From contig CALWXG010000010.1 of assembly GCA_944385435.1 (NCBI GenBank), positions 1 to 55,128 on the forward strand: 55,128 nt of DNA, written 5' to 3'. The translations under genes were made by a program, and so were the position numbers. The stretch comes from an uncultured Oscillospiraceae bacterium. GTDB taxonomy: Bacteria; Bacillota; Clostridia; Oscillospirales; Oscillospiraceae. The notes below the pieces were generated by a model, which was not told where the DNA came from, made no database searches, and saw only the letters and a list, made by a program, of their open reading frames with translations. Below are positions 1-55,128 of the stretch, piece after piece; position 1 is the first letter of the stretch, and the number at the start of each line of letters is the position of its first letter.

Positions 1-279
1 GTTAATGGCTTTGCGGTAGAATACCCGGGCAATGCCCCTGGCCAGGACGCACTTGCCGCCGCAGGACTTCAGGGCCAGGGGGGCGTGCTCCCGGGAGGAG
101 CCGCAGCCGAAGTTGCTCCCCCCCACCACGATGTCGCCGGCCTCCACGGTGGAGGCGAAGGCGGCATCGATATCCTCCATGCAGTGGGAGGCCAGGGACT
201 TTTCATCCGGGGCGTTGAGATACCGGGCGGGGATGATCACGTCAGTATCCACATTATCTCCATATTTGTAAATCTTCAT
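1..279 (-). CDS. leuD: 3-isopropylmalate dehydratase small subunit, 3' end outside window
   Basis: Small (swivel-domain) subunit of isopropylmalate isomerase, which converts 2- to 3-isopropylmalate in leucine synthesis together with LeuC. Ninety-three codons are visible, about 55-60% of the usual 160-165 residues; the rest runs off the left edge. Visible family marks are the N-terminal [16 protein letters not shown] block and the substrate-loop segment [15 protein letters not shown]. The ATG at 279 follows a GAGGGGGTAAG ribosome site and lies 15 nt after the leuC stop, so the two are co-transcribed. The sequence type is the short, clostridial/archaeal LeuD, which overlaps with homoaconitase and dimethylmalate dehydratase small subunits; the exact substrate is inferred. 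Confidence 0.93.
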
Positions 280-294
280 CTGTCTTACCCCCTC

Positions 295-1554
295 TTAAAC
301 CTTGGCCGGGTCCGTGACCACACCGGTGATGGCCGAGGCCGCCGCCACGGCGGGGCTGGCCAGGATGATCATGGAGCTGGTGGGACCCATGCGGCCCACA
401 AAATTCCGGTTGGTGGTGGAGATGGCCCATTCATTGTCGCTGAGTACGCCCATATGTCCGCCCAGGCAGGGACCGCAGGTGGGGGTGGACACCGCCGCGC
501 CGGCGTTGATGAAGTCGGCGATCAGGCCCTCAGCCATGGCGTCCAGATAGATCTGCTGGGTGGCGGGGATGACAATGCACCGCACCCCGTCGGCCACCTT
601 TTTGCCCCGGAGAATGGCGGCGGCCTCCCGCAGGTCCTTCAGCCGGCCGTTGGTGCAGGAGCCGATGACCACCTGCTGAATGCTTTTGCCCGCGGCCTCG
701 TCCACCGTTTTGGTGTTGGAGGGCAGATGGGGCAGCGCCACGGTGGGCCGCAGCTGGGACAGATCGATGACGATTTCCCGGGCATACACCGCGTCCGGGT
801 CCGCCGCAAAGGCGGTGTACTCCCGGTCCACTCTGCCCTTCAGATAGGCGATGGTCTGGTCGTCCACCGGGAAGATGCCGTTTTTGGCGCCGGCCTCGAT
901 GGCCATGTTGCAGATGGTGAAGCGGTCGTCCATCTCCAGGCTGGCCACCCCCTCCCCGCAGAACTCCAGGGACTGATACAGCGCTCCGTCCACCCCGATC
1001 ATGCCGATAAGGTGGAGCACCAGGTCCTTTCCGCTGACATAGGGCTGGAACTTGCCCTTCAGCTCCACCTTGATGGCCTGGGGCACCTTGAACCAGGCAG
1101 TGCCGGTGGCCATTCCGGCGGCCATGTCGGTGGACCCCACGCCGGTGGAGAAGGCCCCCAGGGCGCCGTAGGTACAGGTGTGGGAGTCCGCGCCGATGAT
1201 GACCTCTCCAGGGGCGGCAAGCCCCTTCTCCGGGATCAGCGCATGCTCCACTCCCATCTGTCCCACATCATAAAAGTGGGTGATCTGATGCTGCTTCGCA
1301 AAGTCCCGGCACTTCGCGCACAGCTGAGCGGACTTGATGTCCTTGCAGGGGGTGGAGTGATCCAGCACAATGGCGATCCTGTCCCGGTCAAAGACCCGGG
1401 TCAGCCCGGCCTTTTCAAACTCGGTGATGGCCACAGGCGTGGTGATGTCGTTGCCCAGGACCAGATCCAGCTTGCCCTCGATGAGCTGGCCCGCCTCCAC
1501 CTTGTCCAGGCCGGCGGATCTGGCCAGAATTTTCTGTGTCATGGTCATACCCAT
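295..1554 (-). CDS. leuC: 3-isopropylmalate dehydratase large subunit
   Basis: Aconitase-fold large subunit carrying the [4Fe-4S] cluster of isopropylmalate isomerase. The 419-residue product has the cluster cysteines in VIGSCTNGR and PTCGPCLGG, and early residues DHSTPCKD typical of the family. An open frame continues far upstream, but the start at 1554 (MGMTMTQK) is chosen because AAGAAGG precedes it and the upstream extension has no family similarity; ATG codons at 1548 and 1542 are alternatives. It heads the leuCD unit and is divergent from the Crp-type regulator. No convincing leuC promoter was identified in the 102-nt divergent gap. The short 419-residue type also includes 2,3-dimethylmalate dehydratase, so substrate assignment rests on pairing with LeuD. 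Confidence 0.92.
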
Positions 1555-1603
1555 GGTAGTACCTTCTTTCTGCGGTCTTGATACCCGTAGTATGACAGAA
1601 CCC

Positions 1604-1633
1604 TTGCAAAAAGAATGTAAACTATGATACAAT
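1604..1633 (+). promoter_or_regulatory. Probable sigma-A promoter of the Crp-type gene
   Basis: TTGCAA at 1604-1609 and TACAAT at 1628-1633 are separated by 18 nt, ahead of the GGAAGGAGG ribosome site at 1641. The leader would be very short. The -35 element lies in CCCTTGCAAAAA, a 12-mer also present at the oad promoter (2571-2582). Confidence 0.5.
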
Positions 1634-1656
1634 CTGGGCCGGAAGGAGGCGGTTTT

Positions 1657-2271
1657 ATGCCGATCTGGGACCTGCTGGGAGAAGGTCGCCCGCCAAAGCA
1701 GTACAGCGCGGGGCAACTCATCTATCTTCAGGGCACACAGCCGGAGTGTTTTTACTATCTGAAGGAGGGGGAGGCACGCAGTTTTATCAGCCTGGACTCC
1801 GGGGAAGAGCGGATCCTCACGGTGCACCGGGCCGGCGACCTCATGGGAGAGGCCTCTTTTTTCGACAACTGCCCCCGGGTGTCCTCCGCCGTGGCGGTGA
1901 GTGCCTGTCTGGTGTTCTCCGTGGACCGGCCGCAGCTGGACGCGGTGTTTCTCCGCCACCCGGAGCTGGCCCTGCCCATGCTGCAGTATCTGGCCCGGAC
2001 GGTGCGGATTCTGTCCCACCACGTGGGCAGCGCCTCCCTGCCCGCCCGGCAGCGGATTGCCCGCTACCTGCTGGACCAGCCCGTGGGTCCGGACGGCACC
2101 CTGTCCTGCACCCACGAGGAGATCGGCCAGGGCGTGGGAGTCAGCCGGGTGACGGTGAGCCGGGTACTGGGACAGCTGGACCGGGAAGGCATGCTCGCCA
2201 CCGGGTACGGCACACTTCGGCTGCTGAACCCGGACCGTCTGCGGCGCATTGCCCAGCCCATGTTCGACTGA
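1657..2271 (+). CDS. Crp/Fnr-family transcriptional regulator
   Basis: A 204-residue cyclic-nucleotide-binding-fold regulator. The N-terminal beta-barrel contains [15 protein letters not shown], resembling the phosphate-binding-cassette position of the family. The C-terminal winged helix-turn-helix is near residues 148-180, with recognition-helix sequence [13 protein letters not shown]. The ATG at 1657 is preferred over the upstream ATG at 1624 because GGAAGGAGG stands 7 nt before it. There is no clustered N-terminal Cys quartet, so it is not a classical Fnr oxygen sensor; effector and targets are unknown. It sits between divergent leuCD and the downstream oad operon, so either could be a target; this is inference only. 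A terminator follows. Confidence 0.85.
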
Positions 2272-2301
2272 TCTGCTTGCCTCAAACTTCCAGGCAGCAG
2301 G

Positions 2302-2341
2302 CTGCGCAGCGCCGGCCGCCTGAAATTGCTGCGCGGTTTTT
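2302..2341 (+). terminator. Intrinsic terminator after the Crp-type gene
   Basis: A 9-bp stem (2302-2310 with 2328-2336, GC-rich, one G-U pair) is followed by TTTTT at 2337-2341. It lies 31 nt past the stop codon. Confidence 0.65.
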
Positions 2342-2573
2342 GTGCCCACATGTCCGGCAGGCCGGCATCCGCATCACCGCAGATTCAGAAATTCGTTTCT
2401 GGTACATTCAGCCCCTCCGGCAACGGTTTGCACCTCCTCTTTTGCAGGCTCGGCTTCTCTTCCCTGCATTTTTGCCGTTCCGCCGGGAGGCTATGGCTGG
2501 AATTTCCGCTGAGAGGACTTCCCTGTCTCCCCTCTGGCTATACTATGTTTTATAAAGATCGGCGATTTGTCCC
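2342..2573. other. Non-coding gap, nothing recognised
   Basis: Between the terminator and the oad promoter. Short open frames here lack ribosome sites and family similarity. Pyrimidine-rich on the plus strand. No riboswitch or RNA gene was recognised. Confidence 0.5.
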
Positions 2574-2601
2574 TTGCAAAAACTGAGATTTATGGTATCA
2601 T
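2574..2601 (+). promoter_or_regulatory. Probable sigma-A promoter of the decarboxylase operon
   Basis: TTGCAA (2574-2579) and TATCAT (2596-2601) are 16 nt apart. The leader to the TTG start at 2693 would be about 85 nt. The sequence CCCTTGCAAAAA around the -35 repeats that at 1601-1612. Confidence 0.55.
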
Positions 2602-2692
2602 GTGAACTGTGCGTTTTGGATTTTCGACAAGAAACGCATGAAACGAATCCTTGTTTATTGTATATCTTGCAACATGTAAGGAGTGAACCCAT

Positions 2693-4069
2693 TTGAAAAT
2701 CCATGTCACGGAAACCGTTCTGCGGGACGCAAACCAGTCCCTGATCGCCACGCGGATGCCCCTGAAGGATTTTGAGGGAATTCTGGACGTGATGGACCAG
2801 GCCGGGTACACCTCTCTGGAATGCTGGGGCGGAGCCACCTTTGACTCCTGCCTGCGCTATCTGGATGAGGATCCCTGGGAACGTCTGCGGACCATCCGCC
2901 GCCACGTGAAAAACACCAAGCTGCAGATGCTCCTGCGCGGGCAGAACATTCTGGGATACAAACACTACCCTGACGACATCGTCCGGAGATTTGTCCGCAA
3001 GTCGGTGGAAAACGGCATCGACGTCATCCGGATTTTTGACGCGCTGAACGATTTGCGCAATATTGAGGTGGCTGTGGACGAGGCCATCCGCGCCGGGGCC
3101 CAGGTCCAGGGCGCACTGTGCTATACCACCAGCCCGATCCACACGCTGGATACGTTTGTGGACCTGGGCCGGCAGCTGGAGAAAATGGGCTGCCACAGCG
3201 TCTGCATCAAGGACATGGCGGGCATCATGACGCCAAAAGTTGCCTATGACCTGGTCTCCGCCCTGAAGCAGAACATCAGGCTGCCCATCGTGGTGCACAC
3301 CCACTGCACCACCGGTCTTGGCCCCATGACCCTGCTCAAGGCGGCTGAGGCGGGCGCGGACACCATCGACTGCGCCATCTCCTGCTTCTCCGGCGGCACC
3401 TCCCAGCCGCCCACGGAATCCCTGCACTATGCGCTCAAGGAAATGGGGATCGACACCGGGCTGAAGGAGCCTGTCCTCAAACAGATCAACGACTACTTCA
3501 AGCCCATCCACGCCCGGGCGCTGGACAGTGGCCTGCTCAATCCCATCGTGATGAATACAGAGACCGATGCCCTGGTCTATCAGATCCCCGGCGGCATGCT
3601 CTCCAATCTGGTGGCCCAGCTGAAGGTACAGAACGCCCTGGACCGGCTGCCGGAGGTGCTGGAGGAGACGCCCCGGGTCCGGGAAGATCTGGGCTATCCC
3701 CCGCTGGTGACTCCGTCCAGTCAGATGGTGGGCGTCCAGGCAGTGGCCAACGTGCTGGCCGGCGAGCGGTACAAAAACGTCTCCAAGGAGATCAAGGCCT
3801 ATCTGCGGGGCGAATACGGCCGGGCGCCCGGGGCCGTCAATGAGGCGCTGCGCAAGCAGGTGCTGGGCGACGAGCCGGTGATCGAAGGGCGCTTTGCCGA
3901 TACGCTGGAGCCGGAGTACGAAAAGGTCCGGGCTGAGATCGGGGATCTGGCCCGCAGTGAAGAAGATGTCCTGTCCTATGCGCTGTTCCCGGTGGTGGCC
4001 GAAAAGTTCTTCCAGAACCGGCTGGAGAAGGAGAGCCACACCGTGACCTACTCCATCCGGAAGGCGTAG
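2693..4069 (+). CDS. oadA: Oxaloacetate decarboxylase-type carboxyltransferase, alpha subunit
   Basis: Cytoplasmic carboxyltransferase subunit of a membrane biotin-dependent decarboxylase; it moves CO2 from oxaloacetate (or a related acid) to the biotin of a carrier protein. The 458-residue product has the HMGL-like TIM-barrel with LRDANQSL near the N-terminus, the carboxylated-lysine region IKDMAGIMTP and metal-binding HTHCTTG, followed by the conserved PYC/OadA C-terminal domain. It ends without a biotinyl domain, which is encoded separately at 4424. Translation starts at a TTG at 2693, set by AAGGAG at 2678; no in-frame ATG precedes the catalytic motif. It is the first gene of a five-gene operon. 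Pyruvate carboxylase subunit B is the main alternative; the neighbouring beta subunit favours the sodium pump. Confidence 0.92.
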   Translation: MKIHVTETVLRDANQSLIATRMPLKDFEGILDVMDQAGYTSLECWGGATFDSCLRYLDEDPWERLRTIRRHVKNTKLQMLLRGQNILGYKHYPDDIVRRFVRKSVENGIDVIRIFDALNDLRNIEVAVDEAIRAGAQVQGALCYTTSPIHTLDTFVDLGRQLEKMGCHSVCIKDMAGIMTPKVAYDLVSALKQNIRLPIVVHTHCTTGLGPMTLLKAAEAGADTIDCAISCFSGGTSQPPTESLHYALKEMGIDTGLKEPVLKQINDYFKPIHARALDSGLLNPIVMNTETDALVYQIPGGMLSNLVAQLKVQNALDRLPEVLEETPRVREDLGYPPLVTPSSQMVGVQAVANVLAGERYKNVSKEIKAYLRGEYGRAPGAVNEALRKQVLGDEPVIEGRFADTLEPEYEKVRAEIGDLARSEEDVLSYALFPVVAEKFFQNRLEKESHTVTYSIRKA

Positions 4070-4079
4070 GTGATGCGGC

Positions 4080-4406
4080 ATGGATAGAAGTATTGCTGAA
4101 ACTCTGGGCTTGTCCGAAGTCGGCGTAATCCTTGTGCTGGTTGTGATCGCCATTGCCCTGGCTGTGATCACCCGCGTGGTGACCGCAAAGCGGAAGCAGG
4201 CAGAGCAGGCGCACAGCGCCCGGCCTGCACAGCCGGTTCCCGAACCTGCTCCGGCACAGCCCGCCGCTTCCGGGGCCCCCATCGTCGCTCAGTGCAGGCT
4301 GACCAATTGTGACGATGCCACCGCCGCGCTGATCATTGCCATTGTGGCGGACAGCCTGGGGGAGGAATTCAACGGCATGCAGGTCACATCCATCAAGCAA
4401 ATCTGA
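4080..4406 (+). CDS. oadG: OadG-like gamma subunit of the decarboxylase
   Basis: A 108-residue protein with one N-terminal membrane helix (about residues 14-34, VGVILVLVVIAIALAVI), a Pro/Ala-rich linker and a small C-terminal domain. This matches the gamma subunit that anchors the carboxyltransferase to the membrane beta subunit and stabilises the complex. It begins 10 nt after oadA and is followed by the biotin carrier. OadG proteins are poorly conserved, so the call depends on topology and operon position. Confidence 0.8.
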   Translation: MDRSIAETLGLSEVGVILVLVVIAIALAVITRVVTAKRKQAEQAHSARPAQPVPEPAPAQPAASGAPIVAQCRLTNCDDATAALIIAIVADSLGEEFNGMQVTSIKQI

Positions 4407-4423
4407 GGCCGGAGGAGATCAAT

Positions 4424-4861
4424 ATGAAATACATTGTGACATTGAACGGTAAAAACTATGAGGTGGAGGTGGACAAGGCGCAGGCGGTGCTGCTCAATGT
4501 AACCGATGCCCCTGCCCCCGCGGTCCAGCCCGCACCCTCCGCGCCGGCCCCCGCCCCCGCGGTCCAGCCCGCACCCTCCGCGCCGGCCCCCGCCCCTGCG
4601 GCTGCCCAGCCCGCTCCCGCTCCGGCCGCCCCGCAGGCGCATGTCGCCGGGGAAGAGATCAAGGCCCCCATGCCCGGCACCATTGTGGCGGTGAAAGTTG
4701 CCCCGGGCACTCCGGTGAAAAACGGGCAGGTCCTGGTGGTGCTGGAGGCCATGAAGATGGAAAATGAGATCGTGGCCCCCCATGATGCCACCGTGGCTCA
4801 GGTCCTGGTCTCCCAGGGCGCCAGTGTGGAATCCGGCGTGCCCCTGGTCATTCTCAACTGA
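4424..4861 (+). CDS. Biotin carrier protein of the decarboxylase
   Basis: A 145-residue biotinyl carrier. The C-terminal biotinyl/lipoyl domain (about residues 75-145) carries the attachment motif EAMKMEN with the biotinylated Lys. Residues 27-74 form a flexible Pro/Ala linker built from two near-identical 13-residue units plus a degenerate third (see the repeat at 4514). In many organisms this domain is fused to the alpha or gamma subunit; here it is free. AGGAG precedes the ATG at 4424. It shuttles the carboxyl group from OadA to OadB. Confidence 0.92.
   Translation: MKYIVTLNGKNYEVEVDKAQAVLLNVTDAPAPAVQPAPSAPAPAPAVQPAPSAPAPAPAAAQPAPAPAAPQAHVAGEEIKAPMPGTIVAVKVAPGTPVKNGQVLVVLEAMKMENEIVAPHDATVAQVLVSQGASVESGVPLVILN
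4514..4591 (+). repeat. 39-bp direct tandem repeat coding the biotin-carrier linker
   Basis: Two copies (4514-4552 and 4553-4591), each encoding 13 residues of the type APAPAVQPAPSAP. The in-frame unit allows linker-length change by slippage without a frameshift. Confidence 0.85.
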
Positions 4862-4894
4862 GACCGGCCATCTCGAGAAAGGGAGTGTAACACT

Positions 4895-6043
4895 TTGGAA
4901 TTCCTGCTTTCCGGACTTCTCGCCATCACATGGCAGCAGCTGATTATGTATGTCATCGGCGGAGTCCTGATCTATCTTGCCCTGAAAAAAGGGTTCGAAC
5001 CGGCCCTGCTCATGCCCATGGGGTTCGGCGCGATCCTGGTCAACCTGCCCTTTTCCGGCGTCCTGGATCAGACCCTGCAGGGCGGCATTGAGTCCAACGG
5101 CATCATTCAATGGCTGTTTGAGACCACCATTGAGGCCTCGGAAGCCCTGCCCATCCTGCTGTTCATCGGCATCGGAGCCATGATCGACTTCGGCCCCCTG
5201 CTGTCCAATCCCAAGATGATGGTCTTCGGCGCGGCCGCTCAGTTCGGCATCTTTTTCTCCCTGATGGTCGCCACCATGATGGGCTTTGACCTGCTGGATG
5301 CCGCCTCCATTGCCAGTGTGGCTGCTGCGGACGGCCCCACTGCCCTGCTGGTGTCCCAGATCTTCAAGTCCAAATATGTGGGCGCCATCGCCGTGGCCGC
5401 CTACTCCTACATGGCTCTGGTCCCCATTGTACAGCCTTTCGCCATCAAGCTGGTGACCACCAGGAAGGAGCGCCTGATCCGCATGCCCTACAACCCGCGG
5501 AACATCTCCAAGACCACCCGGATCCTCTTCCCCATCATCGTCACCATCATCGCCGGGCTCATCGCCCCCATGTCCGTCTCCCTGGTGGGCTTTCTCATGT
5601 TCGGCAATCTGCTGCGGGAGTGCGGGGTGCTCAACTCCCTGTCCCAGACCGCTCAGAATGAGTTTGCCAACATCATCACCCTGCTGCTGGGCCTGACCAT
5701 CTCCTTCTCCATGAAGGCGGAACAGTTTGTCAATCTGGAAACCATCCTCATCATGTGCCTGGGCCTGCTGGGCTTTGTGATGGATACCATCGGCGGCGTG
5801 CTGTGCGCCAAGATCATGAACCTGTTCCTCCCCCAGGGGAAGAAGATCAACCCCATGATCGGCGGGGCCGGCATCTCCGCGTTCCCCATGTCCGCCCGGG
5901 TGATCCAGAAGATGGCCCTGAAAGAGGACAACCAGAACCATCTGCTGATGCACGCCATCGGAGCCAATGTCTCAGGTCAGATCGGCTCCGTGCTGGCCGG
6001 CGGCATCCTGCTCAACCTCATCCCCGTACTGATCGGAGGGTAA
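4895..6043 (+). CDS. oadB: Sodium-translocating decarboxylase beta subunit
   Basis: Polytopic membrane subunit that decarboxylates carboxybiotin and exports Na+. The 382-residue product is hydrophobic throughout. It carries the family stretches GFGAILVNLPFSG, the conserved pore segment DGPTALLVSQ and the C-terminal GGAGISAFPMSARV, then NHLLMHAIGANVSGQIGS. Translation starts at TTG (4895) after AAAGGGAGTG, the second TTG start in this operon. Length is normal for the short OadB form. It follows the biotin carrier by 33 nt. Glutaconyl-CoA and methylmalonyl-CoA decarboxylase beta subunits are homologous, but the alpha subunit here is of the oxaloacetate type. Confidence 0.93.
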   Translation: MEFLLSGLLAITWQQLIMYVIGGVLIYLALKKGFEPALLMPMGFGAILVNLPFSGVLDQTLQGGIESNGIIQWLFETTIEASEALPILLFIGIGAMIDFGPLLSNPKMMVFGAAAQFGIFFSLMVATMMGFDLLDAASIASVAAADGPTALLVSQIFKSKYVGAIAVAAYSYMALVPIVQPFAIKLVTTRKERLIRMPYNPRNISKTTRILFPIIVTIIAGLIAPMSVSLVGFLMFGNLLRECGVLNSLSQTAQNEFANIITLLLGLTISFSMKAEQFVNLETILIMCLGLLGFVMDTIGGVLCAKIMNLFLPQGKKINPMIGGAGISAFPMSARVIQKMALKEDNQNHLLMHAIGANVSGQIGSVLAGGILLNLIPVLIGG

Positions 6044-6049
6044 CTGACT

Positions 6050-6193
6050 ATGGAAAATGTACTCATCTCACTGGAAGTGATGGGCCTGGGTATGCTGGGT
6101 ATCTTTGTGGTGATTCTGGTCATCATCGGCATTGTCAGCGTACTGACCCGGCTCAGCCGGCCCAAGCCAGACGAGGACCAAAATTCCCGCTGA
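6050..6193 (+). CDS. Small single-helix membrane protein, second OadG-like subunit
   Basis: A 47-residue frame that begins with ATG six nucleotides after the oadB stop and ends just before the operon terminator. It encodes one strong membrane helix (about residues 11-34, with MLGIFVVILVIIGIVSVL) and a charged tail ending RPKPDEDQNSR. Position and topology resemble a minimal gamma subunit, though it lacks the C-terminal domain of the gene at 4080. There is no strong ribosome site, so translation is probably coupled to oadB. Function is inferred; it could stabilise the beta subunit. Confidence 0.65.
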   Translation: MENVLISLEVMGLGMLGIFVVILVIIGIVSVLTRLSRPKPDEDQNSR

Positions 6194-6214
6194 GCGCCTG
6201 ACCGCACACATCAG

Positions 6215-6254
6215 AATTCCCGGAAGTGCACCGCCGCACTTCCGGGAATTTTTC
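6215..6254 (+). terminator. Strong terminator of the decarboxylase operon
   Basis: A perfect 15-bp stem (6215-6229 with 6236-6250) with a 6-nt loop is followed by TTT. It lies between the operon and the convergent spoIVA gene and may act in both directions. Confidence 0.85.
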
Positions 6255-6264
6255 TGTCCCGCAT

Positions 6265-7743
6265 TCACAGAATGATGCAAATCAGTCCGCCGGAGCCCTC
6301 GTTGATGATGCGCTCCAGCGTCTCCCGCAATTTTTCCCTGGCGTCCTCCGGCATCCGTTTGAGCTTGCTCTGCAGGTCCTCTCCCACCAGCTCGTGGAAG
6401 GACCGTCCGAAGATGTTGGAGTCCCAGATTTTCCCGGTGTCCCCCTCGAATTGCCGCAGCAGATAGTCCACCATCTCCTCCGACTGCTTTTCCGTCCCCA
6501 TGATGGGGGACAGCTCGGTCTTGATCTCCGCCTTCATCATGTGGATGGAGGGCGCCGCGGCCTTCAGGCGCACGCCATACCGTCCTCCCTGCTTGACAAT
6601 CTCCGGCTCTTCCAGCACCATCTCCTCCGGGTCCGGCATGACAATCCCATACCCGGAGGACTCCACCTGGGCCAGGGCCGCCTCCACCTTCTGATAGCTG
6701 CGCTTCATGGCGGCCAGCTGGGTCAGCTGGGCGATCAGGTCCCCGTCGTCCACAATGGTCAGCCCGCACTGCTCCGACACCGTGGTGTAGAACAGGCTGC
6801 GGGGCAATTCCAGTGTGGCGGTGACCACTCCGCTGCCCATGTCCATTTTATTGAGCGCAGCGGAGCTGACTTCCTCCCGTTCCGCCATGGCGCTCACCGC
6901 GTGTTCCGCATCCCGGATGCGCCGCAGGCCGGCGGTCTCCTCCCGGATCATGGCGTACAGGCCGCTCTTGATGGGGTGATCGAAGGGCAGCACATCCACC
7001 CAGGCCGGCAGGTAGAGATTCAGCTGCTTCATGGGGAATTCCCGCAGTACCCCGCGGATGATCTCGCTGACGCCGTTTTCATCCAGGGTCAGGCAGTTGA
7101 CCGCAAGGCAGGTGACGTTGTACCGCTCTGCCAGCTCGGCCCGGATCCCCTGTGCCCGTTCACTGTAGGGCTGGGCGCAGTTGAGCAGCACCACAAACGG
7201 TTTTCCCAGCTCCTTCAGCTCAGTGATGACCCGCTCCTCCGCCTCCAGGTAGTCCTCCCGGGGAATATCCGTCACGCTCCCGTCCGTGGTCACCACAATG
7301 CCGATGGTGGAGTGATCGGTGATCACCTTCCTGGTGCCGAATTCCGCCGCCTGGGTCATGGGAATCTCATGGTCAAACCACGGCGTGGTCACCATACGGG
7401 GCAATTCCCCGTCAAATTGACCCAGGGCGCTGGGCACCATATACCCCACGCAGTCAATCAACCGGACCGAGAAGGTACTGCCGTCCTCCATCGCCATGAC
7501 CACCGCGTCCTCCGGCACGAACTTCGGCTCCGCCGTCATCACCACCCGCCCGGACCCGCTCTGAGGCAGTTCATCCCTGGCCCGGTCCCTCACATAGGTA
7601 TTTTCAATCTTGGGCAGGACCAGGGTCTCCATGAACCGTTTGATAAACGTGGACTTCCCGGTCCGGACCGGTCCCACCACACCGATATAAATATCGCCCT
7701 GGGTCCGCTGCGCAATCTCCTCATACAGCCTGTGGTTTTCCAA
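6265..7743 (-). CDS. spoIVA: Stage IV sporulation protein A (coat morphogenetic ATPase)
   Basis: SpoIVA is an ATPase that polymerises on the outer forespore membrane to form the basement layer on which the spore coat assembles. The 492-residue product has the family length, an N-terminal Walker A (GVVGPVRTGKST, residues 22-33) and a C-terminus rich in hydrophobics ending GGLICIIL, as in the membrane-contacting C-terminus of the family. The start is a TTG at 7743 preceded by GAGGAGGT. It has its own sigma-E promoter (7775-7803) and lies downstream of sipL and spoVM, which encode its two direct partners. It converges on the oad terminator. Confidence 0.97.
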   Translation of the reverse strand: MENHRLYEEIAQRTQGDIYIGVVGPVRTGKSTFIKRFMETLVLPKIENTYVRDRARDELPQSGSGRVVMTAEPKFVPEDAVVMAMEDGSTFSVRLIDCVGYMVPSALGQFDGELPRMVTTPWFDHEIPMTQAAEFGTRKVITDHSTIGIVVTTDGSVTDIPREDYLEAEERVITELKELGKPFVVLLNCAQPYSERAQGIRAELAERYNVTCLAVNCLTLDENGVSEIIRGVLREFPMKQLNLYLPAWVDVLPFDHPIKSGLYAMIREETAGLRRIRDAEHAVSAMAEREEVSSAALNKMDMGSGVVTATLELPRSLFYTTVSEQCGLTIVDDGDLIAQLTQLAAMKRSYQKVEAALAQVESSGYGIVMPDPEEMVLEEPEIVKQGGRYGVRLKAAAPSIHMMKAEIKTELSPIMGTEKQSEEMVDYLLRQFEGDTGKIWDSNIFGRSFHELVGEDLQSKLKRMPEDAREKLRETLERIINEGSGGLICIIL

Positions 7744-7774
7744 AGCAACTACCTCCTCGCCCCTGTTTGTTCCA

Positions 7775-7803
7775 TGTGTATGGGGATAAGCTCTGGAATA
7801 TGA
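7775..7803 (-). promoter_or_regulatory. Sigma-E promoter of spoIVA
   Basis: On the minus strand TCATATT (7797-7803) and CATACACA (7775-7782) are separated by 14 nt, matching sigma-E consensus KMATATT-N14-CATACAHT in all but the last base. Transcription would start about 25 nt before the TTG start. Confidence 0.85.
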
Positions 7804-7839
7804 CAGGCTGTCTGCCCCTGCTCCCGCAATTTTACACAG

Positions 7840-7875
7840 GAAAAACTCCTGATGCGGGTTTGCCGCGTCAGGAGT
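7840..7875 (-). terminator. Terminator after sipL
   Basis: A 13-bp stem with one mismatch (7845-7857 with 7863-7875), followed on the minus strand by a U run (7841-7844). It isolates sipL from spoIVA. Confidence 0.75.
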
Positions 7876-7882
7876 CTGTCCT

Positions 7883-9400
7883 TCAGTTCCGGCTGGCAGG
7901 GATCAGCAGCAGCGTCCCCTGGCTCACCGGCCCGCCGTCCAGTTCGTTGGCCGCCTGGATATCATGGATGGTGGAGCCACAGGATTTGGCCACCTCCCAA
8001 AGGCTCTCCCCCTCCCCCACCATCCGGACAATCAGGGACGGCCGGGGCGTCTGGGCGGCCGGAACCGCCCCCGGTTTCAGGCTGAGCACGCAGGGCGTGC
8101 GCTCCGTCTTCACAGTCACCCAGCGGAACAGCACGTCGCACCGCACCTCCAGCCCGCCGGTCACAGGGACTGCGGTGCTCTCCCCTCTGGGGATACAGGT
8201 GCACCGGCACTGCGTTTTCTCCGGCACCGGGATCTCGCACTGTACCGGCAGTGTATAGCCCACCGCGCACAGCGCACTGTCCTCCGTCAGATAGAGGACC
8301 TCGGCGCGGATCCGGGCCGTGCAGCACAGCCGTCCCTCTTCCTGTTTGCTCTCCACGCACTCCACAGCCGCCGTGCACATGAGCACCTGCCTGGCGGGAA
8401 TCCCAGACTCGCAGAACTGGCGCGCGGTCTCGGCGCGCTCCGCGTGCTGCGCGGAAACGCACAGGGTACACGGCGCGCGCTCCACATCCAATGGGCAGCC
8501 GGTGCAGTATGCGTCGGCCAGCAGGGTCACCGGCCGGCGAATCCACAGCTCCGCCTGAGCCAGCGCCTCCAGGCTGACCGCCAGTTCCCCCTCCTGCAAA
8601 CTGCAGTGCATCCCGGTAATCAGGACAGTGAGATCCAGATCACACTCGTCCATGGCCTCCTCCAGGTCAAAGATCTGTGAAAACGGCAGGTCAAAACCGG
8701 CCGTCAGCACCGACGCCTCGTTCCGGTACACGGCAGACAGGTGGATTTCCCCTTTGCAGATCAGTTTCTTCCCGATGACCTTGGCCTCCGCGCCGCCCAC
8801 CTGCGCCCGGGCCCACAGCAGCTCCTCCATCACGGGTTTGGACGCAGGCAGATGCAGCACATCTGAGAAGAGGAACGGTTTCTCCAGCACCTGAGAGACC
8901 GCGCAGTCCACGCTCTGGACAAACTGCTTTTCCAGACTCCTGCCCTCGTACCCCTCCGCATCGCAGGTGAGCTGCCGCAGTTCCCGGTCATAGACCCGCA
9001 CCTGGAACATCAGGCTGGCACGCAGCAGCAGTTTGCGGGGATTGATGTCCCTGGCATCCGCGCAGACCACAGAGGCATCCACATGAATCTGACAGGTATC
9101 ATTCAGCTGCGGGCAGTCCTTGACGCATTGAAAGGGGATCTGGGCCTCCATGGTCCTCGGCAAGGCGCCCTCGCCCTCCGGGATGTACAGCACCGTGACG
9201 TGCACGCTGCCCCCCAGACGGAAGGTACCCGCTCCGGCCTCTTTGCTTTTCAGATAGACGCTGCCCTCCGCGCCCACAATCCGGTCCACATCGGGCAGTG
9301 CGTCCGGGACAATACACTCCAACGTTTCCTCCTGCGCCAGCGCGGCATCGAAGATCAGCCGGAATCCCTCCAGGGTCTGACGCTGCAGTTCCAATTCCAT
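7883..9400 (-). CDS. sipL: SpoIVA-interacting coat protein with SPOCS repeats and LysM domain
   Basis: The 505-residue protein has repeated DUF3794 (SPOCS) beta-rich modules through most of its length and a C-terminal LysM domain (about the last 45 residues, with GEGESLWEVAKSCG and GTLLLIPA). This is the architecture of SipL of Clostridioides difficile, which is recruited to the forespore by SpoIVA through its LysM domain and is needed for coat localisation. The start at 9400 (MELELQRQT) follows AAGGAGAGG; an upstream in-frame start at 9433 lacks a ribosome site. Adjacent spoIVA and spoVM and a sigma-E promoter at 9487-9515 support the call. A terminator follows. Confidence 0.88.
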   Translation of the reverse strand: MELELQRQTLEGFRLIFDAALAQEETLECIVPDALPDVDRIVGAEGSVYLKSKEAGAGTFRLGGSVHVTVLYIPEGEGALPRTMEAQIPFQCVKDCPQLNDTCQIHVDASVVCADARDINPRKLLLRASLMFQVRVYDRELRQLTCDAEGYEGRSLEKQFVQSVDCAVSQVLEKPFLFSDVLHLPASKPVMEELLWARAQVGGAEAKVIGKKLICKGEIHLSAVYRNEASVLTAGFDLPFSQIFDLEEAMDECDLDLTVLITGMHCSLQEGELAVSLEALAQAELWIRRPVTLLADAYCTGCPLDVERAPCTLCVSAQHAERAETARQFCESGIPARQVLMCTAAVECVESKQEEGRLCCTARIRAEVLYLTEDSALCAVGYTLPVQCEIPVPEKTQCRCTCIPRGESTAVPVTGGLEVRCDVLFRWVTVKTERTPCVLSLKPGAVPAAQTPRPSLIVRMVGEGESLWEVAKSCGSTIHDIQAANELDGGPVSQGTLLLIPASRN

Positions 9401-9486
9401 AGGTGTCCTCTCCTTGCTCAAATTCTGATGCACATGAGGAGATCCGCCGCGCCGGCGGGCGGCTCCTTCGGTTTGCTGCTAAGACA

Positions 9487-9515
9487 CCTATATGTAAAGC
9501 TCACCGGGATTATGC
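9487..9515 (-). promoter_or_regulatory. Candidate sigma-E promoter of sipL
   Basis: GCATAAT (9509-9515) and CATATAGG (9487-9494) on the minus strand with the canonical 14-nt spacer. The -35 matches six of seven consensus positions; the -10 keeps CATA. The start would give a leader of about 80 nt. Confidence 0.6.
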
Positions 9516-9524
9516 CGGAAGCCA

Positions 9525-9596
9525 TCATTCCATGTGCAGGATTTTACGCAGCAGCCCGCACAGCGCCTTTGGAAACTTGACTACCATGATCCGCAT
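9525..9596 (-). CDS. spoVM: SpoVM, 23-residue forespore-membrane curvature-sensing peptide
   Basis: A 23-codon frame (start MRIMVVKFPK, end LLRKILHME) with a strong ribosome site (AGGAAGGAGG, 8-nt spacing). Against the 26-residue Bacillus subtilis SpoVM recalled from memory it keeps K7, P9, K10, L12, G14, R17 and L20, and the amphipathic-helix pattern. Pro9 is known to matter for SpoVM localisation. SpoVM inserts into the convex outer forespore membrane and recruits SpoIVA, encoded two genes downstream. The position after rsgA also agrees with Bacillus, where spoVM lies downstream of the prpC-prkC-rsgA cluster. The gene is far below usual size cut-offs. Its ribosome site is buried in the hairpin at 9604-9653. 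Confidence 0.88.
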   Translation of the reverse strand: MRIMVVKFPKALCGLLRKILHME

Positions 9597-9603
9597 GAAA
9601 ACA

Positions 9604-9653
9604 GCCTCCTTCCTCATAAACCGGATTCTGGTCCAGTCTATGAAGAAGGAGGC
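9604..9653 (-). promoter_or_regulatory. 21-bp hairpin sequestering the spoVM ribosome site
   Basis: On the minus-strand RNA the arms 9653-9633 and 9624-9604 pair over 21 positions (18 Watson-Crick, three G-U) around an 8-nt loop. The 3' arm contains the spoVM Shine-Dalgarno sequence. The hairpin begins 17 nt after the rsgA stop and is followed by TGTTTTC, so it may also terminate rsgA transcripts. The same fold read on the plus strand would have three mismatches, which favours a minus-strand RNA role. A sigma-E-like -10 (CATAGACT, 9642-9635) lies in the 5' arm, which would put the start in the loop; no good -35 is seen. Confidence 0.75.
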
Positions 9654-9669
9654 TTGTCAGGTGACACTT

Positions 9670-10557
9670 TTATCGCTTGGTGTTGTTCTCCCAGCTCTTG
9701 TGCGTCAGGGCCTGCTCATACAGACGCACATAACTGTGGTACCGGCTGGGGGCAATCCGACCCTGCTTCACCGCATCCCGGACCGCGCAGCCCTTCTCCT
9801 TGTAATGGGCACAGCCGGCAAACCGGCACTGGTCCTCATAGGGGAGGAACTCCCGGAACACCCTGGCCAGCTCCTCTTTGGGGACCTGCTCCATCTCCTC
9901 CGCATCCAGGGAGGAGAAGCCGGGCGTATCCGCCACCAGCCCGCCGCAGACCCGGAAGAGCTCCACATGGCGGGTGGTATGTCTGCCCCGCCCCAGCTTC
10001 TCGCTGACCTCGCCCACCTGCAGGCGGAAGCCCGGATGAAGCGCATTGAGAATACTGGACTTGCCGACGCCGGAATTTCCTGTGAAGGCAGATACCTTGC
10101 CAGCCAGCACAGCAGCCAGTTTTTCCATGCCTTCCCCAGTCTCCGCGCTGACCTGGAGTGTCTGGAAGCCCGCCTGATCGTAAACCGCGGCCAGCTCATC
10201 CATGCGGCACAGGTCGCATTTGTTGAAGCAGACAATGGGCACGCAGTTCTTCCATTCCGCCATGGCGATCATCCGGTCGATGAGGTAGGGATCCGTCACC
10301 GGAATGGCGCCGGAGGCCACGATGATCATCTGCTGGATATTGGCGGCCATGGGCCGCTGGAATTCATTGATCCTGGGCAATACCGCATCCACCCGGCCGG
10401 TACCGTCCTGCTGGCAGGTGATCTCTACCCGGTCTCCCACCAGCGGGGTAATTCTCTCGTGGCGCAGCTTTCCGCGGCCGCGGCAGGCGATGATCTCATC
10501 CCCTGCCGTGTGCACATAGTAGAAGCCGCTCAGCGCCTTGACAATGACACCGGTCAT
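9670..10557 (-). CDS. rsgA: Ribosome small-subunit-dependent GTPase
   Basis: RsgA (YloQ/CpgA) is a circularly permuted GTPase that assists late 30S maturation. The 295-residue product has an N-terminal OB-fold and permuted G motifs: FNKCD (G4) before the P-loop GNSGVGKSS and switch DTPG. The C-terminal zinc-binding region is CRFAGCAHYKEKGC. The start ATG at 10557 is separated by a single base from the prkC stop (TGATATG), indicating coupling; upstream extension lies inside prkC. Neighbours prpC and prkC are the usual ones. Confidence 0.96.
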   Translation of the reverse strand: MTGVIVKALSGFYYVHTAGDEIIACRGRGKLRHERITPLVGDRVEITCQQDGTGRVDAVLPRINEFQRPMAANIQQMIIVASGAIPVTDPYLIDRMIAMAEWKNCVPIVCFNKCDLCRMDELAAVYDQAGFQTLQVSAETGEGMEKLAAVLAGKVSAFTGNSGVGKSSILNALHPGFRLQVGEVSEKLGRGRHTTRHVELFRVCGGLVADTPGFSSLDAEEMEQVPKEELARVFREFLPYEDQCRFAGCAHYKEKGCAVRDAVKQGRIAPSRYHSYVRLYEQALTHKSWENNTKR

Positions 10558-10558
10558 A

Positions 10559-12643
10559 TCAGTTGAAGGTGATGGGGTAACTCTCAACCAGGGAGTTGTT
10601 GATATAGATACTGACGGTCTGCGTACCGGAACCGGTCACATGGCGGGAAATGTACTGCACCTCAGAGCAGTCCACCATATTGTCAAATATCTGGCGACCT
10701 CCCACCAGGATCCGGACCGACACCATTCCGCTGTAATCGCTGAGATTCACCGTCACTTCTTTCGTGCCCACCGGCACGTTCACATCCTGGGTGGGAATGA
10801 CTATGGGGTCGCTGGGCTCTTCGGTGGGTTCCACAGAGGGCTCCGGCGCAGGTCCGTCGCTGATCTGGAAATTGATCACCGTGCCCTTCTCCACCTGGGT
10901 GCCCTGATCCACGCTCTGCCATATCACCGTATCCTTTGGGTACTCGTCGTTGTAGAAGGGGGAGACGGTTCCCACCGTGAGCCCAAGGCTGTTCATCTGA
11001 TCCCGCACCTGTTCAATGTCCAGGCCCACAAAGCGCGGGACTGTGACCGGGGGCTCCTCCTCCGGGCCATCGCTGATGACGATGGTCACGGTATCGCCCC
11101 GGTTCAGCTTGGTGTTGGGCTCCGGGGTGCAATCAATCACATAGCCCTCGGAAATCGTGGAGTTTTCCCGCTCCTGCCTCACGTACAGGTCCATGTTCTG
11201 CAGCTGATCGATCACCGTGGTGGCCAGCTGGCCCTCCACCTCGGGCATGTAAATGCCCTCTTCACCGCCGCTGATGGTGACTGTGATCACCTTGTTGCCT
11301 CCTCGGATCATCTCGCCGGCCGCCGGAGTCTGGTCGCAGATCTCCCCCTCGGGATACTCACTGAACATCGTGGCGCCGATCTCCACCGTGAATTCGCCCT
11401 GGATGGTCGGGTCTGCCTGCAGTTCCTCCATGGTATAGCCCAGCAGGCTGGGCACAGACAGCCCCTGGGGCTGATTGTGTGCCTCCTGGGAAAACAGGGT
11501 ATAGGCAAAATAGATGATGCCGCCCACAAAGAGCAGGATGACCACCACGGCGATCAGTCCCACAGGGACACCCCGGCGCTTTCTGCGTGGCTCTTCCATT
11601 TCTTCCTGCTCCGGTTCCCGCACCCTGCGCCGGCGCTCCGGCTGCTCGATACGCGTTTCCTGCTGTTCCCGGTGCCTGGGTCTGGGCTCCGGCTCCTTTC
11701 CAACCGACTTCTCTCCGGAGGTGAGGTCAGACAGGGAGACCACCACCGTGGGCTCCTCCACCTCCTCCTCATCCTCCTGCATGCCGTCAGTCCGGTCGGA
11801 GCAGGCTGCGTCCGGATTTTTCCGGAACTCCCGCAAATCCGCCAGCATCTCCTCCGCGGAGGCGTAGCGCTGGTCCGGATCGGGGGCCATGGCCTTCATG
11901 GTGATGGCTTCCAGCATCGGCGGGATCTCCGGATTCAGCTCCCGGGGGGAGATGGGAATGGAGTTGATGTGCTGAATGGCCACAAATACCGGGGTCTCGC
12001 CCTCAAAGGGCAGCCGGCCCGTGAGCATCTCATACAGCACCACACCGGCGGAATAGAGGTCGGAGCGCCCGTCCACCTGACTTCCCTTCGCCTGTTCCGG
12101 AGAGATGTAGTGGACCGACCCCAGCGCCTCCTGGGTCAGGGTGGCCTGGGCCGCGCTGGTCAGCCGGGCGATCCCGAAATCCGCCACCTTGATGCTGCCG
12201 TCCCGGAGCACCAGGATGTTCTGGGGTTTGATGTCCCGATGGACAATTCCCCTGCCGTGGGCATGGCCCAGGGCGCGGAGAATCTGAGTGATAAAGTGGA
12301 TGGCCTCCCGCCAGTTCAGGGGAGTTCCCCGCTTCTGCATATACTGCTTCAGCGTCATGCCGTCAATCAGTTCCATGACGATGTAATCCAGCCCGTCGGA
12401 GTGGCTGACGTCATAGACCGATACGATGTTGACATGGGAGAGCATGGCGACAGCCTGGGATTCGTCGTGGAACCGGCGGCGGAATTCTGCGTCATTGGCC
12501 AGTTCCGGCTTGAGGATTTTCACCGCCACCAGACGGTTGAGGCGGTGGTCCCGGCTCTTGTACACCACGGCCATTCCGCCGATTCCGATGCGCTCCAGAA
12601 TCTCGTACCGATTGTCGAGCATTTTACCTATGTATTGATCCAT
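10559..12643 (-). CDS. prkC: Membrane Ser/Thr protein kinase with three PASTA domains
   Basis: The 694-residue PrkC/Stk1-type kinase senses muropeptides or lipid II through PASTA domains and phosphorylates cell-wall and translation proteins. Residues about 11-270 form the kinase: GIGGMAVVYKS loop, catalytic HRDIKPQN and DFGIA, SPEQAKG. An acidic linker leads to a membrane helix near residues 360-381, then three extracellular PASTA repeats and a C-terminal Ig-like segment ending ESYPITFN. The ATG at 12643 follows GGAGGAC. In B. subtilis the homologue signals germination in response to muropeptides. It lies directly after the cognate phosphatase prpC. Confidence 0.96.
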   Translation of the reverse strand: MDQYIGKMLDNRYEILERIGIGGMAVVYKSRDHRLNRLVAVKILKPELANDAEFRRRFHDESQAVAMLSHVNIVSVYDVSHSDGLDYIVMELIDGMTLKQYMQKRGTPLNWREAIHFITQILRALGHAHGRGIVHRDIKPQNILVLRDGSIKVADFGIARLTSAAQATLTQEALGSVHYISPEQAKGSQVDGRSDLYSAGVVLYEMLTGRLPFEGETPVFVAIQHINSIPISPRELNPEIPPMLEAITMKAMAPDPDQRYASAEEMLADLREFRKNPDAACSDRTDGMQEDEEEVEEPTVVVSLSDLTSGEKSVGKEPEPRPRHREQQETRIEQPERRRRVREPEQEEMEEPRRKRRGVPVGLIAVVVILLFVGGIIYFAYTLFSQEAHNQPQGLSVPSLLGYTMEELQADPTIQGEFTVEIGATMFSEYPEGEICDQTPAAGEMIRGGNKVITVTISGGEEGIYMPEVEGQLATTVIDQLQNMDLYVRQERENSTISEGYVIDCTPEPNTKLNRGDTVTIVISDGPEEEPPVTVPRFVGLDIEQVRDQMNSLGLTVGTVSPFYNDEYPKDTVIWQSVDQGTQVEKGTVINFQISDGPAPEPSVEPTEEPSDPIVIPTQDVNVPVGTKEVTVNLSDYSGMVSVRILVGGRQIFDNMVDCSEVQYISRHVTGSGTQTVSIYINNSLVESYPITFN

Positions 12644-12660
12644 GGTAAAGTCCTCCTCGT

Positions 12661-13395
12661 TTACAGCTGTGCCATGACAATTGTCACGTTGTCCGGAGCT
12701 CCCAGCTCCAGGGTGCGCGCCATCAGGTGCCTGCAGCACGTCTCCGGCTCACCCTCACGGCAGGCCTCCAGAAGCTCTTCGTCGGGAATCAGATTGGTCA
12801 GTCCGTCCGAGCAGAGCACCAGGCGGTCTCCCGGGCCCGCCGGGACGCAGAACACATCTGCCTGCACCTCCGGGTCCACCCCCAGCGCCCGGGTAATCAG
12901 GTTCTTCTTGGGATGCACCCGGGCCTGTTCGGCAGTCAGCTCCCCCCGGCTTACCAGCAGCTGAACCAGGGAGTGATCCCGGGTGATCTGATGGATTTCC
13001 CCGTTCCGGATCAGATAGGCACGGCTGTCTCCCACATTGACCACAAACAGCTTCTCCGGGAGCACCAGGGCCCCCACCAGGGTGGTGCCCATCCCGGCAT
13101 ATTCCGGGTTGGACTGGGAGAGCTCGAAGACCACCTGATTGGCCTTTTTGCAGGCGGCGACGGCCAGACGCTCCCAGGCCCCGTCGCTCTCCGGGAGCTC
13201 CTCCCGGCAGGCGTCCTCCGCCGCGGCGGCAAAGGATTCCACTGCCACAGCGCTGGCCACGTTCCCTGCCTGGGCCCCGCCCATGCCGTCACAGACCACC
13301 GCTACCGCCATCCGGTCGTCCGGCACGCGGATGGCATAGCTGTCCTGATTGTCTCTGCGGACCGAGCCGGTATCTGTCAATCCAAAAAAGTTCAT
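12661..13395 (-). CDS. prpC: PP2C-type protein phosphatase, partner of PrkC
   Basis: A 244-residue PPM-family Ser/Thr phosphatase that reverses PrkC phosphorylation. Metal-binding motifs are complete: RRDNQDSY, VCDGMGG, NVGDSRAYL, CSDGLTN and the C-terminal PDNVTIV. The ATG at 13395 overlaps the rlmN stop by 4 nt (ATGA), so translation is coupled. The prkC start lies 17 nt after its stop. Confidence 0.96.
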   Translation of the reverse strand: MNFFGLTDTGSVRRDNQDSYAIRVPDDRMAVAVVCDGMGGAQAGNVASAVAVESFAAAAEDACREELPESDGAWERLAVAACKKANQVVFELSQSNPEYAGMGTTLVGALVLPEKLFVVNVGDSRAYLIRNGEIHQITRDHSLVQLLVSRGELTAEQARVHPKKNLITRALGVDPEVQADVFCVPAGPGDRLVLCSDGLTNLIPDEELLEACREGEPETCCRHLMARTLELGAPDNVTIVMAQL

Positions 13396-14444
13396 GGCGT
13401 TGTGTCCTTTCCAGGGCAGAGCATGCCTTCTTTCATCTGTTTGCGGCGAAGCTGGCCGCAGGATGCGTCAATATCACTGCCCAATTTGCGCCGGACGGTG
13501 GCGGTGACCCCGTGTCCCTCCAGCCTCTGCTGGAACTGCCGCACCCGGCGGCTCGGTTTCAGGGGTGACTCCTCCACATCGTTCAGCGGAATTAAATTCA
13601 CATGGGCCGACTGCCCGTTCAGCAAGTCAGCCAGCAGATCGGCCTGACGGTCGCTGTCATTGACCCCGTCGATCATGGCGTATTCATAGGAAATCCGCCT
13701 GCCGGTGCGCTCAAAATACCTCCGGCAGCTCCTCATCAGCCGATCCACTCCCACGGCACGGTTCACCGGCATCAGCCTGGATCTGGTTTCGTCATCCGGG
13801 GCATGCAGGGATACGCTCAAGGTTAATTGTAACTCCAAATCGGCCAATTTGTCAATTTTGTTTATCAAACCGCAGGTGGACAGGGAGATGTGGCGCATTC
13901 CGATGTTCAGCCCGTCAGGATGGTTGACCAGTTCCAGAAAACGCAGCACATTCTCGAAGTTGTCCAGCGGTTCCCCGATCCCCATCATGACGATGTTGGA
14001 AATGTGGGCGCCGCTGTCCTTCTGGGCAAAGATCACCTGATCCAGAATTTCAGACGGCTCCAGATTCCGCACCTTTCCGCCCAGCGTGGAGGCGCAGAAC
14101 ACACAGCCCATGTTGCAGCCCGCCTGGCAGGAGACGCACAGGGTATTCCCGTGATGATAGCGCATGAGTACGCTCTCAATGCAGTTTCCGTCCCAGAGCC
14201 GCCACAGGTACTTGATGGTCCCGTCCAGGGCGGACTCCTGCCTGCGCACCACCTCCGGCACGGTGAGCCGGCACATCTGCGCCAGCTGCTGCTGCAGGGC
14301 CTTGGGCAGATTGCTCATCTCGGAGAAGGACTGTGCGCCCCGGTGCAGCCATTGAAAGACCTGCTTGGCCCGGAACCCAGGCTGACCCAGCTCTTTGAAA
14401 AAGGAGGTCATTTCCTCCTGCGTCATGGATTTCAGATCCACCAT
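13392..14444 (-). CDS. rlmN: 23S rRNA (A2503-C2)/tRNA methyltransferase, radical SAM
   Basis: RlmN methylates C2 of A2503 in 23S rRNA and A37 of some tRNAs. The 350-residue product carries the radical-SAM cluster motif CxxxCxxC in CQAGCNMGCVFC, the MGIGEPL segment, and the C-terminal catalytic cysteine in ASCGQL. The start at 14444 has GGAGTGA upstream, just past the rsmB stop. The gene is in the conserved def-fmt-rsmB-rlmN-prpC run. Confidence 0.96.
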   Translation of the reverse strand: MVDLKSMTQEEMTSFFKELGQPGFRAKQVFQWLHRGAQSFSEMSNLPKALQQQLAQMCRLTVPEVVRRQESALDGTIKYLWRLWDGNCIESVLMRYHHGNTLCVSCQAGCNMGCVFCASTLGGKVRNLEPSEILDQVIFAQKDSGAHISNIVMMGIGEPLDNFENVLRFLELVNHPDGLNIGMRHISLSTCGLINKIDKLADLELQLTLSVSLHAPDDETRSRLMPVNRAVGVDRLMRSCRRYFERTGRRISYEYAMIDGVNDSDRQADLLADLLNGQSAHVNLIPLNDVEESPLKPSRRVRQFQQRLEGHGVTATVRRKLGSDIDASCGQLRRKQMKEGMLCPGKDTTP

Positions 14445-14453
14445 CCGGCACTG

Positions 14454-15782
14454 TCACTCCTTCCTGCGCAGTTTCGCGACAAAAAATCCGTCCGTATCGT
14501 GAATGTGAGGCCAGAAGGTGGTCATGCCCGGTTCCTGCCGGCCCCAGCGGGGCAGGCAGAAGGCCTCCAGCTCATAGTCCGGACGGCTGGCCAGGAATCC
14601 GGCCACCACGTCCTCATTCTCCCGCTGCAGCAGCGTGCAGGTGGAGTAGAGCAGCACGCCGCCCCTTCTGACATAATTTGCATTGCAGGCGAGAATCCCC
14701 TGCTGAATTTCAGGCAGCCGCTCCAGGGCAGCCGGGTCCTTGTACCGGATGTCCGGTTTTTTCCGGATGATGCCCAGCCCGGAACAGGGCACGTCGGCCA
14801 GCACCGCATCAAAGCGGTCCAGCCAGTCCTCCCGCAGCTTCGAGCCGTCCTGAAGGGTGGGCCGGAGGACGTCCAGGCCCAGTCGGGCCCTCCCTGCCTC
14901 CAGCAGTTTTATCTTATGGGGATGGATGTCGCAGCATACCACTTCCCCGCGGTTCTCCAGATCCATGGCGGCGGCAAAGGACTTCCCGCCCGGCGCCGCG
15001 CAGCAGTCCAGCACCCGCTGGCCGGGCTGCAGGCCGGCCGCCGTCACGGCCAGGCGCGCCGCGCAGTCCTGAATGTAAAACAGGCCGTCCCGGAACGCCG
15101 GCAGCAGTTCCAGATTCCCGGTGTCCCGCAGCAGCAGGCAGCCGGGCATCCAGGGATGCGGCTGAACGGACACCCCCGCCCCGCTGAGCTGTGCCGCCAG
15201 GTCCTCCGGCGAGACGCGCAGGACATTGACCTGGGCTGTGACTGGGGTCAGGCCATTGTCCGCCTCCAGCAGGGCCTGGGCCCCCGCCTCCCCCAGGCGC
15301 TGAACAAAGGCCCGGGTCAGCCATCGGGGATGGCTGGTCCGGAGGGACATCGTCTCCACGGCGTCCTCTCCCTGGGGCAGGGGCAGCGGCATCCGGCGCA
15401 GCATGGCGCGCAGGATGCCATTGACCATGCCGGGGGTCCTGGGATTCCTGCTGTGGGCCCGGGCCAGCTTCACCGCCTCATTCACCGCCGCACTGGGTGG
15501 AATTTTATCCAGAAACAGCAGCTGATAAACGGCGGTCTGCAAAATGCAGTGTATTTTGACCTCCAGGCGGTCCAGGCCCATGGTGCAGAACTGCCCCAGA
15601 TAGTAGTCGATCAGAATCTGGTTCTGCAGCACGCCAAAGCACAGCCTGGTGGCCAGGGCCGCCTCCCGGCTGTCCAGATGATTCTGTCGGAGCAGGTTCT
15701 TCAGATGGCCCTCCGACCACGCCCCCTGCTTCCGGCAGGCCGCCAGCGTGAGGACCGCCGTCTCCCGGGCAGATGCCGCCAT
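14454..15782 (-). CDS. rsmB: 16S rRNA (C967-C5)-methyltransferase
   Basis: A 442-residue Sun/RsmB protein. An N-terminal NusB-like RNA-binding domain (about residues 1-130) precedes a Rossmann methyltransferase with the SAM motif LDCCAAPGGKS and the catalytic cysteines in DVPCSGLG and YSTCTL. The open frame extends into fmt, but ATG 15782 is chosen: a GGGAGGG ribosome site precedes it and the product has the usual length. It starts 20 nt after the fmt stop. Confidence 0.95.
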   Translation of the reverse strand: MAASARETAVLTLAACRKQGAWSEGHLKNLLRQNHLDSREAALATRLCFGVLQNQILIDYYLGQFCTMGLDRLEVKIHCILQTAVYQLLFLDKIPPSAAVNEAVKLARAHSRNPRTPGMVNGILRAMLRRMPLPLPQGEDAVETMSLRTSHPRWLTRAFVQRLGEAGAQALLEADNGLTPVTAQVNVLRVSPEDLAAQLSGAGVSVQPHPWMPGCLLLRDTGNLELLPAFRDGLFYIQDCAARLAVTAAGLQPGQRVLDCCAAPGGKSFAAAMDLENRGEVVCCDIHPHKIKLLEAGRARLGLDVLRPTLQDGSKLREDWLDRFDAVLADVPCSGLGIIRKKPDIRYKDPAALERLPEIQQGILACNANYVRRGGVLLYSTCTLLQRENEDVVAGFLASRPDYELEAFCLPRWGRQEPGMTTFWPHIHDTDGFFVAKLRRKE

Positions 15783-15802
15783 AGGCCTACCGTCCCTCCC
15801 CG

Positions 15803-16723
15803 TCAACGTACCGCGATGGGATGTCCGGCCAGAAAGGCGCTGGCCGCCATCCGCTTTTTCCCGTCCGGCTGAACCTCCAGCAGTTCCAGCACCCGTCCGT
15901 CGCCGCACGCCACCTTCAGGCCCCGCTTGTCCGCCTGTAGTATGCTGCCGGGCGCTTTTCCCGACGTCTCGCCGGTGATGGCGGTGCGCAGCACCTTGCA
16001 CCGGATCCCGTCCAGCTGGGTCACCGCCGAGGGCCAGGGCACCAGGCCCCGGACCTGGTCGTGGATCTGTCGGGCGGTCCGGCTCCAGTCAATGGGCGAC
16101 AGCTCTTTGGACAGCATGGGGGCGTAGCAGGATCCGGCGTCGTCCTGGGGCACGGCGCGGGCTGTGCCGTTCTCCAGGGCAGGCAGGGTGTCCGTGAGCA
16201 GCCTGGCGCCCATCTGAGCCAGACGGTCGTGGAGCTGGGCGGCGTCTTCCGCCAGGTCAATTTCCGTCTCCGCGCTGGCCAGCATGTCTCCCGTGTCCAG
16301 TCCCTCCGCCATATACATCAGCGTGACGCCTGTCCGCTCCTCCCCGTTGAGGATCGCCCAGTTGATGGGCGCGGCGCCCCGGTATTTGGGCAGCAGGGAC
16401 GAGTGGATGTTGACGCATCCCAGCCTGGGCAGCTCCAGAATCTCCCTGGGGAAGATCTTTCCGTAGGCCGCAACCACAATCAGATCCGGCTCCAGCCGGC
16501 GCAGAAGCTCCAGCGCCTCCCCGTCCCGGAGGGTGCGGGGCTGATACACCGGGATTCCGTGTGTGCAGGCGCATTCCTTTACAGGCGTTGGCAGAAGCTT
16601 CATTCCGCGATTTTTCGGCTTGTCCGGCTGGGTGAATACCCCGGCCACCTCATAGCCGGAATCCACCAGCGCCTGCAGCGCAGGCACCGCGAATTCCGGA
16701 GTGCCGAAGAAGACGATTTTCAT
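15803..16723 (-). CDS. fmt: Methionyl-tRNA formyltransferase
   Basis: Formylates initiator Met-tRNA using 10-formyl-THF. The 306-residue product begins MKIVFFGTPEFAVPAL and has the catalytic loop HSSLLPKYRGAAP and EGLDTGD; the C-terminal OB-like tRNA-binding domain follows. The ATG overlaps the stop of def by 4 nt. Def and Fmt perform opposite steps on the N-terminal formyl group and are typically co-encoded. Confidence 0.97.
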   Translation of the reverse strand: MKIVFFGTPEFAVPALQALVDSGYEVAGVFTQPDKPKNRGMKLLPTPVKECACTHGIPVYQPRTLRDGEALELLRRLEPDLIVVAAYGKIFPREILELPRLGCVNIHSSLLPKYRGAAPINWAILNGEERTGVTLMYMAEGLDTGDMLASAETEIDLAEDAAQLHDRLAQMGARLLTDTLPALENGTARAVPQDDAGSCYAPMLSKELSPIDWSRTARQIHDQVRGLVPWPSAVTQLDGIRCKVLRTAITGETSGKAPGSILQADKRGLKVACGDGRVLELLEVQPDGKKRMAASAFLAGHPIAVR

Positions 16724-17214
16724 TCCGCTTCATCCTCCGAACTCATGGCTTCCAGTTCCTCCGCGGTAAACAGGCGGTCTGTGTGTTCCACGAAGAGGTG
16801 GCCGTCCAGATGCTCCAGCTCATGGCAGAAGCACCGGGCCACGATGCCCTCCCCCTCCATCTCGAAGATATTGCCGTTCCGGTCCTGGGCGCGTACGGCG
16901 GCCTTTTCCGGCCGGGTCACCACACCGAACTTTCCGGGTACGGACAGACAGCCCTCCAGGCCGGTCTGTTCCCCCTCCGTATGGATGAGAACCGGGTTGA
17001 TCAGTTCCACCATCCGGTCCTGATCGTCCACCACCACAACCGCCCTGCGCAGGATGCCCACCTGAGGGGCGGCCAGTCCCGCGCCGTTGGCCTGGGCCAG
17101 AGTCTCTTTCATATCATCCAGCAGCATGTGAAGCCGCTCGTCGAATTTCTCCACCGGGCGGCAGACCTTACCGAGGGTCGGGTCCCCCCGGGTCAGAATT
17201 TTACGCAGTGCCAT
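16720..17214 (-). CDS. def: Peptide deformylase
   Basis: Removes the N-formyl group from nascent proteins. The 164-residue metalloenzyme has all three family motifs: GAGLAAPQVG, EGCLS (metal Cys) and CHELEHLDG (HExxH). The ATG at 17214 has GGAGG 8 nt upstream; a TTG at 17220 is in frame but too close to the ribosome site. The C-terminus is acidic. Confidence 0.97.
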   Translation of the reverse strand: MALRKILTRGDPTLGKVCRPVEKFDERLHMLLDDMKETLAQANGAGLAAPQVGILRRAVVVVDDQDRMVELINPVLIHTEGEQTGLEGCLSVPGKFGVVTRPEKAAVRAQDRNGNIFEMEGEGIVARCFCHELEHLDGHLFVEHTDRLFTAEELEAMSSEDEAE

Positions 17215-17292
17215 GGTCAATTCCTCCTACTGTTTACCGTTGCCCCGCAGGGCCGAATATCCATACTCCGCCTGCTGCTGTGCAGGTCGGGG

Positions 17293-19764
17293 TCATCCCA
17301 TGGGATTGAGATCCGCGAAGATTGTCAGACCGCGGTTGGCCTTATCGCTCTGGGCCTGGCGGATCAGGTGGGCCACCAGCAGCCGGATGGCCCGGCTGTT
17401 TCTGGCGCTGAGTGTGATGCGGTAACGATACCGGTCATTGACCTTGGCCACCGCGGCGGGGGCCGGGCCCAGCAGTCGGTACTGGCCCTGCTGATAGGGG
17501 GGCTGCTGCAGCGCCCGGTCCAGGCCGTCCCGCAGTTTCATGCAGGCATTCAGCACGGCCGTCTCCTCAAAGCCGGTCACACCCAGCACAAACAGATCGC
17601 TGAAAGGCGGGAAGAAGCGGACCTGACGCATCCGGATCTCCCCGGCATAGAAGGTATCGTAGTCCTGACGGGCCGCACACTGAATCACATCGTTTTCCGG
17701 CGTATAGGTCTGGATCACCGCCCGGCCGGTTTTGCTGCCCCGGCCGGACCGGCCGACCACCTGGGTCAGCAGGGAAAAGGTGCGCTCCCCCGCCCGGAAA
17801 TCCTCCACGTAGAGCATCTGGTCCGCGTCCAGTGCACCCACCAGCGTCACATTGTCGAAATCCAGACCCTTGGCCACCATCTGCGTGCCCAGCAGAATGG
17901 GGATGCGCTTGGTCCGGAACTGCTCCAGAATGGCCTCATGGCTGTTGGTGGCGGATACGGTATCCATATCCATCCGGAGCACAGCCAGGTCCGGCAGCTT
18001 CCGGTGAAGCTCTTCCTCCGCCTTCTGTGTTCCCGTTCCGATGAAATTCAGCAGCCCGCCGCAGTGGGGACACCGGTCTGGCAGCGGCTCGGAGTGCCCG
18101 CAGTAGTGGCACATCAGCCGGTGATTGGCCGAATGATAGGTCAGGTATACCGAGCACCTGGGACAGGTGGGCACCGCGCCGCACTCTCCGCAGCTCACCA
18201 TCCGGTTGGCGCCCCGGCGATTGAGGAACAGAATGGCCTGCTCCCCCCGCCCGGCAGTCTCCCGGAGGGCCTGCTCCAGCCGACGGCTGATGCAGCTTCC
18301 GTTGCCGTCCCGCAGCTCCTGCTTCATATCCACAATGTCCACCTGGGGCAGCTGCCGGGCATTGTATCGCTGCTCCATGCGCAGGAGATGGTAGTCCCCT
18401 TTGACGGCATGGTACATGCTCTCCACAGAGGGTGTGGCGGACCCCATCACCAGCAGCGCCCCGGACTTGTAGCAGCGGTATTTGGCCACATCCCTGGCAT
18501 GATACCGCGGGGTCTGCTCCGATTTATAGGCCGGCTCCTGCTCCTCGTCCAGAATGAGCACACCCAGATCTGACACAGGCGCGAACACGGCGGAGCGGGT
18601 GCCCACCACCACACGGGCCTTCCCGCCGCGCACCCGCTTCCACTCATCACAGCGCTCCGCGCCGGACAGCCCGCTGTGGAGGATCGCCACCTGTTCCCCG
18701 AAGTGAGACAGGAAGACCCGCATCAGCTGCGGAGTCAGGGCGATTTCCGGCACCAGGACCAGGGCGGACTTTCCCCGCTCCAGCAGCGTGTGAATCAGGC
18801 GGATGTACACCAGGGTCTTTCCGCTCCCCGTCACGCCGTACAGCAGCGCCGCCTCCGCCTTTCCCGTCCCGCTCAGGGCCAGAAGCCGTTCATAGGCGTT
18901 CTCCTGCTCCTCATTGAGCACCGGGACGGGGGCCGGCTCCACCTCAGGCAGCTGGGGCCTGCGGCTCACCTCCTGTTTCTCCAGGGTGAGGATGCCCGCC
19001 TTTTCCAGCGACTTCAGGGTGGACATGGATGCGCCGGTGAAATAGCACAGTTCTTTGGCGGAGACCCGGCCGGTGGCGCAGAGGGTCTGGATGACCTGAT
19101 ACTGCATGGGCGCCCTCCGGCATCTGGTCTGGGCGTAGGACACGGCGTCCTCCGGCGGAACAGCCAGGGCCGCGATTTTTTCCGTCTTGTCCCCCACGCC
19201 CCGGGCGGCGCTGGTCTCCCGGATCAGGATACCCGCGCACTGCAGCTGCTGCAGCGCCTGGTTGGGGCTGGCCGTGCCGAAGGCCATCCGGATCTGGCCC
19301 AGCTCCGCGCTGCCCCGGTTGGCCAGCAGCAGCTCCACCAGGTGCCGGGCGTGCTTTGAGCTGCCGGCTGCGGCGTAGGCGGCCTCCCGGTCCACCCCCG
19401 GAGCCAGCTTCCACCCATCCCGGAGGGAAAACCAGAGCCCTGCGGGCAGCATGGCCCGGGCGGCGTCATATACGGTGCAGAAATACTGCTCCCGCATCCA
19501 CAGCGCCAGCTGAAGATCCTCCTGGCTGAGCATGGGTACATCGTCCAGCTGGGCGAGGATGCGTTTCAGCTTCGCAGAGAGCTCCTCCGCCCGGGTTACC
19601 TGGAGCACAATGGCGTCCCGCATCTGGTTTCCCCTTCCAAAGGGCACCGCGCAGCGCATTCCAGGCCGCAGCGTGGGCTCCAGCTCCTCCGGAACCAGAT
19701 AGTCATAGGGCCGGTCAATGGAATAGGGTGCTGCCGACACGGCAACTTTCGCGACCAGGGCCAC
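17293..19764 (-). CDS. priA: Primosomal replication-restart helicase
   Basis: PriA reloads the replisome at stalled forks. The 823-residue protein has an N-terminal 3'-DNA-binding domain, the SF2 helicase Walker A GVTGSGKT and Walker B DEEQEPAYK, and eight zinc-site cysteines in two clusters (CGECG, CPRC, CHYCG, CPHC). A GTG at 19764, after GGAAGGAGGAAG, is the chosen start; the upstream open frame to 19860 crosses a terminator. In Bacillus a coaBC gene lies between rpoZ and priA; here it is missing. Confidence 0.95.
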   Translation of the reverse strand: MALVAKVAVSAAPYSIDRPYDYLVPEELEPTLRPGMRCAVPFGRGNQMRDAIVLQVTRAEELSAKLKRILAQLDDVPMLSQEDLQLALWMREQYFCTVYDAARAMLPAGLWFSLRDGWKLAPGVDREAAYAAAGSSKHARHLVELLLANRGSAELGQIRMAFGTASPNQALQQLQCAGILIRETSAARGVGDKTEKIAALAVPPEDAVSYAQTRCRRAPMQYQVIQTLCATGRVSAKELCYFTGASMSTLKSLEKAGILTLEKQEVSRRPQLPEVEPAPVPVLNEEQENAYERLLALSGTGKAEAALLYGVTGSGKTLVYIRLIHTLLERGKSALVLVPEIALTPQLMRVFLSHFGEQVAILHSGLSGAERCDEWKRVRGGKARVVVGTRSAVFAPVSDLGVLILDEEQEPAYKSEQTPRYHARDVAKYRCYKSGALLVMGSATPSVESMYHAVKGDYHLLRMEQRYNARQLPQVDIVDMKQELRDGNGSCISRRLEQALRETAGRGEQAILFLNRRGANRMVSCGECGAVPTCPRCSVYLTYHSANHRLMCHYCGHSEPLPDRCPHCGGLLNFIGTGTQKAEEELHRKLPDLAVLRMDMDTVSATNSHEAILEQFRTKRIPILLGTQMVAKGLDFDNVTLVGALDADQMLYVEDFRAGERTFSLLTQVVGRSGRGSKTGRAVIQTYTPENDVIQCAARQDYDTFYAGEIRMRQVRFFPPFSDLFVLGVTGFEETAVLNACMKLRDGLDRALQQPPYQQGQYRLLGPAPAAVAKVNDRYRYRITLSARNSRAIRLLVAHLIRQAQSDKANRGLTIFADLNPMG

Positions 19765-19841
19765 AGCACTTCCTCCTTCCCGGCCGGTTCTGGCAGTAGC
19801 GCGCAGGCTGAGCGGCAAGCATGCCGCTCCGGCCCGCGTCC

Positions 19842-19870
19842 AAAAAGCAAGCGGCAACACGCCGCTTGCT
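19842..19870 (-). terminator. Terminator or attenuator between rpoZ and priA
   Basis: A perfect 10-bp stem (19846-19855 with 19861-19870), loop of 5, then a U run on the minus strand (19842-19846). A second small inverted repeat follows near 19812-19828. No promoter was found before priA, so partial read-through is likely. Confidence 0.75.
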
Positions 19871-19877
19871 CCTCCGG

Positions 19878-20195
19878 TTATTCAGATTGCTCTGCTTCCG
19901 CGTCCTCCGGAGCATCATACTCCTCCGGCTCCGTGTCCGGGACAGACCCGGCCTCCTCTGCGGCGGCAGCCGGCTCCTCCTCGGGCCGCTCCTCCGTGAA
20001 GGGGGCGTTGTCCGAGCGCAGGATGCCGCTGGCCACCTCTTCAATGGCCAGAGTGACCGGCTTCTCCGTCAGGGGGATACTGTCCTGCTCCGCCTCATTG
20101 GAGATTTTCCGCGCTCTGGCGGCCACAATATTCACCAGCAGATAGCGGCTGGGAATGTTCTTGAGAAGATCCTTCATAGCAGGGTACAGCAACAT
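19878..20195 (-). CDS. rpoZ: RNA polymerase omega subunit
   Basis: A 105-residue omega subunit that helps assemble RNA polymerase. The conserved core is at the N-terminus: SRYLLVNIVAARARKI followed by KPVTLAIEEVASGIL. The last 40 residues are an acidic low-complexity tail (many Glu, Asp and Ala), which accounts for the extra length over the Bacillus protein (about 67 residues). It lies directly after gmk, as in Bacillus, and is followed by a terminator. Confidence 0.92.
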   Translation of the reverse strand: MLLYPAMKDLLKNIPSRYLLVNIVAARARKISNEAEQDSIPLTEKPVTLAIEEVASGILRSDNAPFTEERPEEEPAAAAEEAGSVPDTEPEEYDAPEDAEAEQSE

Positions 20196-20218
20196 AGTCT
20201 ATCAATCCTTTCCAAATC

Positions 20219-20866
20219 TCACTCACCGGAAGGGGCACAGGGCGCCCCGATAATGCTCTCCACCAGATGGACCCGCTTTTTTACCCGGCAGCGCTCCGCC
20301 TCCAGAATGGAGCCGATCTCACGGGCCGCATTCATCACCGTGTCGTTGACCACAAGGTAGTCGTAGCGCACACTCTCCCGGCACTCCTGCCTCGCCTTCT
20401 CCAGGCGGCGGGTAATCACCTCAGAGGAGTCGGTATTTCGGTTATATAGGCGTCGGGACAGCTCCTCCAGGGAGGGGGGTACGATGAAGATGAAAACCGC
20501 GTCCGGACATTTGTCCCGCACCTTCGCCGCACCCTGCACCTCAATGTCCAGCAGGACGTCAATTCCCTTCTCCAGCTTTTCCTGGATCACCTTCAGCGAG
20601 GTGCCGTAATAATTGCCCACATACTCCGCAAACTCCAGAAGTTCATGGTCCCGGATCATCCGTTCAAATTCTTCCCGGGTGACAAAATTGTAATTCACCC
20701 CGTCCGCTTCTCCCACCCTGGGTGCCCGGGTGGTATAGGATACAGAAAAATAGATGTCCCGGCGATCACTGAGCAGCTCCGCAATCACCGTGCTCTTGCC
20801 CACGCCGGATGGACCGGACAGGACAATCAGCTCCCCTTTTTTCTGTGTCTTCTGCCTTCTCATCAT
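20219..20866 (-). CDS. gmk: Guanylate kinase
   Basis: Phosphorylates GMP to GDP. The 215-residue product has the P-loop LSGPSGVGKST and the GMP-binding segment YTTRAPRVGEADG. The first ATG (20866) overlaps the remA stop in ATGA; a second ATG follows directly. Genomic pairing with remA and rpoZ is typical. Confidence 0.97.
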   Translation of the reverse strand: MMRRQKTQKKGELIVLSGPSGVGKSTVIAELLSDRRDIYFSVSYTTRAPRVGEADGVNYNFVTREEFERMIRDHELLEFAEYVGNYYGTSLKVIQEKLEKGIDVLLDIEVQGAAKVRDKCPDAVFIFIVPPSLEELSRRLYNRNTDSSEVITRRLEKARQECRESVRYDYLVVNDTVMNAAREIGSILEAERCRVKKRVHLVESIIGAPCAPSGE

Positions 20867-21129
20867 TCCTCGACCCCTGTTTCAGTTTCCCGTTCTCTCT
20901 GCTGCAGTTTCCCATAGATCTGATCCGGCGTCAGAGACGACCAGACCACATGGCCGGTGTCCATCACCAGAACGGCCTTCGTCTTTCGGCCGAAGCTGGC
21001 GTCGATCAGCATCCCCCGCTCCTTGGCCTCCTGGCCGAGCCGCTTGATGGGCGCTGACTCCGGGCTGACTACGGCAACCAACCGCTGGTCTGAAACCGCG
21101 TTCCCGAACCCAATGTTGATCAGCCGCAT
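20863..21129 (-). CDS. remA: DNA-binding regulator RemA (DUF370)
   Basis: An 88-residue DUF370 protein. In Bacillus RemA is a DNA-binding activator of biofilm matrix and osmoprotection genes. Visible family marks: LINIGFGN at the N-terminus, VSPESAPIKRL, and ERGMLIDASFGRKTKAV. The ATG at 21129 is preferred over a GTG at 21145-21147 because of spacing to GAGGGGA and alignment with the Bacillus length of 89. Clostridial targets are unknown. Confidence 0.93.
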   Translation of the reverse strand: MRLINIGFGNAVSDQRLVAVVSPESAPIKRLGQEAKERGMLIDASFGRKTKAVLVMDTGHVVWSSLTPDQIYGKLQQRERETETGVEE

Positions 21130-21143
21130 CTCCCGTTCCCCTC

Positions 21144-22028
21144 TCACTCCAGATTCTGAATCTGCTCCCGGATCTTTTCAATCTCCGCCTTCAGGTCCAC
21201 CACATGGCGGGTATTTTCAATGTCATTGCACTTCGAGCCGATGGTATTTGCCTCGCGGTTGAACTCCTGGATCAGGAAATCCAGCTTCCGGCCCACCGCG
21301 CCGCCGGCCTCCAGCAGCCCTCGCAGCTGGGAGAGGTGGCTGCGCAGCCGGACGGTCTCCTCATCCACCGCGATCTTGTCCGCAAAGATGGCCGCCTCTG
21401 TGAGCAGCCGGGTCTCGTCAATCTGGGTATTCTGGAGCACTTCCCGCATCTTCGCCTCCAGCCGGGCGCGGTAGTCATTCACCGTCTGCGGGGAGCGCCG
21501 CTCAATCTCACCCGTCAGGGCCTCGATGGTGTCCCCGCGGCTGAGGATGTCCTGAGCCATGCGGACACCCTCCCGCTGGCGCATCTCATTGAAGTCGGCC
21601 AGCGCCCTGTCCAGGGCCCGGAGAATCTGCTCTTTCAGCGCGTCCTGATCCCCCGGCTTTTTCTCCACCAGAAGGATGTCGGGGAATTTCGCCAGCTCAG
21701 ACGCAGAACAGGCCGGCTGCACCTTGCCTTCGCCCAGCTGGTGCAGTTTTTCAAAGGCGTCCAGATAGGCACGGGCCAGACCCTCGTTGACGGTCACGGA
21801 GAACGCCTCTCCTCCGGTCTGAACCACGCTGACAAACACGTCCAACTTTCCTCTGGCCACCGCGGACTGGATCCGCTCCTTGATGGCATCCTCGGCGAAA
21901 ATGTAGGTGCGCGGCATTTTGACCGTGCAGTCCAGGTAGCGGTTGTTCACCGAACGCAGCTCCACCGTCACGGTGACCTGGCTGCCCACATCCTCGCCGC
22001 GGCCATATCCCGTCATACTTCTGACCAT
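21144..22028 (-). CDS. YicC/YloC-family endoribonuclease
   Basis: A 294-residue YicC-type protein, a family with endoribonuclease activity linked to RNA turnover. It begins MVRSMTGYGRG, the signature N-terminus, and has a C-terminal segment with GRKLDFLIQEFNREANTIGSK. It is the Bacillus yloC orthologue by position, directly upstream of remA and gmk. Confidence 0.93.
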   Translation of the reverse strand: MVRSMTGYGRGEDVGSQVTVTVELRSVNNRYLDCTVKMPRTYIFAEDAIKERIQSAVARGKLDVFVSVVQTGGEAFSVTVNEGLARAYLDAFEKLHQLGEGKVQPACSASELAKFPDILLVEKKPGDQDALKEQILRALDRALADFNEMRQREGVRMAQDILSRGDTIEALTGEIERRSPQTVNDYRARLEAKMREVLQNTQIDETRLLTEAAIFADKIAVDEETVRLRSHLSQLRGLLEAGGAVGRKLDFLIQEFNREANTIGSKCNDIENTRHVVDLKAEIEKIREQIQNLE

Positions 22029-22048
22029 GTGACCAATCCCCCGTTCGC

Positions 22049-22566
22049 TCAGCGCACCGCCCGGTGGATCCGGGCGATGTAGGCCGAGATCAGTTTGCTG
22101 AAGCCATAATCATACAACAAAAACACGATATTTGCAACCACGTACAGAATCCAGACCACGGAGAGCACCTCCGGCAGGGAGGCCAGCACCGCATTTTTCA
22201 TCACCAGGTAGATCACAGTGAAGGCGGCGTTGAAGAAAATGAGCTTGAGCACATACTCCAGCGGCCTGCGGCGCAGCTGCTCGATCAGGGACTTGATCAT
22301 GGGATACAGTCCGAACAGCACCGCGAACATCAGCACGCAGAATTTGTCCTGAATCAGCAAAAAAGCCAGGATGGAAACACCCGCCCAGCACAGAAAGCCC
22401 GCCTGCAGGCTGACCGAAATCACCGCCGCGGAGGGAAGCAGGCCGGCCACCGCCACAATGCCCCAATTTCCGGTGGGGGCGACGGAGGCGATATAGACCA
22501 GCACCAGGGCAAGCGCGCCCAGCACTGCGGGATATGCAACGTTTTTCGCCGCTCCGTTCCGTCTCA

Positions 22567-22567
<1 letters not shown>
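22049..22567 (-). CDS. Polytopic membrane protein of unknown function
   Basis: A 172-residue protein with about five hydrophobic segments (roughly residues 12-30, 36-56, 58-72, 76-92, 105-125 and 132-155; some may be re-entrant). Short positively charged ends (RRNGAAK, ARIHRAVR) suggest a cytoplasmic N-terminus. No family was recognised; it vaguely resembles ECF-type or DUF2232-like membrane proteins. Its start overlaps the J-domain gene stop in TGATG, so the two are translationally coupled. Confidence 0.75.
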
Positions 22568-24044
<1,477 letters not shown>

Positions 24045-24052
24045 GGTCCCGC

Positions 24053-25315
24053 TCAGCCCCTGCTCAGTTCCACAACTACCTCGTAGCTGTTCATGACGCC
24101 GATCTGATCCTCGGTGCCCACACTGTCCAGATAGACGTCCGCCGTCACGGAGTACTGTCCCGCCGCCTCGTGGATGTTGGACAGATCCACGGACACTCTC
24201 ACGTTCTCCGCGGTCACCGCTTCCACCAGCTCCGGCGTGCCCCGGATCTCCACCGGAAGGACCTGGGTGAGAATCCGGGCGGTCCAGCCCTCAGGGCAGT
24301 TGATATAGTCGATATTTCCGGCCTCAATGGTGGCCGTCTGCAGTTCCCCGTCGATGTGGATGGTCACCGTGACCTCCGTGAAGCCGCTGATGTTGGTCAG
24401 CTCATCGGTGAGGGGGATATTGAAGGTGAGCACGTCCCCGTCCTCCACCGTGGCCAGATCGATGGCCGCGATGGTCAGAGCGCCCTCCTCCTGAATGGCC
24501 GCCACCGCCTGGCTGCTGCCGGCCACCAGAATGGAGTCCGCGCTGAGCTCGCAGCTGGCGTTGCTCTCGCTGGCTCCGGCTCCGGTGATCAGCGTCACCT
24601 TCAGAGGAATTTCCGCCGTGGCGTAAATGGGGAAGTAGACATGGATGGTCTCACTGGACACCTCCACCTCCAGATCCTCCAGGGGCTCGCCGTCAATGCC
24701 GATGAACTGATAGCGGTAATCGCTGTTGACCGGCTCCTTCAGATCCTGCCCGTCCACCGTCACCAGCACGTGGTCGATCTGGTTGACCAGGTCCGCCTGG
24801 CCGCTCACCGTCAGCGTCTCCGGCGAGAACACGAAGTCATCCGCACCACCGGCCAGATAGCCCTCCGCCGCGCTGCCCGTAAAGACGCCCTCAATGGGGA
24901 TCTCTCTGGAGCGGTAGCGGGCCACGGTGAAGGTGACATTGCCCGTCTGCCCGGACAGGAAGCGGACCTGCGTGGAGCTGATCCCCACAGGCAAAGATGT
25001 GGTATAGGCCAGGGTGTACTGGGACGCCTCCTCAATCTGGGACACATCCACCGACACACGCACCGACTGGTTGTCCAGCTGGGCCAGCACCATGGGTGCC
25101 GCGCTCACCCGCACGGAGACCCGGGGCGGGTCCCCCACGATCATCAGTCCCCGCTGCTCCAGGGCCTCCACCCCCACAAAGGTGACCGGAATGTTGCTGA
25201 TGGACTTGCTATCCTCATTTCCATCCAGAGAGGTGACATAAAACCACATGATCACGGCGATCAAAATGGACAGGAAGATGTACAGGATTTTGCTGTCAAG
25301 AATCTTCTTTCCCAT
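24053..25315 (-). CDS. cdaR: CdaR, YbbR-domain regulator of CdaA
   Basis: A 420-residue extracytoplasmic protein: one N-terminal membrane helix (about residues 9-28, with YIFLSILIAVIMWFYVTSLD) and then several YbbR beta-domains. CdaR binds and modulates the membrane diadenylate cyclase CdaA. The ATG at 25315 lies within the cdaA 3' end (20-nt overlap). Typical loci continue with glmM; here they continue with DUF5685. Confidence 0.92.
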   Translation of the reverse strand: MGKKILDSKILYIFLSILIAVIMWFYVTSLDGNEDSKSISNIPVTFVGVEALEQRGLMIVGDPPRVSVRVSAAPMVLAQLDNQSVRVSVDVSQIEEASQYTLAYTTSLPVGISSTQVRFLSGQTGNVTFTVARYRSREIPIEGVFTGSAAEGYLAGGADDFVFSPETLTVSGQADLVNQIDHVLVTVDGQDLKEPVNSDYRYQFIGIDGEPLEDLEVEVSSETIHVYFPIYATAEIPLKVTLITGAGASESNASCELSADSILVAGSSQAVAAIQEEGALTIAAIDLATVEDGDVLTFNIPLTDELTNISGFTEVTVTIHIDGELQTATIEAGNIDYINCPEGWTARILTQVLPVEIRGTPELVEAVTAENVRVSVDLSNIHEAAGQYSVTADVYLDSVGTEDQIGVMNSYEVVVELSRG

Positions 25316-26189
25316 TCGTCTTATCTCCCTTCCTGCCCTTGAACAGGTCAGACAGTTTGGCCGCCGCAGTGTTGGTCTTCTTTTCATCGATCTCCGGCAT
25401 CAGCTCGGTGCGCAGCAGTTTCTCCAGCGTCTCCGGCGTCAGGTGCCGCTTGAGCATGCCGTTGATGGCCACGGAGATGGATCCGGTTTCCTCCGAGACA
25501 ATGGCCACCACCGCGTCCGAGCTCTCGCTGATGCCGATGCCCGCCCGGTGGCGCATGCCCAGATCCCGGCTGAGGTTCACGTTGCCGGACATGGGGAGCA
25601 TACAGCCCGCCCCGATGATGCGCCCGTTGCGCACAATCACCGCTCCGTCGTGCAGCGGCGCCTTGTTCCAGAACAGGTTCTTCAGCAGCTCTGCGGTGAT
25701 CCGCGCGTCCATGGCCACGCCGGTCTTCAGCACATCATCCAGCAGGGTCTTGCGCTCAAACACCATCAGGGCGCCCACCTTGTCCTTCGACATGGTGACG
25801 TAGGCCTTCACCGTCTCCTCAATGGCGGTCTCCACCTCCCCGCTGGAGGTCTCCGCCATGAAGAGCTCCTTGAGCCGTCCGCTGCCCATGCGCTCCAGGA
25901 ACCGCCGGATCTCCGGTTGGAAGATGATCACCAGTGTGATCAGGCCCAGCTCCACCGCATTGTTCAGGAAGAAGCTCACCACCCGCAGGTGCATCAGGTT
26001 GGCCACCGCCATGGCCACAACGATGATCACAATGGCCTTTGCCACCTGCCCGGACCGGCTTTTCCGGATGAACCGGAAAATATGGTACACGACAAACGCT
26101 ATAATGGCGATGTCGATGATATCAAAGATCCCGATCAGCTTGGCCAGCTCCAGACCGGTGTCCATTATCTCCCTTATTCTCTCCAACAT
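25296..26189 (-). CDS. cdaA: Membrane diadenylate cyclase
   Basis: Synthesises c-di-AMP from two ATP; the product controls potassium and osmolyte uptake and wall homeostasis. The 297-residue protein has about three N-terminal membrane helices (residues 20-100), then the DAC domain with LHDGAVIV and MRHRAGIGI. The charged tail ends KGDKTNGKEDS. Start 26189 (MLERIREI) is used; ATG 26163 (MDTGLELA) is an alternative. A strong sigma-A promoter lies 67-95 nt upstream. Confidence 0.94.
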   Translation of the reverse strand: MLERIREIMDTGLELAKLIGIFDIIDIAIIAFVVYHIFRFIRKSRSGQVAKAIVIIVVAMAVANLMHLRVVSFFLNNAVELGLITLVIIFQPEIRRFLERMGSGRLKELFMAETSSGEVETAIEETVKAYVTMSKDKVGALMVFERKTLLDDVLKTGVAMDARITAELLKNLFWNKAPLHDGAVIVRNGRIIGAGCMLPMSGNVNLSRDLGMRHRAGIGISESSDAVVAIVSEETGSISVAINGMLKRHLTPETLEKLLRTELMPEIDEKKTNTAAAKLSDLFKGRKGDKTNGKEDS

Positions 26190-26255
26190 AGCCTTAGCAC
26201 CGGCCCTTCCACCTCATCATAAAACAGCAAAGCAGACAAATCCATTATCTTTGAT

Positions 26256-26284
26256 ATTATAGCCCATTCCCTGCCATATGGCAA
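26256..26284 (-). promoter_or_regulatory. Sigma-A promoter of the cdaA operon
   Basis: On the minus strand TTGCCA (26279-26284) and a perfect TATAAT (26256-26261) are 17 nt apart. The genes from cdaA through the yicC-rsgA block follow closely on the same strand and may receive its transcripts. Confidence 0.88.
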
Positions 26285-26399
26285 GCAGATGGCTTTGAAA
26301 AAGATAAATTTTAAGGGTTTCTTCACAATTTTACAGGTTCAGACCTGCCAAAGGCGGCAAATTCAGCGTTTTCCCGTCCTGTTTTCCCCCCTGGGCGCG

Positions 26400-26444
26400 G
26401 GAAGCGGCGGACCCCGCCGCCGCTGTGCGGGATCCGCCGCTTCC
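26400..26444. repeat. GC-rich inverted repeat downstream of the aminotransferase gene
   Basis: A 12-bp perfect inverted repeat (26400-26411 with 26433-26444) with a 21-nt GC-rich loop. There is no adjacent U run on the minus strand, so it may be a processing or Rho-independent pause site rather than a clean terminator. Confidence 0.55.
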
Positions 26445-26486
26445 GTGCCGGGTGCTGCCGCGCCCCGCCCTCGCCGGCCTTCTGGC

Positions 26487-27614
26487 TCAGCCCGCCGGCT
26501 GGACCAGCCGGCGGATCACGCCTGCGGCATACTCCGCCTGGCCGGCGTTGTTGAAGGCGGAAAAGCTGACGCGCACCGTGCCGCGCTCCGCCGTCCCCGC
26601 CGTTCTGTGGGCTGCGGGCGCGCAGTGCAGCCCGGCGCGCACCGCAATGCCCCGCCGGCCCAGTTCCTCCCCCAGGGTCTCGCAGTCCACACCGTCCGCC
26701 TGAAAGGAGAACAGCCCGCACTGGGTGTCGCCCGCGCCGCGGAACACCCGCAGGCCCGGGATGTCCTCCAGCAGCCCCATCATGCCCCGGCACAGCGCCT
26801 GCTCGTGCCGCCGGATCCGGTCTGTGCCCATCCGGTGCACGAACCGCATACCGGCCAGCAGTCCCGCCGCCCCGCACACGTTCTGCGTGCCTGCCTCCAG
26901 CCGGTCCGGGAGAAACCCCGGCATCTGCTGGCTGTCCGAAACGCTGCCGGTCCCGCCGCAGATCAGCGGCTGGGTCCGGGCGTTGCACAGCAGCAGCCCG
27001 GTGCCCTGGGGGCCGTACAGCCCCTTGTGGCCCGGCATGGCCACAAAGGCGGCGCCCCAGCCCGTCAGGTCCACAGGCAGAACCCCGGCGGACTGGGAGG
27101 CATCCACAATCAGCGCCGTTCCCCTGCGCCGGCACAGGGCGGCGATGCGCTCCACCGGCTGGACAAATCCGAACACGTTGGATACATGGTTGCAGATCAC
27201 CACATCCACATCTTCGGTCAGCTCCCGCTCAAAGGCCTCGTACACGCCGTCCGGATCAAACAGCGGCCCCTGCGCCATTCTGACCCGCACCTGTCCCCCG
27301 CTGCACAAAGGGCGGGTGACGGCGTTGTGTTCATAGCCGGAGATGAGCACCGTGGAGCCGGGGTGCACCAATGCGTGAATGGCCAGGTTCAAGGCGTGGG
27401 TGGCATTGGCGGTGAGCACCACCTGCTCCGGCTGGGGCACATGGAACAGCTGGGCCGCCAGTTCCCGGCAGCGGAACATCACCTCGGCCGCGCGCATGCT
27501 GGCCGGATGCCCGCCCCGGCCCGGGCTTGCCAGGCGGGAGACCGCCCAGGCCATGGCCCTGGCCACCGATGCCGGTTTTTCCAGTGTGGTCGCCGCACTG
27601 TCCAGATAGATCAT
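26487..27614 (-). CDS. Class V aminotransferase, cysteine-desulfurase-like
   Basis: A 375-residue PLP enzyme. It begins MIYLDSAATT, a hallmark of the cysteine desulfurase group. The PLP lysine is in MPGHKGLYG, and a catalytic-type Cys is present in AGLHCAP near the C-terminus. It would release sulfur from cysteine (or selenium from selenocysteine) as a protein-bound persulfide. The ATG at 27614 overlaps the stop of the upstream DUF3343 gene in ATGA, so the pair is coupled. It resembles the EF2568-type desulfurase family more than the housekeeping IscS or SufS; no isc or suf genes are adjacent. Confidence 0.85.
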   Translation of the reverse strand: MIYLDSAATTLEKPASVARAMAWAVSRLASPGRGGHPASMRAAEVMFRCRELAAQLFHVPQPEQVVLTANATHALNLAIHALVHPGSTVLISGYEHNAVTRPLCSGGQVRVRMAQGPLFDPDGVYEAFERELTEDVDVVICNHVSNVFGFVQPVERIAALCRRRGTALIVDASQSAGVLPVDLTGWGAAFVAMPGHKGLYGPQGTGLLLCNARTQPLICGGTGSVSDSQQMPGFLPDRLEAGTQNVCGAAGLLAGMRFVHRMGTDRIRRHEQALCRGMMGLLEDIPGLRVFRGAGDTQCGLFSFQADGVDCETLGEELGRRGIAVRAGLHCAPAAHRTAGTAERGTVRVSFSAFNNAGQAEYAAGVIRRLVQPAG

Positions 27615-27871
27615 GGCTGCACCTCGCTGTAGATTCCGTCCGCATCCTGAAGATAGACCTGCCTGGGCGGCATGCCCTCCCGCTGCAGCACGCGCAGCGC
27701 GTCGGTCAGGCGCCGTTCGGACAATTTGACACAGTAGCCGCAGCCCTCTTTTGAAATCAGTTTGGGCGCTCTCATGATATGGCCGCTGATCCCGGCCCGC
27801 TCCAGAATCCGGGCGGTGCGCTGGGCGTAGGTCAGAGAGCGGCATATGATCAGATAGTAGATCACGGACAC
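27611..27871 (-). CDS. DUF3343 protein, putative sulfur/selenium carrier
   Basis: An 86-residue protein (about 86-88 depending on start) with the DUF3343 pattern: YYLIICRSLTYAQR near the N-terminus and EGCGYCVKL in the middle, whose Cys pair is suited to carry a persulfide or selenide. The start is one of three closely spaced GTG codons (27877, 27871, 27865); 27871 has AAAGGGG at a good distance. Translational coupling to the desulfurase makes transfer of S or Se between the two products plausible. Direct function is not established for the family. Confidence 0.75.
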   Translation of the reverse strand: MSVIYYLIICRSLTYAQRTARILERAGISGHIMRAPKLISKEGCGYCVKLSERRLTDALRVLQREGMPPRQVYLQDADGIYSEVQP

Positions 27872-27960
27872 GTTCACCCCTTTGTTCTTCCGGCGCCTTT
27901 GGCATTGGCAGAGAGGGCCTCCTTCTGCCCCTGTGCCGTGCCGGAGGGCAGAAGCCAAGT

Positions 27961-28003
27961 CAAAACGCTCCTCCCAGGACAGTATATGTCCCGGAAGGAG
28001 CGT
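27961..28003 (-). terminator. Terminator after ispF
   Basis: A 17-bp stem with two G-U pairs on the minus-strand RNA (27965-27981 with 27987-28003) and a 5-nt loop, followed by UUU. It separates ispDF from the DUF3343 pair. Confidence 0.78.
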
Positions 28004-28028
28004 CTGTGTCAGGGTTATTTTATTCTTT

Positions 28029-28502
28029 TCAGGTTTCCTCCAGAAGGGCCACGGCGTGGGCGGCGATGCCCTCCCCCGCCCCGGTGAATCCCAGGCCCTC
28101 CTCCGTGGTGGCCTTCACATTGATCCGGCCGGTGTCCACCCGGAGAATTTCCGCCAGCTTTTCCCGCATCTCCGGAATGTAGGGCGCCAGTTTTGGGCGC
28201 TGGGCAAGCACGGTCACATCGGCGTTGCTCACCTTGTACCCCTTCCCCCGCAGCATCTCCATCACCCGCTCCAGCAGAAGCAGGCTGGAAATCCCCTCAT
28301 AGGCCGGGTCCGTGTCGGGGAACGCGTGGCCGATATCCCACAGCCCCGCCGCCCCCAGCAGCGCGTCCATCAGGGCGTGGGTGAGCACGTCTGCGTCGGA
28401 GTGGCCCAGAAGTCCCAGCTCATAGGGGATCTCCACCCCGCCCAGGACCAGCCTGCGCCCAGCCGCCAGCCGGTGTACGTCGTATCCGTGTCCGATCCGC
28501 AT
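28029..28502 (-). CDS. ispF: 2-C-methyl-D-erythritol 2,4-cyclodiphosphate synthase
   Basis: Fifth enzyme of the MEP isoprenoid pathway. The 157-residue product has metal and active-site residues in GYDVHRL and [12 protein letters not shown], and the C-terminal [12 protein letters not shown]. The ATG at 28502 overlaps the ispD stop (TGATG), so the two are coupled. Confidence 0.97.
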
Positions 28503-29224
28503 CACAGCACCCCCTCCTCTTCCAGCAGCGCCCGGGCCCAGAGCAGGTCCGCCGGAGTGGTCAGTTTGATGTTCCGCTCATCCCCCTGGGTCAGGGAGAC
28601 GCGCATGCCCAGGCGCTCCACCGCGCCGCAGTCGTCGGTCAGCTCCGCGCCGTCTTCCAGGGCCTTTTGCAGCGCGGCCCGGATCAGGGAGGCCTCGAAT
28701 ACCTGGGGCGTCTGGACCGCGTACAGGCTGGACCGGTCCGGCGTCTGCTCCACCAGGCCGCCCCGGGCCTGCTTGATGGTGTCCTTCACCGGCACCGCCG
28801 GCACTGCCGCACCTGTCTGGGCAGCCTTCCGGATGGCGACGGAGATCACCTCCTGGGAGACAAAGGGCCGCGCCCCGTCATGAATGGCAATCAGCTCCGC
28901 CTCCCGCCGGGCCTCCAGCGTGCCCAGCCTGGAGGAGTGGGTTCTGGTCTGGCCGCCCCGGATCACCTTGGTGACCTTGGACAGCTGAAAGTCCCGGCAC
29001 AGCCCTGCCAGCTCCGCCACCAGATCCTCCCGGGTCACCAAAATGATCTCGTCCACCTCCGGCGCCTGCTCAAAGGCCTGCAGGGTCCGGACAATCACCG
29101 GCAGGCCGCCCAGATCCTGGGTGATCTTGTCCGCACCCATCCGGGTGGATGAGCCGGCCGCCACAATCACAGCCGAGCAGAATCCCGTCTCCCGGCTCCT
29201 CTTCTTCCTGCGAAACAGCCCCAT
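28502..29224 (-). CDS. ispD: 2-C-methyl-D-erythritol 4-phosphate cytidylyltransferase
   Basis: Third enzyme of the MEP pathway; makes CDP-methylerythritol. The 240-residue product has the nucleotide-binding [15 protein letters not shown], the HDGARPFV motif and [13 protein letters not shown] basic N-terminal stretch ([10 protein letters not shown]) precedes the fold. GGGAGG stands 6 nt before ATG 29224. A terminator upstream separates it from carD. Confidence 0.96.
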
Positions 29225-29248
29225 ATCGTACCTCCCAGTCTGCGGGAC

Positions 29249-29272
29249 GGAAAAAGGAGCCGACCGGCTCCT
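29249..29272 (-). terminator. Terminator after carD
   Basis: A 7-bp GC-rich stem with a 4-nt loop (29255-29272) is followed on the minus strand by UUUUUCC (29249-29254). Confidence 0.75.
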
Positions 29273-29311
29273 CTTCTCTCCCAGATTGCTTCTTTCTTCC
29301 GTTGCTCAGCT

Positions 29312-29791
29312 TCAGTGGGCCAGCACCCGGTCCACCCGCTCCTCCACAGCCTCATAGGGCAGGCTCTGGGCCAGCATCAGTTCGGAGATCAGGATCTGTC
29401 TGGCCGTGTGCAGCATCTTCCGTTCTCCCGTTGACAGGCCCCGGTCATGATCCCGGGACGTCAGTCCCTTCACCACCCGGGCCACCTCCAGTAAATTTCC
29501 GCTCTTGATCCGGGACATGTTCTCCCGATATCGCCGGTTCCAGTTCTGGGTCATATCCACCTGAATGTTTTCCATCGCCTGGAGCAGTTTGCTCGCCTCC
29601 TGCCCGGACACCACCGGCCGCACCCCGATCTCACTGGTGTTGTCGGTGGGAATCATGACCATCATGTTTCCGTCAAACAGGTTCAGCAGGTAGTAGTCCT
29701 TTACCACCCCGTTCACTTTCCGCTGCACAATGGAATCGATGATCCCTGCGCCGTGCATGGGGTGCACAACCTTGTCTCCAACTTGATACAC
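29312..29791 (-). CDS. CarD/CdnL-family transcriptional regulator
   Basis: A 159-residue CarD-like protein that binds RNA polymerase beta and stabilises open complexes at many promoters. The N-terminal Tudor-like RNAP-interaction domain reads VGDKVVHPMHGAGII, and the helical DNA-contacting domain follows. The GTG at 29791 (after AGGAGGTGGGAAC) is chosen; the longer frame to 29863 runs over the promoter. It is a single-gene unit with its own promoter and terminator. Confidence 0.9.
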   Translation of the reverse strand: MYQVGDKVVHPMHGAGIIDSIVQRKVNGVVKDYYLLNLFDGNMMVMIPTDNTSEIGVRPVVSGQEASKLLQAMENIQVDMTQNWNRRYRENMSRIKSGNLLEVARVVKGLTSRDHDRGLSTGERKMLHTARQILISELMLAQSLPYEAVEERVDRVLAH

Positions 29792-29828
29792 GTTCCCACC
29801 TCCTAAATATGTATAAGAACACAAAGAT

Positions 29829-29857
29829 ATTATACGCCCTTTCTGTCCGCAACGCAA
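29829..29857 (-). promoter_or_regulatory. Sigma-A promoter of carD
   Basis: TTGCGT (29852-29857) and TATAAT (29829-29834) on the minus strand with a 17-nt spacer. An A/T-rich tract just upstream (about 29868-29895) could act as an UP element. Confidence 0.85.
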
Positions 29858-29934
29858 GGACAATGCGTAAAAAATCTCGATTTTTTTACATTAAGAAGGG
29901 GAAGTTTACGTGTTTTTGATCAAATGAGCCGGAT

Positions 29935-29972
29935 GAAAAACATGGCACGGGTTTTTCCAGCCCATGCCATGT
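29935..29972 (-). terminator. Terminator after the FAH-family gene
   Basis: A 12-bp stem with one G-U pair (29940-29951 with 29961-29972), followed by UUUUU on the minus strand. It lies directly after the stop codon. Confidence 0.8.
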
Positions 29973-29975
29973 CCT

Positions 29976-30728
29976 TCAGTTTATTTTGTTTTTCAGGACA
30001 CCGATGCCGCGGATGTCAACCTCCACCACATCCCCGGGCTTCATGGGCCCGATGCCAGCGGGCGTACCCGTGGCAATCACATCCCCCGGCTCCAGGGTCA
30101 TGGCCGCGGTGATGAACTCCAGCAGCTGGGGAACCGGCGTCAGGAACTGGGACGTGTTTCCCCTCTGGACCGGCGTTCCGTTCAGCCGCGTCTCCAGCGC
30201 CAGGGCAGCGGGGTCCACCTCGTCGGTCACCCAGGGCCCCACGGGACAGAAGCCATCCATGGACTTTCCCCGGGTCCACTGTCCGTCGTGCTGCTGGATA
30301 TCCCGGGCCGTCACGTCGTTCAGACAGGTGTAACCCAGGATGTAGTCTGAAATGTTTTCTGCCTTTACATCCTTTGCCCTGCAGCGGATTACCACAGCCA
30401 GCTCGCCCTCATAGTCCAGGCGGGTCACAAAATCCGGGGCATGCACCACACCCTCCGGATTGTTGAGGGTATTGAGTCCCTTCAGAAACAGCACCGGAAA
30501 TCCAGGCGGCTCGCTTCCCAGCTCCCGGGCGTGATCGGCGTAGTTTTTCCCCACACAGACGATCTTGCTGGGGGTACAGGGCGCCAGCAGGGTGCACTCC
30601 TCCAGGCGGTAGGTCCCCCCGTCGTAGACCAGCTCCTCATAGGGGGTTCCGCGCAGGGTCAGCACGTCCTCCTCCTGGACCACGCCCCATTTCGGCCCGG
30701 TCTCCGTCTCAATTCTCACGTATTTCAC
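29976..30728 (-). CDS. Fumarylacetoacetate hydrolase family protein
   Basis: A 250-residue FAH-fold enzyme. The catalytic domain starts near residue 57 (VCVGKNYADHARELG) and contains metal-binding LDYEGELAVVI and the GYTCLNDVTARDIQ motif. Family members hydrolyse or decarboxylate acylpyruvates, for instance oxaloacetate or acylpyruvate; the exact substrate cannot be read from sequence. It starts with GTG at 30728, just after engB. An oxaloacetate tautomerase/decarboxylase role would connect with the oad pump elsewhere in the window, but this is speculation. Confidence 0.88.
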   Translation of the reverse strand: MKYVRIETETGPKWGVVQEEDVLTLRGTPYEELVYDGGTYRLEECTLLAPCTPSKIVCVGKNYADHARELGSEPPGFPVLFLKGLNTLNNPEGVVHAPDFVTRLDYEGELAVVIRCRAKDVKAENISDYILGYTCLNDVTARDIQQHDGQWTRGKSMDGFCPVGPWVTDEVDPAALALETRLNGTPVQRGNTSQFLTPVPQLLEFITAAMTLEPGDVIATGTPAGIGPMKPGDVVEVDIRGIGVLKNKIN

Positions 30729-30731
30729 TCT

Positions 30732-31331
30732 CTATCGCTCCTCTTCCGCATGGCGCAGGATCAAACTCAGCAATTCCGGTTTTCCGTCTCCTTTTTCCGC
30801 GGAAAAGGGAATCACCGGCACTTCCTCCGGCAGTTCCAGCACCTGGGCAACCTGCTCCAGATTGCCCTGCACCTCGCTCTTTTTCAGTTTATCCAGCTTG
30901 TTGGCCACCACGGCGTAGGGTTTGCCCGTGCTGCGGAAAAAATCCGACATGGTCCGGTCGTCCGCCGTGGGTTTGTGCCGGGCATCCACAATGAGAATGC
31001 CCAGCGTCATCAGCGCGGTATCCGCAAACCAGGCTTCAATGAGCTTTCCCCAGCGGTCCCGCTCCTGTTTGGACACCTTGGCATAGCCATAGCCCGGCAG
31101 GTCCACCAGATAGAACTGGTCGTCGATGCGGAAATAATTGATCTGCGTGGTTTTTCCCGGCGCGGCGCCCACCCGGGCAAAATTCTTCCGGTTGAGCAGC
31201 CGGTTGATCACCGAGGACTTTCCCACGTTGGACCGGCCGGCAAACACCACCTGGGGCAGCGCGTCCCGGGGAAAATCCGACGGTCGGACTGCGGAGCGGA
31301 CAAATTCCGCCCGGTTCAGATTCACAGCCAT
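30732..31331 (-). CDS. engB: Ribosome biogenesis GTPase EngB/YsxC
   Basis: An essential GTPase for 50S assembly. The 199-residue product has the P-loop AGRSNVGKSS, switch DLPGYGYA and G4 motif ANKLDKL. The ATG at 31331 is selected by GGAGG 9 nt upstream; another ATG lies at 31340. It follows lon closely, the standard clpX-lon-engB order of Firmicutes. Confidence 0.96.
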   Translation of the reverse strand: MAVNLNRAEFVRSAVRPSDFPRDALPQVVFAGRSNVGKSSVINRLLNRKNFARVGAAPGKTTQINYFRIDDQFYLVDLPGYGYAKVSKQERDRWGKLIEAWFADTALMTLGILIVDARHKPTADDRTMSDFFRSTGKPYAVVANKLDKLKKSEVQGNLEQVAQVLELPEEVPVIPFSAEKGDGKPELLSLILRHAEEER

Positions 31332-31348
31332 AGCCGACATCCTCCCGG

Positions 31349-33766
31349 TCACTGGCGCAGCACTGCCGCACCGGTCTGGGGCTGGCAGAGCTCCGGGCGC
31401 AGTCCGGCTCCTGCCGCCAGTGCCTTGGGCACTCCGGTCAGGGCGCAGGCCAGCACCTCATCCGCCTGCTTCACCGGCACAAAGTTGAGCCGGGCGCGCA
31501 CGGTCTGGTCAATCTCCTCCAGGTCCGGCTCATTGTCTCCGGGGAGAATGACTGTGGTGACGCCGCTGCGCAGCGCGGCCATGGTCTTCTCCCGCAGGCC
31601 GCCGATGGCCAGCACCCGGCCGCGGAGGGTGATCTCGCCCGTCATCGCCACATCCCGGCGCACCGGAATGCCCGTCAGGGCGGAGACAATGGCGGTGGTG
31701 ATGGCAATTCCGGCAGACGGCCCGTCTTTGGGCACCGCCCCCTCCGGGAAGTGGACGTGGATATCCTTGTTCTTATGGAAGTCCGGGTCAATTCCCAGCT
31801 GGGACACCCGGCTGCGGATGTAGGACAGGGCGGCCCGGGCGGATTCCTTCATCACATCGCCCAGGTTGCCGGTCAGCTCCACTTTCCCGCTGCCGTCCAC
31901 CACGTTGACCTCCACCTCCAGGATCTCACCGCCCACGGAGGTCCAGGCCAGCCCGTTTACCACGCCCACCAGAGGCTCGCCGGACACCTTGTCCTCGTGA
32001 TAGCGCCGCGGACCCAGAAGTTCCTCCAGCTCCGACGCTGTTATCTTAACCTGCTTGACACCATTTGATACAATCCGCATCGCCGTCTTCCGGCACAGGG
32101 CGGCCAGGCGCCGCTCCAGCACGCGCACGCCGGACTCCTTGGTGTAATCGGAAATGACCTTGCGCAGCGCATCGTCCGACAGCTTCATCTGCGTCTTGCT
32201 CAGCCCGTGTCGTTTCAGCTCCCGGGGCAGCAGGTGGCGCTTGGCGATCTGGAGTTTCTCCTCGTCGGTATAGCTGGGCAGCTCAATGACCTCCATCCGG
32301 TCCAGAAGCGGCTTGGGAATGGTGTCTGCCGTGTTGGCCGTGGTGATGAACATCACATCGGACAGGTCAAAGGGCAGTTCCAGATAGTGGTCCCGGAAGG
32401 TGCTGTTCTGTTCGGTGTCCAGAACCTCCAGCAGGGCCGAGGCCGGGTCGCCCCGGTAGTCGCTGCCCAGCTTGTCGATCTCATCCAGCAGCAGCACCGG
32501 ATTGGCACTGCCCGCCTGCCGGATCCCGGCGATGATCCGACCGGGCATGGCGCCCACATAGGTCTTCCGATGGCCCCGGATCTCCGCCTCGTCGTGGACG
32601 CCGCCCAGGGAGATACGGGCCAGCTTCCGGTTCATCGCCCGGGCCACGCTCATGGCGATGGAGGTCTTGCCCACACCGGGCGGACCGATGAGGCAGAGCA
32701 CCTGGCTTTTCAGCTCCGGCGCCAGCTGTTTGACCGCCACAAACTCCAGGATCCGCTCCTTGACCTTATCCAGGCCGTAATGGTCCGCATTCAGGGTCTT
32801 GGCCACGGCGGCCACACTGACCCGCTCTTTGGTCTTGACCTTCCAGGGCAGCTCCAGGCAGGTGTCCAGATAGCCCCGCAGCACCGCGCCCTCCGACGAT
32901 CCGGGGGGCTGTTTTGCCAGGTGGCTGATCTCCTTGTTCAGCTTTTCCCGCACCTCATCCGGGCAGTCCAGCTTGGCCACCTTCTGGCGGTATTCCTCCA
33001 GTTCATCGTTCTCATCCGGGTCGCCCAGCTCGCGCTGGAGCACCCGCATCTGCTCCCGGAGAATGTAGTCCCGCTGGTCCGTGGCAATCTGCTCGTGGAT
33101 CTTGGACTCCAGATCCACCTCCACCTCCAGAATCTCCACCTCGCGGGTCAGGATACGCACCAGGCGCTCCAGCCGGCGCACCGGCCGCAGCTCCTCCAGG
33201 ATCGCCTGCTTGTCCTCAAAGCGCATGGGGAGGTTCTGGGCGGTGTAGTCGGAGAGGTACGCCGGGTCGTTGCTGGCCAGCAGTCTCAGGTAGAGTTCCG
33301 GGGTGACCTGATTGGACAGCTCGGTATAGCGTTCAATCAGGGTGTAGAGCTGCCGGATCAGCGCCTCGGTGCGGGAGGAATGGGTCTGACTCACCGGTGC
33401 GTTGGACAGCACCTCCACCTGGGCCATCAGTGCCGGCTCCGAGGAGATCAGCTTCACCAGACGGCCCCGTCCGGATCCCTCCACCATCACCCGCACGCCG
33501 CTCTCCGGCAGATGCAGGATCTGCTTCACATTGGCCACGGTGCCCACCGAATACAGGTCCTCCTGCTTCGGCTTGTCCACGGACGGGTCCCGCTGGGTGA
33601 CCAGAAAGACCTCCCGGCCTCCGGCCATGGCCTCCTCCAGCGCCCGGATGGAAGACTCCCTGCCCACATCAAAGTGGAGCAGAAGATTCGGGAATACCGT
33701 GATCCCCCGCAAGGCAAGCGCCGGCATGGTGACCAGTCCATCTGCTTGCTTGTTCTGTTCGATCAT
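31349..33766 (-). CDS. lon: ATP-dependent protease La
   Basis: A cytosolic AAA+ serine protease that degrades misfolded and regulatory proteins. The 805-residue product has the N-terminal Lon substrate domain, the AAA+ Walker A GPPGVGKTS and the Ser-Lys dyad in PKDGPSAGI and REKTMAAL. ATG 33766 is set by AGGAGG. The frame upstream of it lacks family similarity. It lies downstream of clpX. Confidence 0.97.
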   Translation of the reverse strand: MIEQNKQADGLVTMPALALRGITVFPNLLLHFDVGRESSIRALEEAMAGGREVFLVTQRDPSVDKPKQEDLYSVGTVANVKQILHLPESGVRVMVEGSGRGRLVKLISSEPALMAQVEVLSNAPVSQTHSSRTEALIRQLYTLIERYTELSNQVTPELYLRLLASNDPAYLSDYTAQNLPMRFEDKQAILEELRPVRRLERLVRILTREVEILEVEVDLESKIHEQIATDQRDYILREQMRVLQRELGDPDENDELEEYRQKVAKLDCPDEVREKLNKEISHLAKQPPGSSEGAVLRGYLDTCLELPWKVKTKERVSVAAVAKTLNADHYGLDKVKERILEFVAVKQLAPELKSQVLCLIGPPGVGKTSIAMSVARAMNRKLARISLGGVHDEAEIRGHRKTYVGAMPGRIIAGIRQAGSANPVLLLDEIDKLGSDYRGDPASALLEVLDTEQNSTFRDHYLELPFDLSDVMFITTANTADTIPKPLLDRMEVIELPSYTDEEKLQIAKRHLLPRELKRHGLSKTQMKLSDDALRKVISDYTKESGVRVLERRLAALCRKTAMRIVSNGVKQVKITASELEELLGPRRYHEDKVSGEPLVGVVNGLAWTSVGGEILEVEVNVVDGSGKVELTGNLGDVMKESARAALSYIRSRVSQLGIDPDFHKNKDIHVHFPEGAVPKDGPSAGIAITTAIVSALTGIPVRRDVAMTGEITLRGRVLAIGGLREKTMAALRSGVTTVILPGDNEPDLEEIDQTVRARLNFVPVKQADEVLACALTGVPKALAAGAGLRPELCQPQTGAAVLRQ

Positions 33767-33839
33767 GGTCTGTTTTCCTCCTAAGTACATAGCCGCAAAG
33801 GGGCGAGCCCACGCCCGCCCCCTTCCGCAATTCAAATGA

Positions 33840-35174
33840 TCAGGACACGTTCTTGCCTCTCTGGGAGGACTTGCCGCCCCGCTCCGCACGCAGAGCCGCA
33901 GCGCCCAGTCTGGGCCGGGCGGGCCGTCCCTCCTGGCGCTCCAGCTCAGGCTCGGACTCGCCGCGGATGGCCTGGTCCGTAATGGTTACCTTGGCAATGG
34001 CCGGATCCGAGGGCACCGCATACATCACAGGCGTCATGACCTCTTCCAGCACCGCCCGCAGCCCGCGGGCACCGATCTCCCGCTCCACCGCCTTGTCCGC
34101 GGCGGCGGCCAGGGCCTCCTGGGTGAACTCCAGCTCCACGTTGTCGTACTCCAGCAGCTTTTTATACTGCTTCACCAGGGCATTCTTCGGCTCGGTGAGA
34201 ATCTGCACCAGCTGGTCCCGGTCCAGCGCCTTCAGGGCGGTGATGACGGGCAGACGGCCCACCAGTTCCGGGATGATGCCGAACTTCAGCAAATCGTGGG
34301 GCTGCACCTGCTTGAAGATATCCTCCTGCTCCTTCTCCGCTTTGGTCTGGATGGTGGCCTCAAAGCCGATGCTCTTCTGGTTCATGCGCCGCTCGATGAT
34401 CTTCTCCAGACCGTCAAAGGCGCCGCCGCAGATGAACAGGATGTTCTTCGTATCCACCTGCAGGAACTCCTGGTGGGGATGCTTCCGGCCGCCCTGGGGC
34501 GGTACGTTGGCCACGGTGCCCTCCAGGATCTTCAGCAGGGCCTGCTGCACCCCCTCGCCGGACACATCCCGGGTGATGGAGGTGTTTTCACTCTTCCGGG
34601 CGATCTTGTCAATCTCGTCCACGTAGATAATGCCCCGCTGGGCCAGCTCAATGTCGTAGTCCGCCGCCTGGACCAGGCGCAGCAGGATGTTCTCCACGTC
34701 ATCGCCCACATATCCGGCCTCGGTCAGCGTCGTCGCGTCGGCGATGGCAAAGGGCACCTTCAGGATGCGGGCCAGGGTCTGGGCAAACAGGGTCTTGCCG
34801 CTGCCGGTGGGACCGATCAGAAGAATGTTGCTCTTCTGCAGCTCCACATCGTCGCCGCCGCCGAAATAGATTCTCTTGTAGTGGTTGTACACCGCAACAG
34901 ACAGCGCCACTTTGGCGTCTTCCTGTCCGATGATATACTCATCCAGCACCTGGCAGATCTCCTGCGGAGTGGGGATGACATCCGGCATATCAACGGTATC
35001 GCCTGCCGCAGTATGCCCGTCCTCGGCCTCATCTTCCTCATTGAGGATATTCATACACAGGCGCACACACTCGTTGCAGATATAGGCGCCGGGGCCGGCA
35101 ATGATGCGGTCCACCTGTTCCTGATGCTTCCCGCAGAAAGAACAGCGGACGGATCTGTATTCGTCTCGAGCCAT
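33840..35174 (-). CDS. clpX: ATP-dependent Clp protease ATPase subunit ClpX
   Basis: Unfoldase that delivers substrates to ClpP. The 444-residue product has an N-terminal zinc-binding domain (CSFCGK and CNEC), Walker A GPTGSGKT, the pore loop GYVGDD, the RKH loop GGRKHPHQ and the IGF loop (KSIGFEA) that docks on ClpP. ATG 35174 follows AAGGGAAGG. The C-terminal 40 residues are a basic, poorly conserved extension. Confidence 0.97.
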
Positions 35175-35236
35175 GAATTTCCTTCCCTTCGAACAGCACC
35201 GAAGAGCGAAGGATGCCCTCCGCTCTTCCTGTGCCA

Positions 35237-35818
35237 TCAGCGGTTTTTAATTACCTTATCAATCAGGCCAAAGTCCAGGGCCTCCTGAGCGGTCATCCAG
35301 TGATCCCGCTCAGACGCGTCCTTGATCTCCTCGGGCGTTCTTCCGGTGTTTTCCGCCAGAATCTGATTCAGATTCTGTTTGATCCGCAGGAAGTGCTCGA
35401 TGTCAATCTCCATATCGGTCACTTTGCCTTTTGTCCCGGCAGAGGGCTGGTGAATCATCACCTCTGCGTTGGGCAGCGCCAGACGCTTGCCCTTGGCGCC
35501 GGCAGAGAGCAGAAACGCCCCCATGGAGGCAGCCATGCCGATACAGATGGTGGACACATCACATTTGATGTACTGCATGGTGTCATAAATGGCCATGCCG
35601 TCCGTGACGGATCCGCCGGGGCTGTTGATATAGAACTGGATATCCTTATCCGGATCCTGGGCTTCCAGATACAGCAACTGAGCCACAACCAGGGATGCGG
35701 TGGTGGCGTTCACCTCTTCGCCCAGAAAGATAATGCGGTCATTGAGCAGACGGGAAAAAATATCATAGGACCGCTCGCCGCGGCTGGTCTGCTCCACAAC
35801 ATAAGGCACTAAGCTCAT
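35237..35818 (-). CDS. clpP: ATP-dependent Clp protease proteolytic subunit
   Basis: Barrel-forming serine peptidase. The 193-residue product has the catalytic serine in GMAASMGAF, histidine in MIHQPSAG and aspartate in the segment before [12 protein letters not shown] 35818 follows AAAGGAG; the frame extends upstream without support. Tig, clpP, clpX, lon and engB form one run. Confidence 0.97.
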
Positions 35819-35919
35819 AAAATAATGCTCCTTTACCGTGGAATCTGAGGCTGCCATCCCATTATGTCCAAGGGACGGGCACCTTTATTCCTCCACTCTC
35901 CCAACCAGGGGGCGAAGCC

Positions 35920-37302
35920 TTACTCCGCCTTGCTCTCCTCAGCGTCCTGCGCCTGCTGCTCGGGCTCCTGCTCCTCGCCCTCGGCAGCCTTCTTGGTGGA
36001 ATTTCTGGCGGACTTCTTGGCGGGCTTCTCCCCCGCCACAGAGGACTTCACCAGCTCCAGGGCCTTCTGGCTGGCCAGGTCCTTCATCACGTCTGCCACA
36101 TTGACGGTCTCCCGGATCTTCTCCTCGCTGAGGCTGTACTCCTGGGCCAGACGGGCGATCTCGGCGTTGACGTCCTCGTCGGTGACTTCGATCTTCTCCG
36201 CGTCCGCCACGGCCTCCAGGGCCAGGGCGCTCTTCACAGCCCGCTCGGCGGCGGTCTTGGACTGGGCGCGCAGATCCTCCATGGTCAGGCCCATGATCCG
36301 CAGATAGTCCTCCACGGGGATTCCGGAGTTCTGCAGGCGGGCGGTGTAGTCATTCATCATCTGGTCCGCGCGGTACTCCACCATGGCCTCGGGCACCTCG
36401 CACTCCAGCTTCTCGATGAGGGCGTCCACCACTGCGGTCTCAAACTCCCGGTCGGCCTGGTCCTGGCGGCGCTGGCGCAGCTTCTCACCCAGATCCTTCT
36501 TGAACTCCTCCAGAGTGTCAAACTCGGACACATCTTTTGCGAACTCGTCGTCCACCTCAGGTGCCTGGGTCTCCTTGACTTCGTTGACCTTCACCTTGAA
36601 GACCACGGCCGCACCGGCCAGCTCAGGGGTGTACTCCTCCGGGAAGGTGATGTCGATGTCCTTCTCCTCTCCCGCCTTCATGCCCACAATCTGCTCCTCA
36701 AAACCGGGGACAAAGGAGCCGGAACCCAGCTCCAGGCTGTAGTTCTCACCCTTGCCGCCCTCAAAGGCCACACCGTCTTTGAAGCCCTCGAAGTCGATGA
36801 CAGCGGTATCGCCCTCCCGGGCCTCGCGGTCCACGCTCACCAGACGGGACGCCCGGTTGATATAGACCTTCAGCTCCTCCGCGATATCCTCGTCGGTGAC
36901 GTTCACTTCGGCCTTGGCAATGGGCAGGCCCTTGTAGTCCTTGATGGAGGCCTCGGGCTTGACGGTCACCAGCGCCTTGAAGGTATAGCCATCCTCACCC
37001 ACCTCCTGGATCTCCAGCTTGGGATAGGCCACAGGCTCAATGCCGGTCTCCTTCAGGGCCTGCTCATAGGCAGCGGGATAGGTCTCCTCCATGGCGTCCT
37101 CATAGAACACGTTCTCGCCGTACACGCGCTCGATCATCTTGCGGGGCACCTTGCCCTTCCGGAAGCCGGGCAGCATGATCTTCTTCTTCTCCCGGTTGTA
37201 GACCCGGTTGATGGCGGCCTCAAAATCCTCAGCGCTGACCTGGATCACCAGCTCGATGGCGCTGTTTTCTTTTTTCTCGTTGCTTACAATGTTAATGTTC
37301 AT
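35920..37302 (-). CDS. tig: Trigger factor chaperone
   Basis: Ribosome-bound chaperone with peptidyl-prolyl isomerase activity. The 460-residue product has the ribosome-binding signature MLPGFRKGKVPRKMIE (GFRxGxxP) in the N-terminal domain, an FKBP-type PPIase in the middle, and a helical C-terminal domain that ends in a Lys/Glu-rich tail. ATG 37302 follows GGAGG. It has its own promoter (37372-37400). Confidence 0.97.
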   Translation of the reverse strand: MNINIVSNEKKENSAIELVIQVSAEDFEAAINRVYNREKKKIMLPGFRKGKVPRKMIERVYGENVFYEDAMEETYPAAYEQALKETGIEPVAYPKLEIQEVGEDGYTFKALVTVKPEASIKDYKGLPIAKAEVNVTDEDIAEELKVYINRASRLVSVDREAREGDTAVIDFEGFKDGVAFEGGKGENYSLELGSGSFVPGFEEQIVGMKAGEEKDIDITFPEEYTPELAGAAVVFKVKVNEVKETQAPEVDDEFAKDVSEFDTLEEFKKDLGEKLRQRRQDQADREFETAVVDALIEKLECEVPEAMVEYRADQMMNDYTARLQNSGIPVEDYLRIMGLTMEDLRAQSKTAAERAVKSALALEAVADAEKIEVTDEDVNAEIARLAQEYSLSEEKIRETVNVADVMKDLASQKALELVKSSVAGEKPAKKSARNSTKKAAEGEEQEPEQQAQDAEESKAE

Positions 37303-37371
37303 GGTTTCCGTTCCTCCAACTTCGGCCGGGCTGCCGGCAGGCAGCGGCCTTCTTTCTGATAAATCCAATCC

Positions 37372-37400
37372 ATTCTACCAGATGGTATGGAATATTTCCA
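37372..37400 (-). promoter_or_regulatory. Probable sigma-A promoter of tig-clpP-clpX-lon-engB
   Basis: TGGAAA (37395-37400) and TAGAAT (37372-37377) on the minus strand with a 17-nt spacer. No CtsR- or HrcA-type operator was recognised. Confidence 0.6.
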
Positions 37401-37412
37401 CTCTTTTTTTCA

Positions 37413-38102
37413 TCAATCCGAAATTTTTTTCGGAGCGAATCCGAGATAATCCGCGGAGACCAGGCGGTAATCCACGCCCCCGTATCTCCCCTCGATGGCC
37501 AGGCGGTGGCTTGGCCCGTGCAGATGGCCGTAATAACAGGCCTTCACCCCGTACCGTTCCAGCAGGTCGATGATCTCCTGGCACCGGTATCCCTTGTACA
37601 GCGGCGGATAGTGGAGAAAGCAGAGTTTCTCCCGATCCCCTGCCGCCTTCAGCGATGCCTCCAGGCGGATCAGTTCCCTCCGGAACACCTTTTCCGTGTG
37701 GGGTCCCGCGTTTTCCTCATAAAACCACCCTCTGGTGCCGCACAGGGCAACGCCGCCGTAAAAGGCGCAGTTGTTATGAAGAATATGCAGCCGGGTGAGT
37801 CCATGTTCCTGAAAGAAGCGATTCATCTTGGCTGCGGTATCCCACCAGTAGTCGTGATTGCCCTTGAGCAGCCACTTCTCCCCCGGCAGATCCCGGTCCA
37901 GAAAGCGGAAGTCCTCCCGGGCCTCTTCCAGACTCATGCCCCAGGAAAGATCCCCGCACAGGACGACCACATCATCCTCGTTCACCCCGTCAAATCCCTG
38001 ACGCAGCTTGTCCACATATCCGGTCCAGCCTCCGCCGAACACCTCCATGGACTTGTCGCTTCCCAGGGAGAGGTGGGTGTCGCCGATGGCGTACAGAGCC
38101 AT
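37413..38102 (-). CDS. Calcineurin-type metallophosphoesterase
   Basis: A 229-residue phosphoesterase with a complete dimetal set: GDTHLS, CGDLSWG, KGNHDYWW, LHYPPLY and GHLHG. Its substrate is unknown. It follows thrC by 16 nt and precedes the tig promoter. The family is widespread in clostridia as an uncharacterised serine/threonine phosphatase-like protein. Confidence 0.9.
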   Translation of the reverse strand: MALYAIGDTHLSLGSDKSMEVFGGGWTGYVDKLRQGFDGVNEDDVVVLCGDLSWGMSLEEAREDFRFLDRDLPGEKWLLKGNHDYWWDTAAKMNRFFQEHGLTRLHILHNNCAFYGGVALCGTRGWFYEENAGPHTEKVFRRELIRLEASLKAAGDREKLCFLHYPPLYKGYRCQEIIDLLERYGVKACYYGHLHGPSHRLAIEGRYGGVDYRLVSADYLGFAPKKISD

Positions 38103-38118
38103 CTTATACCCCCTTGCG

Positions 38119-39603
38119 TTATTTCAGGAAATCCAGCACCTGATCCTTCATTCCAGTCTTCTCCGTCACCGTGTTGAATCTGCGGGCCTTCCCCTTCAGG
38201 GCCGCCAGCGGCGCGGGGACAGGCTGCCCGGTATACTCCGCCAGCTGGCCGAGCACCTCCACTCCCTCCTGATGCTCTTCCACGCCCAGGGCGGAGAGCA
38301 CGCTGGTGCAGAACTTGAAGGGGCTGGCTGTGGACACCACGACACAGGGGGTCTCATCCCCGGTGGACTGGCGGTACTCATCCAGTACGTGGAAGGCCAC
38401 GGCGGTGTGGGGGTCAATCAGATAGCCGGCCTCTTTCCACATCCGGGCAATGGCCTGCTTGGTCTGGACGTCATCGCAGAAACCGGCGGCGAACAGGTTC
38501 TGGATTTTCTTGTGGATGGCGGCCGTCACCTGATACCGCCCGCTCTCCGCCAGCTGACCCATATATTCGCACACCAGGGCGTCATCCCGGTCCGCCAGCT
38601 CGAAGATCATCCGCTCCAGGTTGCTGGACACCAGAATGTCCATGGAGGGAGACAGGGTGTTGTGGAAGGTGCGGTTCTTGTCGTAGACGCCGGTGCGGAT
38701 AAAATCGGTGAGTACGTTGTTCTCGTTGGACGCGCAGATCAGCTTGCGGATGGGCACGCCCATATGCTTGGCGTAATAGGCTGCCAGGATATTGCCGAAG
38801 TTTCCGGTGGGCACGCACACATTGATCTCCTGCCCGGCGGAGATGGCCTCCGATCTGAGCAGGTCGCAGTAGGCGGAGATGTAATATACGATCTGCGGCA
38901 GCACCCGGCCCCAGTTGATGGAGTTGGCGGAGGACAGGAAGTAGCCGCGCTCTGCCAGGGTCTCGGCCAGCTTCTCGTCGGAAAAGAGCTTCTTCACGCC
39001 GGCCTGGGCATCGTCAAAATTGCCCACCACCGCGCACACACCCACGTTTCCTCCGGCCTGGGTCACCATCTGCAGCTCCTGGATGTGAGATACCCCGTCT
39101 TTGGGATAGAACACCAGGATCCGGGTCTTCCCCACATCCTTGAATCCCTCCAGCGCCGCCTTTCCCGTGTCGCCGGAAGTGGCCACCAGGATACACACGG
39201 TCTTCTCCTCGTCGATCTTGGACAGGGAGGAAGACAGCAGGTGGGGCAGCATCTGCAGCGCCATGTCCTTGAAGGCGCAGGTGGGGCCGTGCCACAGCTC
39301 CAGGCAGTAGGTGGAGTCGTTCAGCCGGCGCACCGGCGCCACAGCCGGATGGTCAAAGTTCCCGCCGTAGGCCGCGGCGGCAAAGCTGGTCAGCTCCCGG
39401 GCGGAAAACTCATCCAGGAACCGGCTCATCACATAGACCACCCGCTGCTGATAGGACATGTCCTTCATGGACAGCAAAGCCTTGCCAGGCAGCCGGGGCA
39501 GCACCTCCGGGGTCATCAGGCCTCCGTCGGGCGCCAGGCCCTGGACAATGGCCTGGGACGCGGACATTCTCAGTTTTTTATTTCGTGTGCTTACATAATT
39601 CAA
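38119..39603 (-). CDS. thrC: Threonine synthase
   Basis: PLP enzyme converting O-phosphohomoserine to threonine. The 494-residue product is the long type-2 form, with the N-terminal MNYVSTRNK, the PLP lysine in CAFKDMALQ, and the SGDTGKAAL and TGNFGNILA motifs. It starts at a TTG (39603) that overlaps the dipeptidase stop in TTGA; no strong ribosome site exists, so translation is probably coupled. Confidence 0.96.
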   Translation of the reverse strand: MNYVSTRNKKLRMSASQAIVQGLAPDGGLMTPEVLPRLPGKALLSMKDMSYQQRVVYVMSRFLDEFSARELTSFAAAAYGGNFDHPAVAPVRRLNDSTYCLELWHGPTCAFKDMALQMLPHLLSSSLSKIDEEKTVCILVATSGDTGKAALEGFKDVGKTRILVFYPKDGVSHIQELQMVTQAGGNVGVCAVVGNFDDAQAGVKKLFSDEKLAETLAERGYFLSSANSINWGRVLPQIVYYISAYCDLLRSEAISAGQEINVCVPTGNFGNILAAYYAKHMGVPIRKLICASNENNVLTDFIRTGVYDKNRTFHNTLSPSMDILVSSNLERMIFELADRDDALVCEYMGQLAESGRYQVTAAIHKKIQNLFAAGFCDDVQTKQAIARMWKEAGYLIDPHTAVAFHVLDEYRQSTGDETPCVVVSTASPFKFCTSVLSALGVEEHQEGVEVLGQLAEYTGQPVPAPLAALKGKARRFNTVTEKTGMKDQVLDFLK

Positions 39604-40535
39604 GGCAGACTCACCACTCTCATCAGGTTATTGTAAAACAGACCGCGCACGACTGTTTCTCGGTAATGATGGCACAACAGAAATTCATACAGGCGATCTG
39701 CCGCGGCAATGTCCGGCAGGTCTGCGATGGTATCGCAGCCATCCCAGTCCCCGCCCAGCGCCACGCATGCCTCGCCGCCCAGTTCCAGAATGTGGTCCAG
39801 GTGCGCCCGCACGCTGTCCAGATCCTGGCCCAGGCCCACAAATTCCCGGTAGAAGTTCAGGCCTACAACACCTTGATTTTTTATTATGGCAGTTATTTGC
39901 TCATCCGTCAAGTTCCTTGTGTGATTCCAGACAAATTTTGCATTGGAGTGGGTGGCCAGCACCGGCCGGCGGGCGGTCTCCATCACATCCCAGAACCCAG
40001 CCTCAGACAGGTGGGATACATCCGGAAAGAGGTGAAGTTCCTCCATGCGCCGTACGAACTCCCGGCCCAGGGCGGTCAGCCCCTGTTCCGGGCGGTCGCA
40101 GTGGGAGCCGGACAGGGCGTTGGCATGATTCCAGGTGAGCGTGATCACCCGCACGCCGTCCCGGGCCGCCTGCTCCAGCCGCCGGGGCTCGCAGCCCAGC
40201 AGCTCCGCCCCCTCCACGCTGAGCATGGCCGCCGCCTTTCCCTGCCGCCAGGCGCTGCGGATCTCATCGCCGGTGCGGCACAGGCAGATCCGGTCCCGGC
40301 TGGCCTCCAGCTGCCGCCGGAAGCAGCGCAGCAGCGTCTCATACGCCTGCTCCAGGCTGTCTCCCCCGGTGTACCCGTGGGATGTCCACAGGGCAAAGAT
40401 CTGGGCGTAGTGCCCGAAAGCCTGTTCCGTCCGGTCCAGATCCACCGCCCCGGTGTTGGACGCCAGGTCCTCGCACCGGCGCCAGCAGCGGGATATGGTA
40501 TCACAGTGGGCGTCAAATACCCAGGGCCGATCCAT
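39600..40535 (-). CDS. M19-family membrane dipeptidase homologue
   Basis: A 311-residue zinc dipeptidase of the renal dipeptidase family. Metal ligands are visible in FDAHCDT, SVEGAE, ATHSNAKFVW with HTRNLTD, and GGDWDGCD. There is no signal peptide, so it is cytoplasmic here. It would hydrolyse dipeptides, possibly those with D-residues. GAGGGGGA precedes ATG 40535. Confidence 0.92.
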   Translation of the reverse strand: MDRPWVFDAHCDTISRCWRRCEDLASNTGAVDLDRTEQAFGHYAQIFALWTSHGYTGGDSLEQAYETLLRCFRRQLEASRDRICLCRTGDEIRSAWRQGKAAAMLSVEGAELLGCEPRRLEQAARDGVRVITLTWNHANALSGSHCDRPEQGLTALGREFVRRMEELHLFPDVSHLSEAGFWDVMETARRPVLATHSNAKFVWNHTRNLTDEQITAIIKNQGVVGLNFYREFVGLGQDLDSVRAHLDHILELGGEACVALGGDWDGCDTIADLPDIAAADRLYEFLLCHHYRETVVRGLFYNNLMRVVSLP

Positions 40536-40538
40536 CCG

Positions 40539-40919
40539 CTATTCCCCCTCAAAGGCGTTTTCCACATACTCTATGCGCGCCAGCCCCGGTTCCATGCCTC
40601 CGGGTGCGAACACCTGGGCCACATCAAACCGCGGCTGGAGCGCCGTGGGGTGTTCCGCCAGATACAGCTGCGCAGCGGTCAGGAGCCGCCGCTGCTTGGC
40701 CGCCGTCACCGCCTCCATGGGCTGTCCGTACCGGTCGCTGTTGCGCAGCTTGACCTCCACAAAGGCCAGATACCGTCCATCCGAGGCAATCAGGTCCACC
40801 TCTCCGTACCGGCACCGCCAGTTGCGCGCCAGGATCTGCCAGCCCCGCTCCTCCAGGAACCGGGCCGCCAGCTCCTCGCCCCAGCCGCCCAGCCGGCGGC
40901 TCTTCTCTCCCCCGCTCAC
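40539..40919 (-). CDS. YraN/UPF0102 nuclease-like protein
   Basis: A 126-residue member of the UPF0102 family, with a restriction-endonuclease-like fold: EELAARFLEERGW, YGEVDLIA and FVEVKLR. It starts with GTG at 40919, overlapping the rnhB stop. The rnhB-yraN pairing is common. Biochemical role is not settled; a Holliday-junction-resolvase-like fold is inferred from the family. Confidence 0.9.
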   Translation of the reverse strand: MSGGEKSRRLGGWGEELAARFLEERGWQILARNWRCRYGEVDLIASDGRYLAFVEVKLRNSDRYGQPMEAVTAAKQRRLLTAAQLYLAEHPTALQPRFDVAQVFAPGGMEPGLARIEYVENAFEGE

Positions 40920-41524
40920 AGCTTTTTCAGAAAGCTGCGCCGGTGGATGGGACAGGGGCCGTACTGCCGCAGCAGCTCATAATGGCGGCGGGTGGGATAG
41001 CCCTTGTGCCGCTCAAACTCATACTGAGGGTACCGGCGGGCCATCTCCTCCATATACCGGTCCCGGCTCACCTTGGCCAGGATGGAGGCTGCGGCAATGC
41101 TGGCCGAGCGGGCATCCCCCTTCACTATGGTCTCGTGGGGCAGGGTGACGGCGCACCGGCTGCCGTGATCCCGGTTTCCGTCGATGAGGGCGTAATCCGC
41201 CGGGGGATCCAGCTGCCGGATCGCCCGGTCCATGGCCAGCATCCTGCAGTTGAGGATGTCCAGCTCATCGATTTCCTCCGGCTCTGCCCAGGCCACCGCC
41301 CAGGCCGACGCCCGCTCCCGGATCTGGTCGAAGAGGATGTCCCGCCGGCGCGGCGTCACCTTTTTGGAGTCATCCAGATAGGGCAGCTCCAGCCCCTCCG
41401 GCAGGATCACCGCCGCGGCGTACACCCGGCCGGCCAGGGGCCCTGCCCCCGCCTCGTCGCAGCCGCAGACCCGGCGGAAACCGCGCTCCGCCGCCCGGGA
41501 CTCAAACTCCCACATCATCCGCAT
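40916..41524 (-). CDS. rnhB: Ribonuclease HII
   Basis: Removes misincorporated ribonucleotides and RNA primers from DNA. The 202-residue product has DEAG with PLAG near the N-terminus, LDDSKK, and KGDARSASIAAASILAKVSRD in part. The usual DExGRG motif reads DEAGAG: the Arg is Ala. Starts at 41524, 41518 and 41515 are all possible; 41524 gives a 23-nt overlap with rbgA. No strong ribosome site, so coupling to rbgA is likely. Confidence 0.93.
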   Translation of the reverse strand: MRMMWEFESRAAERGFRRVCGCDEAGAGPLAGRVYAAAVILPEGLELPYLDDSKKVTPRRRDILFDQIRERASAWAVAWAEPEEIDELDILNCRMLAMDRAIRQLDPPADYALIDGNRDHGSRCAVTLPHETIVKGDARSASIAAASILAKVSRDRYMEEMARRYPQYEFERHKGYPTRRHYELLRQYGPCPIHRRSFLKKL

Positions 41525-42386
41525 CACCGCCCGGCATCTCTTCCGGCAGCTCCAGGGTAAAGCGCCCCAACTTTCCACCCCGGAACTCATCCAGCAGCAC
41601 CTTGCTCATCCGCTCCGTATCCACTTCCCCGCCGGAGATCAGCATGCCCCGCTTCCGGGCGGCCTGCTCCAGCAGTTCCCAGCCCGGCGCGGCGGGATCC
41701 GCCGCCAGTTTATACCGCTCCGCCAGCGCCTGGGGGTAACGGTTGCGCAGCAGTTCCATGAGGGCGGCGGCCAGTGCCTCACTGTCCATCACCTCATCCT
41801 TCACCGCGCCGGTGAAGGCCAGGTGCATCCCGGTGGTCTCATCTTCAAATTTGGGCCACAGGATGCCGGGGGTGTCCAGCAGCTCCAGTCCGCTGTCCAC
41901 GCTCACCCACTGCTTCCCCCGGGTGACGCCGGGGCGGTCACCGGCTTTCGCCGACTTTTTCTTTGCAATCTTGTTAATTAAGGTGGATTTGCCCACATTC
42001 GGCACCCCCACCACCATCACCCGCACAGGCCTGCCCACCTGGCCCTTGGCCCGCCAGGCGGCGATCTTCTCCTTCAGGGCCGCCTTGGCCACGGCGGAGA
42101 ACTGAGCCACGCCCTTACCGGTCCTGGCGTCCGTCTCCAGCACCGCATAACCCATGGACCGGAACTTTGCCAGCCAGCGCCCCGTCTGCACAGGGTCTGC
42201 CTGGTCCGCGCGGTTGAAGATCATCATTCTGGGCCGGTCCCCCACCATGGCGTCGATGTCCGGGTTGCGGCTGGAGATGGGAATGCGGGCATCCACCACC
42301 TCAGCCACCATATCCACGAACTTTACGTCCTCTTCCATCTGTCGGCGGGTCTTGGTCATGTGCCCGGGATACCATTGAATATTCAT
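41502..42386 (-). CDS. rbgA: Ribosome biogenesis GTPase RbgA/YlqF
   Basis: Circularly permuted GTPase needed for late 50S maturation. The 294-residue product starts MNIQWYPGHM, a signature of the family, has the G4 motif FNRAD before the P-loop GVPNVGKST, and ends in an acidic tail. ATG 42386 follows GGAGGAGG. It lies downstream of the rplS terminator, as in many Firmicutes with rplS-rbgA-rnhB order. Confidence 0.96.
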   Translation of the reverse strand: MNIQWYPGHMTKTRRQMEEDVKFVDMVAEVVDARIPISSRNPDIDAMVGDRPRMMIFNRADQADPVQTGRWLAKFRSMGYAVLETDARTGKGVAQFSAVAKAALKEKIAAWRAKGQVGRPVRVMVVGVPNVGKSTLINKIAKKKSAKAGDRPGVTRGKQWVSVDSGLELLDTPGILWPKFEDETTGMHLAFTGAVKDEVMDSEALAAALMELLRNRYPQALAERYKLAADPAAPGWELLEQAARKRGMLISGGEVDTERMSKVLLDEFRGGKLGRFTLELPEEMPGGDADDVGV

Positions 42387-42407
42387 GTGTATTCCTCCTC
42401 CGGCATG

Positions 42408-42437
42408 CAAAAAAGGAGCGGGGTCCCCGCTCCTTTT
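42408..42437 (-). terminator. Terminator after rplS
   Basis: A 13-nt inverted repeat (42411-42423 with 42425-42437) followed by a U run on the minus strand. Symmetric ends make it potentially bidirectional. The next gene, rbgA, begins about 22 nt later and so depends on read-through. Confidence 0.82.
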
Positions 42438-42459
42438 CCTGTGTTTGGAAGTTCCCGTC

Positions 42460-42801
42460 TTACAGGTTCTCCTTGACCTTGGCGGCCTTACCCACCCGGT
42501 CACGCAGATAATACAGCTTGGCGCGGCGCACCTTGCCCTTGCGGACCGTCTCCACCTTCTCGATGGTGGGAGCGTGCAGGGGGAACACCTTCTCCACGCC
42601 CACGCCGTAAGAGATACGGCGCACGGTGAAGCTCTCCTCGATACCGCCGTGCTTCTTGGCGATCACGGTGCCCTCGAACACCTGGATACGCTCACGGCTG
42701 CCTTCCTTTACCCGGATGTGTACACGAACGGTGTCGCCCACGTTGACTTCGGGAGCGTTGTCCTTCATGTACTTCTGGCTGAACTGCTTCATCAGCTCCA
42801 T
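42460..42801 (-). CDS. rplS: 50S ribosomal protein L19
   Basis: A 113-residue L19. Visible segments are [30 protein letters not shown] and the basic C-terminal [23 protein letters not shown] 42801 follows AGGAGG. A sigma-A promoter lies 79 nt upstream, leaving a leader of about 70 nt. Firmicutes often carry an L19 leader RNA here; no consensus could be verified by eye. Confidence 0.97.
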
Positions 42802-42879
42802 TTGTTTTTCCTCCTAATCATAGGCGTTCATACGTCAACACAGCCTGCGCAGAGGACCGCCCTTTTTTCAGACCTTGGT

Positions 42880-42908
42880 AGTCTACCACATTTGTGCTGC
42901 AATTGCAA
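42880..42908 (-). promoter_or_regulatory. Sigma-A promoter of rplS
   Basis: TTGCAA (42903-42908) and TAGACT (42880-42885) on the minus strand with a 17-nt spacer. Confidence 0.75.
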
Positions 42909-43085
42909 GTGTTTTTTCATTTTTTCGGAGGCCGTTTTCCCGGTGCATCAGGGACGGCTCCCTGTCCTGGACGCCAGGGCCCCTTGCCGCACTCCCCGCC
43001 TCTCCTGTTCCGGAACGGTCTCCCCCCCAGCTATCCGGAGCAGGTGCCCGGCATCTCTCCCGACGCCGGACCGCACTCTCCGACG

Positions 43086-43688
43086 TCAGTGCATGCGTCC
43101 CCGGCGTCCGGGGCGCACAATGCCCCAAAGCAGCCAGAAGGCAGTCAGAAGCAGCGTCACATTCCCGTAAACCGCCGCGGCAATGGCCCCCACTCCCGCC
43201 AGAAGCCCGGCCAGGATCCCGGAGACCGCCGTCAGCACTGCCTGAGGGGCCGGACCGTCTCCCCACCGCTCCGCCAGCAGATTGTCCGCCAGTGCGCCTC
43301 CGTCCAACGGGGGGATGGGCAGCAGATTGAAGGCCCCAATCCACACGCTGAACACCGCCAGCACCCGGAAACCGGACAGATAGGCGGGAACAGCCAGCAG
43401 CAGATTGGCCGCCGGCCCGGCCAGCAGGACCAGGTTCTCCCCGCTGTAGGACAGGGCATGCCGGTAGGAAAAGCGCAGCTCCGCCCCCACCGCGCTCAGG
43501 GTCAGCCGCTCCACCCTGCCGCCATGCGCCGCACACGCCGCCAGATGGCCCAGTTCATGGACTGCGCAGGCCAGAAGCGCCCAGGGCAGCAGCCCAGCTC
43601 CCTCATCCAGATACAGCAGCCCCGCCATCAGAAGCAGAAACCCCGGGGTGACCGTCAGCCGGGCATGCAGGTCAGGACAGGTCCACAT
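43086..43688 (-). CDS. spoIVFB: M50 site-2 protease, SpoIVFB-like
   Basis: A 200-residue membrane metalloprotease with the zinc motif HELGH at residues 44-48 and the second motif NLLPIPPLDG (Asp129), and about five or six hydrophobic segments. SpoIVFB cleaves pro-sigma-K in the mother cell. The start overlaps the M23 gene by 17 nt, the SpoIVFA/SpoIVFB arrangement, and the upstream promoter is sigma-E-type. Length is shorter than the Bacillus protein (about 288); the C-terminal CBS domain found there is absent here. The substrate is inferred. Confidence 0.8.
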   Translation of the reverse strand: MWTCPDLHARLTVTPGFLLLMAGLLYLDEGAGLLPWALLACAVHELGHLAACAAHGGRVERLTLSAVGAELRFSYRHALSYSGENLVLLAGPAANLLLAVPAYLSGFRVLAVFSVWIGAFNLLPIPPLDGGALADNLLAERWGDGPAPQAVLTAVSGILAGLLAGVGAIAAAVYGNVTLLLTAFWLLWGIVRPGRRGRMH

Positions 43689-44649
43689 AATAGGCCGGAT
43701 CCAGCCTGATATTGTCCTTCTCTATGGTCAGGTGCAGGTGCGGTCCGGTGGCATTGCCCGTCTCCCCCACCAGGGCAACGGTCTGCCCGCAGGTCACGGT
43801 ATCCCCTTTGCTCACCAGAAGCTTGCTGCAGTGGGCATAGAAACTGGACACCTGATTGGCATGGCTGATCTTCAGGTACTGCCCGAACTCGTCGCTCTCC
43901 CCGATGTATTCCACCACACCGTCGGCAAATGCGCCGATCTCAGCGCCTTCCGGCGCCCCGATGTCCAGCGCAAGATGGAACTCATGGTCCCCGTCAATGG
44001 GATTGTCCCGGTAGCCGAAGGTGGAGGTCACCGTCCCCTGAACCGGAACCGCCGTCTCCTCCAGCCCCAGCTCGTAGTAGGCAAAGCTCACGTTGGAGGG
44101 AAGCGCCACCCCGTCGTCGGTATATGCCTGGGCCACCGCTGTGACGATCTCCGGCGTAGCCTCCGGCTCCTGTGCCTCGCCGGGCAGCGGATCCGACGGC
44201 TCCTGCGGGGGAGCCGATTCTGCGATTGCCCGGACCACGCCGCTCTCCCCGACGTAATCCAGGCCAAACCGGCTTGTCTGGCTCAGAAACACCACCGGCC
44301 GGGAGGGCAGGCTCACCGCGCCGGGTTCCGGCTGTACGCCGAATACCGCCGCGCCCAGCTGCGCCAGCGCCTGCTGGAGATCCGAACCGTCCTCCAGCGA
44401 CTGTTGGAACTGCCGGAACGCCTCCGGGAAATCCAGGTCGGAGGTGAGCAGGTCCCCCCACATCCGGATCTGTTCCGGAAACACACCACGGCCCACAAAT
44501 ACCAGGAAAAACAGAGCCAGACTCACCAGCAGCTGCCCCAGCCTGCGCCTGTCCCGCCCATCCATCTGACTTTTCTTCCGCGCCGTGCCGCTCCGCTTCC
44601 GGGTCGTCCGGTGTCTGACCACGGACGCGCGTTTGTAAGTTGTGTCCAT
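43672..44649 (-). CDS. spoIVFA: M23 peptidase-domain membrane protein, SpoIVFA-like
   Basis: A 325-residue protein: basic cytoplasmic N-terminus, one membrane helix (about residues 38-54, LGQLLVSLALFFLVFVG), a Pro-rich linker and a C-terminal LytM/M23 domain (about residues 210-320). In Bacillus SpoIVFA holds SpoIVFB inactive and complexed with BofA until SpoIVB cleaves it. The M23 metal residues appear complete here (HLALD, YAH, HLH), so enzymatic activity is possible. GAAGGGGAGG precedes ATG 44649. SpoIIQ is the alternative, but the pairing with M50 favours SpoIVFA. Confidence 0.78.
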   Translation of the reverse strand: MDTTYKRASVVRHRTTRKRSGTARKKSQMDGRDRRRLGQLLVSLALFFLVFVGRGVFPEQIRMWGDLLTSDLDFPEAFRQFQQSLEDGSDLQQALAQLGAAVFGVQPEPGAVSLPSRPVVFLSQTSRFGLDYVGESGVVRAIAESAPPQEPSDPLPGEAQEPEATPEIVTAVAQAYTDDGVALPSNVSFAYYELGLEETAVPVQGTVTSTFGYRDNPIDGDHEFHLALDIGAPEGAEIGAFADGVVEYIGESDEFGQYLKISHANQVSSFYAHCSKLLVSKGDTVTCGQTVALVGETGNATGPHLHLTIEKDNIRLDPAYYVDLS

Positions 44650-44690
44650 ATTGCCCTCCCCTTCTTCCGGTACGCACCTTGCCTGTGCAT

Positions 44691-44719
44691 ACTGTATGTC
44701 CCAGGAAGGGAAAATATGC
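44691..44719 (-). promoter_or_regulatory. Sigma-E promoter of the spoIVFA-spoIVFB pair
   Basis: GCATATT (44713-44719) and CATACAGT (44691-44698) on the minus strand with a 14-nt spacer. It matches the sigma-E consensus except for one -10 position. The leader would be about 35 nt. Confidence 0.88.
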
Positions 44720-44770
44720 AGCGCATCCCCGCGTTATATCCCGTATCCTCTTTGCCCCAACGGGAAAACA

Positions 44771-44810
44771 GGCCTTGGCAGGGGCGGCACATGCCGCCCC
44801 TGCCAAGGCC
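44771..44810 (-). terminator. Near-perfect palindromic terminator after the 44839 gene
   Basis: A 19-bp perfect stem (44771-44789 with 44792-44810) around a two-base centre, followed on the minus strand by UGUUUU. It insulates the spoIVFA promoter from upstream transcription. Confidence 0.8.
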
Positions 44811-44838
44811 TCTGTTCTGTCACTGCCGCAGCAGCGTT

Positions 44839-45273
44839 TTACACCAGAAAAATTCCCAGAAACAGCACAACCGCGCACAAAGCGCTGCCGGTGCCAAACA
44901 GCGTGCCCACATTTCCGACAAACCCGTGCTGCACCTCCACCGGCAGATAAAAGCTGGCGGGATCATCCGGCTGATAGCAGACACCGTATCTGCTCCCGAT
45001 CTGATAAGCATCCCGGTCCGGTCTCCCCATCCGGCTCTCCTGATCGTACTGCCTGCCGTTGATCATCATGCGAAGCACCGGCGCATAAAGCATGCGCTCT
45101 TCACTGCCGATCCGCTCCACAACCCCCACCACAGTGGCCTCGCCCAAAGCGGTGCAGCGCTGCGCCAATTCCCGGTGCTGCCGGTTGTGCTGGGCTGCCC
45201 ACCGGAATGCGCACACCGCAAAGGCAGTACACAGCGCGACGCCCAGCCCCAAAATCACCTGTTCCACTGTCAT
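44839..45273 (-). CDS. Small membrane protein, DUF3592-like
   Basis: A 144-residue protein with membrane helices near residues 5-25 and 122-143 flanking an extracytoplasmic or cytoplasmic beta-rich domain (GEATVVGVVERIGSE, PVLRMMINGRQY, GVCYQPDDP). This two-helix layout resembles DUF3592 proteins. Function is unknown. It is divergent from sigI; a minus-strand promoter was not clear, though TATAAA occurs about 80 nt upstream. The ribosome site is weak. Confidence 0.65.
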   Translation of the reverse strand: MTVEQVILGLGVALCTAFAVCAFRWAAQHNRQHRELAQRCTALGEATVVGVVERIGSEERMLYAPVLRMMINGRQYDQESRMGRPDRDAYQIGSRYGVCYQPDDPASFYLPVEVQHGFVGNVGTLFGTGSALCAVVLFLGIFLV

Positions 45274-45480
45274 TTCTCACCAGAACCCCTCTCCACATGT
45301 TCTCTCAGTTCAACAGGCGGATCCTGTTCGGATCCAATCCGATTTCATTTTCATTTATACTGCACCCAACGCAAGATCTGCCACCTTTTTTCGGTAAATT
45401 GTTGGTAAAACGGATTTCGCTCCCCTGATCCGGTTTTCAATCATTTTACAGTTTCTTTACGCATATTTTTCGTTTAAAAG
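45274..45480. other. Divergent non-coding region, 5' part
   Basis: A/T-richer than its surroundings. It carries a GGATCC-N5-GGATCC inverted repeat near 45319-45335 and a TATAAA-like box on the minus strand. No gene or RNA motif was recognised. The promoter elements of sigI follow. Confidence 0.5.
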
Positions 45481-45509
45481 TGGACACGCACTGGTTCCTT
45501 CTTTATGAT
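45481..45509 (+). promoter_or_regulatory. Probable sigma-A promoter of sigI
   Basis: TGGACA (45481-45486) and TATGAT (45504-45509) with a 17-nt spacer. The transcript would have a leader of about 155 nt that contains the direct repeats at 45518 and the sigma-I-like element at 45613. Confidence 0.7.
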
Positions 45510-45517
45510 AAAGCTGT

Positions 45518-45550
45518 AAATTGATTGTATTTCCATTGGAAATTGATTGT
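45518..45550 (+). repeat. Direct repeats 22 bp apart in the sigI leader
   Basis: AAATTGATTGT occurs at 45518-45528 and 45540-45550. The 22-bp offset places both on one face of the helix, just downstream of the sigma-A -10, as expected for a regulator binding two adjacent sites. Confidence 0.6.
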
Positions 45551-45612
45551 GTCCGGCCGCCGGGCCTGTGCTGGTCCGGCTCCGGTCAAATCTGTGAAAA
45601 AAAGTTTGCCGG

Positions 45613-45639
45613 CCCCGAAATTCCGGCAATTGCCCCGTA
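45613..45639 (+). promoter_or_regulatory. Sigma-I-type promoter element before sigI
   Basis: CCCC (45613-45616) and CGTA (45636-45639) are separated by 19 nt, with TTC following the -10. The same spacing recurs at 47357 and 47449. Sigma-I promoters in Bacillus and Clostridium have C-rich -35 and CGAA/CGTA -10 elements. This implies autoregulation. Confidence 0.65.
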
Positions 45640-45671
45640 TTCTTTTTTCAGAGAGAAATGGAGGGATCCAA

Positions 45672-46409
45672 ATGGTACAGACAGATCATGATATCGTCCG
45701 GCAGGTCTACGCCGCTAAGACGGATACCGATGCCGCGGATGATCTGATCCGCCAGTACATGGGGTTTATCCGCAGTGAAACCATCAAATTCATTCACACC
45801 GCACCGGAAAACGGGCACGAGGACGAGCTGAGCATCGCCATGCTGGCATTCTATGAGTGCATTCTGAATTATGAGAAGGGCCGGGGAGCCTTTCTTCCCT
45901 ATGCGGCCCGGGCCATCAAAAACCGTCTCATTGACTATTACCGCACCGAGCGCCGGCATGGAACGGTGATCTCCCTGCACACTCCGGTGGACGAGGAGGA
46001 GGGCCGCACCCTGCTGGACACGCTTCCGGATACCCGGGATGAGATCGAGCGCCTGGAAACCAGGCAGGCCAGTCAGCAGGAAATTGCAGAATTCGGCAGT
46101 CAGCTGGCGCGTTTTGGCATCTCCTTTTCCGATGTGGCGGACAACTGTCCCCGACAGGACCGGACCCTGTCGGCCTGCCGGCGGGTGCTGGACTTTGCCA
46201 GAACCCGTCCAGACCTGCTTCAGCAGGTGGAGCGCACTGGAAAACTCCCGATGGCAGAACTCTCCGCAGGCTCCGGAACTGACCGAAAAACCATGGAGCG
46301 GCACCGGAAATACCTCGTGGCCATTCTCCTGGCCTTTACCAATGGTTATGAGATCATCCGAGGACATCTGTACCGTCTCTCCCCGGCGAAAGGAGGCCAA
46401 CGGCAGTGA
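45672..46409 (+). CDS. sigI: Alternative sigma factor SigI
   Basis: A 245-residue sigma-70-family factor of the SigI group, which in Bacillus responds to heat and wall stress and in cellulolytic clostridia to extracellular polysaccharides. Visible are the region-2 segment AMLAFYECILNYEKGRGAF with RAIKNRLIDYYR, and a C-terminal helix-turn-helix-like segment GTDRKTMERHRKYLVAILLA. It is close to the Bacillus length of 251. The ATG at 45672 follows GGAGGGATCC; the open frame upstream to 45525 has no similarity. Its stop overlaps the rsgI start (GTGA), so the two are coupled. Confidence 0.92.
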   Translation: MVQTDHDIVRQVYAAKTDTDAADDLIRQYMGFIRSETIKFIHTAPENGHEDELSIAMLAFYECILNYEKGRGAFLPYAARAIKNRLIDYYRTERRHGTVISLHTPVDEEEGRTLLDTLPDTRDEIERLETRQASQQEIAEFGSQLARFGISFSDVADNCPRQDRTLSACRRVLDFARTRPDLLQQVERTGKLPMAELSAGSGTDRKTMERHRKYLVAILLAFTNGYEIIRGHLYRLSPAKGGQRQ

Positions 46410-47320
46410 ACTATCTTGTGATGGAAACGCACCCCGCTTATGCGGTGGTGCTGGATGAAGAGGGCCGCTTTCTCAAGGCCGCAAACCTCCGTTATCACGT
46501 AGGCGACACCATAGAACACATCGTGCCGCTGCGTCAGCCCGTACAGAAAAATACCCTTTGGATGAAATCGCTGGCCGGGGTCGCTGGTCTGGCCGCCTGC
46601 CTCTGCCTGGTTTTCTTCGGGTACTATCAGCCCAATTTCCTTCCCTACGGTACACTGCGCATCCAGATCAACCCCGACGTGGAGCTTACCGTCAGCAAAA
46701 CGGACCGGGTCCTGGATCTGGAGGGACTGAATGACGATGGCATGGAGCTCATTCAGGGCTATGACTATCACGGCAAGGACAGGGACACTGCCGCCGATGA
46801 TCTGATGGAACGGGCCATTGATATGGGCTTCCTCTCGGACGGTGATACCGTCTCCATTACGGTCACCAGTTCTGACCTGGATTGGCAAGTCCGGGAGGAG
46901 ACGGAGCTGCGTCAGCACCTGGAAGAGCGGTACGGAGACACAGTTGTCATCCGGCTGGGCGGAGATGACATCCAGCCCGCTCCCAGCGATGAGATTGAAA
47001 TTGTGATCCCCGTTGTCACACCCGCCCCTGAGACCGCGCCGCCTGCCTCGCCTGCTCCCCCAACCACTCCGCCTACCGTCCTCCCCACTGAGCCGGTCAT
47101 CCCATCCACTGAACCGGATGATGATGACGATGATGATGACGATGACGATGATGATGATGATGACGATAATGACTGGGGCGACGATGATTGGAATAATGAT
47201 GACTGGGATGACGATGGTCCCTACGATGACGATTGGGACGATGACGACGACGGCGATGACCGGTATGACGATGACCGGGACGATGACGACTGGGATGACG
47301 ACGACTGGGACGATGACTGA
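46406..47320 (+). CDS. rsgI: Anti-sigma-I factor RsgI with Asp/Trp-rich surface tail
   Basis: A 304-residue membrane anti-sigma factor. Residues 1-48 are the cytoplasmic RsgI_N domain (AYAVVLDEEGRFLKA). A membrane helix lies near residues 53-72. Residues about 80-155 form the extracytoplasmic RsgI domain (INPDVELTV to GFLSDGDTVSI). A Pro/Thr-rich linker follows, then from residue 238 to the end an extreme acidic tail: 17 consecutive Asp and then Asp/Trp motifs such as GPYDDDWDDDD. In other clostridia this position carries ligand-binding modules, so the tail is probably the sensory part. The start is GTG 46406 after AAAGGAGG. Base composition of the tail is repetitive GAT/GAC. Confidence 0.9.
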   Translation: MNYLVMETHPAYAVVLDEEGRFLKAANLRYHVGDTIEHIVPLRQPVQKNTLWMKSLAGVAGLAACLCLVFFGYYQPNFLPYGTLRIQINPDVELTVSKTDRVLDLEGLNDDGMELIQGYDYHGKDRDTAADDLMERAIDMGFLSDGDTVSITVTSSDLDWQVREETELRQHLEERYGDTVVIRLGGDDIQPAPSDEIEIVIPVVTPAPETAPPASPAPPTTPPTVLPTEPVIPSTEPDDDDDDDDDDDDDDDDDNDWGDDDWNNDDWDDDGPYDDDWDDDDDGDDRYDDDRDDDDWDDDDWDDD

Positions 47321-47323
47321 CCG

Positions 47324-47350
47324 AACATCATTTTATGTTGAAAAATGATG
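47324..47350 (+). terminator. Hairpin after rsgI
   Basis: A 10-bp A/T-rich inverted repeat (ACATCATTTT with AAAATGATGT) starting 4 nt after the rsgI stop. There is no following U run, so its role may be mRNA 3' protection rather than termination. Confidence 0.45.
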
Positions 47351-47356
47351 TCTCTA

Positions 47357-47383
47357 CCCCGATTTCCGCTGGACTGCCGCGTA
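47357..47383 (+). promoter_or_regulatory. Sigma-I-type promoter element, distal to the lipoprotein gene
   Basis: CCCC (47357-47360), 19 nt, CGTA (47380-47383), followed by TTCTCC. Same spacing as at 45613 and 47449. Confidence 0.6.
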
Positions 47384-47448
47384 TTCTCCCTGTGACAGTG
47401 GAAGAAAACCATTGCCCAGGAAAAAAGAAAAAATTTTTTATGAGTTGA

Positions 47449-47475
47449 CCCCGGTTTCCATCCGGCTGGACCGTA
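47449..47475 (+). promoter_or_regulatory. Sigma-I-type promoter element, proximal to the lipoprotein gene
   Basis: CCCC (47449-47452), 19 nt, CGTA (47472-47475), followed by TCCTTCC. The start would give a leader of about 60 nt to ATG 47542. Confidence 0.65.
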
Positions 47476-47541
47476 TCCTTCCATCGTAAAGCACAGAACA
47501 CAAAAAATAAAACAAAGCAAATCTGATAGGAGATGAACGAC

Positions 47542-48678
47542 ATGAAAAAGAACCGGAAAATGAATCTGTTTGGACTGGCTCTCACCGCCGTCCTCTCCCT
47601 TTCCCTGCTGGCCTCCTGCGGAACTGAAAGCAGCACTCCCCCCGCTCAAAGCGCTCCGCCCTCCTCTCCGCCCGTTGCGGAGAACACAAGCAACGACTCC
47701 GCCGTAGGCAGCGTGCTGCTGTGCGTCAACCCGGAAATCGAGATGTCCTACGACGACAGAGGCAACGTGGTGGAACTCAACGCCCTGAATCCCGACGGCC
47801 AGACCGTACTCAGCGGCTACACCGGATATCAGGGTAATTCCTGTATGACCGTCATCGGCGAGCTGGTGGGCCGGATCAACGACAATGGCTACTTCGATGC
47901 CACCATTGACGGACACGAAAAGAACATCGTGCTGAAGATGGCCCGGGGTTCTGTATACCCCAGCGAGCAGTTCCTCAATGAACTGGCCCAGGCGGTCCGG
48001 ACCGCGGTGGAGGCCGATCAGATCGGCTCCCGTGCCGTCCCTCTGGATCAGGATGACTATGACGATGTCTACGGCGAAAAAGGGTACATCAACGCGCAGG
48101 CCGCTCAGGGTCTGCTTTCCGCCCAGTTGGAGCGGGATGACCTGCAGTTCGTAGAAAAAGAGTATGATCTTGATGACGGAGAATACGAAGTGGAGTTCGT
48201 CATGGACGGTGTGGAGTATGAGTATGAAGTAAATGCTTACACCGGGAAGATCACCGAGATGGAGATGGAGCACCCGGACGACGATCTTTACGGAGACGAC
48301 CGGTACGATGATGACTGGGACGACCGGTATGACGATGACTGGGATGACGACGACGGCCCCTACGATGACGATTGGGACGACGACGATGATGACTGGTACG
48401 ACGATCCCACCGGAGATGACTACTGGGATGATGACGACGACGGCCCCTATGATGACGATTGGGACGACGATGATGACTGGTACGATGACCCCACCGGGGA
48501 TGATTACTGGGATGATGACGACGACGACGGCGACGACCGGTACGACTATGACTGGGATGACCGGTATGACGATGACTGGGATGACGATGACTGGGATGAC
48601 GATGACTGGGATGACGATGACTGGGATGACGATGACTGGGATGACGACGACTGGGACGATGACGACTGGGATGACTGA
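47542..48678 (+). CDS. Lipoprotein with RsgI-type domain, PepSY domain and Asp/Trp repeat tail
   Basis: A 378-residue secreted lipoprotein. The signal peptide has a lipobox LLASC (Cys near residue 29). A Pro/Ser linker leads to a domain at about residues 55-165 that repeats the RsgI extracytoplasmic pattern (VNPEIEMS, ALNPDGQTVLSGY, INDNGYFDATID). A PepSY-like domain follows (about 178-243, GYINAQAAQGLLSAQL to YEYEVNAYTGKI). From residue 246 to 378 the chain is Asp/Trp/Tyr repeats, including two 28-29-residue units and seven WDDDD units. AGGAG sets ATG 47542; ATG 47533 is the alternative. Two sigma-I-type elements precede it. It has no described function; it may present or buffer the ligand sensed by RsgI. 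Confidence 0.85.
   Translation: MKKNRKMNLFGLALTAVLSLSLLASCGTESSTPPAQSAPPSSPPVAENTSNDSAVGSVLLCVNPEIEMSYDDRGNVVELNALNPDGQTVLSGYTGYQGNSCMTVIGELVGRINDNGYFDATIDGHEKNIVLKMARGSVYPSEQFLNELAQAVRTAVEADQIGSRAVPLDQDDYDDVYGEKGYINAQAAQGLLSAQLERDDLQFVEKEYDLDDGEYEVEFVMDGVEYEYEVNAYTGKITEMEMEHPDDDLYGDDRYDDDWDDRYDDDWDDDDGPYDDDWDDDDDDWYDDPTGDDYWDDDDDGPYDDDWDDDDDWYDDPTGDDYWDDDDDDGDDRYDYDWDDRYDDDWDDDDWDDDDWDDDDWDDDDWDDDDWDDDDWDD
48355..48525 (+). repeat. 87/84-bp tandem duplication in the lipoprotein tail
   Basis: Two near-identical units begin at 48355 and 48442, each encoding GPYDDDW, WYDDPTGDDYW and acidic runs. They differ by one Asp codon and a few silent changes. Confidence 0.8.
48577..48675 (+). repeat. 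15-bp tandem repeat coding WDDDD units
   Basis: TGG codons occur exactly every 15 nt at 48577, 48592, 48607, 48622, 48637, 48652 and 48667. The intervening codons are GAT/GAC, nearly identical in each unit. The in-frame unit allows length change without a frameshift. Confidence 0.92.
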
Positions 48679-48713
48679 GTAAACCGTCTCTCTCAGAACC
48701 GGATACAGCAGCG

Positions 48714-48744
48714 AACAAGGCCGGGGCAACGCCCCGGCCTTGTT
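48714..48744 (+). terminator. Terminator between the lipoprotein and aldo/keto reductase genes
   Basis: A perfect 14-bp GC-rich stem (48714-48727 with 48731-48744) with a 3-nt loop, located between convergent genes. The U run is weak in both directions. Confidence 0.7.
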
Positions 48745-48761
48745 GATCTTCCTGCCAGTTC

Positions 48762-49886
48762 TTAGTTCAGCTTTTCACAAAAGTCGTCCATGATCTCGGA
48801 AATCTTGATCTGCTGCGGGCAAACCGCCTCACAGCTGCGGCAGCCGATGCAGGCGGAGGGCCGCTTGTCCTCCGGCAGCGCCTGAAGTGCCATTGGGGCA
48901 AGAAAACCGCCGCCGGTAAAGGTGTGTTCATTATACAGCTTGATCAAATTGGGAATATCCAGACCCTGCGGGCAGTGAGCTGTACAGTAGTGGCAGGCTG
49001 TACAGGGCACTGCGCTGACCATGTGCCCCGCAATCTCCAGCAGGGTATTCCACTCCTGCTCACTGAGGGGTTTCTTCTGTTCAAAGGTCTCAAGATTGGC
49101 CTTCAGCTGATCAAAATCAGACATGCCGGAAAGCACCATGGTCACCCCGGGAATACTCTGCAGAAAACGGAACGCCCAGCCCGGAACCGTCTCCTCCGGC
49201 CGCAGGCCCCTGAGGACAGCGGCATCCGGATCCGGCAGTTTCGCCAGCCGACCGCCGCGCAGAGGCTCCATCACCCAGACTGGAAGGCCGTAGGACTCAA
49301 GCAGCTCCACCTTGTTCCTGGCATCCTGGAATGTCCAGTCGAGGTAGTTCAGCTGGATCTGGCAAAACTCCATATGTTTGCCGTATGCGTCCAGGAAACG
49401 CTTCATCACATCGCAGCTTCCATGGGCAGAAAAGCCAAGATGACGGATCCGGCCCTGCTTTTTCTGTTCCAGCAGGTAGTCCAGAATACCGTACTTCTCA
49501 TCCAGGTAATAGTCAATGTTCATCTCGCACACGTTGTGGAACAGATAAAAATCGAAATAGTCCACCCCGCACTTTTCCAGCTGTGTTTCGAATATTTCCT
49601 TCACCTTCGGCATGTTGGCCAGATCATAGCCGGGAAATTTGGTGGCCAGGAAATAGCGGTCCCTGGGGTAATTTCCCAGCGCTTTCCCGATCACCAGTTC
49701 CGAGTTTCCGTTGTGATATCCCCATGCTGTGTCAAAATAGTTGATCCCGTGCTCCATGGCATAGGCCACCATGCGTTCGGTTTCCGCCGCGTCAACATCG
49801 CCGTCATCCTGACTGTTCCTGGGCAGGCGCATACATCCCATTCCCAGGGAAGACAGCTGCAGATCCTGAAAAGTCTCGTATACCAT
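48762..49886 (-). CDS. Aldo/keto reductase with C-terminal 4Fe-4S domain
   Basis: A 374-residue fusion common in clostridia. Residues about 1-270 are an aldo/keto reductase TIM-barrel (SLGMGCMRLPR, FDTAWGYHNG with the catalytic Tyr, LATKFPG). The C-terminal region has ferredoxin-type cysteines in CTACHYCTAHCPQG and CIGCRSCEAVCPQ, enough for two [4Fe-4S] clusters. The protein could couple electron transfer to reduction of a carbonyl; substrate unknown. GGAGAG precedes ATG 49886; the frame upstream lacks a start context. On the minus strand a TATAGT box (49959-49954) may be its -10. Confidence 0.92.
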   Translation of the reverse strand: MVYETFQDLQLSSLGMGCMRLPRNSQDDGDVDAAETERMVAYAMEHGINYFDTAWGYHNGNSELVIGKALGNYPRDRYFLATKFPGYDLANMPKVKEIFETQLEKCGVDYFDFYLFHNVCEMNIDYYLDEKYGILDYLLEQKKQGRIRHLGFSAHGSCDVMKRFLDAYGKHMEFCQIQLNYLDWTFQDARNKVELLESYGLPVWVMEPLRGGRLAKLPDPDAAVLRGLRPEETVPGWAFRFLQSIPGVTMVLSGMSDFDQLKANLETFEQKKPLSEQEWNTLLEIAGHMVSAVPCTACHYCTAHCPQGLDIPNLIKLYNEHTFTGGGFLAPMALQALPEDKRPSACIGCRSCEAVCPQQIKISEIMDDFCEKLN

Positions 49887-49932
49887 AAGTTCTCTCCATT
49901 CCAATTCAACCTGCGCAAACGCAGGGGACCAT

Positions 49933-49961
49933 TTTTGTGTCGTCCTGTGGAACACTATACT
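49933..49961 (+). promoter_or_regulatory. Possible promoter of the VWA-lipoprotein operon
   Basis: TTTTGT (49933-49938) and TATACT (49956-49961) with a 17-nt spacer. The -35 is weak. It overlaps a potential minus-strand -10 for the aldo/keto reductase. A small CTGATC-AAA-GATCAG hairpin (50097-50111) lies just before the ribosome site. Confidence 0.35.
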
Positions 49962-50132
49962 ACAAAACACATCCCGCCGTACAGATATTTTTGTGCAGAC
50001 ACAATCTTTACATTTCTTTTACCGTTCTGCTCTATCAGAAATCCGCGGCAGATGATACGGTTAGCTTGGGAATCTATATGCATGTATCAAGTGCCGCTGA
50101 TCAAAGATCAGAAATTGGAAAGGAGTTTCTCT

Positions 50133-51737
50133 ATGAAACGAAACAAGTTTCTGTTGTTGGTTTTACTGCTGTTTTCCCTTCTCTTATCGGCCTGCGGTAC
50201 TCCATCGGCCAGTGAAACGGACCAGGGAAATCCCCAGCTGAATGTGGGAGGCAGCGTGACCTTGCGCATCCTCTCCGGATCGGAAAACCAGGAACTGGAG
50301 GAAATCCTGGCCGATTTTGCCCGGGAGTACAAAATCAACATTGAAATGGAGTACAAAGGGTCCCTGGATATTATGCGCACGCTCCAGGGCGACCCCTCTG
50401 ACTACGACGCCGTCTGGCCGGCCAGCAGCCTTTGGCTGACCGCAGGAGACACCAGCTACCGGGTCAAGCACGCCCAGTCCATCTCCATCACCCCGGTGGT
50501 ATTTGGCATCCGGCAGAGCCTGGCCGAGGAGCTGGGGTTTGTGGGGGCGGAGGTCTCGGTGTCCGACCTTCTGGAGGCGATCCAGTCTGGAAAGCTGAAC
50601 TTCTGCATGACCTCCGCCACCCAGTCCAATTCCGGCTGCAGCGCCTACATCGGATTTCTCTATGCCCTGCTGGGCAATCCGGACATGATCACCCAGGAGG
50701 ATCTCCAGGATCCCGGACTGACGGAGGAGATCACCGCGCTGCTCTCCGGTGTGGACCGTTCCTCCGGAAGTTCCGACTGGCTGAAGGATCTGTTCCTCAT
50801 GGGCGGCTACGACGCCATGGTCAACTACGAGTGTCTGATCATCAGCGCCAACCAGGAGCTGGAGGCCAGAGGCGAGGAGACCCTGTATGCCGTCTACCCC
50901 TATGACGGCCTGTCCATCGCGGACTCGCCCCTGGGCTATGTGGACAACGGAGAGGATAAGAAGGAGGAGGCGTTCCTTCAGCTCCAGGAATATCTGCTCT
51001 CCGACGAGGTGCAAAACCGGATTCAGCGCACCGGCCGGCGCACCGGGTATGAAGGTGTGGCCGCGGAAAACGAGGACGTGTTCCGCTCTGACTGGGGCAT
51101 TCAGCCCCAGCGGGTGCTCTCCCCCATCCGCATGCCCTCCACGGATGTGCTGTTTGAATGCCTGAATCTCTATCAGACCCAGTTCCGCAAGCCCTCCCTC
51201 ACCGTCTACTGTCTGGACTATTCCGGCAGTATGTCCGGTGAGGGCTGGGATCAGATGGTGGAGGCCATGTCCTACATTCTGGATCAGGACAAAGCCCGGG
51301 CCAATTTCCTCCAGGCATCTCAGAATGAGATCAACATTCTCATTCCCTTCGACAGCTGGCCCAGAGATGTGTACACAGCCCAGGGCAACGGCTCCGCGCT
51401 GGAGGCGCTGTACGATCAGGTGACGGCGGAGGAGGCCACCGGCGGCACGGATATCTATGCCGCCGCCGTGGAGGGTCTCCAACAGCTGGAAGGTTATGAT
51501 CTGAGTCAGTATGTTCCGGCGATCATCCTCCTCACGGACGGCATGTCCAGCGGCACTCTCTCCGACTTCCAGGACAGCTATGAGGCACTGGGCGCGGACA
51601 TTCCGGTCTTCTCCATCATGTTCGGCGACGCAGATCCCACCCAGCTGGAGGAACTGGCCGAGCTGACCAACGCCAGGGTCTTTGACGGCCGGGAAGATCT
51701 GATCGGCGCATTCCGCAGCGTGAAAGGATACAACTGA
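50133..51737 (+). CDS. Lipoprotein with solute-binding fold fused to a von Willebrand A domain
   Basis: A 534-residue surface lipoprotein: signal peptide with lipobox LLSAC (Cys near 22), then a type-2 periplasmic-binding-like domain (about residues 38-330, with TLRILSGSENQ, YKGSLDIM and TSATQSNSGCSAY), then a VWA domain (about 355-534). The metal-ion-dependent adhesion site is complete: DYSGSMS, GGTDIY and LTDGMSSG. Such fusions occur beside XpaC/TelA-type genes. The product may bind a ligand and interact in a Mg-dependent way with a partner. GGAAAGGAG precedes ATG 50133; the longer open frame upstream is excluded because the signal peptide begins here. Confidence 0.88.
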   Translation: MKRNKFLLLVLLLFSLLLSACGTPSASETDQGNPQLNVGGSVTLRILSGSENQELEEILADFAREYKINIEMEYKGSLDIMRTLQGDPSDYDAVWPASSLWLTAGDTSYRVKHAQSISITPVVFGIRQSLAEELGFVGAEVSVSDLLEAIQSGKLNFCMTSATQSNSGCSAYIGFLYALLGNPDMITQEDLQDPGLTEEITALLSGVDRSSGSSDWLKDLFLMGGYDAMVNYECLIISANQELEARGEETLYAVYPYDGLSIADSPLGYVDNGEDKKEEAFLQLQEYLLSDEVQNRIQRTGRRTGYEGVAAENEDVFRSDWGIQPQRVLSPIRMPSTDVLFECLNLYQTQFRKPSLTVYCLDYSGSMSGEGWDQMVEAMSYILDQDKARANFLQASQNEINILIPFDSWPRDVYTAQGNGSALEALYDQVTAEEATGGTDIYAAAVEGLQQLEGYDLSQYVPAIILLTDGMSSGTLSDFQDSYEALGADIPVFSIMFGDADPTQLEELAELTNARVFDGREDLIGAFRSVKGYN

Positions 51738-51740
51738 TTT

Positions 51741-52376
51741 ATGAAAAAAGGACAACTCAGACAACTTCTGCTCTCCATTCCCGCCGGAATCGTGGTGTTT
51801 CTGGTGCTCTGGCTGGGTCTGCACTGGCACTTTCTGCTCTGCGCCGTGCTGGCTGTGGGCATCTACCTGGCCATCTACTTTCTGCTCACACCCAAACCGG
51901 ACCGGAACGTCATGTACTTTGCCAGCCGACCGGACGGAGAGGAAATGGCAGCCAGCATGCGGGAGGCCTGGCAGGACCTTCAGGCCATCCGCAAAGCCGC
52001 TGACCAGATCACCGACATCCCCACCCAGCACAACGCCCAGCAGCTGGCCAAGACCGGAGAGCACATCTATCAATATCTCCACGACCAGCCGGAAAAAATC
52101 CCCACTGCCCGCCGGTTTCTCACCTACTATCTGGACACGGTGGGCAGGATTCTGGAACAATATATCAAATACCAGCAGTCCGGACTGCATACGTCCGAGG
52201 TGCGGGCGTTTCAGAATAAGGTGCGCGCCGTGCTGCCCAAGCTGAAGGCCGGTTTTGACGAGCAGCTGACCCAGCTGATGGCATCGGAGCGCTTTGATGT
52301 GGAAGCGGATATGAAGGTTGTGGAAGGACTTCTGGATACGGAGGGATTTGCATGCAGCGAAAACGCGGAATCATAA
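51741..52376 (+). CDS. XpaC-like membrane protein
   Basis: A 211-residue protein with two N-terminal membrane helices (about residues 9-27 and 31-49), then a long helical cytoplasmic domain (IRKAADQI to LTQLMASERFDVEADM). This layout matches the 5-bromo-4-chloroindolyl phosphate hydrolysis (XpaC) family, usually found with TelA-type toxic-anion-resistance proteins. No telA is seen here. It begins 3 nt after the VWA-lipoprotein stop. Actual enzymatic activity of the family is doubtful. Confidence 0.65.
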   Translation: MKKGQLRQLLLSIPAGIVVFLVLWLGLHWHFLLCAVLAVGIYLAIYFLLTPKPDRNVMYFASRPDGEEMAASMREAWQDLQAIRKAADQITDIPTQHNAQQLAKTGEHIYQYLHDQPEKIPTARRFLTYYLDTVGRILEQYIKYQQSGLHTSEVRAFQNKVRAVLPKLKAGFDEQLTQLMASERFDVEADMKVVEGLLDTEGFACSENAES

Positions 52377-53416
52377 TCGGCCTGATTATTCTGGTGGCCG
52401 TCATTGCAGTCGCGGGAATCTATATCATGATGGGCGGCGGTCAGCCCACTGTGGAACTGAAAGGCTATGTGGGCGGCGAAAAGATCGGCCTTCTGGAAGA
52501 TCCGGAGGTGCAGGAAATTCTGGAGCGGGACTATCATGTGGTGCTGGACTACGCCAAGGCCGGTTCTCTGGATATGGTGACCGCAGACCACACCGGGCGG
52601 GATTTTCTCTTCCCCTCCAGCCAGAACGCCCTGGAGTATTACGAGCAGGTGTGCGGCTCCCCGGTCCAAAGCGAGATTGTGTTCAACACTCCCATTGTGC
52701 TGTATACCCATCAGCCGATCCTGGAGGCCCTGCTGGACTGCGGCATGGTGACCCAGCGGGACAACTGCTACTACATGGATATGCAGGCGCTGGTCTCCGC
52801 CATTGAAAGCGGCACCAAATGGGCCGATCTGGGCCTTCCGGAGCTCTACGGCACCGTGGCGGTGAACACCACCGATCCGGTGCGCTCCAATTCGGGCAAC
52901 ATGTTTGCCGGCCTGCTGGCCAACGTGCTGTGCGGCGGCGTGGCGGACGAGGGCAGCGTGGATCAGATTCTCCCCCGCCTGCAGTCCATCTTTGAGAAGC
53001 TGGGGTACATGGAATCCTCCTCTTCGGATCTGTTTGATCAGTTCCTGAAGACCGGGATGGGCGCCAAGCCCATGATCGCGGCCTATGAGAACCAGCTGCT
53101 GGAATTCGCCGTGGAAAATCCGGACGACTGGGCACAGCTGAAGGACGATATCGTCATGATCTACCCCACCCCCACCGTCTGGTCTTCCCACATCTACATC
53201 GCCATGGATGAGGCCGGTTCCGCCGGCATCGACGCGCTGATGGATCCCGAGGTACAGAGGCTGGCCTGGGAAAAGCACGGCTTCCGCACCGATGTGTCCG
53301 GCACGGATTCCGACCAGGAACAGTTCGGCGTGCCTGAACTGGCCTCCTCCATCACTCAGGTGGCCTCCATGCCCAGCTACCGGACCATGGAAAAGATCAT
53401 TGACGCACTCTCATAA
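52352..53416 (+). CDS. Membrane-anchored solute-binding-like protein
   Basis: A 354-residue protein with an N-terminal signal anchor (about residues 6-28, GIIIGLIILVAVIAVAGIYI) and an extracytoplasmic binding-protein fold. It shares with the gene at 50133 the pattern of a strand followed by GSLDM/GSLDI and a SSQNA/SSLW step, suggesting paralogy. Additional segments are VNTTDPVRSNSGN and VMIYPTPTVWSSH. It overlaps the XpaC-like gene by 25 nt, with GGAGG 6 nt before ATG. There is no permease in the operon, so a transport role is not supported; sensing is more likely. Confidence 0.8.
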   Translation: MQRKRGIIIGLIILVAVIAVAGIYIMMGGGQPTVELKGYVGGEKIGLLEDPEVQEILERDYHVVLDYAKAGSLDMVTADHTGRDFLFPSSQNALEYYEQVCGSPVQSEIVFNTPIVLYTHQPILEALLDCGMVTQRDNCYYMDMQALVSAIESGTKWADLGLPELYGTVAVNTTDPVRSNSGNMFAGLLANVLCGGVADEGSVDQILPRLQSIFEKLGYMESSSSDLFDQFLKTGMGAKPMIAAYENQLLEFAVENPDDWAQLKDDIVMIYPTPTVWSSHIYIAMDEAGSAGIDALMDPEVQRLAWEKHGFRTDVSGTDSDQEQFGVPELASSITQVASMPSYRTMEKIIDALS

Positions 53417-53430
53417 TGGGCGCAGGAAAC

Positions 53431-53476
53431 AACACCGGCGGCATGTCCTTTGCGGGGCATGCCGCCGGTGTTCTCT
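53431..53476 (+). terminator. Terminator of the VWA/XpaC operon
   Basis: A perfect 15-bp stem (53431-53445 with 53458-53472) with a 12-nt loop, then a U-rich CTCTTTCT stretch. It lies between convergent genes. Confidence 0.82.
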
Positions 53477-53486
53477 TTCTCAGGCA

Positions 53487-54311
53487 CTACAGGTCCAGTG
53501 CTTTGTTGGGACATTTCTCCACGCACTTCATGCATAAAATACACTCGGTGCCGTGTTTTCTCTTTCTGGACGGCTCCGACACCTGTACATTCATGGGACA
53601 GACCCGTTCACACTTTCCGCAGGACACGCATTTGGACGGATCCACCTTGATGAGGAACAGGGTGAAGTAACTCATGGGCTTCAGAAATACCGTGATCGGA
53701 CAGACATATTTGCAGAATGCCCGGTTGTCCTTGCAGCCGAAGGCCAGGGCAATGCCCACGGCGTAATAGATCCCGTTCCCGATGAGAAAACTCCACCACA
53801 TAATCTCCGCTTTCCCCGGGATCCGGAACAGAAAGAGCAGGCTGACAAACAGCAGTGCGGCAGCAAAGACCACATACCGGACAAAGCCCCATCGCTTTCT
53901 GGGCGTGGCAGGTGTCTTATACGGGAGCAAATCCAGCACCATCGCTGTCCAACAGGCATACCCGCACCAGCCCCGGCCAAACAGCAGCGGTCCGAAGATC
54001 TTAGCCACCGCATAGTGGATGACCGCCGCCTCAAACACGCCCAGGAACAGGTAGTACCAGAATCCCTCGATCTGCATATTTTCCCGGCACAGGATTCCCA
54101 GATACACCAGCATATACAGACCTACTGCCATCTGCACCACATTCCTGGCATACCGCTTTTTCTGCGTGTAAAAGGCCAGCCCCACAGCGATGGCCGTACC
54201 GATATAGGAGAAGTTGAAGAGATAAAACAGATTGTCCAGCGCCAGCCAAAGGATCACTGCATCGGACTCAAAGACCAGCCACATGGCAATGGACGGCAGA
54301 TACTTCTTCAT
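53487..54311 (-). CDS. Polytopic 4Fe-4S membrane protein, NapH/NosR-like
   Basis: A 274-residue membrane protein with about five or six helices and four Cys motifs: RGWCGYACWTA, CKYVCPITVF, CVSCGKCERVCPMNV and CILCMKCVEKCPN. The last two form a bacterial-type two-[4Fe-4S] ferredoxin domain at the C-terminus. NapH/CcoG-type proteins pass electrons across or along the membrane. ATG 54311 is chosen because AAAGGA is too near the GTG at 54320. Partners are not adjacent, unless the aldo/keto reductase at 48762 is one. Confidence 0.88.
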   Translation of the reverse strand: MKKYLPSIAMWLVFESDAVILWLALDNLFYLFNFSYIGTAIAVGLAFYTQKKRYARNVVQMAVGLYMLVYLGILCRENMQIEGFWYYLFLGVFEAAVIHYAVAKIFGPLLFGRGWCGYACWTAMVLDLLPYKTPATPRKRWGFVRYVVFAAALLFVSLLFLFRIPGKAEIMWWSFLIGNGIYYAVGIALAFGCKDNRAFCKYVCPITVFLKPMSYFTLFLIKVDPSKCVSCGKCERVCPMNVQVSEPSRKRKHGTECILCMKCVEKCPNKALDL

Positions 54312-54348
54312 CCTTGTCACGTCCTTTCACCAGTCGCACCGACCGGAT

Positions 54349-55128
54349 TCAGCGCTTCAGAAATGTCCCGGTGACACTGTCCGGGCAGGCGGCGATCTGC
54401 TCCGGCGTGCCGGCGGCCACCACCCGGCCTCCGTCCTCTCCGCCGCCCGGGCCCATGTCGATGACATAGTCGGCGCAGCGGATCACGTCCAGGTCGTGCT
54501 CGATGACCACCACCGTGGCCCCGTTTTCGATGAGAGTCTGAAACACCCCCAGCAGGGTGCGCACATCCAGGGGGTGCAGACCGATGGTGGGCTCGTCAAA
54601 GACAAAGACCGAGTCGGACTGGAGCCGGCCCATCTCGCTGGCCAGCTTCAGCCGCTGGGCCTCCCCGCCGGACAGGCTGGGGGTGTCCTCCCCCAGGGTG
54701 AGGTAACCCAGACCCAGCTCGTCCAGCACCTGCAGGCGCTGGCTCACCAGCTTCCAGTCTGCGCAGGCGTCCAGGGCGGTGTGGATGTCCATGGCCATCA
54801 GCTCCGGCAGGGTGAAGGCCGCCCCGGACCGGGTCACCGCCCGCACCCGGCAAGCGTCCTTCCCGTACCGGGAGCCCCTGCAGTCCGGGCAGGGGATGTC
54901 CACATCGGGCAGGAACTGCACGTCCAGGCTGATCTGGCCGGTGCCGTCGCATGTGGGGCAGCGCAGCTTCCCGGTGTTGTAGGAGAAGTCCCCCGCCCGG
55001 TACCCCAGGGCCTTGGCCTGGTCCTGGCGGGCGTAGATCTTCCGCAGCTCGTCGTGGACGTTGGCGTAGGTGGCCACGGTGGAGCGCACGTTGATGCCGA
55101 TGGGGGTGGCGTCGATGAGCTTCACCCG
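54349..55128 (-). CDS. UvrA-family ATPase, C-terminal part only
   Basis: The visible 259 codons are the C-terminal end of a UvrA-type excinuclease subunit; the remainder lies beyond the right edge. Seen are the second zinc finger (CPTC and CPDC), the signature LSGGEAQRLKLASE, and Walker B VFVFDEPTIGLHP with VVVIEHDLDVI. The segment TPIGINVRSTVATY departs from the housekeeping consensus SPIGRTPRSNPATY, so this may be a UvrA paralogue. No symbol is assigned for that reason. Confidence 0.85.
   Translation of the reverse strand, partial: RVKLIDATPIGINVRSTVATYANVHDELRKIYARQDQAKALGYRAGDFSYNTGKLRCPTCDGTGQISLDVQFLPDVDIPCPDCRGSRYGKDACRVRAVTRSGAAFTLPELMAMDIHTALDACADWKLVSQRLQVLDELGLGYLTLGEDTPSLSGGEAQRLKLASEMGRLQSDSVFVFDEPTIGLHPLDVRTLLGVFQTLIENGATVVVIEHDLDVIRCADYVIDMGPGGGEDGGRVVAAGTPEQIAACPDSVTGTFLKR

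Follow-up and report, generated by a model that had tools for sequence, protein, structure and literature searches.

Genes and domains of the locus

Three consecutive genes encoding a sigma factor of the SigI kind, the membrane anti-sigma factor RsgI and a lipoprotein are located at 45672–46409, 46406–47320 and 47542–48678 of the window, i.e. the whole 55,128 nt stretch of uncultured Oscillospiraceae DNA analysed here. All genes and features of this locus lie on the forward (+) strand, and the genes and coordinates given for these three in a first-pass annotation were correct on re-reading. The sigI product contains a Sigma70_r2 domain (E 3.7e-8), is homologous to SigI over its full length (NCBIfam SigI models match residues 8–232, E 7e-44 and weaker) and has rsgI as its adjoining neighbour, as expected of the SigI family. 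Its best NCBIfam score is 150 bits, compared with clade-specific equivalog and subfamily cut-offs of 185–498.

The rsgI gene starts with GTG, overlaps sigI by 4 nt and encodes 304 aa. Membership of the anti-sigma family is indicated by an N-terminal RsgI_N domain, a predicted transmembrane helix (residues 53–73) and an extracytoplasmic SEAL-type domain (46646–46933; RsgI_M, PF23750, E 1.1e-21), although the RsgI_N assignment is borderline, scoring 25.2 bits in a genome scan with neighbours in frame (cut-off 25) and 21.3 bits in a protein scan from the GTG. A predicted self-cleavage site, N89-P90 (46670–46675), is recognizable from its motif and from the solved chains 8hep_B and 8u9o_B, whose alignment to the SEAL-type domain begins at the P. 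The best solved structure found by Foldseek with the predicted RsgI model is 8t9n, the B. subtilis RsgI ectodomain (E 4.4e-7; TM-score of 8t9n_B 0.85 of target). From residue 185 on, no secondary structure is predicted (pLDDT about 50–66), and no folded C-terminal module was detected, Pfam giving no match beyond residue 176 even when E values as high as 1 were allowed. This region ends in an acidic tail of 67 residues (47117–47317; 50 D, 6 W, 2 Y). The window RsgI is thus predicted to have a disordered C-terminal extracytoplasmic region of the B. subtilis kind, and not the folded carbohydrate-binding or enzyme module of clostridial substrate-sensing RsgI proteins.

The lipoprotein open frame spans 47533–48678, with the ATG at 47542 better placed, behind AGGAG. 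Its lipobox, LASC, has its Cys at 47617–47619, invariant in the first five aligned sequences, and is followed by an RsgI_M (SEAL-type) domain (47725–48021; PF23750, E 2.1e-14) with its own N-P motif as predicted self-cleavage site (47728–47733), a PepSY domain (48151–48264; PF03413, E 2.1e-8; solved PepSY protein 9vy3 by sequence, 1.5e-6) and an acidic tail of 133 residues (48277–48675; 88 D, 16 W, 12 Y), predicted to lack secondary structure except for four residues at its beginning. RsgI_N is absent among its Pfam domains, so the protein shares the ectodomain of RsgI but is no RsgI itself. The earlier proposal of a common extracytoplasmic domain is borne out by the same Pfam domain in both proteins and by the same best solved structure, 8t9n (E 2.9e-6 for the lipoprotein model). 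Likewise, the first strand and the N-P turn are similar between the two.

Conservation of the three-gene unit

A complete, co-directional sigI-rsgI-lipoprotein triad is present in 72 of 77 loci. The lipoprotein itself was the query with which 76 of these loci were gathered, and its presence at those 76 is therefore by design. A reverse start from RsgI gave five strong matches, in the window genome and in 4 of 59 relatives, and the lipoprotein adjoins all five. The five loci lacking a full triad comprise four near contig ends (L055, L079, L085 and L101) and L068, with no sigI-rsgI within its 2.5 kb upstream. The N-P motif occurs in both RsgI and the lipoprotein in 72/72 triads (L062 judged by eye). 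Judged by sequence, the genes for SigI, RsgI and the SEAL-PepSY lipoprotein thus form a unit of three that is conserved. Pseudoflavonifractor capillosus, which can be cultured, is among the relatives with the triad. Many of these Clostridia are of chicken-gut origin according to their records.

Composition and matching of the acidic tails

The tail lengths of 67 and 133 residues reported previously are exact. Net charge is −51 in the C-terminal 104 residues of RsgI and −84 in the C-terminal 135 of the lipoprotein. The 2.87-Mb genome has seven matches to a DNA pattern for WDDD(D)W, of which six fall in the lipoprotein tail and the seventh in the RsgI tail (backward control, one match); this exclusiveness to the pair suggests that the likeness of the tails is more than chance. 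The Asp/Trp unit highlighted in the annotation is indeed common to both window tails, but WDDDD is not a family trait. Removal of 4 of the 72 triads for tails shorter than 40 residues and of 21 for core identity of at least 90 % left 47 non-redundant triads, of which just three carry two or more W in each of the two tails; the unit was accordingly discarded as a conserved ligand motif. A 15-mer repeat, DTDYGPNNDGVTDY, is instead found in 37/47 lipoprotein tails and 21/47 RsgI tails.

Acidity itself is conserved. The annotation named as refuting its reading the case that most close relatives have random tails or none. This is not what was found: every RsgI tail in the 47 triads is net negative, as are all lipoprotein tails but one. 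The suggestion that the two tails are matched also held, if partially: in 32 of the 47 loci the RsgI tail is nearer to its own lipoprotein's tail than to the nearest relative's, in the other 15 it is not, and the mean within-genome likeness was reached by none of 5000 permutations, in which descent was not corrected for. At peptides common to both tails, codon identity is 0.49 in the window (expected 0.54) and averages 0.55 over 27 loci (expected 0.52; slightly above in 18/27). Being close to expectation, these values do not have the look of a recent DNA copy, and recent DNA exchange was rejected as the source of the likeness.

Two loci show no matching lipoprotein tail beside an Asp-rich RsgI tail: the L073 lipoprotein has three PepSY repeats and then ends (DFDD), and that of L072 is cut by the contig end. 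Separately, the end of a metagenomic lipoprotein (P0055) resembles the RsgI tail of L051 by eye, which may reflect recombination or misassembly.

SigI-type promoters and the extent of the regulon

A predicted SigI-type promoter, CCCC-N19-CGTA, is located at 45613–45639, ending 32 nt before the sigI ATG, and two further copies of the motif precede the lipoprotein gene, a distal one at 47357–47383 and a proximal one at 47449–47475. The window promoters share the 19 nt between C run and CGWA box given for the Bacillales SigI consensus in the available excerpts of PMC4711584. With sigI starts fixed by a protein anchor, which could not be placed in 3 of the 72 loci, the near-strict form CCCC[GA]NWWWN14CGWA is found upstream of sigI in 61/69 readable loci. 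At least one loose SigI-type site precedes the lipoprotein in 71/72 triads; the loose form also occurs inside sigI and inside rsgI (10/72 each) and inside the lipoprotein gene in none. The general form CCC-N18-23-CGWA is enriched over shuffled sequence both before sigI (45 vs 12.3, maximum 21) and before the lipoprotein (70 vs 18.2, maximum 27), whereas AAA-N13-14-CGWA, one form of the published C. thermocellum consensus, is not (10/72 vs a shuffled mean of 7.2 and 5 vs 15.2, respectively); sigI starts were misplaced in this comparison, so the sigI counts run low. Each of these putative promoters has the C run, the AT tract and, at the spacing typical of SigI, the CGWA box, and lies in sense orientation. 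The earlier supposition that the partner is made by the same regulon is supported by such sites before both sigI and the lipoprotein in the window and nearly all relatives, and additionally by their presence at three solitary lipoprotein genes (L068, L148 and L151), with no sigI in the stretch fetched.

The strict form, CCCCGNWWWN14CGTA, has three matches in the window's own 2.87-Mb genome, all in the triad (backward control, four). Strict matches at triads number 3/4 in G019, 1/1 in G021, 1/1 in G006 and 2/2 in G053. Thirty further genomes (81.9 Mb) contain 98, of which 58 are at triads and 40 outside, compared with 38 for the backward control. Because strict promoters outside these loci stay at control level, SigI appears, from the sequences, to control little beyond its own operon and the lipoprotein, with the reservation that the motif was derived from these very loci and targets of other sequence would be missed. 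Extra targets in the window genome were rejected: a looser pattern gave seven matches against 11 for the control and had CGTA only at the three triad sites. The extra strict match in G019 (L134) was likewise set aside, being inside an open frame on the other strand. Among three non-triad strict matches inspected, L148 precedes its solitary lipoprotein gene and L149 and L150 precede nothing comparable.

Tail type and the VTC-DUF4956-CotH module

In most relatives, genes for VTC, DUF4956 and CotH kinase proteins follow the lipoprotein, whose tail is the DTDYGPNNDGVTDY repeat, often together with that of RsgI. VTC is a family of poly-phosphate polymerases. Counting the association required 3.6 kb of downstream sequence and a tail that could be read, which 53 loci have: CotH is downstream in 45/45 loci with 15-mer tails, in the one locus with a TNY/SGY tail and in 0/7 others. 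Of the 24 loci left out of this count, eight show CotH too. The seven CotH-free loci are six with Asp tails and one without a tail (L073, originally binned as D-only). Asp-tailed lipoproteins, the window's included, are thus without the module, and neither CotH nor VTC was found in a search of the window's genome. The number of independent changes behind the link between tail type and CotH is small: five on the best (quick) tree, from which L075 was excluded, and two that branches with good support require. A sign test gives p 0.5.

Exceptions at genome level were also seen. No CotH match was obtained in two genomes with 15-mer tails (L054 and L078), and a VTC-type gene is present in the genomes of L054 and L073. 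Matches of the repeat-like end of the CotH query at many places in G006, G019 and G021 were disregarded. A counter-example is L067, which has an Asp/Trp triad tail yet CotH in its genome; this CotH follows a second lipoprotein gene (L151), which has a SigI-type promoter of its own and encodes a 15-mer tail, and the record is an uncultured-bacterium bin that could be mixed. In 10/10 other VTC-DUF4956-CotH cassettes inspected, no such lipoprotein or repeat occurs in the stretch fetched. Cassettes of CotH, a poly-phosphate polymerase and DUF4956 are known beside pel operons, as described in excerpts of PMC7112168; the relatives likewise have CotH and DUF4956 in a row, and a VTC-domain gene stands where those cassettes have the polymerase. 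Unlike those cassettes, the SigI-linked one opens with a tailed lipoprotein, and the window itself is without it.

Comparison with known SigI-RsgI systems

Disordered regions of B. subtilis RsgI are exchangeable, and PBP1 also has one. According to excerpts of PMC10128001 and PMC10202637, the disordered extracytoplasmic region of B. subtilis RsgI is postulated to be the sensing part, responding to wall integrity. The earlier suggestion that the tail is a new sensor type is weakened by this precedent, both tails here being predicted with almost no secondary structure. The Asp/Trp motif itself is lineage-specific, most relatives having DTDYGPNNDGVTDY lipoprotein repeats. The window system resembles that of B. 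subtilis in its sigI-rsgI pair, RsgI_M fold of 8t9n and disordered C-terminal region; it differs in its targets, since B. subtilis SigI upregulates mreBH and lytE in the excerpted account of PMC10128001, whereas the recognizable targets here are only sigI-rsgI and a lipoprotein copying the ectodomain. The cellulosome regulators of C. thermocellum are also SigI-RsgI pairs with a self-cleaving periplasmic domain (PMC12203970, in excerpt), as predicted here. There, however, a large number of genes is under control and the sensor is in most cases a carbohydrate-binding or enzyme module with a fold, according to excerpts of PMC12203970 and PMC4711584; here the tail is acidic and predicted to be disordered, and there is a single partner gene or operon. 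New in comparison are the pairing of a product with its mimic, a regulon that is nearly closed and the link between tail and CotH.

Proposed mechanism and alternatives

RsgI likely senses the state of the product whose synthesis its sigma factor would drive, because RsgI and this product share a fold and a kind of tail and the only strict SigI-type promoters in the genome precede these genes. The reading we favour, with slightly less than even confidence, is that RsgI is a structural mimic of the lipoprotein in a feedback homeostat replenishing an anionic surface lipoprotein. By analogy with studied RsgI proteins, both SEAL domains would cut themselves at N-P, the halves remaining together until the C-terminal part leaves; in RsgI, this release would allow RseP/RasP to cut the membrane helix and free SigI. 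The same joint in the lipoprotein may let the PepSY-tail part leave its lipid anchor. RsgI would thereby report that the lipoprotein tail is pulled off, occupied or missing, and the freed SigI would make more lipoprotein. Such a negative-feedback loop would be a homeostat for surface polyanion, since no SigI target is recognizable apart from the lipoprotein and the sigI operon itself. A homeostat requires the lipoprotein to feed back on RsgI, a step to which only the likeness of the two proteins points. Transcription of lipoprotein-VTC-DUF4956-CotH would start at the same promoter in most relatives, where the T/S/Y-containing tails are probably phosphorylated by the module; in the window lineage the module is gone and the negative charge is encoded as aspartate.

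Less probable is that the two acidic tails have one soluble ligand in common, either Ca2+/Mg2+ or cationic antimicrobial peptides, which RsgI senses and the abundant lipoprotein mops up until the signal ends. This we consider doubtful. The tails are strongly anionic and often match inside one genome, the lipoprotein is predicted to be the chief output of SigI, and the N-x-D-G-x-x-D spacing of the 15-mer is reminiscent of calcium loops. However, a ligand that occupies a free tail would not be enough to separate the parts of a SEAL domain, and tail sequences vary greatly among relatives, unlike a specific binding site. It is unlikely that the pair acts at wall gaps, with generic disordered tails threading peptidoglycan defects, RsgI sensing the gaps and the lipoprotein patching them. 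The wall-integrity role postulated for the disordered B. subtilis RsgI region (PMC10128001 and PMC10202637, in excerpt) and the predicted disorder of both window tails would suit this, but if composition hardly mattered, neither a tendency of the paired tails to agree nor a correlation with the CotH module would be expected. Quite improbable is direct antagonism, in which the SEAL fragment or tail of the lipoprotein binds RsgI by strand exchange or tail-tail contact, holding it closed as a feedback inhibitor or prising it open as a co-receptor: the similar first strand and N-P turn, same fold and matched tails would suit it, but tails this acidic would be expected to repel each other unless something bridges them. 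Idle expansion of GAY/TGG repeats by slippage, leaving the tails no specific role, is very improbable, for although runs of Asp codons have low complexity as DNA and relatives differ freely in the number of repeats, acidic RsgI tails are kept in 47/47 non-redundant triads, the likeness is not explained by common codons and tail type is linked to CotH.

A wider form of the homeostat reading is held tentatively and at lower confidence. It would comprise a one-product sigma factor with a sacrificial look-alike anti-sigma factor that copies the outer half of this product, charge being supplied by CotH, fed by a VTC-DUF4956 phosphate polymer system, on DTDYGPNNDGVTDY tails or, where the kinase is lost as in the window lineage, by aspartate. 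The design would recur at an ECF sigma locus on contig C8, which has its own SEAL-type anti-sigma factor and a secreted neighbour, with common His/Gly-rich ends.

Implications

No paper in the collection searched covers both PepSY and RsgI, and the role of SigI-RsgI in these Clostridia is apparently undescribed. The system here gains a small regulon and a named output, the SEAL-PepSY lipoprotein and, in its kin, the VTC-DUF4956-CotH cassette. The findings also suggest the repeat tail as substrate of a CotH kinase that acts away from the spore coat, and they suggest what one branch of these cassettes may do. The design rule proposed is that the sensor is a structural mimic of the product; if true, the cell would gauge its surface polyanion through a sacrificial look-alike.

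Organization of the locus

Three genes lie in a row on the forward strand: sigI (45672–46409), rsgI (46406–47320) and a lipoprotein gene (47542–48678). RsgI consists of RsgI_N, a predicted membrane helix, RsgI_M and a 67-residue Asp/Trp tail, with RsgI_N borderline (25.2 bits against a cut-off of 25 when the genome is scanned, 21.3 when the protein is). The lipoprotein has a lipobox followed by RsgI_M and PepSY domains and ends in an Asp/Trp/Tyr tail of 133 residues. The first-pass annotation had claimed a common extracytoplasmic domain and Asp/Trp tails of 67 and 133 residues, and RsgI_M and such tails are indeed found in both proteins. The B. subtilis RsgI ectodomain 8t9n is the top solved match to the predicted extracytoplasmic domain of RsgI (E 4.4e-7) and likewise to that of the lipoprotein (E 2.9e-6). 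Both tails are predicted to be devoid of secondary structure, except for four residues where the lipoprotein tail starts, and the pair belongs to the disordered-tail kind of SigI-RsgI systems. The proline of the N-P bond, which is the first residue of the solved RsgI chains 8hep_B and 8u9o_B, aligns with RsgI N89-P90; by domain homology, N66-P67 of the lipoprotein is the predicted equivalent. An RsgI search of the genome returned three places: rsgI itself, the lipoprotein gene and, on contig C8, an anti-sigma factor gene adjacent to that of an ECF-type sigma factor; Pfam RsgI_N has a single match.

Conservation of the triad

An alignment of five lipoprotein cores, run against 84,980 species genomes, recovered 76 loci, carried by Oscillospiraceae, Lachnospiraceae and other Clostridia, with chickens the source of many. 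With the window counted, sigI, rsgI and the lipoprotein gene (the triad) lie on one strand in 72 of 77 loci, and the N-P motif is present in both RsgI and lipoprotein in every one of these triads (the RsgI of locus L062 being read by eye). Four incomplete triads (L055, L079, L085, L101) are near contig ends; in the fifth, L068, other genes occupy the 2.5 kb upstream. This collection was built with the lipoprotein as query; with RsgI as the starting point, all five strong matches in the window's own genome and 59 relatives adjoin a lipoprotein gene.

Tail matching within genomes

Tails were compared in 47 non-redundant triads of the 72, leaving out 4 with tails shorter than 40 residues and 21 at least 90 % alike. 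Sharing of 3-mers between RsgI and lipoprotein tails is 0.397 within a genome versus 0.262 between genomes; 0 of 5000 permutations, which retain shared descent, reach the within-genome value. The RsgI tail is closer to its own lipoprotein tail than to the nearest relative's in 32 of 47 triads. The commonest tail unit, the 15-mer DTDYGPNNDGVTDY, is present in 37 of the 47 lipoprotein tails and in 21 of the RsgI tails, always alongside a lipoprotein that has it. Net charge is negative in all 47 RsgI tails and in all lipoprotein tails except that of L072, which ends at a contig edge. The window's Asp/Trp unit is thus a single variant of an acidic tail whose sequence differs between relatives.

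The WDDD(D)W DNA pattern has 7 matches in the 2.87-Mb genome, all within the two tails; the backward control, in which the pattern is reversed, has 1. At tail peptides common to both proteins, codon identity is 0.49 versus 0.54 expected in the window, and 0.55 versus 0.52 across those 27 loci whose tails have sufficient peptide in common (slightly higher in 18). Since identical codons are about as many as expected, the likeness of the tails seems to be held at the protein level. The tail of P0055, a metagenomic lipoprotein, resembles the L051 RsgI tail by eye, which would reflect either recombination between the two tails or misassembly.

At the C8 locus (L004, G000:C8:48000-56000), positions 2919–3419 and 3442–4666 encode an ECF-type sigma factor (Sigma70_r4_2, 7.7e-15) and an RsgI_M-type anti-sigma factor (RsgI_M, 1e-27) ending in a His/Gly-rich tail. 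Just before them is the gene of a secreted protein that carries DADGDGVCD repeats and whose end is likewise rich in His and Gly. By eye, the anti-sigma factor and a neighbouring protein with DxDGVCD repeats both have Gly-rich tails containing His, Asn or Arg in six relatives (G001, G006, G010, G020, G021, G035). The C8 locus is possibly a second sensor–product pair with matched tails.

SigI-type promoters and regulon size

SigI-type promoters (CCCC-N19-CGTA) lie upstream of sigI (45613, forward strand) and, in two copies, of the lipoprotein gene (47357 and 47449, forward strand), with the same 19-base spacing as the Bacillales SigI consensus quoted in PMC4711584, ACCCCC--AA 15(N) CGAA. A loose form, CCCC-N18-20-CGWA, is found upstream of the lipoprotein gene in 71/72 triads and of sigI in 67 of 69 readable cases; within genes of the 72 loci its counts are 10 for sigI, 10 for rsgI and 0 for the lipoprotein. 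A near-strict form, CCCC[GA]NWWWN14CGWA, retains 60/72 and 61/69, respectively. The strict form, CCCCGNWWWN14CGTA, has 3 matches in the window's genome, all at the triad (backward control 4), and 7 of 8 matches in four relatives are at the triad. In 30 more genomes (81.9 Mb), 58 of 98 matches are at triads and 40 elsewhere, against 38 for the backward control. As matches off the triads approximate the control, the genomes scanned give no sign of a wider SigI regulon, using a motif derived from these same loci.

The promoter also precedes three lipoprotein genes (L068, L148, L151) for which the sequence examined contains no sigI. Three near-identical copies about 110 bases apart precede the lipoprotein gene of L155 (minus strand, about 4835–5165), versus two in the window. 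The solitary L148 lipoprotein (1764–3101, Merdimmobilis hominis) has RsgI_M and three PepSY domains, with no acidic tail; it is possibly on a mobile element, since an apparent serine recombinase gene adjoins it.

Association with the CotH cassette

Downstream of the lipoprotein gene, the 77 loci contain CotH (PF08757) in 54, VTC (PF09359, which we take to be a poly-phosphate polymerase family) in 51 and DUF4956 in 50; contig ends truncate many of the loci that lack these calls. In three Eisenbergiella loci CotH is upstream instead. Where both 3.6 kb of downstream sequence and a readable tail were available (53 loci, some closely related to each other; 24 left out), CotH accompanies 45/45 15-mer tails (VTC 41/45) and the one TNY/SGY tail; it is absent from the 3.6 kb downstream in 7/7 loci of other tail types. 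Six of these are Asp-rich (the window, L063, L064, L067, L070, L112); in the seventh, L073, the lipoprotein stops after three PepSY repeats.

Whole-genome searches found no CotH in the window's genome, in those of L061, L064, L066, L070, L072, L073, L087, L110 and L116, or in two 15-mer genomes (L054, L078); in G006 and G021 the only matches were to a repeat-like query end. That end (L046, 10010–10420, the end of the cotH frame) behaves like a dispersed repeat, with many short matches, some with stops, scattered in G006, G019 and G021 and none in the window's genome. VTC was not found in the window's genome; among the Asp-tail and doubtful genomes searched it is present in those of L067, L073 and L054. 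In the L067 genome, whose triad tail is Asp/Trp, VTC-DUF4956-CotH comes directly after a second lipoprotein gene (L151), which encodes 15-mers and has its own SigI-type promoter. A further small lipoprotein, PepSY-like in appearance, follows the Asp/Trp-tailed one (L067, 7116–7847).

Across the order, CotH matches occur in 32/245 genomes at 33 places, of which 20 were examined and two more were already in the set. Of the 20, ten belong to a close subfamily (5 in genomes already in the locus collection): seven are complete sigI-rsgI-lipoprotein-VTC-DUF4956-CotH units, two carry the 15-mer at a contig end and one is a contig starting at CotH. The other ten, from a distant subfamily, all have VTC-DUF4956-CotH with no sigI, rsgI or lipoprotein, one place showing just 0.5 kb before VTC. 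A quick tree of 71 triads gives 5 changes of tail type, 2 on well-supported branches; independent pairs agree in direction in 1.7 of 2 and never oppose (p 0.5), so that significance is out of reach. The link between tail type and CotH is strong as a count, weak as independent evidence.

Proposed mechanism

CotH and DUF4956 together are described in one paper of the literature searched, beside pel clusters (PMC7112168). In that literature no description was found of the mimic lipoprotein, of its near-closed SigI regulon or of its cassette, and no paper has PepSY together with RsgI; the original publications on the SEAL domain and on self-cleavage of RsgI may mention such lipoproteins. CotH is described as a spore-coat protein kinase, placed with a poly-phosphate polymerase and DUF4956 (PMC7112168). 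Tails in lineages without the cassette are mostly aspartate; CotH may supply charge to the tails.

The RsgI periplasmic domain is reported to self-cleave (PMC12203970), the fragments remaining together until their parting admits the site-2 protease (PMC10202637), and the disordered region of B. subtilis RsgI is a postulated sensor of wall integrity (PMC10128001). The lipoprotein carries the same N-P joint and a similar tail, and is the sole recognisable SigI target besides SigI itself. In the simplest mechanism, RsgI would be a stand-in for the lipoprotein, with the feedback step, the ligand and self-cutting of the lipoprotein being what we infer. An agent that loosens or saturates the lipoprotein tail would act likewise on RsgI; SigI would then be freed and the lipoprotein replaced.
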